Positions 1 to 31,662 of a stretch of 31,662 nt of DNA are shown piece by piece. This DNA is from a virus, in IMG/VR virus record IMGVR_UViG_3300043570_000593, positions 1 to 31,662 of that record. One strand, 5' to 3'. Positions within the stretch are counted from its first letter, which is position 1; the number at the start of each line of letters is the position of its first letter. The position numbers and the translations under genes are program-made. A model generated the notes under the pieces. The model was not told the origin of the DNA. It ran no database searches and saw only the letters and a list, made by a program, of their open reading frames with translations.

Positions 1-484
1 CTTTGCCCTTTGCTTGCATCTGACCAATAGCAAGAGTTAGTCGGTCAATACCTTCAGCACCAAGAGAAAGCCCTGAAGCGGCGTTACCAATAGCAGTAAG
101 CATTGGTAGGACTTGTGAGGCTTCGAATCCGAAAGCCATAAGTTTCTTTGCTCCTGCTTGAACTTGTGGAAGTTCAAAAGGAGTCTTAGCGGCAAAGTCT
201 TGTAACTCTTTTACAAACTGAGTCGCCTTTTCGGCAGAACCCATCATCTTTGTAAAAGCAATCATTGACTGTTGATAGTCCGAAGCGGCTTTAACGCCAG
301 CCATAGCAAGTCCACCAAGAGCAACACCAGCGGCGATTGCACTTCGTTTTAAATACTTCATACCTACTGAAGTTTTTCCAACAGAAGTATTTAATCCATT
401 AAGAGAATCTGAAGCCCTTTGAGCGGAAGAAACAAACTGACCTGTATCAAGAGAGACTTTACCTCTTACATTATAGTCAGCCAT
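1..484 (-). CDS. Tape measure protein, N-terminal part (runs off the window)
   Basis: The first 161 codons of a tail tape measure protein, which sets tail length and is packed inside the tail tube. The reading frame is open from the ATG at 484 to the window edge. The N-terminus begins MADYNVRGKVSLDTG and is followed by an alanine/glycine-rich segment (about residues 45-65). Next comes the stretch DFAAKTPFELPQVQ and KKLMAFGFEASQVLPMLTAIGNAA, typical of the conserved N-terminal tape measure domain. The start is supported by a near-perfect Shine-Dalgarno, GGAGGTGAT, just upstream; it overlaps the end of the frameshifted chaperone frame. Position directly after the tail assembly chaperone pair is the canonical siphovirus order. 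The C-terminal bulk is outside the window. Confidence 0.95.
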   Translation of the reverse strand, partial: MADYNVRGKVSLDTGQFVSSAQRASDSLNGLNTSVGKTSVGMKYLKRSAIAAGVALGGLAMAGVKAASDYQQSMIAFTKMMGSAEKATQFVKELQDFAAKTPFELPQVQAGAKKLMAFGFEASQVLPMLTAIGNAASGLSLGAEGIDRLTLAIGQMQAKGK

Positions 485-487
485 ACA

Positions 488-1008
488 TCACCTCCGATTT
501 GCTTTTTCTTGTTCCCAAACTCGAACTTGCTCTAACGCCTCCCACTCGGCCAATTCAATTGCAGAGATAGGATTATGGGAAGGACTGCCGTTAAGTAACT
601 CATCGACAGTCCTACCCAATCTCTGTGCTAGTTCAAAGACGAATCTTCGATAGCCGTTTCGGACGAATCTTTTCCCAAATCGTTTGAAGTTTCTGCTAAG
701 AAACCTGAAAGGCGCATACCGACAGTTGCGAGGCTGTCTAGTGCGTTAGCAGACTTCGAGAGTAACGCTGTTCGGTCCTCAGGAGTGAAAATCTTTTCTC
801 CTGTATCAGCATCGAACGCTGTTGAAATAACAATTTCAGGATAAACCATTTGTAGGTTCATACCTTTTTCGTCTTGGGCTAAATCCAAGATACGAGTGCG
901 CTCTGCGCCCGTCATACCTCGTACTTCAATCGAGATATTCCACTCTTTAACTTTTACAAGTTCTTTAGGAATATCATTGCTATTTAAAATCTGGTCTCTT
1001 AAGGACAC
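488..1008 (-). CDS. Tail assembly chaperone, frameshifted long form (gpGT-like)
   Basis: Predicted 173-aa product made when ribosomes slip back one base on G-GGA-AAA (670-676) while translating the short chaperone. The first 113 residues are shared; then 60 residues are read in the -1 frame, starting RFVRNGYRRFVFELAQRLG, continuing RTVDELLNGSPS and SAIELAEWEALEQ, and ending at the TGA at 488-490. The extension has no stop between the slip site and that TGA. The motif GRTVDELL...E(L/W)xEWxA is what T extensions of siphovirus chaperones look like. The stop codon sits inside the Shine-Dalgarno of the tape measure gene, so the two are probably coupled translationally. Confidence 0.88.
628..1008 (-). 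CDS. Tail assembly chaperone, short form (gpG-like)
   Basis: A 126-aa protein located between the tail tube genes and the tape measure, the invariant place of the tail assembly chaperone that coats the tape measure during tail assembly. It starts at a GTG (1008) preceded by AAAGAGAG, a modest ribosome site. It reads MSLRDQILNSNDIPKELV, then VRGMTGAERTRILDL, and ends in an acidic tail ETAIEDSSLN. The small size, the acidic C-terminus and the -1 frame extension that overlaps its end (see the frameshift product) are diagnostic. No enzymatic function is expected. Its start codon lies inside one copy of an intergenic repeat (993-1013). Confidence 0.88.
   Translation of the reverse strand: MSLRDQILNSNDIPKELVKVKEWNISIEVRGMTGAERTRILDLAQDEKGMNLQMVYPEIVISTAFDADTGEKIFTPEDRTALLSKSANALDSLATVGMRLSGFLAETSNDLGKDSSETAIEDSSLN
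670..676 (-). promoter_or_regulatory. -1 ribosomal frameshift slippery heptamer GGGAAAA
   Basis: On the minus strand the heptamer reads G GGA AAA in phase with the short chaperone frame (TTG GGA AAA GAT), so it has the X XXY YYZ form. It is one base different from the GGGAAAG site of phage lambda G/T. The -1 frame downstream is open for 60 codons and encodes the expected T-type domain. I did not identify a convincing downstream stimulatory hairpin by eye. Confidence 0.87.
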
Positions 1009-1013
1009 GATTA
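993..1013. repeat. Intergenic repeat copy 4 (degenerate), overlapping the chaperone start
   Basis: The plus strand reads GGTCTCTTAAGGACACGATT, closely matching the copy at 2571-2591 with a one-base insertion and two substitutions. It overlaps the GTG start of the tail chaperone, so part of the match may reflect coding sequence. It is weaker than the other copies. Confidence 0.4.
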
Positions 1014-1027
1014 CTCTCTTTCGATTA

Positions 1028-1047
1028 GGGTCTCTAGGACTCGGTTA
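1028..1047. repeat. Intergenic repeat copy 3
   Basis: The plus strand reads GGGTCTCTAGGACTCGGTTA. The same sequence with one extra A occurs at 2571-2591, and a shorter version (GGTCACTAGGACTCG) lies at 2546-2560. All are in the same orientation, in the two gaps that bracket the tail tube gene block. The motif is asymmetric. An operator-like protein site and a recombination remnant are both possible. Confidence 0.65.
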
Positions 1048-1069
1048 TTGGGGTTATTAAGTTTTTTTA

Positions 1070-1486
1070 TTAAGCGTAAGTGCCGCGTGTGATTGCGCCA
1101 GTTACTTGGAACTCTGCTGAGAAAGCAACAATGTCGCCTACTCCACCACTAACTTCGTATGAAGTTAGAAATGCTGTTCCTGTGTACTTAACTTGACCTG
1201 CTGTTGTTCCTTCAGGTCCATATACAAATGCGCTCGCTGTTTCATGTCCGACAAGTCCTGAAAGGTAGCCATCGAATGTTGCATCAAATGAACCTTCTAT
1301 TGAAATTGTTGAATCTGAGAAACCAACTACATAAGACTTTGATGAGGAGCCGAAAGAAGTGGTTTCCAAAGTTTCGATAGAGCGTGGCATTGTTACTGAG
1401 TTCAGCGCGCTGCTGATATCACGAACAACTGCGCCGCTATCGGCAATCGTGAACTGCGAGTTTTTACCGTGGCGAAATGTTGGCAT
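1070..1486 (-). CDS. Tail tube protein paralogue (short, 138 aa)
   Basis: The start is taken at the ATG at 1486, reading MPTFRHGKNS, because it is preceded by CAAGGAGATAAA and matches the N-terminus of the neighbouring 246-aa protein (MPTFRHGKNT); a longer upstream frame is available but has no support. The protein shares with that neighbour the features MPTFRHGKN, ETTSFGSSSKSYVVG and an EVSGGVGDIVAFSAEFQ-like C-terminal strand, so the two are paralogues. It lacks the extra C-terminal domain of the longer one. Position just before the chaperone pair suggests a tail tube or tube-associated protein. One base separates it from the upstream stop. Confidence 0.82.
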   Translation of the reverse strand: MPTFRHGKNSQFTIADSGAVVRDISSALNSVTMPRSIETLETTSFGSSSKSYVVGFSDSTISIEGSFDATFDGYLSGLVGHETASAFVYGPEGTTAGQVKYTGTAFLTSYEVSGGVGDIVAFSAEFQVTGAITRGTYA

Positions 1487-1487
1487 T

Positions 1488-2228
1488 TTATCTCCTTGCG
1501 AATCCAACGGTGATGGTTGCTGAGCCTGATGACCCAGCAAATGCAGATACAATCGTACGAAGGTATCTGTTTACTGTCGTTCCAGCGGCTACTTCAATTC
1601 TTTCTGAAGTAGTTGTTGCTGAAGTTGTTGCTGTAAATACAATTAAGTCAGCCCATGTTGAGTTATTTGCTGAGTGTTGTATTTTTATTGTTGCCGCACC
1701 ATTACGAGTATTAGCCGTAACATGCAGATGCCCAACTCCTCCATTTGCAGAAGATGCTGAGTTATCAACGCTAGTGTTATTTACGGTTGCAGTAACAGAC
1801 TGTTGAGCGGCTAGTAATACGCCTCCATCTAATCCACCAACTGTTCCGCTTGCTTGTGCTTCAGCAGAAATAGTTACCATATCGGCAACTGCTGAACTTA
1901 TTTCGTAAGAAGTTTCATCGGTATTAATTAATTTTGCTCGGCGACCTATTGCCGCGCCTTCGCTACCGACTGTAATAATCTTTTTAGTTGCAGACGCAAC
2001 AGAAGTTGCTAAGACTTCATCTACGCCTGAAACATCTCCAGCCCATAGTCCTTCAAGACTAACTGTGCCGTCTTTCATTCCAACAGCATAAGTTTTATTT
2101 GCTGAACCGAAAGTTGTAGTTTCAACCGCCTCAGCCATAGCGCTTGTGGATACGGAGTTGAAGTAAGTGCTTAAATCAAAGTTATCAAATAGTACGACTG
2201 TATTTTTACCATGGCGAAATGTAGGCAT
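1488..2228 (-). CDS. Major tail tube protein (246 aa, with C-terminal beta domain)
   Basis: Begins MPTFRHGKNTVVLFDNFDLS, with the conserved ETTTFGSANKTYAVGMKDGTV segment around residues 36-57 and SYEISSAVADMVTISAEAQ around 106-125. This resembles the tail tube subunits of many actinobacteriophages, which polymerise into the tail tube. From about residue 130 the protein continues with a Ser/Thr/Ala-rich beta-rich domain (HLHVTANTRNGAATIKIQ ... TVNRYLRTIVSAF), possibly a surface-exposed Ig-like decoration. The start overlaps the upstream stop as TAATG. Downstream lies a shorter paralogue lacking the extra domain; which of the two makes most of the tube cannot be decided from sequence. Confidence 0.85.
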   Translation of the reverse strand: MPTFRHGKNTVVLFDNFDLSTYFNSVSTSAMAEAVETTTFGSANKTYAVGMKDGTVSLEGLWAGDVSGVDEVLATSVASATKKIITVGSEGAAIGRRAKLINTDETSYEISSAVADMVTISAEAQASGTVGGLDGGVLLAAQQSVTATVNNTSVDNSASSANGGVGHLHVTANTRNGAATIKIQHSANNSTWADLIVFTATTSATTTSERIEVAAGTTVNRYLRTIVSAFAGSSGSATITVGFARR

Positions 2229-2506
2229 TATTTATCCTCGCTTATAATTGTTTCGGCTTCGGGAGTTGAGGAAACAATTGCTTCGGCTTCTTCAACACTA
2301 ATGCCGTCAGATAAGTCAATAACAGTTACAGGTTTTTCTTCGACTACTGCTTCGACTTTCTTTGGTGACTTACTAGCATCTTCAATCAAACCATCTTCAA
2401 GAAGCCATTTAATTGCATCGCCGGGCAAGTCAGAAACAATCTCGCCTGCTTCAACACGCTTGTTAGGCGGATAATCAATTCCAACCATTGCTCGATACTG
2501 GGCCAT
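2228..2506 (-). CDS. Conserved phage structural-region protein (92 aa)
   Basis: The start is chosen at the ATG at 2506 because of the strong ribosome site AAAGGAGG seven bases upstream; the frame could extend 15 codons further without support. The protein reads MAQYRAMVGIDYPPNKRVEAG, then EIVSDLPGDAIKWLLEDGLIE, followed by a Lys/Glu/Val-rich tail ending SEDK. I recognise the first 40 residues as a small protein common in structural modules of actinobacteriophages, but I know no function for it. TAATG coupling to the tail tube gene suggests co-translation with it. Confidence 0.8.
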   Translation of the reverse strand: MAQYRAMVGIDYPPNKRVEAGEIVSDLPGDAIKWLLEDGLIEDASKSPKKVEAVVEEKPVTVIDLSDGISVEEAEAIVSSTPEAETIISEDK

Positions 2507-2545
2507 ACTGCCTCCTTTGGACAGATAAGAACCCCAATACCACTT

Positions 2546-2560
2546 GGTCACTAGGACTCG
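2546..2560. repeat. Intergenic repeat copy 2 (partial)
   Basis: The plus strand reads GGTCACTAGGACTCG, matching the core of the copies at 1028-1047 and 2571-2591 with one substitution. It lies 10 bases from the fuller copy at 2571, in the same orientation, in the gap between the DUF6378-like gene and the small structural gene. Confidence 0.55.
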
Positions 2561-2570
2561 ACAACGGCTG

Positions 2571-2591
2571 GGGTCTCTAAGGACTCGGTTA
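2571..2591. repeat. Intergenic repeat copy 1
   Basis: The plus strand reads GGGTCTCTAAGGACTCGGTT followed by A. It is identical to 1028-1047 except for one inserted A. It lies just downstream of the stop of the DUF6378-like gene. The pair flanks a block of about 1.5 kb containing both tail tube genes. Confidence 0.65.
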
Positions 2592-2602
2592 ATTAAAGAG
2601 TA

Positions 2603-2902
2603 TCACTCAGTTTGCTTTTTCTTTAACTGACGCTCGGCTCTTTCTTGTTGAACCATAGTTAAAGTTAAGAAGTAACCGATACCGTCAATGGCATTATCTA
2701 TTTTCTGTCCGTGGACTTCTCTAGCAATCTTTACTCCAACCATGCAAAGAGCCACCTGTTCGGCTGATACAGGAAATCCTAAAATTGCTTCCCATATCTT
2801 TCCTGCTCTTGTGAAGTCATCTAAAGGATGACCGTAATCGTTTTGTCTATCGCCGCTTACTAATCGAACGGCATAGTCGGCAATATCTTGTGGTGTGTTC
2901 AT
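2603..2902 (-). CDS. DUF6378-like protein (99 aa)
   Basis: The start is taken at the ATG at 2902 (MNTPQDIADYAVRLVSGDR), which overlaps the metallophosphoesterase stop as ATGA; the upstream extension of the frame is a shadow of that gene. The core reads DRQNDYGHPLDDFTRAGKIW, followed by VALCMVGVKIAREVHGQKID and NAIDGIGYFLTL. This pattern of helices with D-x-Y-G-H-P, K-I-A-R and D-N-x-x-D-x-x-G-Y matches the phage family I know as DUF6378. The arrangement resembles all-alpha nucleotide pyrophosphatases, but that link is my inference. Biochemical role unknown. Confidence 0.78.
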   Translation of the reverse strand: MNTPQDIADYAVRLVSGDRQNDYGHPLDDFTRAGKIWEAILGFPVSAEQVALCMVGVKIAREVHGQKIDNAIDGIGYFLTLTMVQQERAERQLKKKQTE

Positions 2903-4098
2903 AGGATTTGTAGGTCCGCTACTTTCTTCTCGGGATAAGTTGCGAAGGTCAGGACTCCTGGTTCGCTGTGTTCGCCTGTTGTTAGTCTGAACCATTCCGA
3001 ACCTCCGTCTAGTGCTGGCGCTTGAAGCCAATGAACGCTTCCCCAATCGGCTTGTCTTAAATGATGATAATGACCAGTTACTAAAATGTCGCACTCGCCT
3101 ATTGGTTGGCGGCCTAAAGACATTTTACTTAACCAAGTTTTTAATTTTAATTCAGCAGTAGAACCTGAACGAGCAGTATGGCCGTGAGTAAGACCAAGAA
3201 TCCAACCAGCCGTTTCAACTGTAAGAGATAAATGGTCAGGCGCCATAATGACCTCAATATGACCGTACGCTTCTTGATTGAAGGCGAGGACATCTTTAAC
3301 TTGGTCAATAACCGCAAGGTCGTCATTGTCTGCAAGTGTGGTGAATGCTTTTCCATTTGAACTTCTATTCTCTCCGTGATTTCCACCCACGGCTATTAAT
3401 CGAACTTTATCAAAGTGTGGGGACCAAACACGGATTGCTTCAAGGAGTAATGTTCGAACGGCATTAACTTGTCCTCGTCTATCTAAGTCCACTCCAAAGG
3501 TTTGCATTTCATAATGCCCCAAACAGCCTTCTACGCTATCTCCAGTCCATATTATTTGGAGTGTGCCTAAAGGTCGCTTTAGTCTTTTTAACTCGGCTAC
3601 GCGGCTCAGAACGGCTTCTATGGCACTTAAAACTCGTTGTGCTGTGGCTTCTGTTCCACCGCCTTCAGGCTTGCCTAATTGCCAATCTGCAAGAACGACA
3701 TTGAAGACTCCTTCTCCATAAATAATTTCTACCTTCTTGCGTTTATGGTTTTTAATTTCTTCTTTTAACTTATCTAAGTTGTAGTCCGTTTTAGAGTCTT
3801 GTATCCGAACTACTTTGCCTTTCCATTGACGATTAAGTGCGCCAAGTGGGTCGCCCCAAACATTGAATAAAACTGGTTCAACTACTGCAAAGTAGTCTGG
3901 GTCCAATCCCCACATTCGAAGAACGCCTGTCCAATCAGGAGCAATCTCGCCTTCCATTGGCAAAGTAGTTACTTCACCTTCATCCCCTTTCCATTCAATT
4001 CCGGGGACCCATTGAGCCTTGCGGTCTCTTTTAGGTGGTTCGTGTTCTTCTTTCTCTGCTTGACCAACGAGTGCTTTAACTCGTTCTTCAAAACTCAC
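2899..4098 (-). CDS. Calcineurin-like metallophosphoesterase (399 aa)
   Basis: A phosphoesterase of the calcineurin/Mre11 superfamily. The metal-binding motifs are in order: ADWQLGK with D138 (motif I, where the usual D-x-H is D-x-Q), WTGDSVEG with D187, GGNHGE with N240/H241, LTHGHT with H305/H307 and VTGHYHH with H343/H345. The 130 residues before motif I are not obviously a known domain. The start is a GTG overlapping the upstream stop as GTGA. Its stop overlaps the DUF6378-like start as ATGA, so the three genes are translationally coupled. Substrate (DNA end, nucleotide or protein phosphate) cannot be told from sequence. Such genes occur within structural modules of actinobacteriophages. 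Confidence 0.9.
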   Translation of the reverse strand: MSFEERVKALVGQAEKEEHEPPKRDRKAQWVPGIEWKGDEGEVTTLPMEGEIAPDWTGVLRMWGLDPDYFAVVEPVLFNVWGDPLGALNRQWKGKVVRIQDSKTDYNLDKLKEEIKNHKRKKVEIIYGEGVFNVVLADWQLGKPEGGGTEATAQRVLSAIEAVLSRVAELKRLKRPLGTLQIIWTGDSVEGCLGHYEMQTFGVDLDRRGQVNAVRTLLLEAIRVWSPHFDKVRLIAVGGNHGENRSSNGKAFTTLADNDDLAVIDQVKDVLAFNQEAYGHIEVIMAPDHLSLTVETAGWILGLTHGHTARSGSTAELKLKTWLSKMSLGRQPIGECDILVTGHYHHLRQADWGSVHWLQAPALDGGSEWFRLTTGEHSEPGVLTFATYPEKKVADLQIL

Positions 4099-4439
4099 TT
4101 AGCGCACCTGCAACCACCAGCACGATGGCGGCGCATTGTTGCTTCACTCATTTTGTAGCCTTCAGATTCACATAGCCGAACTAAATCGACATGGCGGATT
4201 CTTTTATCTGCGAGCGCCTTTTTTAAAAGTTCTGATTCTTCTTTAGGGATAGAACAAAGCATTTGTCCTACAAAACATTCTTGCCCTATAAACAATCTTG
4301 GGTTATTTACGAGCGCAGATAAACCTTCTTTAAAGGTGTTGGTTGACTGCTTTGCAACGCGAGCATTTGAGCGAGTATGGGACGGTGAGATATTCTGCGA
4401 GGATTCGTCCACATCGCCAACACTTGGGGAATTCGTCAC
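4095..4439 (-). CDS. Small HTH-like DNA-binding protein (up to 114 aa)
   Basis: The conserved-looking part is the C-terminal 70 residues: NNPRLFIGQECFVGQMLCSI, then KKALADKRIRHVDLVRLCES, ending SEATMRRHRAGGCRCAK. The helix-turn-helix-like spacing and the RHRxGxCRC end resemble small putative DNA-binding proteins of actinobacteriophages. The 5' end is uncertain. GTG codons at 4439 and 4412 both lie inside an overlapping Com-like zinc-ribbon ORF (4330-4482) read in another frame, and the first 35 residues look like a shadow of it. A ribosome-site-like AAAGAAGG occurs at the end of that ORF, but no canonical start follows closely in frame. The end overlaps the metallophosphoesterase start as GTGA. 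Confidence 0.65.
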   Translation of the reverse strand: MTNSPSVGDVDESSQNISPSHTRSNARVAKQSTNTFKEGLSALVNNPRLFIGQECFVGQMLCSIPKEESELLKKALADKRIRHVDLVRLCESEGYKMSEATMRRHRAGGCRCAK

Positions 4440-4482
4440 GATTAGAGCCCCTTCCGTATGGGTCTTTGACTTGCTCGCTCAT
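4330..4482 (-). CDS. Com-like zinc-ribbon microprotein (50 aa)
   Basis: The ORF starts with ATG three bases after the stop of the tail terminator gene and ends at TAA (4330-4332). It reads MSEQVKDPYGRGSNRDEF, then PKCWRCGRILAEYLTVPYS, then LKCSRCKAVNQHL. The pattern C21-x2-C24 ... C40-x2-C43, with RCGRILA and CSRCKAVN, is that of Com-type zinc ribbons (in phage Mu, Com activates mom translation). It overlaps the start of the HTH-like gene in another frame. The perfect fit between neighbouring genes and the four ordered cysteines argue that it is real. An RNA-binding role is inferred from the family only. Confidence 0.7.
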   Translation of the reverse strand: MSEQVKDPYGRGSNRDEFPKCWRCGRILAEYLTVPYSLKCSRCKAVNQHL

Positions 4483-4484
4483 CG

Positions 4485-4904
4485 TTATCTTTCTACATAC
4501 GCTTGAAAATTAACTGCGATGCGAGGTCGGTCTTTGTCGTCCAATCCTAGGGGAATAAAGGCTCCTAAGGAAGCGACACGCAAGACTTTCGTTGAGGAAA
4601 TCGTTACATCCGTTAAGTCTGCTAACAGGTCTCTAATTGTCTTTGCTTTATCTCTTGCGGTTGGGTAATCATCTCGAGAACCTCTTACTAATACTTGAAT
4701 GCGAGGCATATCTACATCGTAAGGATTACCACCAAAAGATTCTCTTGGAGCCATTCCTTCGTATTCGTAAATAGTTACACAAGCGTCTGGAGTATCTGGC
4801 ATCTTACCTAAAAAAATACTTACCCCAAGAGTTCCTTGAGAAGCGTGAGCGCCAAAAGCACCAGCAGTATTTTGTAAGTAATCGCCCAAGGCTTCAATTA
4901 TCAC
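4485..4904 (-). CDS. Tail terminator / minor capsid-type protein (139 aa)
   Basis: The sequence begins MIIEALGDYLQNTAG and continues VSIFLGKMPDTPDACVTIYE, MPRIQVLVRGSRDDYPTARD, and ends RPRIAVNFQAYVER. This order (an N-terminal helix, a P-D-x-P-D-x-x-V-x-I strand, a central P-R-I-Q-V-x-V-R-G strand, and a final V-N-F strand) is that of phage tail terminator proteins annotated as minor capsid protein (PF12691-like). They cap the tail tube and join it to the head. It starts at a GTG overlapping the upstream stop as GTGA, in the expected place between head-tail connectors and tail tube genes. Confidence 0.83.
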   Translation of the reverse strand: MIIEALGDYLQNTAGAFGAHASQGTLGVSIFLGKMPDTPDACVTIYEYEGMAPRESFGGNPYDVDMPRIQVLVRGSRDDYPTARDKAKTIRDLLADLTDVTISSTKVLRVASLGAFIPLGLDDKDRPRIAVNFQAYVER

Positions 4905-5299
4905 CGCAACAGTCCTTTCGTTTCTCTTTCTATTTTATCAGCAATACGACCAGCAATACCATTCACTTGACGAGTAAGTGGGTCCTCTAAGTATTTTGCT
5001 TTACCGTGAGGGTGATTTGCTGAAAGGTTTTCGTGAACATAAATAGAGTATTCCGTAGCCGAGCCACCATAGGTGAGTTCGACATACACTTCGTTGCCTC
5101 TTTCAAATACTCCTGTTTCAGGACGAATCCGACCTGAGGCTTTTAAAGCACCTGTATCGACAGGCACTTCATCTTGAGAGGCGGCAAACGCCTCTTGCGC
5201 TTCGTTCCTTAAAGCACGAGCCGCAACTTTTACTCCTGCTGGTCCTGAAGCGGCTAACGCTTTTTGGATTCTTTCTAGGTCAGGAAAATAAATCTCCAT
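4901..5299 (-). CDS. HK97 gp10-like neck / tail completion protein (132 aa)
   Basis: Begins MEIYFPDLERIQKALAASG and contains ARALRNEAQEAFAASQDEVP followed by VDTGALKASGRI, then YGGSATEYSIYVHENL. The P-V-D-T-G-x-L-x-x-S motif followed by a Y-x-x-x-V-H-E segment is characteristic of HK97 gp10-like proteins that sit between the connector and the tail. The ATG overlaps the upstream stop as TAATG and its end overlaps the tail terminator start as GTGA. The length is normal for the family. Confidence 0.85.
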   Translation of the reverse strand: MEIYFPDLERIQKALAASGPAGVKVAARALRNEAQEAFAASQDEVPVDTGALKASGRIRPETGVFERGNEVYVELTYGGSATEYSIYVHENLSANHPHGKAKYLEDPLTRQVNGIAGRIADKIERETKGLLR

Positions 5300-5655
5300 T
5301 ACATACCATAATAAACAACTGTGTGATGAGTTGTGGCAGAGGTATCGTTCTTTGAATCTATTTTTACTATGACTGGACTTGCACCACTCGGCAAAGTTAT
5401 TTTATGTCCAAGGGTAAGAGTTGAGTAATCACCAGCAAGAATTGCTCTGCCAGCAGAAACAATATCTTGACCCTCGGCATTTTTTATCAAAACAACATCA
5501 TCTATTAACCGAGCACGAACACTTATATTTGTCGCACTAAAAGTTTTCTTTCCGTACTTATCATTAGAAGCAGTTGCATTGAAGACGACTGTATCGGGCA
5601 TCATTTCTAAAAAGTTAGCAGAATCAAAACCTGTTGTGCCTGACCATGTTGGCAT
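5299..5655 (-). CDS. Head-tail connector stopper-like protein (118 aa)
   Basis: The sequence runs MPTWSGTTGFDSANFLEMMP, DTVVFNATASNDKYGKKTFS, VRARLIDDVVLIKNAEGQDI and SAGRAILAGD. A short beta-barrel protein of about 110 residues in this position, with a central V-R-A-R-x-x strand and a variable loop, fits the SPP1 gp16 / head-closure family. The call rests mainly on gene order: adaptor, stopper, gp10-like, terminator. TAATG overlaps occur on both sides, so it is co-translated with its neighbours. Confidence 0.72.
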   Translation of the reverse strand: MPTWSGTTGFDSANFLEMMPDTVVFNATASNDKYGKKTFSATNISVRARLIDDVVLIKNAEGQDIVSAGRAILAGDYSTLTLGHKITLPSGASPVIVKIDSKNDTSATTHHTVVYYGM

Positions 5656-6092
5656 TACTGAAGACTCGTTTCAGCGGTAGTAGAACGAGGGTTATCCATT
5701 TGTCCTAAGAAGGCATCTGTGTTGTAAGTCGTAACCTCTCTATCGGCAGTTGATTTAAGAGCATCTGCATTAGCAACCCAAGAAACTGTGTAACGACGAT
5801 GGCGGTTAGCACGAATTGTTTTAGCGAGTTCTTTAAAGTTCTGAGATTGAGATGAAAAGGTTTCATTTAGAGATAAGTCGCCAACAGACTTTGAGTAATC
5901 TGCCTTACCTGTGAACTTAGCGGCTAACACATCTGCCGCATTAGCGGCTGCATCATAAACATCAGGCCACTCAGTTAGAAGCCAAGCGATTTCCTCATCG
6001 CTCATTAATTGACGAGTTGTATCCACATCCTGAATAAGGAAGCGAACTTTATCGCGGTCAGCGGTGGCAGGTCCTACATAAGTCCAAGTCAT
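5655..6092 (-). CDS. Head-tail connector adaptor protein (145 aa)
   Basis: The sequence starts MTWTYVGPATADRDKVRF, then LIQDVDTTRQLMSDEEIAWL, then a helix-rich NAADVLAAKFTGKADYSKSV. This D-R-D-x-V-R-F-L-I-x-D-x-D ... L-S-D-E-E-I pattern is typical of gp15-like adaptors that dock on the portal ring and start the neck. It is the first gene of the connector set in transcription order, just after the duplicated A/B cassette. The ribosome site is weak (ATAAGAGT). The upstream cassette ends 9 bases before its start. Confidence 0.85.
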   Translation of the reverse strand: MTWTYVGPATADRDKVRFLIQDVDTTRQLMSDEEIAWLLTEWPDVYDAAANAADVLAAKFTGKADYSKSVGDLSLNETFSSQSQNFKELAKTIRANRHRRYTVSWVANADALKSTADREVTTYNTDAFLGQMDNPRSTTAETSLQ

Positions 6093-6101
6093 ACTCTTAT
6101 G

Positions 6102-6791
6102 TTACACGCCCGGGCTGGCTTCATCCTCAGACACTAGGTTGGCTTTAATTTCTTCAAGGATGGCTTCTCGGTAATTAGACCGTTCAAAAGCCTCGTATCG
6201 ACTTTCTAGAGAGCCTTGCGGTTTGTCCGAAAATGGAGAAATAGTTAAATTGTTACTTAAACTAAGTAATGTTGGAGTCGAAGAAAACCTCATTAAATTA
6301 ATTGAATCCTCGGTTGAAAACTTAACATAAAATAAAGGTTCATTTTTTGTGAAAGTTATTTTACCTTTTTCTTTAAAAGTAATTATTTCAGCCTCAATAC
6401 TTCTAAACCATTTACCAATATCGTATATTCCGCCTACGAAAGTCCCTTGCCTCATATAACTAGATTTTTCAAAATAAGGTGAGGATACTTGAACCTTCAA
6501 AGATTTTTCGGCAAACATAATTGTTGAAAAACATAAATTAAAAATGTTAGTTTCTATTAATTGAGGAGCCCTCTTGTAATAAATCTCTTTATTATTAGAA
6601 GCGCTAGCAAAACCTTTTTTATAACTTACATAAAAATCCTCGGTAAGATTGAAAGAATATGTGTTACTAAAAAAATCTCTTACCGCTGGACACCCTAAAA
6701 AATTAACTTTGGCTTCGGTAGAGCGTAATCCTTGAAGATGAGAATATACTTTTGTAACTTTGAGGGCAGAAGAATAATATACATTAATCAT
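6102..6791 (-). CDS. B-type cassette protein, copy 2 (229 aa, unknown function)
   Basis: Paralogue of the protein at 7492-8205, although overall identity looks low. Shared landmarks are the start MINVYYSS (MKTVYWSP in the paralogue), a segment GGIYDIGKWFRSIE at residues 120-133, and KNEPLFYVKFSTED at 149-162. The G-G-x-x-D-I-G-x-W-F-R ... N-x-P-x-x-Y-V-x-F pair has the spacing of dUTPase-like motifs 3 and 4, though the key residues are only partly kept. Codon use is very A/T-rich compared with the structural genes around it, a sign of separate acquisition. The start overlaps the stop of its A-type partner as ATGA. Confidence 0.8.
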   Translation of the reverse strand: MINVYYSSALKVTKVYSHLQGLRSTEAKVNFLGCPAVRDFFSNTYSFNLTEDFYVSYKKGFASASNNKEIYYKRAPQLIETNIFNLCFSTIMFAEKSLKVQVSSPYFEKSSYMRQGTFVGGIYDIGKWFRSIEAEIITFKEKGKITFTKNEPLFYVKFSTEDSINLMRFSSTPTLLSLSNNLTISPFSDKPQGSLESRYEAFERSNYREAILEEIKANLVSEDEASPGV

Positions 6792-7492
6792 AAATACTCT
6801 TTTTTTGTTCTAAACTTACCTCTGTATCCATTAACAAAAGTGGACCTTACTAAACTACTTACTCGATTAATGTCTTGTCGTTCTTCGTTCCCTCCAATTT
6901 TCATTTTGTAAGATTCTCTCTTGAAAGGAATAATTTGGGCAATTGGAGTCCCAGCAGGAACAGTTCCAATAAATCCTTCATCTACTAAAAAGGGGAATTG
7001 AACCGGTACTGTGTATTTGTCTGTATCTACCACTCCTTCTAAAATTCTTATTCCACATGCAGGTTGATGCATTGGAGGTATAAATAAACAAGAATAACCT
7101 TTTGGAGTTTTGATACCCCAAGGGTTTCTAAGTTTAGGCGCCCCGCTTTGTAAGAATAAATTCTTATAATTTACTAATTGATGAGGTCCGTGAATTTGAA
7201 TATGTTCTCCGCTATCCCAACCCCAATAATAAGAAGCAATTCCATTTTCATCTCTTTGAACTACTAAATCAGTAAAAGTTTTAATAATGTAACCTGAGGT
7301 AATTGCGTCAAACACAGGCATACATCTTTTAATAGTTTGGTTATCGGCAATCTCTTTATCATCTTTGGCGTTTTCGGTACCAGTTACCATTTCTTTATAC
7401 CAAGCAGGTATAGATTTATTAGCGGAGACAGGAAAATAAGGCTCTGTAATGAAAGTGCTATCATGTTGCAAAGTAAAAATAATTTCTACCAT
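6788..7492 (-). CDS. A-type cassette protein, copy 2 (234 aa, unknown function)
   Basis: Paralogue of the protein at 8205-8939. Shared blocks are SANKSIPAWYKEM (24-34), TIKRCMPVFDAITSGYII (53-70), NPWGIKTPKGYSCLFIPP (123-140), GVVDTDKY (153-160) and AGTPIAQIIPFKR (180-192). I recall similar uncharacterised proteins in cyanophages and other aquatic phages (possibly the family called DUF6065), but I cannot verify the family. The block G-V-V-D-T-D-x-Y followed 20 residues later by G-T-P-I-A-Q resembles motifs 3 and 4 of the trimeric dUTPase fold. The start overlaps the upstream B gene as TAATG. A/T-rich codons set it apart from its neighbours. Confidence 0.82.
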   Translation of the reverse strand: MVEIIFTLQHDSTFITEPYFPVSANKSIPAWYKEMVTGTENAKDDKEIADNQTIKRCMPVFDAITSGYIIKTFTDLVVQRDENGIASYYWGWDSGEHIQIHGPHQLVNYKNLFLQSGAPKLRNPWGIKTPKGYSCLFIPPMHQPACGIRILEGVVDTDKYTVPVQFPFLVDEGFIGTVPAGTPIAQIIPFKRESYKMKIGGNEERQDINRVSSLVRSTFVNGYRGKFRTKKEYL

Positions 7493-8205
7493 TACCCGAC
7501 CTCGTTTCTTTTTATTTGTTTAGTTATTATTTGATTCAACCCTCGTTTATTAAACTTATCATATAAATAAAGTAAAGTTTTTTTGGGCTCGTACAATTTA
7601 TATTTTATACAACCCCAAGACAGTTCTTCAAGTTCTTTGGTCATATAAAATCGTTTTAATTGAACAGGCTCGTCGGTTTCAAATCTTACATAGGCTATCG
7701 GGTCGTTCCGTTTAAATGAAACAGTATTAACATTTGGATTAAGTTGAGTTGCACCTTCTATTGGTCTAAACCATTGCCCAATATCCATAGAACCTCCAAT
7801 GTAATAACCGTCAACTATTGGTTTGTGATAATATGCTGGCATTGAAGTCATAACTAAAGGTTCTTCTGACCAAAATATCCAATTGCCACGGATTGCAAAA
7901 GTATGAGCCTCTATAACTGATGGTTGTTTGATGGCTACAAACTTCATATTTTCGTGATTATTACTAATTGGAATAACACCCAATTCAGTATCTAATCCAA
8001 AAGTAACATCAAAAGGAATTCTTAAAACAAATGTATTTTTTACACTAGCAAGAAAAGCGTGGCATTGGAACCAATTATCTCCATTTGTCTCTTTATTGCG
8101 CCGAGGTAATAAATCTGTTAATAATGAGTCGGGTTCTTCATACATTAATTGAATAGAAGGGTATTGCTCTGTTGGAAAAAAGGGAGACCAATAGACAGTT
8201 TTCAT
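7492..8205 (-). CDS. B-type cassette protein, copy 1 (237 aa, unknown function)
   Basis: Begins MKTVYWSPFFPTEQYPSIQL. The conserved C-terminal half contains IGGSMDIGQWFRPIE (136-150) and FKRNDPIAYVRFETDEPVQL (164-183), shared with the paralogue at 6102-6791. The segment N-D-P-I-A-Y-V-R-F resembles the G-T-P-I-A-Q-V-L-P-F of the A-type partners, so A and B proteins may be distant relatives with the same fold. No catalytic motif can be named with confidence, and there is no signal peptide or membrane segment. It lies between A1 and A2 with TAATG overlaps on both sides, so A and B are probably made in fixed proportion. Confidence 0.8.
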   Translation of the reverse strand: MKTVYWSPFFPTEQYPSIQLMYEEPDSLLTDLLPRRNKETNGDNWFQCHAFLASVKNTFVLRIPFDVTFGLDTELGVIPISNNHENMKFVAIKQPSVIEAHTFAIRGNWIFWSEEPLVMTSMPAYYHKPIVDGYYIGGSMDIGQWFRPIEGATQLNPNVNTVSFKRNDPIAYVRFETDEPVQLKRFYMTKELEELSWGCIKYKLYEPKKTLLYLYDKFNKRGLNQIITKQIKRNEVG

Positions 8206-8939
8206 TATTTATAACTTTTTGTTTGACGCATAAAACGACTATAAAATCCATCCAAGTAACTATCTCGTAGAGTCATTAACATAGAATACTTTTCGAGATT
8301 ACTAGGTATTACCTTATTAATCCATTTCTTTCTTTCAAAAGGTAGGACCTGTGCTATTGGAGTTCCTTTTGGAATGATTCCTTGAAATCCTTCTTTTATA
8401 AAAAAGGGGATATTTCCAGCGACACTAAAATATCCGCTATCAATAATTCCTGATGTGGTTACAAATGGCAAGTCGTTTCTATTAAAAGGATGTGTTACTA
8501 AAACAGAATCTTTCTTTGAAGTTTTAATCCCCCATGAAGCCGACCAAGCAAACATTATTGGATAAGTACCCAAAGGGTTAGGCATACCAAATCCTTGAGA
8601 AGAAACATCATTTATATCTCCTCGTTTTTCAACAACTGAAAATTGAAGAGTTTGATTTGAAAATACATCTACATCTCCCGTAATTGATTGAGTCACTTCT
8701 ATATCCGCTGTTGTTAAAAGTAAGTATCCACTTATCATTGCGTCTCGAAAAGGAACACAAGTTTTTAAATCTTTTTGACCCAAAGCCCTGATAGGCTTAT
8801 CTGAATTATTTACATATCGCGGTAGTTTTTTATACCATTCAGGAATGGCTTCTGAAGCAGGAATTGGATTGCTTTTCACCGCCTCGACATATTTATCGAA
8901 AGGTTGAAAAGTTATTTTTTTAAAAGAAAAAAGACCCAT
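8205..8939 (-). CDS. A-type cassette protein, copy 1 (244 aa, unknown function)
   Basis: The first gene of the A-B-A-B cassette. Landmarks shared with the A2 protein are ASEAIPEWYKKLP (28-40), DLKTCVPFRDAMISGYLL (57-74), WGIKTSKKDSVLVTHPF (136-152), GIIDSGYF (164-171) and KGTPIAQVLPFERK (191-204). The GIIDSGY ... GTPIAQ pair keeps the Asp-x-x-Tyr spacing of dUTPase motif 3 and the G-x-x-I-A-Q of motif 4, but the remaining dUTPase motifs are not evident. The ATG lies inside the 3' arm of a perfect hairpin (8931-8959) and has no clear Shine-Dalgarno, so expression is probably limited or controlled. Confidence 0.82.
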   Translation of the reverse strand: MGLFSFKKITFQPFDKYVEAVKSNPIPASEAIPEWYKKLPRYVNNSDKPIRALGQKDLKTCVPFRDAMISGYLLLTTADIEVTQSITGDVDVFSNQTLQFSVVEKRGDINDVSSQGFGMPNPLGTYPIMFAWSASWGIKTSKKDSVLVTHPFNRNDLPFVTTSGIIDSGYFSVAGNIPFFIKEGFQGIIPKGTPIAQVLPFERKKWINKVIPSNLEKYSMLMTLRDSYLDGFYSRFMRQTKSYK

Positions 8940-8959
8940 AATGAAATCTTATGGGTCTT
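8931..8959 (-). terminator. Terminator-like hairpin covering the start codon of the A1 gene
   Basis: A perfect 10-bp inverted repeat, AAGACCCATA at 8931-8940 and TATGGGTCTT at 8950-8959, with a 9-base loop. On the minus strand the second arm runs directly into TTTTTTCTTTT, as in an intrinsic terminator. The ATG of the A1 gene (8939-8937) is part of that arm. It could end transcripts coming from the fibre genes, sequester the A1 start codon, or both. Confidence 0.7.
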
Positions 8960-8999
8960 AATCTTTTTGAGCAACTCTTTATAGAGTGTTACCTCTTAT

Positions 9000-9392
9000 T
9001 TATAGGTCATCTACTTCAGTTTCGCCTTCAGGGAAGATATACCCTTCAGGACGGAGATGAGCATTACTTTTTAAAAGGTTTGAATCAATTGGATACTTCT
9101 TACCATTTACCGTTTTTTCTTTAATTTTCATTTCTTCAGGCCATTGACCAATCCGCTTTAAATAAGTTTCTAAGTCTGGAAGAATAAATCCTGATTCTTC
9201 GGAATGCTCTGTCCAGATATCATCATCTTTATGAAGAATAATTACATCTGTATCGTTAGTTTCAACATAACGAGTTGTTCCCCATTGTTCGTGAAGGGCG
9301 GTAATTGTTTCTGTGTCGTCAGTATCAACAACAACATGGTTTACAACTTGCCCTAATTCATTAATAAGAGCAACATTTTTAATTGGACTCAT
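9000..9392 (-). CDS. Hypothetical protein of the fibre region (130 aa)
   Basis: The start is taken at the ATG at 9392 (MSPIKNVALINELGQVVNH), since the ribosome site AGGAG lies five bases upstream; an ATG three bases earlier and a GTG at 9413 are less well spaced. The N-terminal half reads as beta strands (NVALINELGQVVNHVVVDTD). The C-terminal half contains YLKRIGQWPEEMKIKEK, TVNGKKYPIDS and RPEGYIFPEGE, and the tail is acidic. I recognise the style from small fibre-associated proteins of aquatic phages but cannot name a function. It is the last gene before the hairpin and the A-B cassette. Confidence 0.72.
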   Translation of the reverse strand: MSPIKNVALINELGQVVNHVVVDTDDTETITALHEQWGTTRYVETNDTDVIILHKDDDIWTEHSEESGFILPDLETYLKRIGQWPEEMKIKEKTVNGKKYPIDSNLLKSNAHLRPEGYIFPEGETEVDDL

Positions 9393-9400
9393 CATATCTC

Positions 9401-10204
9401 CTATTGCCACCAAGTAAGAATAACTGCGCCAGGCGCACCAATTGAGTTCGTACCACCACCAGTACCTTCAGCGCCTGTTGAGGTTGTTAAATCTGTTGAA
9501 ATTCCTCCGACACCGAAAGAACCGCGAATTGGAGTAGCAGAAGTTGAACCTCCAGCAAGTGTTCCGAGAAGTGGAGTAGCCATACCAGCAGTACCAGCAG
9601 GTGTTCCTCCGCCTCCATTACCAGCACCAGTAGTTGCCCAACTACCATCTTGATACATCATCAAACTGGTAGGTCCACTAGCCCCAGTTCCACCAGTTGC
9701 CTGAAGAACGCTTGCAGTTGTTGTTCCGCCAGAGCCTCCAACGTTGTTGCTAGTGACTGCGATATTTCCACTTCCCTGAGGATTACTAGAACCCCCACTG
9801 ATATTACGATTATTTTCATTAACGGTCGTTGATGCTCCTGCCGCTCTAGCACCTGCCGCGCCGCAAGTAATAGTCAGGTTTGAAGTCAGATAAAGTTGTG
9901 TCGCACAAAGACCGCCAGAGCCTCCAGCGGCTGATGAATTGTTAACTGTATTAGCGTTAGCATTTGAAATTGCAACAGTTTGATTATTACCAAAATAACT
10001 GCTCCAGTTGATATTAATAGTGCCTGTACCATAAGTATATAAAGCGCCGCCGCCTCCACCGCCACCAATAACTTGAATGTTTACAAGCAGGGGTTTAGCA
10101 GCACCGTAACCATCAGGCAAAGTAAATGTTCCTGATGTAGTGAACTTCTGATACTTAGGCTGGAGTCCGCCACCACCACCTGAAGGGATTGAACTTGTAG
10201 GCAT
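9401..10204 (-). CDS. Glycine-rich fibre tip / adhesin-like protein (267 aa)
   Basis: Begins MPTSSIPSGGGGGLQPKYQK, with FTTSGTFTLPDGYGAAKPLL and then VNIQVIGGGGGGGALY, followed by long runs rich in Gly, Ser, Ala, Thr and Asn, ending SIGAPGAVILTWWQ. The opening (x-F-T-x-S-G-T-F-T-x-P) and closing (G-A-P-G-x-V-I-L-x-W) strands enclosing a polyglycine-rich centre are typical of receptor-binding tips of phage fibres, where glycine-rich polyproline-II helices present variable loops. It probably contacts the host surface. The start overlaps the upstream stop as TAATG. Low-complexity loops are where host-range variation would be expected. Confidence 0.8.
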   Translation of the reverse strand: MPTSSIPSGGGGGLQPKYQKFTTSGTFTLPDGYGAAKPLLVNIQVIGGGGGGGALYTYGTGTININWSSYFGNNQTVAISNANANTVNNSSAAGGSGGLCATQLYLTSNLTITCGAAGARAAGASTTVNENNRNISGGSSNPQGSGNIAVTSNNVGGSGGTTTASVLQATGGTGASGPTSLMMYQDGSWATTGAGNGGGGTPAGTAGMATPLLGTLAGGSTSATPIRGSFGVGGISTDLTTSTGAEGTGGGTNSIGAPGAVILTWWQ

Positions 10205-10512
10205 TAGACGCTCTCAATTCCGCTAATGTGGAATGAAACGGAAGTTGCGCTCGCTCCACCTGTGATTAGTTTGGTAGTTCCAAGAACTTGCTTCATATCA
10301 ATCACTTGAGTTGTGTTAGCAGCCAATGCCGCTGTTGTTGCAATAGCAATAGAGTCAAACGCCATTGTGAATGTTTGAGCAGAAGATGAGTTATTAGCAA
10401 CAACAACGCTTGTAACAATAGCGGTTGTTGAAGCAGGGACTGTGTATAGAGTCGTTCCTACGGTAGTAGTAGCGTTGCCTCTAAACAAGGCTACTGGTGA
10501 ATTAACTGGCAT
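10204..10512 (-). CDS. Small fibre-associated beta protein, paralogue 1 (102 aa)
   Basis: Reads MPVNSPVALFRGNATTTVGT, then TLYTVPASTTAIVTSVVVAN, and later TQVIDMKQVLGTTKLITG. It is clearly related to the 109-aa protein at 11050-11379 (SLYTVPSATFAIINSVVVCN). The L-Y-T-V-P-A ... A-I-V-x-S-V-V-V-x-N core is a small beta-sandwich-like unit that I know from phage fibre and appendage regions. No enzymatic residues are evident. The ribosome site GAGG is five bases upstream of the ATG, and TAATG coupling joins it to the glycine-rich tip gene, so the two products may act together. Confidence 0.75.
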   Translation of the reverse strand: MPVNSPVALFRGNATTTVGTTLYTVPASTTAIVTSVVVANNSSSAQTFTMAFDSIAIATTAALAANTTQVIDMKQVLGTTKLITGGASATSVSFHISGIESV

Positions 10513-10528
10513 TTCGTCCTCTTTCTCC

Positions 10529-10546
10529 TATGGCTATTCTGCCATA
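10529..10546. repeat. Short inverted repeat next to a ribosome-binding site
   Basis: TATGGC (10529-10534) and GCCATA (10541-10546) form a perfect 6-bp stem with a 6-base loop in the short gap between two fibre genes. There is no U-tract on the minus strand, so it does not look like a terminator; it may be a processing or spacing hairpin, or chance. Confidence 0.35.
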
Positions 10547-10563
10547 AACATTTTACTTTTTAG

Positions 10564-11040
10564 TTAGATTGCCTGCATTATGACGAGCATTTCGCCTGAA
10601 CCAATATCACCTGTAACTGCAAGCGTGCCACCAGCAGTAGGCAATACAAGTGTTCCACCAGCCGATGAAGCCGCCTGAAGAACAGTTTGTCCTGTCGAGG
10701 CTCCAGCAATCGTAATAGAACTTGAAAAGGTTTTATTAGAAAGAGTCTCTGTTCCTGTTACTAAAGAAACTGTTCCTGAAGCGTTAGGTAAGGTGATTGT
10801 ATTATCTGCTGTTGGGTCCACGACAGTAAGAAGTGTTTCAAAGTTATCACTTGTTGAACCTTCAAAGAAAAGACCTGTCGAGCCGATAGTCTTATTTGTA
10901 AGAGTATAAGTTCCTGTTGTTGTTAAAGCGTTTGTATCGATGTAGGTCTGAACATCGTTGGCGAGGTTTGCTAAGTCTAAAGGAATGTTGATTGCGTCCG
11001 TTGAAGCAGGGTAGCGCAACCCACCTGATGTTGTTGGCAT
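10564..11040 (-). CDS. Fibre-type structural protein (158 aa)
   Basis: Starts MPTTSGGLRYPASTDAIN, continues LANLANDVQTYIDTNALTTT, then has two related TLTNKTI / TLSNKTF units, with NTITLPNASGTVSLVTG between them. The P-T-T-S-G-x-L-R-Y-P-x-x-x-D opening and the T-L-T/S-N-K-T and N-T-I-T-L-P repeats are found in phage tail fibre and baseplate-associated proteins. The protein probably forms part of a trimeric appendage. The ribosome site TAGGAGG stands seven bases before the ATG. No protease or chaperone motif is visible. Confidence 0.75.
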   Translation of the reverse strand: MPTTSGGLRYPASTDAINIPLDLANLANDVQTYIDTNALTTTGTYTLTNKTIGSTGLFFEGSTSDNFETLLTVVDPTADNTITLPNASGTVSLVTGTETLSNKTFSSSITIAGASTGQTVLQAASSAGGTLVLPTAGGTLAVTGDIGSGEMLVIMQAI

Positions 11041-11049
11041 TTATGCCTC

Positions 11050-11379
11050 CTAAACGATTTCCACGCCAAAGGCGTTGAATGAAAGACTACCAGATGTCGA
11101 ATAAACTCTTAGAATATCCGCGGCATCCATGGTAATACCTAGAGCAAGTTCTGTGGTTGAGTTGCCGTTTATAGCAACCTCTCGAGCCACATATTGAGCC
11201 AAAGTATCAGCGGCACCATTTTGTGCTACCGACACTCGAAATGTAGTTGCGGTTGAACCTGTATTGCAAACGACCACGGAGTTTATAATAGCAAAAGTTG
11301 CGGAAGGAACAGTATAAAGAGAAGTAAGAGTCGCCGCTGTTGGCGCAGACTGTCCTAGGACTTTATAGGTTAATGCCAT
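11050..11379 (-). CDS. Small fibre-associated beta protein, paralogue 2 (109 aa)
   Basis: Reads MALTYKVLGQSAPTAATLTS, then LYTVPSATFAIINSVVVCNT, then FRVSVAQNGAADTLAQYVA, ending SLSFNAFGVEIV. It shares the L-Y-T-V-P ... S-V-V-V-x-N core with the 102-aa protein at 10204-10512. Proteins of this type lie next to fibre genes in many phages. The ATG is preceded by AGGAG and lies 17 bases inside the end of the 358-aa fibre gene, so translation of the two is probably coupled. Confidence 0.77.
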   Translation of the reverse strand: MALTYKVLGQSAPTAATLTSLYTVPSATFAIINSVVVCNTGSTATTFRVSVAQNGAADTLAQYVAREVAINGNSTTELALGITMDAADILRVYSTSGSLSFNAFGVEIV

Positions 11380-12439
11380 ATTGGTAACTCCTAGTCAATA
11401 ACGGATTTGGTTTATTAGCCGCAGTACGAAGTCTATCAGCCCAATCACGAAGTTGGTTTGTAAACTCGGCGACCGCCAACAAACCATAATTAGCAAAATT
11501 ACTAGCAATCTGAGCGTTTGTGGCTAAGGTTCTTTCTAGGGCGCCGTAGTCAGTTCCTTGGATTGTTCTTTGGCGACTTAGTAGGACATCTGTTAGTCCA
11601 GTAAAGGAATAAACATCAGTAGTTGTTAAAGCGTTACCAATGTTACCAATCAGAGTTCCTACTTGAGCATAAGTCCAAGTGAAAGTGGCGGCTGCTAAGG
11701 CGCCATAGTTTGCATGAGCCGCTGCTACATTTTGATAACTGCCATATTTAGCCGCAAGTGTGTTGTATCCAGTCCGAGATACCACTCCGAGGTCAGTCGT
11801 CTCTCTAAGGTCGGTTGTAGTGGCTGTGTAGGCGTTCAGACGAGTCATACGGTCATAAATTAATTGGATACGAGCATTAGTTAAATTAAGGCTTGGAGTA
11901 ACTACACTTGCATAAGTTCCAAAAGTCGAGGTAAGGCTCGCATAGGTATCAAGGTAAAGATAGAGCCATTGATAGGTCGAAGGGATTGGAAGCGTTGAGG
12001 TAGTTGGAACAGTAGCGGCGGCGTAATAAGTTTCTTGAGTTTCTGTTCTTGTTTTAAGTGGGGGCCATAATTGGTAAGCAACAGGCTGAATATACTCAAC
12101 AAGTGCTTGGTCGGTTCTAAGGTCTGAGATATCAACAGAGGCACCAAGAGAGGAAGGTAGTTGGATTAAATAAGTTCTTCCACCTTCAAAAGATTCCTCA
12201 AAAAGATAGTTATAGTTTAAAGGAGAAACATCAGGGTCGTTTGTTACAGGGACTTGGACACTAAAAGAACCGCCTGCTAAGTCGGTTGTAAGAACTGTCG
12301 GAATAATAATTCTATCTGCGGCAGCATCGATAAGAACTTGGGAAGGATAAATCTTTACCTGTCCAAGTATTGGTTCGCCTTGGAAATCTAAATACTGTCC
12401 AGTTAAAGTTATGAGAGTTATATTGCCCGGTAATGCCAT
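11363..12439 (-). CDS. Fibre / minor tail-type protein with conserved N-terminal domain (358 aa)
   Basis: The first 120 residues (MALPGNITLITLTGQYLDFQ, LGQVKIYPSQVLIDAAADRI, FEESFEGGRTYLIQLPSS) match the N-terminal domain of the 190-aa protein upstream, a beta domain typical of actinobacteriophage fibre or minor tail proteins that attaches them to the virion. The remainder is alpha-helical and rich in Ala, Thr and Tyr, with an imperfect internal repeat (ANYGALAAATF near the middle and ANYGLLAVAEF near the end). It may form a coiled-coil shaft. The start overlaps the stop of a 26-codon membrane microprotein ORF as TAATG. Precise location on the virion is unknown. Confidence 0.75.
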   Translation of the reverse strand: MALPGNITLITLTGQYLDFQGEPILGQVKIYPSQVLIDAAADRIIIPTVLTTDLAGGSFSVQVPVTNDPDVSPLNYNYLFEESFEGGRTYLIQLPSSLGASVDISDLRTDQALVEYIQPVAYQLWPPLKTRTETQETYYAAATVPTTSTLPIPSTYQWLYLYLDTYASLTSTFGTYASVVTPSLNLTNARIQLIYDRMTRLNAYTATTTDLRETTDLGVVSRTGYNTLAAKYGSYQNVAAAHANYGALAAATFTWTYAQVGTLIGNIGNALTTTDVYSFTGLTDVLLSRQRTIQGTDYGALERTLATNAQIASNFANYGLLAVAEFTNQLRDWADRLRTAANKPNPLLTRSYQYGINL

Positions 12440-12519
12440 TACCTATCTCCCCACCAACACGCGATTATTGTAATTACGACAAGACCAATAACCATTTGAA
12501 TAGGCGTTAATCCAAACAT
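12439..12519 (-). CDS. Membrane microprotein (26 aa)
   Basis: A 26-codon ORF that exactly fills the space between two fibre genes: its ATG follows the upstream TAA directly, and its TAA overlaps the next ATG as TAATG. The peptide starts MFGLTPIQMVIGLVVIT, continues IIACWWGDR, and is almost entirely one hydrophobic helix followed by W-W-G-D-R. The exact junctions match the style of the whole operon, which argues for a real gene. Function unknown; a single-pass membrane peptide among fibre genes could be a membrane-active or regulatory peptide. Confidence 0.62.
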   Translation of the reverse strand: MFGLTPIQMVIGLVVITIIACWWGDR

Positions 12520-13092
12520 TTAGAACGCCCTTGAAGGATAGAGAATTCCGTTATCTCCAATGTTACCAATAGAGGTTATGTAAGAATTAACTAATGTTCT
12601 AGCGTTATTTGAGTTCGTGATAGCAGTTGAAAGACCTGATTGTAATGTTGCTAGGAAAGTTTCTACTGCGGCGGCTTTGCCTTCTACGACAGTTAAACGG
12701 TTTTCGTAAGAAGTAAATTCAGCACCGTCAATATAGAGTGCGCCAGTTCCATCGTTGGCTACGGCTGGAGAAACATCTGCAAGGTCCACAGTTGCAACTG
12801 CGGATGGCAGAAGAATATCAAATGAGCGACCACCAACAAATGCTTCTTCTACAAAGTAAGTGAAATCTACTGGAGAGGCATCGGCATCGTCTGTTGCTAC
12901 GAGTTGCTGAGAAAAGGCTCCGTTAGCATCTAGCGTTACAACGATTGTGCTATTCACGAGAATTACATTTGAGGTAACATTTCTTAAAACGGCTCGCGGA
13001 GTGAACTTAACTTGTCCAGCAATAGCAACACCACTAATATCAATGTATGTTCCTGTAACTGTTACAAGACTTAAATTACCCGGAATTGCCAT
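12520..13092 (-). CDS. Fibre / minor tail-type protein, short paralogue (190 aa)
   Basis: Begins MAIPGNLSLVTVTGTYIDIS, GVAIAGQVKFTPRAVLR, and contains TLDANGAFSQQLVATDDADA and VEEAFVGGRSFDILLPSA. This is the same N-terminal attachment domain as in the 358-aa protein downstream. It is followed by a predicted coiled coil (RLTVVEGKAAAVETFLATLQ) and a short tail ending YPSRAF. Such a domain plus coiled coil suggests a trimeric short fibre or an adaptor for a longer one. The ribosome site AAGGA lies seven bases upstream. No enzymatic domain is visible. Confidence 0.77.
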   Translation of the reverse strand: MAIPGNLSLVTVTGTYIDISGVAIAGQVKFTPRAVLRNVTSNVILVNSTIVVTLDANGAFSQQLVATDDADASPVDFTYFVEEAFVGGRSFDILLPSAVATVDLADVSPAVANDGTGALYIDGAEFTSYENRLTVVEGKAAAVETFLATLQSGLSTAITNSNNARTLVNSYITSIGNIGDNGILYPSRAF

Positions 13093-13102
13093 TCGTTAGT
13101 CC

Positions 13103-13378
13103 TTATGCGCCTTGTCGTAGAACATTAACTATTTGTGTGCCTGATGAGGTAATTCCATACAACGCCTCGTTTGCATCCAAATGAATATCAAAGTGTTCAT
13201 CAGGGTCAATGATGTGTCCAAAACTTGTTGTAGTAACTCCTGCGCCACCGATAAAGACTTCTGTTGAGCCGCCTTTGGCAGATTGAATCATTACATTCAT
13301 TCCATCACGACTGCTATTGGCTTGTGCTAAAAGAGTTGCTGTTGTGCCTACTGTTACTCGTCCATGTAGAACGGCCAT
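13103..13378 (-). CDS. Small structural-region protein (91 aa)
   Basis: Reads MAVLHGRVTVGTTATLLAQA, NSSRDGMNVMIQSAKGGSTE and VFIGGAGVTTTSFGHIID, ending IVNVLRQGA. The short beta-rich sequence with repeated small residues resembles decoration or appendage proteins encoded next to major capsid genes. I do not recognise a specific family. The ribosome site AAGGAG is in good position. It is the first gene after the hairpin at 13401-13422, so it may be expressed at a lower level than the capsid genes. Confidence 0.7.
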   Translation of the reverse strand: MAVLHGRVTVGTTATLLAQANSSRDGMNVMIQSAKGGSTEVFIGGAGVTTTSFGHIIDPDEHFDIHLDANEALYGITSSGTQIVNVLRQGA

Positions 13379-13400
13379 TGTTATCTCCTTAGACTAGAAA

Positions 13401-13422
13401 GGGCGACTATTTCTAGCCGCCC
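13401..13422 (-). terminator. Hairpin with GAAA tetraloop, probable attenuating terminator
   Basis: On the minus strand a 9-bp stem (GGGCGGCTA with TAGTCGCCC, one G-U pair) closes a GAAA tetraloop. It is followed by TTTCTAGTCT, a weak U-tract. It lies 8 bases after the end of the small gene that follows the capsid genes, a place where phages often reduce read-through from highly expressed capsid genes. Confidence 0.6.
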
Positions 13423-13429
13423 TCCTAGT

Positions 13430-13618
13430 TTATTCTGTGTCTGAGTCTTTTAAGACCTTAGACTTGGTTTCTTTTTTAATTTCTTCTTCATAAACAAAAG
13501 TAATGTAGCGTGAGCCTTCAAGTGATTTAGCATTACGCCATCCACTTACATCGACAATTGTTCCTGATAGCAGTTCTTTACCGTCCACGGTAAGCGTCTT
13601 GAGGATTTTTGCTTTCAT
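13430..13618 (-). CDS. Small basic/acidic protein downstream of the capsid genes (62 aa)
   Basis: The start is taken at the ATG at 13618 (MKAKILKTLTVDGKELLSGT), directly after the stop of the upstream gene; a longer frame exists but would overlap that gene deeply. The sequence continues IVDVSGWRNAKSLEGSRYIT and ends with a highly charged EEEIKKETKSKVLKDSDTE. The fold looks like a small beta-barrel (an SH3-like V-D-G-x-x-L-x-x-G-x-x-V-D-V pattern). Small proteins of this type follow capsid genes in other phages, but I know no assigned function. The ribosome site is weak, so translation is likely coupled. Confidence 0.68.
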   Translation of the reverse strand: MKAKILKTLTVDGKELLSGTIVDVSGWRNAKSLEGSRYITFVYEEEIKKETKSKVLKDSDTE

Positions 13619-13619
13619 C

Positions 13620-13961
13620 TTACGCCGTTGTATCAATCCAGCAGTATGAGAAGGTCGCTTCCGCTTGGTCAATCGCCGAACCTGTTGGGTTGTAGAGATA
13701 GATGGATACTGTATCTGCTGCTGTTACTGCGGCTCCAACAAAGAGTATATCGTCGTTGAGTGCAGGTGGATTTACAATAATGATGTCAGTTGTAGCCGCA
13801 CCAGTTAGTGTAAAGGTTGTTGCTGATTTTGTTGTTGCTGCTAATGAAGCAGGGTCGATTGCTACTGTGCCGAACTCAATACCGTAAACAGTATCGTTGT
13901 CGCCAATTTGTAGTGCGCCGACTGCCGCTTCACCGCGAGTAAGTCTATTTACCTGTGGCAT
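13620..13961 (-). CDS. Capsid-region structural protein (113 aa)
   Basis: Begins MPQVNRLTRGEAAVGALQIG, DNDTVYGIEFGTVAID, and contains TTDIIIVNPPALNDDILFVG and AAVTAADTVSIYLYNPTGS, ending FSYCWIDTTA. This beta-rich protein, rich in Ala and Thr, resembles small head-decoration or fibre-base proteins encoded beside the major capsid gene in aquatic phages. The ribosome site AAAGGAAAATAA precedes the ATG. It lies just beyond a hairpin that follows the capsid gene. I cannot name a specific role. Confidence 0.72.
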   Translation of the reverse strand: MPQVNRLTRGEAAVGALQIGDNDTVYGIEFGTVAIDPASLAATTKSATTFTLTGAATTDIIIVNPPALNDDILFVGAAVTAADTVSIYLYNPTGSAIDQAEATFSYCWIDTTA

Positions 13962-13986
13962 TTATTTTCCTTTTCTAAGAAAAGAA

Positions 13987-14008
13987 GGGAGAGCCATTTA
14001 CGACTCCC
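13987..14008 (-). terminator. Probable terminator after the major capsid gene
   Basis: GGGAG (13987-13991) and CTCCC (14004-14008) form a 5-bp G/C stem with a 12-base loop. On the minus strand it is followed by TTCTTTTCTT. The stem is short, so termination is probably partial, leaving the next structural gene expressed at a lower level. Confidence 0.5.
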
Positions 14009-14026
14009 CCCTCTTTATTGACTTAA

Positions 14027-15004
14027 TTAAGCGACGATTGTATTCCAGAAGTAACCGAGGTCTGAACCGATTACCTTGTTGTCGAAAGCCATTTCAGCCT
14101 CAACGCGAGTCGCCTTGATTGACTCCATACGGAATGATGAAGTTCCGATGTTTGCACCAAGACCACCTGATACGCCAGTCCAGTTGAATGTGTATCCAGC
14201 AGAAGGAGTTAGAACTCCTGGGTTTGTAGCAACATGGCAAAGAAGTGCGCCCTTGCCGTAAGCAAAGCCATACGCACCAGAAGCACCTTCCTTGTTAGTA
14301 GCCTTTACTGCCTTTGCAACCATAACGCGAGGAATGTCGAACATTGCTGCCAACATATCGGTTGTGATTGTTTGTGAAGATGTGTACTTGATACGGTCAA
14401 CTAGGTCAGGGTGGTTCTTTAACTGACGGAATGTTTCGTATCCAAGAACAAGAGTGTTTGCTTCCTGTCCTGTGTTTGAAAGAATCTCAGACTTTCCAGC
14501 CTCGATGTCGTTGATTGGGTCTGAAGATGAATAATCTGACCATTGCTTTGTCTCTCCTGATGAAGGAGTTCCAGCAACGCCAGTTACATCGTCTGCCCAT
14601 ACACCTGTGGTGAAGAAGTCAGAAACGAACTGAAGTTCCTTGCGAAGTAGCAAGCGGTGTGTTACGAACTCTGAAGCCTCACGAAGTGGGTTCAATGGTG
14701 CATCTGAGTTAGCAAGTGTTTGGTCGCCTACATCTTTATGGAATGCCCATACATCAGCGGCGTATGTGCCTGTGGTTAGGTTGTAACCTGAACCTGCTGA
14801 CTCTGTGGCATCTGCGCGGCGTTGTGCCTCATCGCGGAACCAGTCGTTCTTTGTGTAAACAAAGTACTTGTCTGATTTCTTATCGACAGGAATTACTGGG
14901 AAAACTTTATCGGCGATAAAGTTCTCTTGGCGTTGCATGTAAGCAACAGAAATGTTTGTGAGAATCGCATCAATATGCGAATCGGTTAATGTTGGTTGTG
15001 GCAT
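14027..15004 (-). CDS. Major capsid protein (325 aa)
   Basis: HK97-fold major capsid subunit. The N-terminal region reads QENFIADKVFPVIPVDKKSD and KYFVYTKNDWFRDEAQRRA, the signature opening of a capsid family common in aquatic siphoviruses and podoviruses. It continues GYNLTTGTYAADVWAFHKDV and later TLVLGYETFRQLKNHPDL (spine and peripheral domain), ending VIGSDLGYFWNTIV. Length is normal for the family, with no large inserted domain. It follows the scaffold and decoration genes and is flanked by hairpins, as expected for the most abundant virion protein. The ribosome site AAGGAG is about 10 bases upstream, slightly longer than usual. Confidence 0.93.
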   Translation of the reverse strand: MPQPTLTDSHIDAILTNISVAYMQRQENFIADKVFPVIPVDKKSDKYFVYTKNDWFRDEAQRRADATESAGSGYNLTTGTYAADVWAFHKDVGDQTLANSDAPLNPLREASEFVTHRLLLRKELQFVSDFFTTGVWADDVTGVAGTPSSGETKQWSDYSSSDPINDIEAGKSEILSNTGQEANTLVLGYETFRQLKNHPDLVDRIKYTSSQTITTDMLAAMFDIPRVMVAKAVKATNKEGASGAYGFAYGKGALLCHVATNPGVLTPSAGYTFNWTGVSGGLGANIGTSSFRMESIKATRVEAEMAFDNKVIGSDLGYFWNTIVA

Positions 15005-15018
15005 TTAGATTCGGCTCC

Positions 15019-15417
15019 TTAGTTCGCTCGAGTTGGGTTAGCGCAGTTGATAACTGCGGCAACGATGTCGCCATCAGCGGCTGGTGCCTCAAGATAAACG
15101 CCGAGAACATACTTAGTGGTGTCTGAAACAGCAAGTGTTGCAGCCTTACCAGCAGAAGAAGTTCCGAAGTTTAGTGCAGTTCCAAGTGTTGCGGCCGCAG
15201 AGGCTACAATCTTTGTTCCGCCTACGATTGTTACAGATGCTTCTGCACCTGATGTTGGATTGTTTTGTAGAACTCCGATAGGGACATCGGTAGCGGCTGC
15301 TGCTGCTACAACCTGTCCTGATGAGTTCAACTTAACAAATGTATATTGCTTAGTTGATAAATCCGCACCAGCAACGAAGGTTGCTCTTACGGAATAGTTA
15401 TTGATTTCGTATGCCAT
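15019..15417 (-). CDS. Capsid decoration protein (DUF2190-like, 132 aa)
   Basis: Reads MAYEINNYSVRATFVAGADL, KQYTFVKLNSSGQVVAAAAA, TDVPIGVLQNNPTSGAEASV and VGGTKIVASAAATLG. The A-T-D-x-P-I-G-V-L-Q-N-x-P ... G-G-x-x-x-V-x-A pattern is that of DUF2190-like cement or decoration proteins that bind the outside of the capsid and stabilise it. The position between scaffold and major capsid genes fits. It begins 3 bases after the scaffold stop and has only a weak ribosome site, which suggests coupling to scaffold translation. Confidence 0.83.
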   Translation of the reverse strand: MAYEINNYSVRATFVAGADLSTKQYTFVKLNSSGQVVAAAAATDVPIGVLQNNPTSGAEASVTIVGGTKIVASAAATLGTALNFGTSSAGKAATLAVSDTTKYVLGVYLEAPAADGDIVAAVINCANPTRAN

Positions 15418-15420
15418 TTT

Positions 15421-16293
15421 TTACTTAGCACCCTTCTCGGTGAGGTATTGCTTATAAAGGTCTGTGTTAGCAAGAGCAACATCAGCCATAGCGGTTTCCA
15501 TAGTTGGAGCAACGCCTGACTCAACTGCGGCCTTTGCTAAAGCAGTTAGACGGTCATAAGCATCTGTGGCAGATGAATCGACTGACTTACCAATTTCAGC
15601 AAACAGGTTTGAGGTTTTTGCTTGAGTATTGACTGCATCAAGAATGCTTTCAATTCCCTTTGTTAGTTCTTCGTCAATCTGTGATAGACGACGAAGTGCT
15701 GGACCAACTTTTTCCGCATCCAACGGAAGGTTGTTCCAATTCTTTGCTTTAGCGATTGCATCAGAATCTGCTCTGGCATCGCGTTCTTTCTGCAGAAGTG
15801 CAACGGCTTCATCAGCACGAGCCTTTTCGAAAGCAACTGCTTTCTCAACTGCTTCTAGTTCTGCTGATTTCTTCATTGGCTTTTTCATTTTCTTTTGTTC
15901 TTCTGCTTCATCTTCCATTTTCTTCATGCGCTTCTTGTAATCTTCATCTGACTCGTCATCTTCTTGCATGAAAGGATTCTTTCCTTTTGCTTTAACAAGT
16001 TCTGCTTCGAGTTCAGCGATACGAGCGTCTTTGTCTTCTGCTGGTGACTCAGTTGCTGGTGCTTCGGCTACTACGGCCTCTGCAACAACTGCATCCTCAG
16101 TTACAACTGTGCTTTCATCGGACACTGAGTCCTCCTTTGTGATTGGTGTTTCAGTAAGTGAGTCGATTACCGCTTCGATTTCTTCAGCGTTAGCAGATTT
16201 CATTACAAGCCAACCTTCAGAAAGGTGTGCTGGATGGTCCACTCCGCTCGTTTCATCAACAGCAAGGCGTACCATTTTCTTTGCCTTAGCCAT
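15421..16293 (-). CDS. Capsid scaffolding protein (290 aa)
   Basis: The N-terminus reads MAKAKKMVRLAVDETSGVDH, PAHLSEGWLVMKSANAEE, a V-D-x-P-A-x-x-x-x-G-W-x-V-x-K opening that I know from capsid assembly proteins of actinobacteriophages. An acidic linker is followed by a long charged helical region (DARIAELEAELVKAKG; KRMKKMEDEAEEQKKMKKP; EKAVAFEKARADEAVALLQ) predicted to be coiled coil, and a helical C-terminus, probably capsid-binding. High Glu/Lys content, coiled coil and position just before the decoration and capsid genes identify a scaffold. The ribosome site AAGGAGG is excellent. It is the first gene after a double hairpin, so it may have its own promoter. Confidence 0.82.
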   Translation of the reverse strand: MAKAKKMVRLAVDETSGVDHPAHLSEGWLVMKSANAEEIEAVIDSLTETPITKEDSVSDESTVVTEDAVVAEAVVAEAPATESPAEDKDARIAELEAELVKAKGKNPFMQEDDESDEDYKKRMKKMEDEAEEQKKMKKPMKKSAELEAVEKAVAFEKARADEAVALLQKERDARADSDAIAKAKNWNNLPLDAEKVGPALRRLSQIDEELTKGIESILDAVNTQAKTSNLFAEIGKSVDSSATDAYDRLTALAKAAVESGVAPTMETAMADVALANTDLYKQYLTEKGAK

Positions 16294-16414
16294 TTATCCT
16301 CCTTGACTGTTGGGGGTATAACATTTGCATAATTGAATACGCAAACCCATTTAGTCGGTAGAAAAAGAGTAACACATGGTTCATAATTTTTAGGCGCAAC
16401 GCCACAAAAGAAAA

Positions 16415-16441
16415 GACACCCAACGATTTCTGTTGGGTGTC
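16415..16441 (-). terminator. Intrinsic terminator before the scaffold gene
   Basis: A perfect 10-bp inverted repeat, GACACCCAAC (16415-16424) and GTTGGGTGTC (16432-16441), with a 7-base loop. On the minus strand it is followed by TTTTCTTTTG. This is the clearest terminator in the window. It separates the NADAR operon from the scaffold-capsid operon. I see no sure promoter in the remaining gap (16294-16410); TTTGCG and GTTATA 17 bases apart just before the scaffold are a weak candidate. Confidence 0.85.
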
Positions 16442-16446
16442 TGTTT

Positions 16447-16470
16447 CTAGCAATCTTCCCCTATTGCTAG
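16447..16470 (-). repeat. Second hairpin upstream of the terminator
   Basis: CTAGCAAT (16447-16454) and ATTGCTAG (16463-16470) form a perfect 8-bp stem with an 8-base loop, located between the NADAR stop and the terminator. It has no U-tract on the minus strand. It may block RNase digestion or act with the terminator. Confidence 0.5.
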
Positions 16471-16478
16471 GGACGAAC

Positions 16479-17066
16479 TTACTTTGTTAGAGAAGAAGTG
16501 GCAATACCTAGTCGGACTTGGGCTCGTACTTCCATCAAGATAGTGCCTAGCCAGTTTCTACCACTACGCATTAAAGGGTCTTCGATAATATAAGTTGAGC
16601 CGTCAGGCTTTGTTCCTAATAAATCTACTCCCCACACTTTATCGTTCCAAAAGGTGCCTTCCTGAAGGTAGGCATTTCCAGTTCCCAAAAGAGCATCAGT
16701 TAGCATTGGTGTAGAAAGGAACTTTTCAGCCACGATAGTTTTCATAACATTATATTTGATTTCTTCCCAATCGTGTCGAATAGTAGGAGCAGTTCGTCCT
16801 AGAGTCTTTGCCTCCTGAGGGTCTGTTGAGCGATTAATCCGTAGATACAAGTCCTCATCTACTTCATAAACTTTCTGAGCGGCGTATGCGTGTTCAGAAG
16901 TTGCCCACACCCTTCCATAAACTTTGAAAGGTGAATAATAAAAGTTTGAAAGGAATGAGTGAGGATTATTTGTTCCTAAATCATCAAACCAATCAATCAG
17001 CACATCGGGGTTCTTATTCAGAACTCCTTCGTAAGTAAATCCTGTCGTTTCTAAAACTTTAGCCAT
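16479..17066 (-). CDS. NADAR-family N-glycosidase / ADP-ribose hydrolase (195 aa)
   Basis: A YbiA/NADAR-fold enzyme. Family motifs in order: HSFLSNFYYSPF (36-47), ATSEHAYAAQK (55-65) with the characteristic Glu, DPQEAKTLGR (82-91), DWEEIKYNVM (99-108), FWNDKVWGV (139-147) and SGRNWLGTILMEVR (168-181). Family members cleave N-glycosidic bonds in riboflavin intermediates, or remove ADP-ribose, including from guanine in DNA modified by DarT-type toxins. All the usual motifs are present, so it should be active. The ribosome site CCCAAGGAG is strong. It lies in the same operon as the MuF protein with an ADP-ribosyltransferase-like C-terminus, which suggests a protective role; that is my inference. 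Confidence 0.9.
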   Translation of the reverse strand: MAKVLETTGFTYEGVLNKNPDVLIDWFDDLGTNNPHSFLSNFYYSPFKVYGRVWATSEHAYAAQKVYEVDEDLYLRINRSTDPQEAKTLGRTAPTIRHDWEEIKYNVMKTIVAEKFLSTPMLTDALLGTGNAYLQEGTFWNDKVWGVDLLGTKPDGSTYIIEDPLMRSGRNWLGTILMEVRAQVRLGIATSSLTK

Positions 17067-17068
17067 TG

Positions 17069-17521
17069 TTATCTCCTTGGGTCGTTGTTAAGAACATCGG
17101 TAGCAAACGCAGTATCAGGTCGCTTGCTTTGCATCAGAAGGATTAACTTCTTAAGTGTTTCAAGTTGTTCATCTTCAAGTCCTAATGCCCAACCTTCTTC
17201 ATCGGTCTTGTCTGAAGTAAATACAACATGACCCATAATTACATCTTGAATCATAAACTCTTTCATAAATAAAAAAGTTCCGTCAAGATTAGGTAAGACA
17301 TTATTTTTTAACTTGCCTTCTTCATCGAGCCACATAGTTACGCCTAATGAAGCAAGATGAACGGCTTCAACAATATCTGTTCCGATAAAGTCATAACATT
17401 TCTTTACCAGTTCTTCTTTTCCAAACTCAATAACTGAAATCTCACCTTTAAGACTTAGTTCTTGAATAGGGTCGGCGACATCATTAATCTGAGTTAAACC
17501 TTTAACTGCGAGCGCTTTCAT
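17069..17521 (-). CDS. DUF3846-like protein (150 aa)
   Basis: Contains LKGEISVIEFGKEELVKKCY, DFIGTDIVEAVHLASLGVTM and WLDEEGKLKNNVLPN, then GTFLFMKEFMIQDVIMGHVV. The pattern I-G-x-D-I-x-E-x-V ... M-W-x-D-E-E-G-K-x-K-x-N-x-L-P-N ... I-x-G-x-V-V-F matches small phage and mobile-element proteins annotated DUF3846. Function is not known. The start overlaps the upstream stop as TAATG, and its stop lies two bases before the NADAR start, so it belongs to the same operon. Confidence 0.75.
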   Translation of the reverse strand: MKALAVKGLTQINDVADPIQELSLKGEISVIEFGKEELVKKCYDFIGTDIVEAVHLASLGVTMWLDEEGKLKNNVLPNLDGTFLFMKEFMIQDVIMGHVVFTSDKTDEEGWALGLEDEQLETLKKLILLMQSKRPDTAFATDVLNNDPRR

Positions 17522-17763
17522 TACGCCACCTCAGCAGAGGCGAGATTCTTAATCTCTTGGTCAATGAACTTGAGTGTTTGCTCGTAGGTTTCAAAGCCAA
17601 TTTCTTCTTGAATAACCATAACTAAGCCGTGAATAGTTAAATGGAATTCTTCAATCTTATCTTTAGAATCGGCATCGTGGGGATTGAATTCAGGAACTTC
17701 ATTACGAAGTTTTCTGATAGCGGTAATTGCATCTTGAATTGATGGTCGTATTGCTTGAGTCAT
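17521..17763 (-). CDS. Small hypothetical protein (80 aa)
   Basis: The start is taken at the ATG at 17763 (MTQAIRPSIQDAITAIRKLR) because of the strong ribosome site CCCAAGGAGG; a longer frame upstream lacks one. The rest reads EFHLTIHGLVMVIQEEIGFE and ends NLASAEVA. It looks mostly alpha-helical. No family recognised. Upstream is a gene-free gap (17764-17884) with an ACGCC/GGCGT inverted repeat (17807-17822), so this gene may head a small transcription unit that ends with NADAR. Confidence 0.7.
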   Translation of the reverse strand: MTQAIRPSIQDAITAIRKLRNEVPEFNPHDADSKDKIEEFHLTIHGLVMVIQEEIGFETYEQTLKFIDQEIKNLASAEVA

Positions 17764-17884
17764 ACTTTCCTCCTTGGGAGTAGTGGTGCTTGCAGGAGTA
17801 AGTATCACGCCATAACAGGCGTTAAGAGAACTTCATTAAGTGGTTATTTTTTATTCCGTACAGAATTCGTGCTGATTTGTACAG

Positions 17885-18025
17885 TTAAATAGACATCCAG
17901 CCTTCGTAAGTTGCGTTTGGGTTATCTTTCAACCACTGCTCTCGCAATTTGTTTTGGTACTTCCAGTCAATATCCGTATTTCTTTCTTGAGGATTATTTG
18001 ACTGGTCCTCCTGTAATCCACGCAT
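17885..18025 (-). CDS. Small hypothetical protein (46 aa)
   Basis: The C-terminal part DWKYQNKLREQWLKDNPNAT followed by YEGWMSI looks like a genuine short phage protein. The ATG at 18025 (MRGLQEDQSNNPQERNTD) overlaps the end of the Cys-rich gene upstream by 32 bases. The only good ribosome-site sequence (AGGAGG) lies downstream of this ATG, without a canonical start behind it, so the true start is uncertain. The frame is open further upstream, but that part is a shadow of the Cys-rich gene. Confidence 0.55.
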   Translation of the reverse strand: MRGLQEDQSNNPQERNTDIDWKYQNKLREQWLKDNPNATYEGWMSI

Positions 18026-18398
18026 CACAAGTCCTTGATGAAGCGCATTTGAAATCGAAGGCTTCGCAATAACCCAACTTGCCAGCGTTGATAACATCCC
18101 AAGAGTTTTCACTTCTTTCATCGCCAGTTGCTAATCCTTCTTTAATACATTCCAACATTTCAGGTGTTCGAATAAAAGCGGCACAATTACCACAAAGAGA
18201 TTTCTTTGCTTGTTCAATACTAACATCCCAGCGTTTAGCCTTTGCGTTCCAAAACTCTGTGTTGGCTTCTTCAGGGTTAAGCGGTCCGTAGGCGGCAGAC
18301 TTAATTGCCTTTTCTCGATTTTTAAGATTAGCGGCTACATTTTTTGTAGCAGTAGGACATTCTGCTTTTGTGATTCGGCGGTGCAGAAGTATTTCCAT
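17994..18398 (-). CDS. Cys-rich metal-binding phage protein (134 aa)
   Basis: The C-terminal half carries six cysteines: SLCGNCAAFIRTPEMLECI (C69, C72, C84), then GYCEAFDFKCASSRTCDAW (C111, C118, C124). The C-x2-C ... C ... C-x6-C-x5-C-x-x-W arrangement suggests an iron-sulfur or zinc site, and similar proteins occur near portal and protease genes of aquatic phages. The N-terminal half is basic and helical (TKNVAANLKNREKAIKSAAY). Function unknown. It is coupled to the upstream gene by TAATG. A high-potential iron-sulfur-like fold is possible but unproven. Confidence 0.75.
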   Translation of the reverse strand: MEILLHRRITKAECPTATKNVAANLKNREKAIKSAAYGPLNPEEANTEFWNAKAKRWDVSIEQAKKSLCGNCAAFIRTPEMLECIKEGLATGDERSENSWDVINAGKLGYCEAFDFKCASSRTCDAWITGGPVK

Positions 18399-18697
18399 TA
18401 ACCGCCAACTCCCATTCTTCTATTGAGTTCTTGAAAAGCCGCTTGTGCTCCTGTTCCAAGTATCTTAGCGGCGCTATCGATTATTCGAGTTGCTTCTGTT
18501 CTATACGCTTGAGCCCTAGGAGTGTTCTTTCCTGTTCTAACATCTAAAGGCATAGATTGTTTGTGGTTATACATTTCAACCGCAAGTCCATCTACTTTTT
18601 TATCATCGGCAGGACTTAATCCACCAGCACCAGCACCGCCACCTTTCTTTCCGTGGCTTGCTTGATTATGACTTCCGTGTTTAATAACTTCTTCCAT
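18398..18697 (-). CDS. Small protein with HGSHNQASHG motif (99 aa)
   Basis: Starts MEEVIKHGSHNQASHGKKGG. The short motif K-H-G-S-H-x-Q-x-S-H-G followed by glycine-rich sequence recurs in phage head-assembly modules, often beside or fused to prohead protease or MuF proteins. The rest is helical: DDKKVDGLAVEMYNHKQS, RAQAYRTEATRIIDSAAKIL. The ribosome site GAAGGAG is well placed. I infer a head-assembly role from context only. It sits two bases after the protease stop. Confidence 0.73.
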   Translation of the reverse strand: MEEVIKHGSHNQASHGKKGGGAGAGGLSPADDKKVDGLAVEMYNHKQSMPLDVRTGKNTPRAQAYRTEATRIIDSAAKILGTGAQAAFQELNRRMGVGG

Positions 18698-18699
18698 AG

Positions 18700-20088
18700 T
18701 TATGCTCCTTCAGGTAAATCAACTAACATTCTTTCAGCCTTACCGCCAATAGAATACCCAGTTAGTTTGCCTTTCTTAACTAATTCCCACGCCCAAGGTT
18801 CCCATTGAACTCCCATAAATACAGTTCCAGTTGGATAAGTAACGGCTTCTGTTGTGCCATCTACTTTTGTAACAGGAACGGTTACAGGGTAAGGCCAAGT
18901 CATAGTTTCTAGCCATTCGCCAGCAACAACATCTTTGTTATGTTGAAGTCGGATTCGGCGGTCCCCTTTTTTAACATAATTCCATAAAGCGTTTTGCAAT
19001 TCTTCTGTATCTGTCCACTCATTATGAGCATCAGCGGTATCGGGAATGTACCAAGGACCTAAAGTAAATCTTTTCTCGTCAGCCTTAAATACTGTTTCTA
19101 TCTCTCCGTAAGACTTTGCTAAGTCATATTGCCTAAATAATTTATCTACCCAAGTCTTCGCTGCATCCCCACCCCAAGCAGCGTACGCAACCCGACCAGG
19201 AGACGGATACCCGGTCTGACCAACTTTATAACCTTGTCCTTCTCTATCAACTTCGTGACGAGCAAGAAATGATTTCATACGGGCGAGAGTATCTCTTGAT
19301 ACTCCCTCTCCATTGGCTAGTTGAGATGCGCGAGTGCGACCTACGCTTGTGAAGTTTGCTCCAGCGTGTCCTTCTTTTATCCAAGCGAGCGCACGCTTTG
19401 CTTCTTCTTGTACTGCTTTAGGCGGCACAAAAGTATCGGGTGTAGATTTTTCTTTACTAATAAGTTCTCTAATCTTTTCAATGAGTGAGGCAGATTCTTC
19501 TACTTCTACTTTATCGCTTTCTATTTCTATTTCTTTAGGACGAACAACAATCATGTAGCCGCCTATGTCGAGCATTTGTAATACATCAGCAAACTTATAT
19601 CCATTATCAATACCTGTTTGGATAATCCCTTTTACTGGACCAAGGGAACGGTTCTCTGATTTGATAAGAGTTTCTAATTCAGTTTCTACTGAATCAATTA
19701 CCAACGCCTCGCTCCACTTTCCACAAGAACAATCACACTCTTGTCCTGCTTTTAAGATTTCTTCCATAATGCTGTGGTGAACAAATAGTTGAGCCTCGCT
19801 AGGAGTATCTGTTTGTTTGTGCAACATATCGTGTTGCGTTATTAGCGTATCCACACTCTTGCTTAGAGTTGGTTTCTTTACTCGAACTCGACCCATACCA
19901 GTAGGAACATGAACATCACTAACTGTTGGTCCTTCTTTTTCTGTTGCATCAGGAACATTGGCATACAAGGCTCGTTGGTGTTTTAAAGCATCTTGACGGT
20001 TCTTATGGCAACCAACAGTTTCTCCACCTTCATCAACTACAGCAAAGCCATCGCAGTCGGCGGCATTAGTTTCTATTGTGTATGGCAT
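18700..20088 (-). CDS. XkdF-like prohead protease, three-domain fusion (462 aa)
   Basis: The C-terminal domain (about residues 340-455) reads LQHNKDVVAGEWLETMTWPY, TGTVFMGVQWEPWAWELVKK and KLTGYSIGGKAER. The H383 ... E391-W ... G-Y-S446-I-G-G pattern is that of XkdF-like (S78-type) phage serine proteases that mature the prohead. The N-terminal 45 residues (FAVVDEGGETVGCHKNRQDA) and the middle domain (ALAWIKEGHAGANFTSVGR; ARMKSFLARHEVDREGQGY; PSPGRVAYAAWGGDAAKTW) are units I know from other actinobacteriophage assembly proteins, here joined in one chain. CDCSCGKW at 118-125 is a possible metal site. The ribosome site is weak. Confidence 0.82.
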   Translation of the reverse strand: MPYTIETNAADCDGFAVVDEGGETVGCHKNRQDALKHQRALYANVPDATEKEGPTVSDVHVPTGMGRVRVKKPTLSKSVDTLITQHDMLHKQTDTPSEAQLFVHHSIMEEILKAGQECDCSCGKWSEALVIDSVETELETLIKSENRSLGPVKGIIQTGIDNGYKFADVLQMLDIGGYMIVVRPKEIEIESDKVEVEESASLIEKIRELISKEKSTPDTFVPPKAVQEEAKRALAWIKEGHAGANFTSVGRTRASQLANGEGVSRDTLARMKSFLARHEVDREGQGYKVGQTGYPSPGRVAYAAWGGDAAKTWVDKLFRQYDLAKSYGEIETVFKADEKRFTLGPWYIPDTADAHNEWTDTEELQNALWNYVKKGDRRIRLQHNKDVVAGEWLETMTWPYPVTVPVTKVDGTTEAVTYPTGTVFMGVQWEPWAWELVKKGKLTGYSIGGKAERMLVDLPEGA

Positions 20089-20100
20089 AGGATTATTCTT

Positions 20101-20409
20101 TCATAAGACAGGCGGTTGGAAGGCTAGTAACGCTTTACTTATAACATCTTCTTTTGAAAGACCTGCTCTCTGTGGGTCCAAGCCAACTTCTTTTGCATCT
20201 TTAATCTCTAACCCTCTTAGAGTTACTGAATCCTTTAGAAACCGTCTAGTCCGAGCGCCGTCAAAGATAGAAATTATTTCTTCATCTTCTTGGCGTAGGT
20301 ACATTCCTACGATTTTATTCTTTCCTCGTTCAAGAAGAAAGGGACCGTAAGCAATTACGCCTTCATCTGGTCCACCCCATATAGGAGGATTGAGTATTAA
20401 ATCTTTCAT
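20101..20409 (-). CDS. Small hypothetical head-region protein (102 aa)
   Basis: Reads MKDLILNPPIWGGPDEGVIA, YGPFLLERGKNKIVGMYLRQ, and ends SKEDVISKALLAFQPPVL. The first half looks beta-rich, the second helical. I do not recognise a family. The ATG overlaps the MuF stop as ATGA, and the protease starts 12 bases after it ends. Encoded directly after the MuF protein, it could be an accessory or immunity-type partner for the MuF C-terminal domain, but nothing in its own sequence shows that. Confidence 0.7.
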   Translation of the reverse strand: MKDLILNPPIWGGPDEGVIAYGPFLLERGKNKIVGMYLRQEDEEIISIFDGARTRRFLKDSVTLRGLEIKDAKEVGLDPQRAGLSKEDVISKALLAFQPPVL

Positions 20410-22691
20410 GGGTTCAAATCGTACGCTGATAATCTAAGAACATCTTCTAACTCTCTGCCATCAAACCACATAATCATTCCACTCTCTCTTAATTTAGCAA
20501 GAGTTTTTTCGCGGATTGAACCAGCCAAATAAATAGCCTCGACATTGTTAAAATCAACATTTTGAGAAAACATTACTTCTCCAGAACCTCTAGCAAGTTT
20601 AAGTTCTTCTATGTAATCAACAGCATCAATTCGTCCAGTTTTTGAAGAAGCACCCATATAAAAGCCGCCAACATTTGGGTTCTTAACTCCGTAAGAATCG
20701 TCAGAATAGGCAAACCAATCTGTTCGCTTCAACAAATCGTCTGACTTATACACGATTGTATTTCTGCCTCCACCTTTAGTCATGTCTGCTGCTTTTTTGG
20801 GAGAGAAAAATACATAATCAGCGCCACCTGTTCTTATGTCTTTACCTTCACTTAAACCGAAACCTGTTATACCACCATTGTATCGTTCAGTAGTTGCTTG
20901 TAATCTACCGCTTTTAATTAAGCCAACAATGTAATCACTTTGTTCATCTGTGCCTCTGTAACGAATAACTGAGTTATTAAAATCGTGTAGTAAATGCGTC
21001 TTACCTGTTTCTTTTATAATTGCCTTAGTAACTTTATCTGGCATAACGAAACGCAATCTACCTGTGCTATCTATCTCAGTAGTTATTTCACTTAGACTAA
21101 ATCCGTATTTCTTTTCTAAGGCTTTTAATCGTGATTTCCGTAGAGCGTTAGTCGCCTTCTTATCTTCTTGGTGGAACAGAGCAAGGATTTGGTTATCTCT
21201 TAAAAGGTCAATGTCTGCTTGTGAGGGTAGGCGGTTAGCAGTAATACCTAAATCTTTCATTACTTCTTGTATTTGAGCAGGAGTTGCTTTGCCCGGAATC
21301 ATAACTTTTATTTGTCCATCTAAAGCAAACCCATCATCAACGCTACTTATAACTCGAACGGCTACTCCGTTAGGATAATATCTTGTGTAAGTTGTTCCTT
21401 GACGACCGATGAATTCAAAGTCGCCTGAGTTACCTAGTCCATCATCGAAAGTCTGGAATTTAAGTACGCCATTTCTTTTCTTATCTAAAACGGCTACTCG
21501 TTCTTTACTCCACTCGCCATTATCTCGCGCCACGCTTCGTTCTATCTTTTGTAACAATAATGTTTTAGATACATCTGTTGCTTTGAATCTTAATTCTGTA
21601 TGTGGGCTTCCGTTAAAGATAACTCGTTCTGCATGAACATTAAGTCCTTCAATTTCTCCAGCATCGTATTGAAACGCAGTTCCTTTACCGTTATCTGCAA
21701 AAGCAGAGGTAACAGCATTTTCAGGCGTCCGTAGGTTAGCAATAGGAATAGTTGGAAGTAATGGCATTGGAATATCAATAACAGGTGGAGCAATCTTTGC
21801 TGGTGGCATAAAAGATTGAGCAAGTGATGAGTCAGGTTCAAGTAATGAGATAGAACAACGGCACATAATATGAGCAGGTGGGTTGAATACTCCGTTAGGA
21901 AAAGATTCATTCCATACAGTTGATTTACCATTCATCGGCATACAAATATCACAAGTGCGTTCATCGGTAGAAGTACTCCACCGTTTCATAGACTTAGGGT
22001 GCGCCCAACCTTGTTCAACGGCTTGAGTAAATCCTAAATACCTTCCGTGATTTTCTGCCATAAGTATTTCGTGACGAGCAATCATATTGGCTCTGTACTT
22101 AATCATTTTTTTGTATTGGCGCTCGCCCATAGCAAGTCGCTGAGCCGCAGTTATCTTTCCTGCTCTCACCTGTTCATCTAAGTTATCTATGAACTTTCCA
22201 AAACTAATTGCTTGTCGGTCATTTAAACCAATCACACTTCTTAATTTTCTAGCGGTATCGTAAACAGTTACATTCTGAGTAAAGGCTTCTGAAACAGTTT
22301 GGCGAATAATGCTTCTTGTTGTATCCGTTACCGCTGTTACTAACTGAGCAGATTGATTAGTTGCCCACTCAATACTTCTTGGGTCTGTAAAGTCGAAGCG
22401 ACCTTTAAATCCAACTTTAGGAAAGCCACCGCCAATGTTGTCTTGTATTACTTGACCAAAGGTAGAAGCGGTTTGATTAATCATTTGAGCAGAAGAATCC
22501 CAAGGGAAGGCATCTACAACTCGTTCTATATTCTTTGCATCTAACGCCTCACGAACAGCATTAGACATCGCCGCCGCTTGTAAATCCGAATCATGCGTTT
22601 GAAGTATTCGTCTTACTTCTCGCTCGGCTGGAGTTAGTGGAATTGGGTCGGGGCGTGGTTCATCTCTCCTTGCTTTATTAACAAGAAGCAT
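20406..22691 (-). CDS. MuF-like head morphogenesis protein with C-terminal putative ADP-ribosyltransferase (761 aa)
   Basis: Residues 1-285 are a MuF-type minor head protein: helical start, then RANMIARHEILMAENHGRY, WSTSTDERTCDICMPMNGK (C247, C250) and FNPPAHIMCRCSISL (H274, C277, C279). After a Pro-rich linker (295-320) come about 440 further residues, far longer than a plain MuF. The last 200 read HLLHDFNNSVIRYRG, IVGLIKSGRLQATTERY, TGGADYVFFSPKK and GSGEVMFSQNVDFNNVEAIY. The order (H-x-x-x-x-x-N, I-x-S-G-x-L, G-G-x-x-Y-V-F-F, E705-V-M-F) resembles DarT-type or related ADP-ribosyltransferases. MuF proteins with toxin-like C-termini are known from other phages. MuF identity is sure; the transferase call is inference. 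Confidence 0.85.
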   Translation of the reverse strand: MLLVNKARRDEPRPDPIPLTPAEREVRRILQTHDSDLQAAAMSNAVREALDAKNIERVVDAFPWDSSAQMINQTASTFGQVIQDNIGGGFPKVGFKGRFDFTDPRSIEWATNQSAQLVTAVTDTTRSIIRQTVSEAFTQNVTVYDTARKLRSVIGLNDRQAISFGKFIDNLDEQVRAGKITAAQRLAMGERQYKKMIKYRANMIARHEILMAENHGRYLGFTQAVEQGWAHPKSMKRWSTSTDERTCDICMPMNGKSTVWNESFPNGVFNPPAHIMCRCSISLLEPDSSLAQSFMPPAKIAPPVIDIPMPLLPTIPIANLRTPENAVTSAFADNGKGTAFQYDAGEIEGLNVHAERVIFNGSPHTELRFKATDVSKTLLLQKIERSVARDNGEWSKERVAVLDKKRNGVLKFQTFDDGLGNSGDFEFIGRQGTTYTRYYPNGVAVRVISSVDDGFALDGQIKVMIPGKATPAQIQEVMKDLGITANRLPSQADIDLLRDNQILALFHQEDKKATNALRKSRLKALEKKYGFSLSEITTEIDSTGRLRFVMPDKVTKAIIKETGKTHLLHDFNNSVIRYRGTDEQSDYIVGLIKSGRLQATTERYNGGITGFGLSEGKDIRTGGADYVFFSPKKAADMTKGGGRNTIVYKSDDLLKRTDWFAYSDDSYGVKNPNVGGFYMGASSKTGRIDAVDYIEELKLARGSGEVMFSQNVDFNNVEAIYLAGSIREKTLAKLRESGMIMWFDGRELEDVLRLSAYDLNP

Positions 22692-23963
22692 TTAATCCAC
22701 CAAGTTCTCCGCAGGAGGCAAAGATGCCTGTTCTCTTAGATAAGCCTCTAGGTTTTCATCTGGCATTAATACTCCAGCGGCGGTGAGTTTCTGTACATAA
22801 TCAGCAAGTTCACCCAAGTCCACACTAGATACTTGACCATAAGTTAAGTAAGGCATTAATTCAGAATTCATAGAATTGAGTTTAATAAGACGAGGAATTG
22901 CATACTGGTTAAATACTTCTGCAATTGATTTAGCAATAGCATCAATACTCATTGTCCATAGGTCCATCTTTTGTGAGCCTAGAGAGAACGAACCAACTCG
23001 CTCATGTCCAAGAAGGATAAAGTCAGTTAGAACCGACATTGATATTCTTTGGTCATAACGAGAAATTACTTTGTCTGTATCAAATTGGCGAGTGCCGCCT
23101 GAAGAAAGTAGTTCAAGAGAGAACATTTCATTGTTGTTCTCGTCATACATCTTAGGAAAAATTACGCCTTCTTGTTCATTACGCTTAATGTTTTGAACGA
23201 TACTTGTAATCTCTGCTAAGACGGCTTGCTGTGCCGCTGAGGCACCACTCGATAAATACTCAGGTGGAACTTTGGCAACAGGAAGTCCTGCTAAATCTCT
23301 TTCTATGCCAATTGCTTCAATTTCTTCGATACGGCGCTTGTAATACCAAGGACGGAAACAGTTACGAAGTAATGAACGACCTTCAGGATTGTTTTTATTT
23401 ACAGTTGTACGGAATAGCAAACCTTTTTCAATAGGGATTTCTCTAAAGCCGCCACCAGTTGGGTCAATTTGACGGAAGCCTTGGATACCGCCTTCTTGGT
23501 CCATCATCCAGTTATTCAAAGTTTCTTGAGCACGAATTGGGAACTTACGCCAACCAATCTTTCCGTCTTTGTATTTTGATTTACGCTTAGGGTCGTCAAC
23601 ATCTCCACCACGAACTTTGTAAACAATCTCATGGAATGAGAATCCATAAACAAGCATTGAAAGTATTGAAGCAAGTGTTTGGTCAAACGAGTCGCTCATA
23701 TCTTCTAAACATTGGTCAACGAACTCTGCTATTTCTTTTGCTTCATCAGAATCATCGTAAGGGTCAATTCTCCAATCAAGACGGAGAGTTACTTTTTCAA
23801 TTGCATAAAGGATTGAACCGATAACTGGGTCGTTGTCTGCCATCTCTCGATAGACAAGAAGTCCTCTGCGACCACGAAGTTGATTTAAAAATTCCTCAGT
23901 AATGAAACCGCCACTACGGCGCAGACCAGTAGTACCTAATTCATTTAAGTCAGGCTTTGCCAT
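22692..23963 (-). CDS. Portal protein (DUF935-like, 423 aa)
   Basis: The sequence includes LLVYREMADNDPVIGSILYA, EKVTLRLDWRIDPYDDSDEA, SILSMLVYGFSFHEIVYKV and GRSLLRNCFRPWYYKRR, followed by IGIERDLAGLPVAKVPPEYL and ISMSVLTDFILLGHERVGSF. This order is characteristic of DUF935-type portal proteins, which form the dodecameric DNA channel at one capsid vertex. The length of 423 is typical. TAA-ATG adjacency with the MuF gene gives the usual portal-MuF pair. The ribosome site is TAGGAAACCCC. The terminase that would normally precede it is not directly upstream; SSB and WhiB genes are there instead. Confidence 0.92.
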   Translation of the reverse strand: MAKPDLNELGTTGLRRSGGFITEEFLNQLRGRRGLLVYREMADNDPVIGSILYAIEKVTLRLDWRIDPYDDSDEAKEIAEFVDQCLEDMSDSFDQTLASILSMLVYGFSFHEIVYKVRGGDVDDPKRKSKYKDGKIGWRKFPIRAQETLNNWMMDQEGGIQGFRQIDPTGGGFREIPIEKGLLFRTTVNKNNPEGRSLLRNCFRPWYYKRRIEEIEAIGIERDLAGLPVAKVPPEYLSSGASAAQQAVLAEITSIVQNIKRNEQEGVIFPKMYDENNNEMFSLELLSSGGTRQFDTDKVISRYDQRISMSVLTDFILLGHERVGSFSLGSQKMDLWTMSIDAIAKSIAEVFNQYAIPRLIKLNSMNSELMPYLTYGQVSSVDLGELADYVQKLTAAGVLMPDENLEAYLREQASLPPAENLVD

Positions 23964-23971
23964 GGGGTTTC

Positions 23972-24121
23972 CTAATCGTTCGATTTAGTCATTTTAGAGA
24001 TTAAGGATAACGCCTCGTCCGAAGAAAACCCACCCTCGAGAAGCGATTTATAGATTTCATGTAATCTAATCGCTGATACAACGAGGGGGGTCAGTTCCTC
24101 TGAATGAGTTATTGGTTCCAT
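23972..24121 (-). CDS. Small hypothetical protein before portal (49 aa)
   Basis: Taken from the ATG at 24121: MEPITHSEELTPLVVSAIRL, HEIYKSLLEGGFSSDEALSL, then ISKMTKSND. An ATG at 24139 (MLSFRN...) is an alternative; it has AAGGGA directly against it, which is too close. Small helical proteins with E-L-x-P-L-V-x-x-A-I-x-L-H-E-x-Y-x-S-L ... G-F-x-x-D-E-A-L are common in actinobacteriophages; function unknown. It lies eight bases before portal. Confidence 0.7.
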   Translation of the reverse strand: MEPITHSEELTPLVVSAIRLHEIYKSLLEGGFSSDEALSLISKMTKSND

Positions 24122-24159
24122 ATTACGAAAGGATAACATTCCCTTCGTAATTAAGTTTC

Positions 24160-24621
24160 TTAAAAAGGAGGAATGTCGTCTGATGGCGTGGTTGCCCAAC
24201 CGCCACCTGTAACAGTTACTCCATTACTCCAAGGATTATCTTCTTTACTTGCTACTTTCTGATAAGGATAGCGGTCCACTTTTGCTACCGCTCTTGCTAA
24301 TGAAACGGCTACCTTTGTAGCAGTTACTTCCATTCGAGAACGCTTCTCTCCTGTTTTCTTATCTTCCCAAGAGGTTGTGTAAGCCTTTCCAAAGACAATT
24401 ACTTCATCGCCTTTACCGATTGAGTCGGCTACATATTCGGCTTGTTTATCCCAAACAATAATGTTCCAGAAAGTTGGGTTCTTTGAATCCCAATTACCTT
24501 CAGGTGTTTTAAATCTTTCAGAGGTTCCAACAGAGAACTTTGCTACTGCTTTACCTTGTGGTGTGAACTTAAGTTCAACATCGGCAGTTAGATTGCCAAC
24601 GATAGTTACTGGTACGGACAT
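24160..24621 (-). CDS. ssb: Single-stranded DNA-binding protein (153 aa)
   Basis: OB-fold SSB. It begins MSVPVTIVGNLTADVELKFT, followed by GKAVAKFSVGTSERFKTPEG, TFWNIIVWDKQAEYVADSIG and KGDEVIVFGKAYTTSWEDKK. The end DDIPPF is the acidic C-terminal tip used to recruit replication and repair partners. It binds phage single-stranded DNA during replication or recombination. Length and motif order are normal. The ribosome site AAAGGA precedes the ATG. It lies between WhiB and portal, so an early-type gene is transcribed with the head genes. Confidence 0.96.
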   Translation of the reverse strand: MSVPVTIVGNLTADVELKFTPQGKAVAKFSVGTSERFKTPEGNWDSKNPTFWNIIVWDKQAEYVADSIGKGDEVIVFGKAYTTSWEDKKTGEKRSRMEVTATKVAVSLARAVAKVDRYPYQKVASKEDNPWSNGVTVTGGGWATTPSDDIPPF

Positions 24622-24661
24622 TTGTTTCCTTTTCTTCTAGCGAGATAGTGCCGAAGCACGA

Positions 24662-24973
24662 TTAGGGTAAGAATTGAGAAAAAGCCTTCATTAATTTATA
24701 AGGTTCAATCTCATCTCTTTTTTGTATTTGTTTTCTTTCTTTTTCATCTGTGCCGCCCCATATACCTTCAACATCTGTGCCGATTGCATAAGTGCGACAA
24801 GCCGACTGTACAGGGCAGGTCCGACAAAGTCCTTTAGCGATTTCCGTAATCTTTATAAAGTTGTTATTTCGTTCAGGGAAGAACAATTCGGGGTCGGTTA
24901 TGGCGCAAGGCTCAAAACCAGTTGTTGGTGGATAAGGCGGTGGTGATGAATTCACAAATTGCGTCCGAGCCAC
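24662..24973 (-). CDS. WhiB-family iron-sulfur transcriptional regulator (103 aa)
   Basis: The four cysteines are in the WhiB order: C23 (GFEPCAITDPELFFPE), C50 and C53 (GLCRTCPVQ), C59 (SACRTYA), followed by EGIWGGTDEKER (69-80), the glycine-rich turn that contacts the sigma factor. WhiB proteins carry a [4Fe-4S] cluster, bind the principal sigma factor and are confined to Actinobacteria and their phages, which makes this the best host marker in the window. It may redirect host or phage promoters. The start is a GTG at 24973 without a clear ribosome site, 22 bases inside the upstream membrane-peptide gene, so coupling is likely. Confidence 0.94.
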   Translation of the reverse strand: MARTQFVNSSPPPYPPTTGFEPCAITDPELFFPERNNNFIKITEIAKGLCRTCPVQSACRTYAIGTDVEGIWGGTDEKERKQIQKRDEIEPYKLMKAFSQFLP

Positions 24974-25074
24974 ATAACAAAGATAAGGGCTAGTGGAACT
25001 AATATCAAAACTGGAGAGAAGTAACCTAATCCGTTCTCAAGATACGAATACATTGAGCCAACAGCAGTTCCCAA
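24952..25074 (-). CDS. Small membrane protein (40 aa)
   Basis: From TTG at 25074 the peptide starts LGTAVGSMYSYLENGLGYF, then has SPVLILVPLALIFVMWLG as a single membrane helix, and ends RNL. An ATG at 25053 would give 33 residues but has no ribosome site, while the TTG has GGA eight bases upstream. It follows the XapX-like gene directly and overlaps the WhiB start. Two membrane proteins in tandem suggest a joint membrane function; which one is not shown. Confidence 0.6.
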   Translation of the reverse strand: MGTAVGSMYSYLENGLGYFSPVLILVPLALIFVMWLGRNL

Positions 25075-25077
25075 TTT

Positions 25078-25236
25078 TTATTTCCAAAGAAAAGTCATTA
25101 ATACCAACCCAAGATAAACTCCAACTACACCTGCGATTCCGGCGGCGGTTGGTGGTGCTGGGATTGGAAACTTTAATAATGTAAAGACTGAACCAACTGC
25201 AATACCTGTAACAAGGCTAAGAATTATCGCCTTCAT
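25078..25236 (-). CDS. XapX-like small membrane protein (52 aa)
   Basis: Reads MKAIILSLVTGIAVGSVFTL, LKFPIPAPPTAAGIAG, VVGVYLGLVLMTFLWK. The pattern S-L-x-x-G-x-x-V-G-x-x-F-x-L-L-K-x-P-I-P-A-P-P-x-x-A-G-I-x-G-x-x-G-x-x-L-G is that of the XapX (DUF1427) family: two membrane helices around a conserved P-I-P-A-P-P turn. The family is bacterial and of uncertain function; I would not have expected it in a phage. The ribosome site CCAAGGAG is strong. The ATG lies 20 bases inside the upstream gene. Confidence 0.82.
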   Translation of the reverse strand: MKAIILSLVTGIAVGSVFTLLKFPIPAPPTAAGIAGVVGVYLGLVLMTFLWK

Positions 25237-25486
25237 TTTCAACTCCTTGGTCTAAGTGATGTTGTATCGCACCAGTATCAATGGCGTGTTGCAACATTCC
25301 GCTCTTTCGCCAGATTGGTAAATCGGGCTCGGAGTGAGTACTAAACCAGTAATTGCCTTCACTGTCTATCCACTCACTTACCAGTATCCAAGTAGTACAC
25401 ATCGCACCTTCTTTGTCAAGAAGGGTCGCAAGACCTTGAACAGCATGATTTACGGCATCCATTTTTGCTTCTGCGTCATCAGACAT
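25217..25486 (-). CDS. Conserved hypothetical protein (89 aa)
   Basis: Reads MSDDAEAKMDAVNHAVQGLA, then CTTWILVSEWIDSEGNYWFS, PDLPIWRKSGMLQHAIDTG and a short acidic tail. The T-T-W-I-L-V-S-E-W-x-D-x-x-G-x-x-W-F ... P-x-W-R-x-x-G-M-L block recurs in small actinobacteriophage proteins whose role is unknown. The ribosome site GAGAGGGG precedes the ATG. No membrane segment or metal site is visible. Confidence 0.75.
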   Translation of the reverse strand: MSDDAEAKMDAVNHAVQGLATLLDKEGAMCTTWILVSEWIDSEGNYWFSTHSEPDLPIWRKSGMLQHAIDTGAIQHHLDQGVENEGDNS

Positions 25487-25522
25487 AGCGACCCCTCTCG
25501 TTAGATAAGAGTAACTTAATAA

Positions 25523-25633
25523 TTAACTTTTTTGTCGCTTATGCCTTGTATCAATAATGTCACAAACCACACACTCTTGGTCGCCATAAAGCCACTCTCC
25601 ACACTTGCAACGATAGACTTTTGAATCAGCCAT
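25523..25633 (-). CDS. Zinc-ribbon-like microprotein (36 aa)
   Basis: The ORF reads MADSKVYRCKCGEWLYGDQE, then CVVCDIIDTRHKRQKS. The cysteines C9, C11, C21 and C24 are spaced as in a compact zinc ribbon. The ATG overlaps the end of the upstream gene by eight bases, in keeping with the local style. Function unknown; a role in RNA or protein contact is possible. Confidence 0.65.
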   Translation of the reverse strand: MADSKVYRCKCGEWLYGDQECVVCDIIDTRHKRQKS

Positions 25634-25880
25634 TATTAGGTTTTAATGTTTCCGATATTGCCATCATTACACCTACAACAAAAGGTTGCATTTCTGAAGG
25701 TTCTACTTGAGTGGCTAGGAAGTTAATGTGTTTGCTAACAGACTTAAGAGCGGCTTCTGCTTCTTCAATATACGAAATCTGCACAGTAGGAGGCAAGTCT
25801 TCAAAATGAGGAAGTCCATCTTTGCCAGCGTATTCATAAATAGAGCGAGCAACATCTTGAACAATAAATGGAATAGCCAT
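25626..25880 (-). CDS. Hypothetical protein (84 aa)
   Basis: Reads MAIPFIVQDVARSIYEYAGK, DGLPHFEDLPPTVQISYIEE, and ends AISETLKPNNG. Mostly helical; the block F-E-D-L-P-P-x-V-Q-I-x-Y-I-E-E-A-E-A-A-L resembles small helical proteins of actinobacteriophages that often carry W-x-x-L-P-x-x-x-x-x-x-Y. No function known. The ribosome site is poor, and it begins four bases after the proteasome-like gene ends, so coupling is likely. Confidence 0.72.
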   Translation of the reverse strand: MAIPFIVQDVARSIYEYAGKDGLPHFEDLPPTVQISYIEEAEAALKSVSKHINFLATQVEPSEMQPFVVGVMMAISETLKPNNG

Positions 25881-25884
25881 GAAT

Positions 25885-26439
25885 TTATTTTACAGCCTTT
25901 TTCTTTATAATCGGTTTCTTTTGAGTATGAAAAGTAAATGGCGGTGCGGTGTATGGGTCTATCTCTGAAGCAATTTGTAATGCGGTTGGAATGTCTGCTT
26001 TTGCTTTAAGTGCTCCTATTGCTAAAGATGAACCCGAACCAATTCCATAAATACCAGCGGCATCAAGACAAACGGATAAATCATCACTTATTTCAAAGAC
26101 TTCACCCTCAATAGATACCAAGAAAGCAAACTTAGTTTCATCATCTTCAGCATCCCATTTGTACTCGTTCTCTTTAAAACTCTTTTTCAGAGAGGGGATA
26201 ACTACTGAAATCATAAAGTGGTAAAGGTCTTTCTTGTCCATAACAGTAGGGATAGGCGGTTCCCAAATATGTTGAACAATGTCGCAAGCGGCTACTTCGC
26301 CACTTCCAGCAATCATGTATGGACCAGTATTAGTTACTTTAACCATTTTAGGGTGGTTATATTTTCTTTCAGCAGTAACAAGAGAATCAGAACCCATAAC
26401 TACGCCATCGGCGAATTGGACAGCAACGATTGTGGTCAT
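25885..26439 (-). CDS. Proteasome-beta / HslV-like Ntn hydrolase (184 aa)
   Basis: The start is set at the ATG at 26439, so that Met removal exposes Thr1: TTIVAVQFADGVVMGSDSLV. Counting from that Thr, D17 and K33 (NHPKMVKV) fall exactly where the 20S proteasome catalytic triad T1-D17-K33 lies. Further typical blocks are YMIAGSGEVAACDIVQHIW and YGIGSGSSLAIGALKAKAD, the loop carrying the conserved serine. It is therefore probably an active N-terminal-nucleophile threonine protease of the proteasome/HslV fold, without a visible ATPase partner. A TTG start seven codons upstream would bury Thr1. The C-terminus is basic (KKPIIKKKAVK). Confidence 0.85.
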   Translation of the reverse strand: MTTIVAVQFADGVVMGSDSLVTAERKYNHPKMVKVTNTGPYMIAGSGEVAACDIVQHIWEPPIPTVMDKKDLYHFMISVVIPSLKKSFKENEYKWDAEDDETKFAFLVSIEGEVFEISDDLSVCLDAAGIYGIGSGSSLAIGALKAKADIPTALQIASEIDPYTAPPFTFHTQKKPIIKKKAVK

Positions 26440-26496
26440 GCTTGGAAGTCTAAAAGACAAACCTTAAAAACACCAAGAACGACTCCATAATTCAAA

Positions 26497-26513
26497 AAAC
26501 TAAACCTTAGTTT
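26497..26513 (-). terminator. Weak A/T-rich hairpin after the lysozyme-like gene
   Basis: AAACTAA (26497-26503) and TTAGTTT (26507-26513) form a 7-bp A/T stem with a 3-base loop overlapping the stop codon, followed on the minus strand by TTTTGAATT. The stem is weak; a terminator function is uncertain. Confidence 0.35.
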
Positions 26514-26961
26514 AATACCAGCCGTTGCGTTCTTTGAACGATTTTGCCTTACATGGGGAGCCGTATCTGTGTTCGATATAGCCAAGTCCCCACTCAATTT
26601 GTTTTACTGGGTCTTTAAGAAAGTTAATCTTTTCAGCAGTTGTGTGGTTTGGCATATTGCGCTGAGGGATTCCGTGGTCCTTAGTTGGAGAAACGGCTTT
26701 GTAGTTCCAAGCAGATTCTTTACCCCATACCCAGTTAAGACATTTCCACTCTTTCTTGTTTGTCCAGCCATAGTCAGCAAGTTTCTTCTTTGCTACAAGG
26801 CGAGCCTCTTGAGGGTTGAGTGGAGTCGGCTCAACTTTCTTTACTACAACAGGAGCCGTTACTACGACTTGTTCTTGATTAAAGTAGCCGCCAATTCCGA
26901 TTCCGATAACTGCGGCAAGGACTGAGATAACAATTTGATTTTCATATTTAGTGAGTTTCAC
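26512..26961 (-). CDS. Membrane-anchored lysozyme-like / transglycosylase domain protein (149 aa)
   Basis: The N-terminal helix NQIVISVLAAVIGIGIGGYF (about 8-27) is a signal anchor. After a Pro/Val linker the domain begins KKEWKCLNWVWGKESAWNYK with E82 in the catalytic position, then DHGIPQRNMPNHTTAEKINF and KQIEWGLGYIEHRYGSPC. The W-x-C-L-x-x-x-W-x-x-E-S-x-W-N ... G-I-P-Q ... Q-I-x-W-G-L-x-Y-I-x-x-R-Y-G-x-P-C-x-A pattern is the actinobacterial aggregation-promoting-factor / RpfB-like lysozyme fold. C74 and C137 could form a disulfide. It probably cleaves peptidoglycan from outside the membrane, for lysis or superinfection control. The start is GTG after GGTGA. Confidence 0.83.
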   Translation of the reverse strand: MKLTKYENQIVISVLAAVIGIGIGGYFNQEQVVVTAPVVVKKVEPTPLNPQEARLVAKKKLADYGWTNKKEWKCLNWVWGKESAWNYKAVSPTKDHGIPQRNMPNHTTAEKINFLKDPVKQIEWGLGYIEHRYGSPCKAKSFKERNGWY

Positions 26962-27070
26962 CGTTCACCAATCGACGGAGTTCTTCCATGCTCGCTTGTT
27001 GGGTCACAAATCGGAGCGTGTAAGTGCCTTCGGTTGAAGGTCTTTTGCTTTCGCTAATGGCTTTAGCAAT
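26948..27070 (-). CDS. Possible small ORF with non-canonical start (about 40 aa)
   Basis: The frame from an ATT at 27070 to the TAA at 26948-26950 encodes AKAISESKRPSTEGTYTLRF and VTQQASMEELRRLVNGETH, which reads like a genuine C-terminus and overlaps the lysozyme GTG by 14 bases. An in-frame stop lies three codons upstream of the ATT, and no ATG, GTG or TTG precedes the conserved-looking part; an internal GTG gives only 18 residues. It may be a real gene with a rare start, the end of a frameshifted gene, or chance. Confidence 0.35.
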   Translation of the reverse strand: MAKAISESKRPSTEGTYTLRFVTQQASMEELRRLVNGETH

Positions 27071-27112
27071 TGCGGTCTATCTTTTTACAACTCTAAAAGT
27101 CTAGCAGTCGTA

Positions 27113-27433
27113 TTAAAGGATAGAGGAATCTTCCAACCGATAATCGCCAATTTCAACTACCTGATGTCCGTGAGCCATCTCTTGTGCTTTGTGTATGGCA
27201 TAAGCAAATGAGCGCATTTCATTAAATGGTAATTGATAACGAGTTAGCGTGTCTCGTACTGATTCGAGAGCCAAATGCCCTCCTTCAGTTTTTAATACCG
27301 CAACAATTGTCTGTGTGTCGTTATCATAAGCGGCACTAGCAACTTGTGTATGGGTTTTGAGAATGCGTTGTAATGTTTCCACTCCACTTAAAAAATCAAG
27401 TGATGGAACGGCGGTCGTAGCATACAAGGTCAT
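27113..27433 (-). CDS. Hypothetical protein (106 aa)
   Basis: Reads MTLYATTAVPSLDFLSGVET, LQRILKTHTQVASAAYDNDT and QTIVAVLKTEGGHLALES, ending IGDYRLEDSSIL. It could be a small alpha/beta fold (helix, strand, strand, helix). No family recognised. The strong ribosome site CCAAGGAGG precedes the ATG, and a tandem 14-bp repeat lies a further 30 bases upstream, so this gene may begin a regulated unit. Confidence 0.7.
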   Translation of the reverse strand: MTLYATTAVPSLDFLSGVETLQRILKTHTQVASAAYDNDTQTIVAVLKTEGGHLALESVRDTLTRYQLPFNEMRSFAYAIHKAQEMAHGHQVVEIGDYRLEDSSIL

Positions 27434-27464
27434 AGTTAGCCTCCTTGGAACATAATGCTAACAC

Positions 27465-27492
27465 GGTTTGGAAACTATGGTTTAGAAACTAT
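27465..27492. repeat. Tandem 14-bp repeat upstream of the 106-aa gene
   Basis: GGTTTGGAAACTAT (27465-27478) is followed immediately by GGTTTAGAAACTAT (27479-27492), identical except for one base. The second copy covers the stop codon of the DUF7249-like gene. Two adjacent asymmetric sites spaced 14 bases apart suggest a regulator-binding site or a short duplication. Confidence 0.6.
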
Positions 27493-27755
27493 CGGCGTGT
27501 CGGTTTATGTCCTTCGGGTCTGTGTTCAAGCATCATCTCGTTGAGCGCAACATAATCTAACTTCTCATCAAAGTACTTAGTCCCATCGCCAGTAGATTGA
27601 ACGCTTAAGCCTGACTCAAGAAGAAAGTCTTTATAAGGAGCGGTTCCGTGATAATCTTTCATAAACTCAACTATGGCTTTGTAAGACTCTTCGGTGTTCT
27701 CTAGCCATAATGCTACATTCCAAGTTTCTCGGTTCTTCCACCCATTGAAAGTCAT
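27489..27755 (-). CDS. DUF7249-like protein (88 aa)
   Basis: Starts MTFNGWKNRETWNVALWLEN, then TEESYKAIVEFMKDYHG, ending HRPEGHKPTRR. The opening N-G-W-K-N-R-E-T-W-N-V-A-L-W-L-x-N-x-E is highly characteristic of a small phage family I know as DUF7249, found in many unrelated phages and of unknown function. The ATG overlaps the upstream stop as ATGA. Length is normal. Confidence 0.82.
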   Translation of the reverse strand: MTFNGWKNRETWNVALWLENTEESYKAIVEFMKDYHGTAPYKDFLLESGLSVQSTGDGTKYFDEKLDYVALNEMMLEHRPEGHKPTRR

Positions 27756-27925
27756 TTGCTGAATGCTTTCAATAACTCTTTATCTCTTACACAGTCAGAA
27801 CAAGGTCCTTGTTCCATATTTAAGCAATAGCAACAATAGTCTTCTGTCTGTGGTCCCCAACCATTCAATAAAAAATGAGTGGCTTTATCTCCACAAAGAG
27901 AACATAATTTTTTCTTTTGCCCCAT
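27752..27925 (-). CDS. Cys-rich zinc-finger-like protein (57 aa)
   Basis: The start is chosen at the ATG at 27925 (MGQKKKLCSLCGDKATHFLL), preceded by AGGAG seven bases upstream; a longer frame overlaps the next gene. The cysteines run LCSLC (8, 11), DYCCYC (30-33) and PCSDC (41, 44), enough for two zinc sites. It is likely a small treble-clef or ribbon protein. Partner unknown. Confidence 0.75.
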   Translation of the reverse strand: MGQKKKLCSLCGDKATHFLLNGWGPQTEDYCCYCLNMEQGPCSDCVRDKELLKAFSK

Positions 27926-27935
27926 AATGTTTCTC

Positions 27936-28115
27936 CTATCCTCGATTGAACGCTGGCGTAAAAATTGGCTCGACAGTTGTAGTAGGCAAACAGTTCTTTG
28001 CCCATTCTTCAGCCGATTGCTTATCTTCAAAGACTCCATACAAAACATCTTTACCTTCTTCAGGCAAAGGAGTTCTTGTTACCCAGCCTTCTACTCTCAT
28101 TCCATCGATATCCAT
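27936..28115 (-). CDS. Hypothetical protein (59 aa)
   Basis: The start is taken at the ATG at 28115 (MDIDGMRVEGWVTRTPLPEE), with GGAG seven bases upstream; it overlaps the end of the winged-helix gene by 19 bases. The rest reads GKDVLYGVFEDKQSAEEWAK and ends TPAFNRG. The Y-G-V-F-x-D-K-x-S-A-E-E-W-A block is a small alpha/beta motif often seen in short phage proteins. Function unknown. Confidence 0.7.
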   Translation of the reverse strand: MDIDGMRVEGWVTRTPLPEEGKDVLYGVFEDKQSAEEWAKNCLPTTTVEPIFTPAFNRG

Positions 28116-28471
28116 ACAATCGCTCCATTCCCTTGAGGTGTTTTTCTTCTTTTGCCTGAATCCATAATCCAGCCATCGTTCATAAGTCCGTTTCGGATTG
28201 AAGAAGCGGATTGATGAAGCCAGCCAGTTAAGTCTTCGATTTCGTGGTCGCACAGTCCTACATCGCCAGCGGCTCGAATCAAGTCAAATACCGTCTTGCG
28301 CTTCGTTCCTGTGCGGGGTAAAAGGCGCTGAGCGGCGATTTGAGAGGTGTTTGGACTTCTCCTGCCTAATCGGACCGTATTTCGCTCAATAGGCGCTCTA
28401 TTCGCCTTATACGCCTTACAACAGGCACAATGCTGAATCTCTACTGGTGGTGTGAAATCTAGTTCATCCAT
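28097..28471 (-). CDS. Winged-helix DNA-binding protein (124 aa)
   Basis: The C-terminal domain reads RTGTKRKTVFDLIRAAGDVG, LCDHEIEDLTGWLHQSASSI and RNGLMNDGWIMDSGKRRKTP, followed by GAIVWI. This is a winged helix: three helices with H-Q-S-A-S-S-I-R-N as recognition helix, then a wing with basic residues. The N-terminus has C15, C17 and C18 (QHCACCKAYKANRAP), perhaps part of a zinc site, and a basic linker. Similar proteins occur in actinobacteriophages as presumed regulators. The ribosome site CCCAAGGAGG is strong. Confidence 0.8.
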   Translation of the reverse strand: MDELDFTPPVEIQHCACCKAYKANRAPIERNTVRLGRRSPNTSQIAAQRLLPRTGTKRKTVFDLIRAAGDVGLCDHEIEDLTGWLHQSASSIRNGLMNDGWIMDSGKRRKTPQGNGAIVWISME

Positions 28472-28496
28472 AATGTTTCCTCCTTGGGTTGAGGGA

Positions 28497-28841
28497 TTAT
28501 TTTTTTATCGTTGGTCCGTAAACTTCTCGTCTTCGGATTGGAACAACTGTTCCGTTGCAGTCTGTACAGACTCGTCCTAGAGCCGTCAGACTTGTTGGCT
28601 TCAATAAATTACAACCTTCGCAGATTGTTTGAATGACTTCCATTGGTGTCGGTAGTGGAGAGCATTCTTTTACGATTGCTGACTCCACCACCGTTACTCC
28701 TTCTTCGCCATTCAAAAGAGCCAAGAGGTCGTCATAAAGAAAACCTGAAGGTGGCATTTCAATATCAAAGCCCAACTCCTTCATCTTCTCAGGTCTCATT
28801 GAAAACTTAAGAAAGACGGTTGCTCGATATTGTTGCTCCAT
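28497..28841 (-). CDS. Hypothetical protein with C-terminal zinc ribbon (114 aa)
   Basis: The N-terminal 60 residues (QQYRATVFLKFSMRPEKMKE; GFLYDDLLALLNGEEGVTVV) form a likely alpha/beta unit. The C-terminus carries ICEGCNLLKPTSLTALGRVC followed by TDCNGTVV, a C-x2-C ... C-x2-C zinc ribbon at about residues 73-95. No family recognised. The ribosome site AAAGGA is in place. It could be a small nucleic-acid-binding accessory protein. Confidence 0.72.
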   Translation of the reverse strand: MEQQYRATVFLKFSMRPEKMKELGFDIEMPPSGFLYDDLLALLNGEEGVTVVESAIVKECSPLPTPMEVIQTICEGCNLLKPTSLTALGRVCTDCNGTVVPIRRREVYGPTIKK

Positions 28842-28843
28842 GA

Positions 28844-29038
28844 TTATCCTTTAGGAGTTACAAGTACAAGGATGCGCTCGCCTTCAATCGAGCAACTAAC
28901 TTTCCTATCGTTTCGCTTGGCGGCTTGCCAAAGTCTTGAACGCAAAGATGAAATCTCTGTCGCAGTAGCAGGCTTCTCAATATAAGTCGTACCGAGAGTA
29001 GTTACGATTTCCTTAATCTGTGTCTTTGTTAGTGCCAT
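28844..29038 (-). CDS. Hypothetical protein (64 aa)
   Basis: Reads MALTKTQIKEIVTTLGTTYI, EKPATATEISSLRSRLWQAA and KRNDRKVSCSIEGERILVLV, ending TPKG. A helix-helix-strand-strand order with basic patches, possibly nucleic-acid-binding: the pattern S-S-L-R-S-R-L-W-Q-A-A-K-R followed by K-V-S-C-S-I-E ... I-L-V-L resembles small phage proteins with a DNA-binding-like helix and wing. This is an impression, not an assignment. Confidence 0.68.
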   Translation of the reverse strand: MALTKTQIKEIVTTLGTTYIEKPATATEISSLRSRLWQAAKRNDRKVSCSIEGERILVLVTPKG

Positions 29039-29056
29039 CTTGGGTTTCCTTCTTCC

Positions 29057-30025
29057 TTATCTAGTGAGTGCATATATTTTGTCGGTTAGAACCAAAGGCT
29101 TATCCTCAGGTCCTTTCATAAAGGGAGCAATCCATATTCTTTTTCTATCGTCTTGCCCCTTTTCATTCTTAAATGGTTGCCATCTCCAATGACCACGAAC
29201 AATCCATCTGTGCGACCATTGAACATTACTTTCACCTAAGTATTCTCTATCATTTTCGGTTCTTCTGTATTGAATAACATTCACCAAGTTTGGCAGTTTC
29301 ATCTGCTTCATGGTTCGTGCTACTCGCTTATCACCTTGCTCCTCTGAAACATTCACAAGAGTTTGGTTCATTAATAACCAGTAAGCGTGTATTGCTCGGA
29401 CAAAGTTGCCTGAAGCAACAGGAGTAAATCCTTCTCGGTCTTCATAACTTTTAATCGTTTCCTCATCTTGTTCGACAAGTTTCTGACCAACAGTTTGACC
29501 ATCACCTGCCGCAACCATTCCAATAAATCCCCAACGACCAATACATTCAAGAAAGAGTTGAGACTTTTTATCTTTTTGAGCCTCATCTTTAATCTGATTA
29601 GCAATCGGGTCGGGAGTTCTGTATTGGTCATTCCACATAAATACAACAAGGTCGTCCTTATGAGTGAAGTGCCACAAAGCCATGTTTATGTGAAGTGTCG
29701 TTCCTCGTAAATCCATTAATGGGATTGGCTTCTCAAAATAAACAAATCCATCTTGAGTAGGTGCAAGCGTGAAGTCAAGAACATCACTTTCTTCTAACCG
29801 TTCGCTTGCATAAGTAATCAAGTCCGTCATTTCACCTTTTACAAAATACATACTTGAGTTATTCAATAAAGATTCAAGACTATCGACAAGACCTCTAGCG
29901 TGGTCTGTAACTTTCTCGAAGCGAGGGTCAGCGCAAAGGTGATTGGCATGAACCTGTCGAAAGTCAGTGTGTGATAATTTTGTTTTCAAATCGGAAGCAA
30001 CAAGAAGTGTTTCAATGGCTCTCAC
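29057..30025 (-). CDS. Conserved hypothetical protein of actinobacterial phages (322 aa)
   Basis: The largest early-region protein. Landmarks: NHLCADPRFEKVTDHARGLV, DGFVYFEKPIPLMDLRGTTL, RAIHAYWLLMNQTLVNVSEE, NVIQYRRTENDREYLGESNV, QWSHRWIVRGHWRWQPFKNE and RIWIAPFMKGPEDKPLVLTD. The C-terminal block H-R-W-x-V-R-G-H-W-R ... I-A-P-x-x-K-G-P-x-x-K-P-L-V recurs in actinobacterial phages and mobile elements; I know no function for it. A run of Trp, His and Arg near the C-terminus suggests nucleic-acid or protein binding. It starts at a GTG overlapping the upstream stop as GTGA. Confidence 0.8.
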   Translation of the reverse strand: MRAIETLLVASDLKTKLSHTDFRQVHANHLCADPRFEKVTDHARGLVDSLESLLNNSSMYFVKGEMTDLITYASERLEESDVLDFTLAPTQDGFVYFEKPIPLMDLRGTTLHINMALWHFTHKDDLVVFMWNDQYRTPDPIANQIKDEAQKDKKSQLFLECIGRWGFIGMVAAGDGQTVGQKLVEQDEETIKSYEDREGFTPVASGNFVRAIHAYWLLMNQTLVNVSEEQGDKRVARTMKQMKLPNLVNVIQYRRTENDREYLGESNVQWSHRWIVRGHWRWQPFKNEKGQDDRKRIWIAPFMKGPEDKPLVLTDKIYALTR

Positions 30026-30165
30026 TTTGCTACCTCCTTTTGTCCTTGAATAAGTTTTACTATTTCAAGCCAATAATTGAACGCTTCCTCAGATAACTTA
30101 TGGGAAGCATATTCGCCACCAACTACTACAAAGATTTCCCTAAGTAATTTCTCGTCCTCACTCAC
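30022..30165 (-). CDS. Small helical protein (47 aa)
   Basis: A GTG-started ORF with a strong ribosome site (AAAGGAG) that fits exactly between its neighbours, with GTGA overlaps at both ends. It starts VSEDEKLLREIFVVVGGEY, then ASHKLSEEAFNYWLEIVKLI and QGQKEVAK. It is helical and acidic at the start, with no family recognised. The exact junctions make it very likely real. Confidence 0.75.
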   Translation of the reverse strand: MSEDEKLLREIFVVVGGEYASHKLSEEAFNYWLEIVKLIQGQKEVAK

Positions 30166-30482
30166 TTTGCCAACTCCTTTTCTTTGAGTTGTTTGCCAAC
30201 CAAAGTTAATTCATCTGCAATACGAGTTAAGGAACGAACCGTGTCTTGAGCACTTCGCTTCTCATCTTTAGTCATTGGGAGAACCATAATGTCGAAAGCA
30301 ATCATGTTGCGTTGGTCTTCTACAAAAAGTGCAAGGCGAGAAGCCGTTTCAGAATTATGGAAATGAAGAACTTTGCCTTTTGCGTTTTGAGATACCTCAA
30401 CGGCAGAAGTCGTTTGTTCGTTCAAATGCTCATCAATAATCTCAAAAGCATTTTTATTGCTTATGAAAACATAATTTCTCAT
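30162..30482 (-). CDS. Hypothetical protein (106 aa)
   Basis: Reads MRNYVFISNKNAFEIIDEHL, NEQTTSAVEVSQNAKGKVLH, FHNSETASRLALFVEDQRNM and a helical, basic C-terminus ending LKEKELAK. The first part looks alpha/beta; the last 35 residues form a probable coiled coil. No known family. The ribosome site AGAGGA precedes the ATG, which overlaps the upstream stop as ATGA. Confidence 0.7.
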   Translation of the reverse strand: MRNYVFISNKNAFEIIDEHLNEQTTSAVEVSQNAKGKVLHFHNSETASRLALFVEDQRNMIAFDIMVLPMTKDEKRSAQDTVRSLTRIADELTLVGKQLKEKELAK

Positions 30483-30616
30483 TTACGAATCCTCTCTACT
30501 GGGTCGTGCGCCTCATCGTGAACACAAGTGTCGTGACCTAAGCGGTCTTTCCAAATCCAATTAAGTAAAACAAGTTCCCATCCACACTTAGAACAAATAA
30601 CCATTGTCTTACTCAT
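30479..30616 (-). CDS. Small zinc-binding-like protein (45 aa)
   Basis: Reads MSKTMVICSKCGWELVLLNW, IWKDRLGHDTCVHDEAH, DPVERIRK. C8-x2-C11 with H28, C31 and H33 can form one zinc site. It fills the space between its neighbours with ATGA overlaps at both ends, which is strong support for a real gene. Function unknown. Confidence 0.75.
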   Translation of the reverse strand: MSKTMVICSKCGWELVLLNWIWKDRLGHDTCVHDEAHDPVERIRK

Positions 30617-30798
30617 TGGTTCACCGCCTCATCAATAAAGAGAGTGCAAGAGCCATAACCGAGGAAGTTTGAATACTCCTTATCGGTTCCTACATAACAA
30701 ACATCTTTTGTTGTTACTGTAAAGAGAGTTGTAAGGAGAAGAATAACTACCGCTAATACAACTCGCCTACGAACTACATATTTTCTTTCCATTTTCAT
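30613..30798 (-). CDS. Small single-pass membrane or secreted protein (61 aa)
   Basis: Starts MKMERKYVVRRRVVLAVVIL, LLTTLFTVTTKDVCYVGTDK. A basic stretch (residues 4-12) precedes a hydrophobic helix (about 13-28), so the N-terminus is inside and the C-terminal 33 residues, with C34 and C51, face outside. A disulfide is possible. It might act on the cell surface in superinfection exclusion or lysis timing, but nothing specific is recognised. The ribosome site CCCAAGGAGG is strong. Confidence 0.75.
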   Translation of the reverse strand: MKMERKYVVRRRVVLAVVILLLTTLFTVTTKDVCYVGTDKEYSNFLGYGSCTLFIDEAVNQ

Positions 30799-30834
30799 TT
30801 CGAGCCTCCTTGGGTTAGGTAAGTTAATTTTAAT

Positions 30835-30875
30835 GTCTTGGACATAACCAAGACAAGGACATTATTGGTTATGTC
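30835..30875. promoter_or_regulatory. Set of overlapping inverted repeats, possible attenuator
   Basis: GACATAACCAA (30841-30851) pairs perfectly with TTGGTTATGTC (30865-30875). GTCTTGG (30835-30841) pairs with CCAAGAC (30848-30854), and an AATGTC...GACATT pairing is also possible. These stems exclude one another. They lie between the DUF6011-like gene and the small membrane protein gene. No U-tract follows, so a switch or processing site is more likely than a simple terminator. Confidence 0.5.
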
Positions 30876-31494
30876 TATTCGAGTAAAGAGTCGCGTATTT
30901 TCTTTCGCAGACTGGTCCAATTCCTTTTGTAACAGATTCTTCATCTGTAAGGAAGCGACCACAGATACAACAGATTCCAGTTTTGCGTCCGTATTCCTGA
31001 GCCACTTCAAGTGAAATCATGTCCTCAACTTTGAGGTCATAAACTTTTCCAGCCACATACTCCCAACGAGGCTCACGACCATTTATAAGAATTAATTGGT
31101 AGGCGTAAACTCGTTCTGATTGACGAGCCTTGCGAACGCAATAAATCTTGTCGTCTTGACGATAGATACCAAGAGGTGCTGGAACTCTTGGAACGAATGT
31201 TGTTTGTGCAACAGGCGTAACGGGCGTTCCGTAATTCATCTCCGTCAACTTGATAAGAGTGTCGATAAGAGCAGAAGCCTGTCGCTTGCTCATAACTCCA
31301 CCATTACTTCTGTAATCGGTAATCGCTTTACAAGCATCAAGAGCGCCTTGAGCCTCAGTTGAGGTAATGCCTTCAACTTTTTCAGCGACCTTCGCCATTA
31401 ATTTATCCATGAACGCAATCTGCTTATCCGTTGCGCCTGTAACTGTATCGACAGCAATTTGAGTTGGAACTTGTGGAAGTGTGTTTGTATTCAT
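30862..31494 (-). CDS. DUF6011-like protein (210 aa)
   Basis: The start is taken at the ATG at 31494 (MNTNTLPQVPTQIAVDTVTG), with CCCAAGGAG well placed; the frame is open further but unsupported. The first 100 residues are helical (TDKQIAFMDKLMAKVAEKVE; SKRQASALIDTLIKLTEM), a unit often found in phage proteins of this kind. The C-terminus reads GICCICGRFLTDEESVTKGI followed by GPVCERKY, the DUF6011 zinc-binding motif (C-x2-C ... G-I-G-P-V-C). The middle part (KIYCVRKARQSERVYAYQLI) looks beta-rich. Exact function unknown; a nucleic-acid-related role is likely. Confidence 0.82.
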   Translation of the reverse strand: MNTNTLPQVPTQIAVDTVTGATDKQIAFMDKLMAKVAEKVEGITSTEAQGALDACKAITDYRSNGGVMSKRQASALIDTLIKLTEMNYGTPVTPVAQTTFVPRVPAPLGIYRQDDKIYCVRKARQSERVYAYQLILINGREPRWEYVAGKVYDLKVEDMISLEVAQEYGRKTGICCICGRFLTDEESVTKGIGPVCERKYATLYSNRHNQ

Positions 31495-31519
31495 TTCATT
31501 CTCCTTGGGTAGTTGGGTT

Positions 31520-31654
31520 TTAATCTTGGTGCCAGCAGTCGCAACCGCAACGCTTGGCACAGTATTCGTGTCTGTTCTCTAAACAGTTGTCGCATTTTGG
31601 AGTCACTATTGTCTTTCCTTCTAACACAATAAACTTCGGAGTTGGCAGATACAT
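31520..31654 (-). CDS. Cys-rich microprotein at the window edge (44 aa)
   Basis: From the ATG at 31654 it reads MYLPTPKFIVLEGKTIVTPK, then CDNCLENRHEYCAKRCGCDC, WHQD. Seven cysteines and two histidines in 24 residues indicate one or two zinc sites. The frame is open to the window edge, so a longer N-terminus beyond the window cannot be excluded. It sits just upstream of the DUF6011-like gene. Confidence 0.7.
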   Translation of the reverse strand: MYLPTPKFIVLEGKTIVTPKCDNCLENRHEYCAKRCGCDCWHQD

Positions 31655-31662
31655 AATTAAGC

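Follow-up and report, generated by a model that had tools for sequence, protein, structure and literature searches.

The window (the whole stretch of viral DNA analysed, positions 1 to 31,662 of IMG/VR record IMGVR_UViG_3300043570_000593) encodes a 184-aa protein that is almost certainly a proteasome-like Ntn hydrolase. The protein is nearer to the group-I homologues BPH (betaproteobacterial proteasome homologue) and HslV than to 20S beta subunits or PrcB. Its class has already been described (PHROG 1040; PPH and AAH in Fuchs, Alva and Lupas, 2021, PMC8665760); the new element is an abundant actinophage clade that includes both cultured Planktophila phages, LanE43-AprE7 and LanE43-AprF5 (hereafter E7 and F5). 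As to its function, we lean towards a putative active, self-assembling protease that works independently of an unfoldase.

Protease gene and active site

The protease ORF was read on the minus strand from an ATG at 26439 to a stop codon ending at 25885 (Table 1); the plus strand across 25885-26439 is interrupted by several stops. An alternative in-frame TTG at 26460, seven codons 5' of the ATG, is probably not the real start, to judge from aligned sequences, because in close relatives a stop codon lies just 5' of the MTT start and because the start codon varies among homologues (ATG, GTG, TTG or ATC) and always abuts Thr1. ATC is apparently used as the start directly before Thr1 in two homologues (L090:4038 and L092:4484). 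Given this invariable position of the start, and since the reading frames 5' of the homologues' starts are short and unconserved, the protease was assigned no propeptide. As a general rule the initiator Met is removed from proteins with Met-Thr N-termini, and host methionine aminopeptidase would strip it here and expose Thr1 directly.

The mature window protein contains Thr1, Thr2, Asp17, Lys33, an 'AGSG' oxyanion-type turn (G44/G46) and a GSGSS loop (G133-S134-G135). The first-pass annotation had placed T1, D17 and K33 at the proteasome positions after Met removal and had noted the GSGSS loop, and both statements proved correct. Loss of the catalytic residues in most homologues, which it had named as grounds for abandoning its reading, was not seen: T1, T2, D17, K33 and G46 were identical in 159 of 159 aligned homologues, so that the residues required of group I (Thr1 or Ser1, Asp17, Lys33 and an oxyanion Gly) are all present. 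Values of dN/dS were 0.02-0.08 in nearly all close-relative pairs, and purifying selection, as judged at the codon level, acts on the gene.

Table 1. Positions of the protease gene, its active-site and pore-loop segments and selected neighbouring genes in the window
Feature	Position	Strand	Evidence or remark
CDS, 184 aa, proteasome-like (BPH/HslV-type) Ntn hydrolase subunit	25885..26439	-	ORF, PF00227, PHROG 1040, profile, model, Foldseek
Thr1 codon, nucleophile after Met removal, immediately 3' of the start codon	26434..26436	-	identical 159/159
Asp17 codon	26386..26388	-	identical 159/159
Lys33 codon	26338..26340	-	identical 159/159
Acidic pore-loop segment NEYKWDAEDDETKF, between helix H2 and the next strand	26128..26169	-	model helix 72-90, strand 104-110
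GSG loop, mature residues 133-135	26032..26040	-	both Gly invariant where present, Ser 153/159
Lytic transglycosylase / APF C-terminal-like, hydrophobic N-terminus, upstream of protease	26512..26961	-	PF01464 4e-7, NF052397 1.8e-22
84-aa ORF downstream, begins 4 bases past the protease stop codon	25626..25880	-	kept in nearest lineages only
89-aa protein with SEW motif	25217..25486	-	homologue overlaps protease gene by 4 bases in E7/F5
WhiB-like transcription factor, actinophage marker	24662..24973	-	PF02467 1.1e-16
Head-maturation protease candidate, Peptidase_S78_2/XkdF, between MuF and capsid genes	18700..20088	-	PF14550 3.5e-13, head-protease PHROGs

Family assignment and predicted fold

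The window protein matched Pfam PF00227 above the curated cut-off (E=6e-6) and PHROG 1040, 'peptidase HslV family', over residues 1-175 (E=1.3e-26); the PHROG match is whole-length, to a broader profile that is named without further function. Taken with the invariance in 159 of 159 homologues and the dN/dS values, these two matches argue that the active-site match is not due to chance. Scores against the NCBIfam models fell far below their cut-offs, at 23.4 bits for the HslV equivalog (157.75 and 137) and 18.7 bits for bacterial PrcB (191.9), with a similarly weak match to the archaeal beta equivalog. When a sequence profile was compared with solved structures, two BPH structures ranked first (1.7e-9 and 2.8e-6).

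An AlphaFold2 monomer computed from 27 sequences (pLDDT 88, pTM 0.85) had a proteasome-like fold. BPH was the best match by Foldseek against the PDB (5ovs, 2.3e-10), followed by HslV and 20S beta, and TM-scores of the model against solved structures were moderate (0.6-0.7). Model and search thus agree on an Ntn hydrolase of the proteasome family and not on an unrelated fold, the other outcome that the earlier reading had held would undo it. The model contains the group-I beta-sheet core with H1-H4, including helices at 49-58 (H1) and 72-90 (H2) and a strand at 104-110, and is without the C-terminal S12/H5 and without insertions; no helix or strand was assigned to the tail past residue 174.

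The description 'proteasome-beta-like' therefore stands as regards the proteasome family and the intact catalytic residues, but the nearest homologues are BPH and HslV rather than PrcB, given the 18.7 bits against the PrcB cut-off and the first rank of BPH by both profile and fold. In the proposed comparison with HslV and PrcB, the equivalog scores were well short of membership in either. A 20S beta subunit (PrcB) was excluded by the PrcB score, the absence of a propeptide and the finding that no record has more than one match to the proteasome family; membership of the HslV equivalog was excluded by its 23.4 bits and by the absence of a detected HslU in the window and 20 further phage records; and PPH (~140 aa, H2 missing; PMC8665760) was excluded by the length of 184 aa and by the helix at 72-90.

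The first-pass annotation had also suggested that the protein might poison or alter the host proteasome. Joining or poisoning a host 20S particle is highly improbable: a proteasome is present in many Actinobacteria (Table 1 of PMC8665760), but the similarity to bacterial PrcB is distant, a poison would not require that all catalytic residues be kept in every aligned homologue, and no evidence for such a role was found.

Pore loop, partner subunits and proposed mechanism

The acidic segment that follows H2 lies at the same position as the pore loop of BPH and is a little shorter. Its net charge is -4 in the window protein, -6 in BPH and +1 in E. coli HslV. The post-H2 segment is net negative in 99% of homologues (family mean -3.7), but its acidity is weak or absent in the most distant members, DSL-LC01 (-1) and Pumpernickel (0). 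In BPH the loop (Gln95-Glu101 region) lines the pore and closes over the inhibitor, and was proposed to help recognise substrate without an unfoldase, none being known for BPH (PMC5777263).

BPH (5OVS, 5OVT and 5OVU) is the best solved match by profile and fold, and shares with the phage clade T1/D17/K33, the GSG loop, the lack of a propeptide, the acidic pore loop and the lack of a known unfoldase. The two differ in sequence (~25% identity) and in setting, the phage protein being phage-borne and actinobacterial; BPH forms a heptameric double ring; the model of the phage protein is of a monomer. In a tree made rough by long branches, BPH sits on a very long branch at an open fork. HslV (ClpQ) is alike in fold, catalytic residues and GSG loop, but the phage protein is 22% identical to E. 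coli HslV, has no HslU and has an acidic rather than a basic pore region.

No AAA_2 (ClpX/HslU-type) ATPase was found in 21 records (the window and 20 relatives, several of 58-62 kb), and no alpha subunit was found in the records searched. The lack of both in the window, already remarked upon at first reading, extends to these longer relatives. Matches to PF00004 (AAA) in some relatives were mostly weak, and the window and its ~60 kb relatives had no such match; those in E7/F5 and in lineage L072 lie in ORFs of about 260 aa, which are probably replication-type P-loop ATPases and small for an unfoldase. PADLOC gave no match.

A host AAA+ unfoldase (ClpX/ClpC or Mpa/ARC) could serve the phage protease, which would then redirect ATP-dependent degradation to host or phage targets. 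The phages' lack of a ClpX/HslU-type ATPase of their own and the requirement of HslV and 20S cores for an ATPase on folded substrates fit such borrowing; we nevertheless consider it unlikely, as the host is not expected to have HslU (in Table 1 of PMC8665760, Actinobacteria carry no mark for HslV), the acidic pore loop is like that of BPH and unlike the short basic region of HslV, and no conserved docking motif was seen in the short, variable C-terminal tail.

Most likely, we infer, the protein is a homo-oligomeric Thr protease that needs no unfoldase and acts during infection. By analogy with BPH and HslV, its processed subunits would most likely form a closed, homo-oligomeric double ring, inside whose chamber Thr1 with Asp17 and Lys33 would cut peptide bonds. 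As has been proposed for BPH, the acidic pore loop would control entry in place of a dedicated unfoldase, and the enzyme would probably trim or remove polypeptides of host or phage, either unfolded or specific ones.

Conserved residues need not mean general proteolysis, since its best analogues in structure, Td-BPH and Cm-BPH, were inactive on the model substrates used (PMC5777263). This inactivity, and the presence of the ligase connectase in the proteasome-like family (PMC8665760), would suit a specialised Ntn enzyme, be it a connectase-like protein ligase or an amidohydrolase, in place of a general protease. Such an enzyme is quite improbable here, because the model contains both ring-contact helices, H1 and H2, which are absent from connectase, and the phage protein has no S3-S4 insertion (PMC8665760).

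Distribution and relation to known homologues

A first IMG/VR scan returned 79 loci, and an alignment-based scan returned at least 439 confirmed relatives; the search of related phages proposed at first reading thus found the gene widely, with the triad kept throughout the aligned set. GenBank phages with a homologue include OX376640/OX376641, DSL-LC01 and Pumpernickel. The first two are E7 and F5, the first phage isolates on 'Ca. Nanopelagicales' (PMC10202952), and both of these cultured 'Ca. Planktophila' phages encode the homologue. In DSL-LC01, a metagenome-assembled Actinomycetia phage, the homologue is annotated HslV and a WhiB gene lies directly downstream; in Microbacterium phage Pumpernickel it is annotated protease. 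No bacterial relative was found in genome-contig scans with strict patterns, which distant relatives may escape, and no tRNA genes for host assignment were present in the window's protease region or in the 59.6-kb relative G001. The actinobacterial setting first supposed is borne out by the nearby WhiB gene and by the isolation of E7 and F5 on 'Ca. Planktophila', and the window phage probably infects freshwater actinobacteria.

Group-I proteasome homologues, AAH and PPH, were already known in phages, but no Actinobacteria-specific phage with AAH could be found by Fuchs et al. (PMC8665760). Against that null, actinophages carry group-I homologues in large numbers, and the protease clade is abundant in freshwater actinophages. 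The roles of BPH, AAH and PPH are orphan, and among homologues beyond HslV and 20S only connectase has a known role (PMC8665760). Because the homologue occurs in cultured 'Ca. Planktophila' phages, what a proteasome homologue without an unfoldase does can now be tested in real infection.

AAH-like proteins from plasmids of rhizobia and Streptomyces, so labelled from their hosts, begin TCI or TVI, have GCG for GSG, and are 26-27% identical to the phage clade, from which they fall on a separate branch (100/99) in the rough tree. On sequence comparison the phage clade is related to AAH yet apparently distinct. The plasmid relatives with GCG are L178-L180 and L182, and L180 lies within a nif gene region.

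Gene neighbourhood

The genes around the protease in the window run in the order transglycosylase, protease, 84-aa ORF, 89-aa SEW protein, WhiB, SSB, 75-aa ORF and portal. A transglycosylase gene lies up to ~430 nt upstream of the protease in several lineages. The SEW protein, suggested as a partner of the protease by the overlap of their genes in E7/F5, was ruled out as a fixed one because in other lineages its gene lies 8-9 kb away on the opposite strand. In L016, the largest lineage, the protease gene is flanked by the parts of a split primase, a DnaG-type zinc-finger ORF on one side and a primase-like ORF on the other, and overlaps each by 4 bases (L016:4002-5505); in E7/F5 and L072 it directly follows the portal gene. 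The protease would seem to be an accessory enzyme whose gene sits in one module or another depending on the lineage.

The position after the portal gene, and a scan of F5 head-region proteins that turned up no other head protease, would fit a protease of head maturation or other virion assembly. That role is distinctly unlikely, given the variable neighbour genes, which in L016 are of primase type and elsewhere include a transglycosylase or deacetylase outside the head module, and given the window phage's own S78_2/XkdF domain in its head module.

In five lineages (L015, L116, L156, L148 and L088; about 22 loci), the window not among them, a histone-deacetylase-family gene (PF00850, 1.8e-53; L015:617-1510) lies upstream of the protease on the same strand, mostly within ~45 nt. 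A fuller scenario, possible but doubtful, is that the actinophage homologues form a distinct clade of compartment proteases that gate themselves, use no ATPase and have an acidic pore like that of BPH, and which would degrade particular host or phage proteins in infected members of the dominant freshwater actinobacteria, in several lineages together with a co-transcribed deacetylase-family enzyme.

Three further features of the window, all on the minus strand, were recorded. A NADAR/YbiA-type domain-like protein is encoded in the head module at 16479-17066 (phrog_1017, 1.3e-34). The 761-aa MuF head protein (20406-22691) is covered by PF04233 over residues 178-281 only and has a long C-terminal extension. 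A low-GC block at 6102-8939 (~34% vs 43%) holds four genes of 229-244 aa that resemble two related pairs, and is possibly a recent import.
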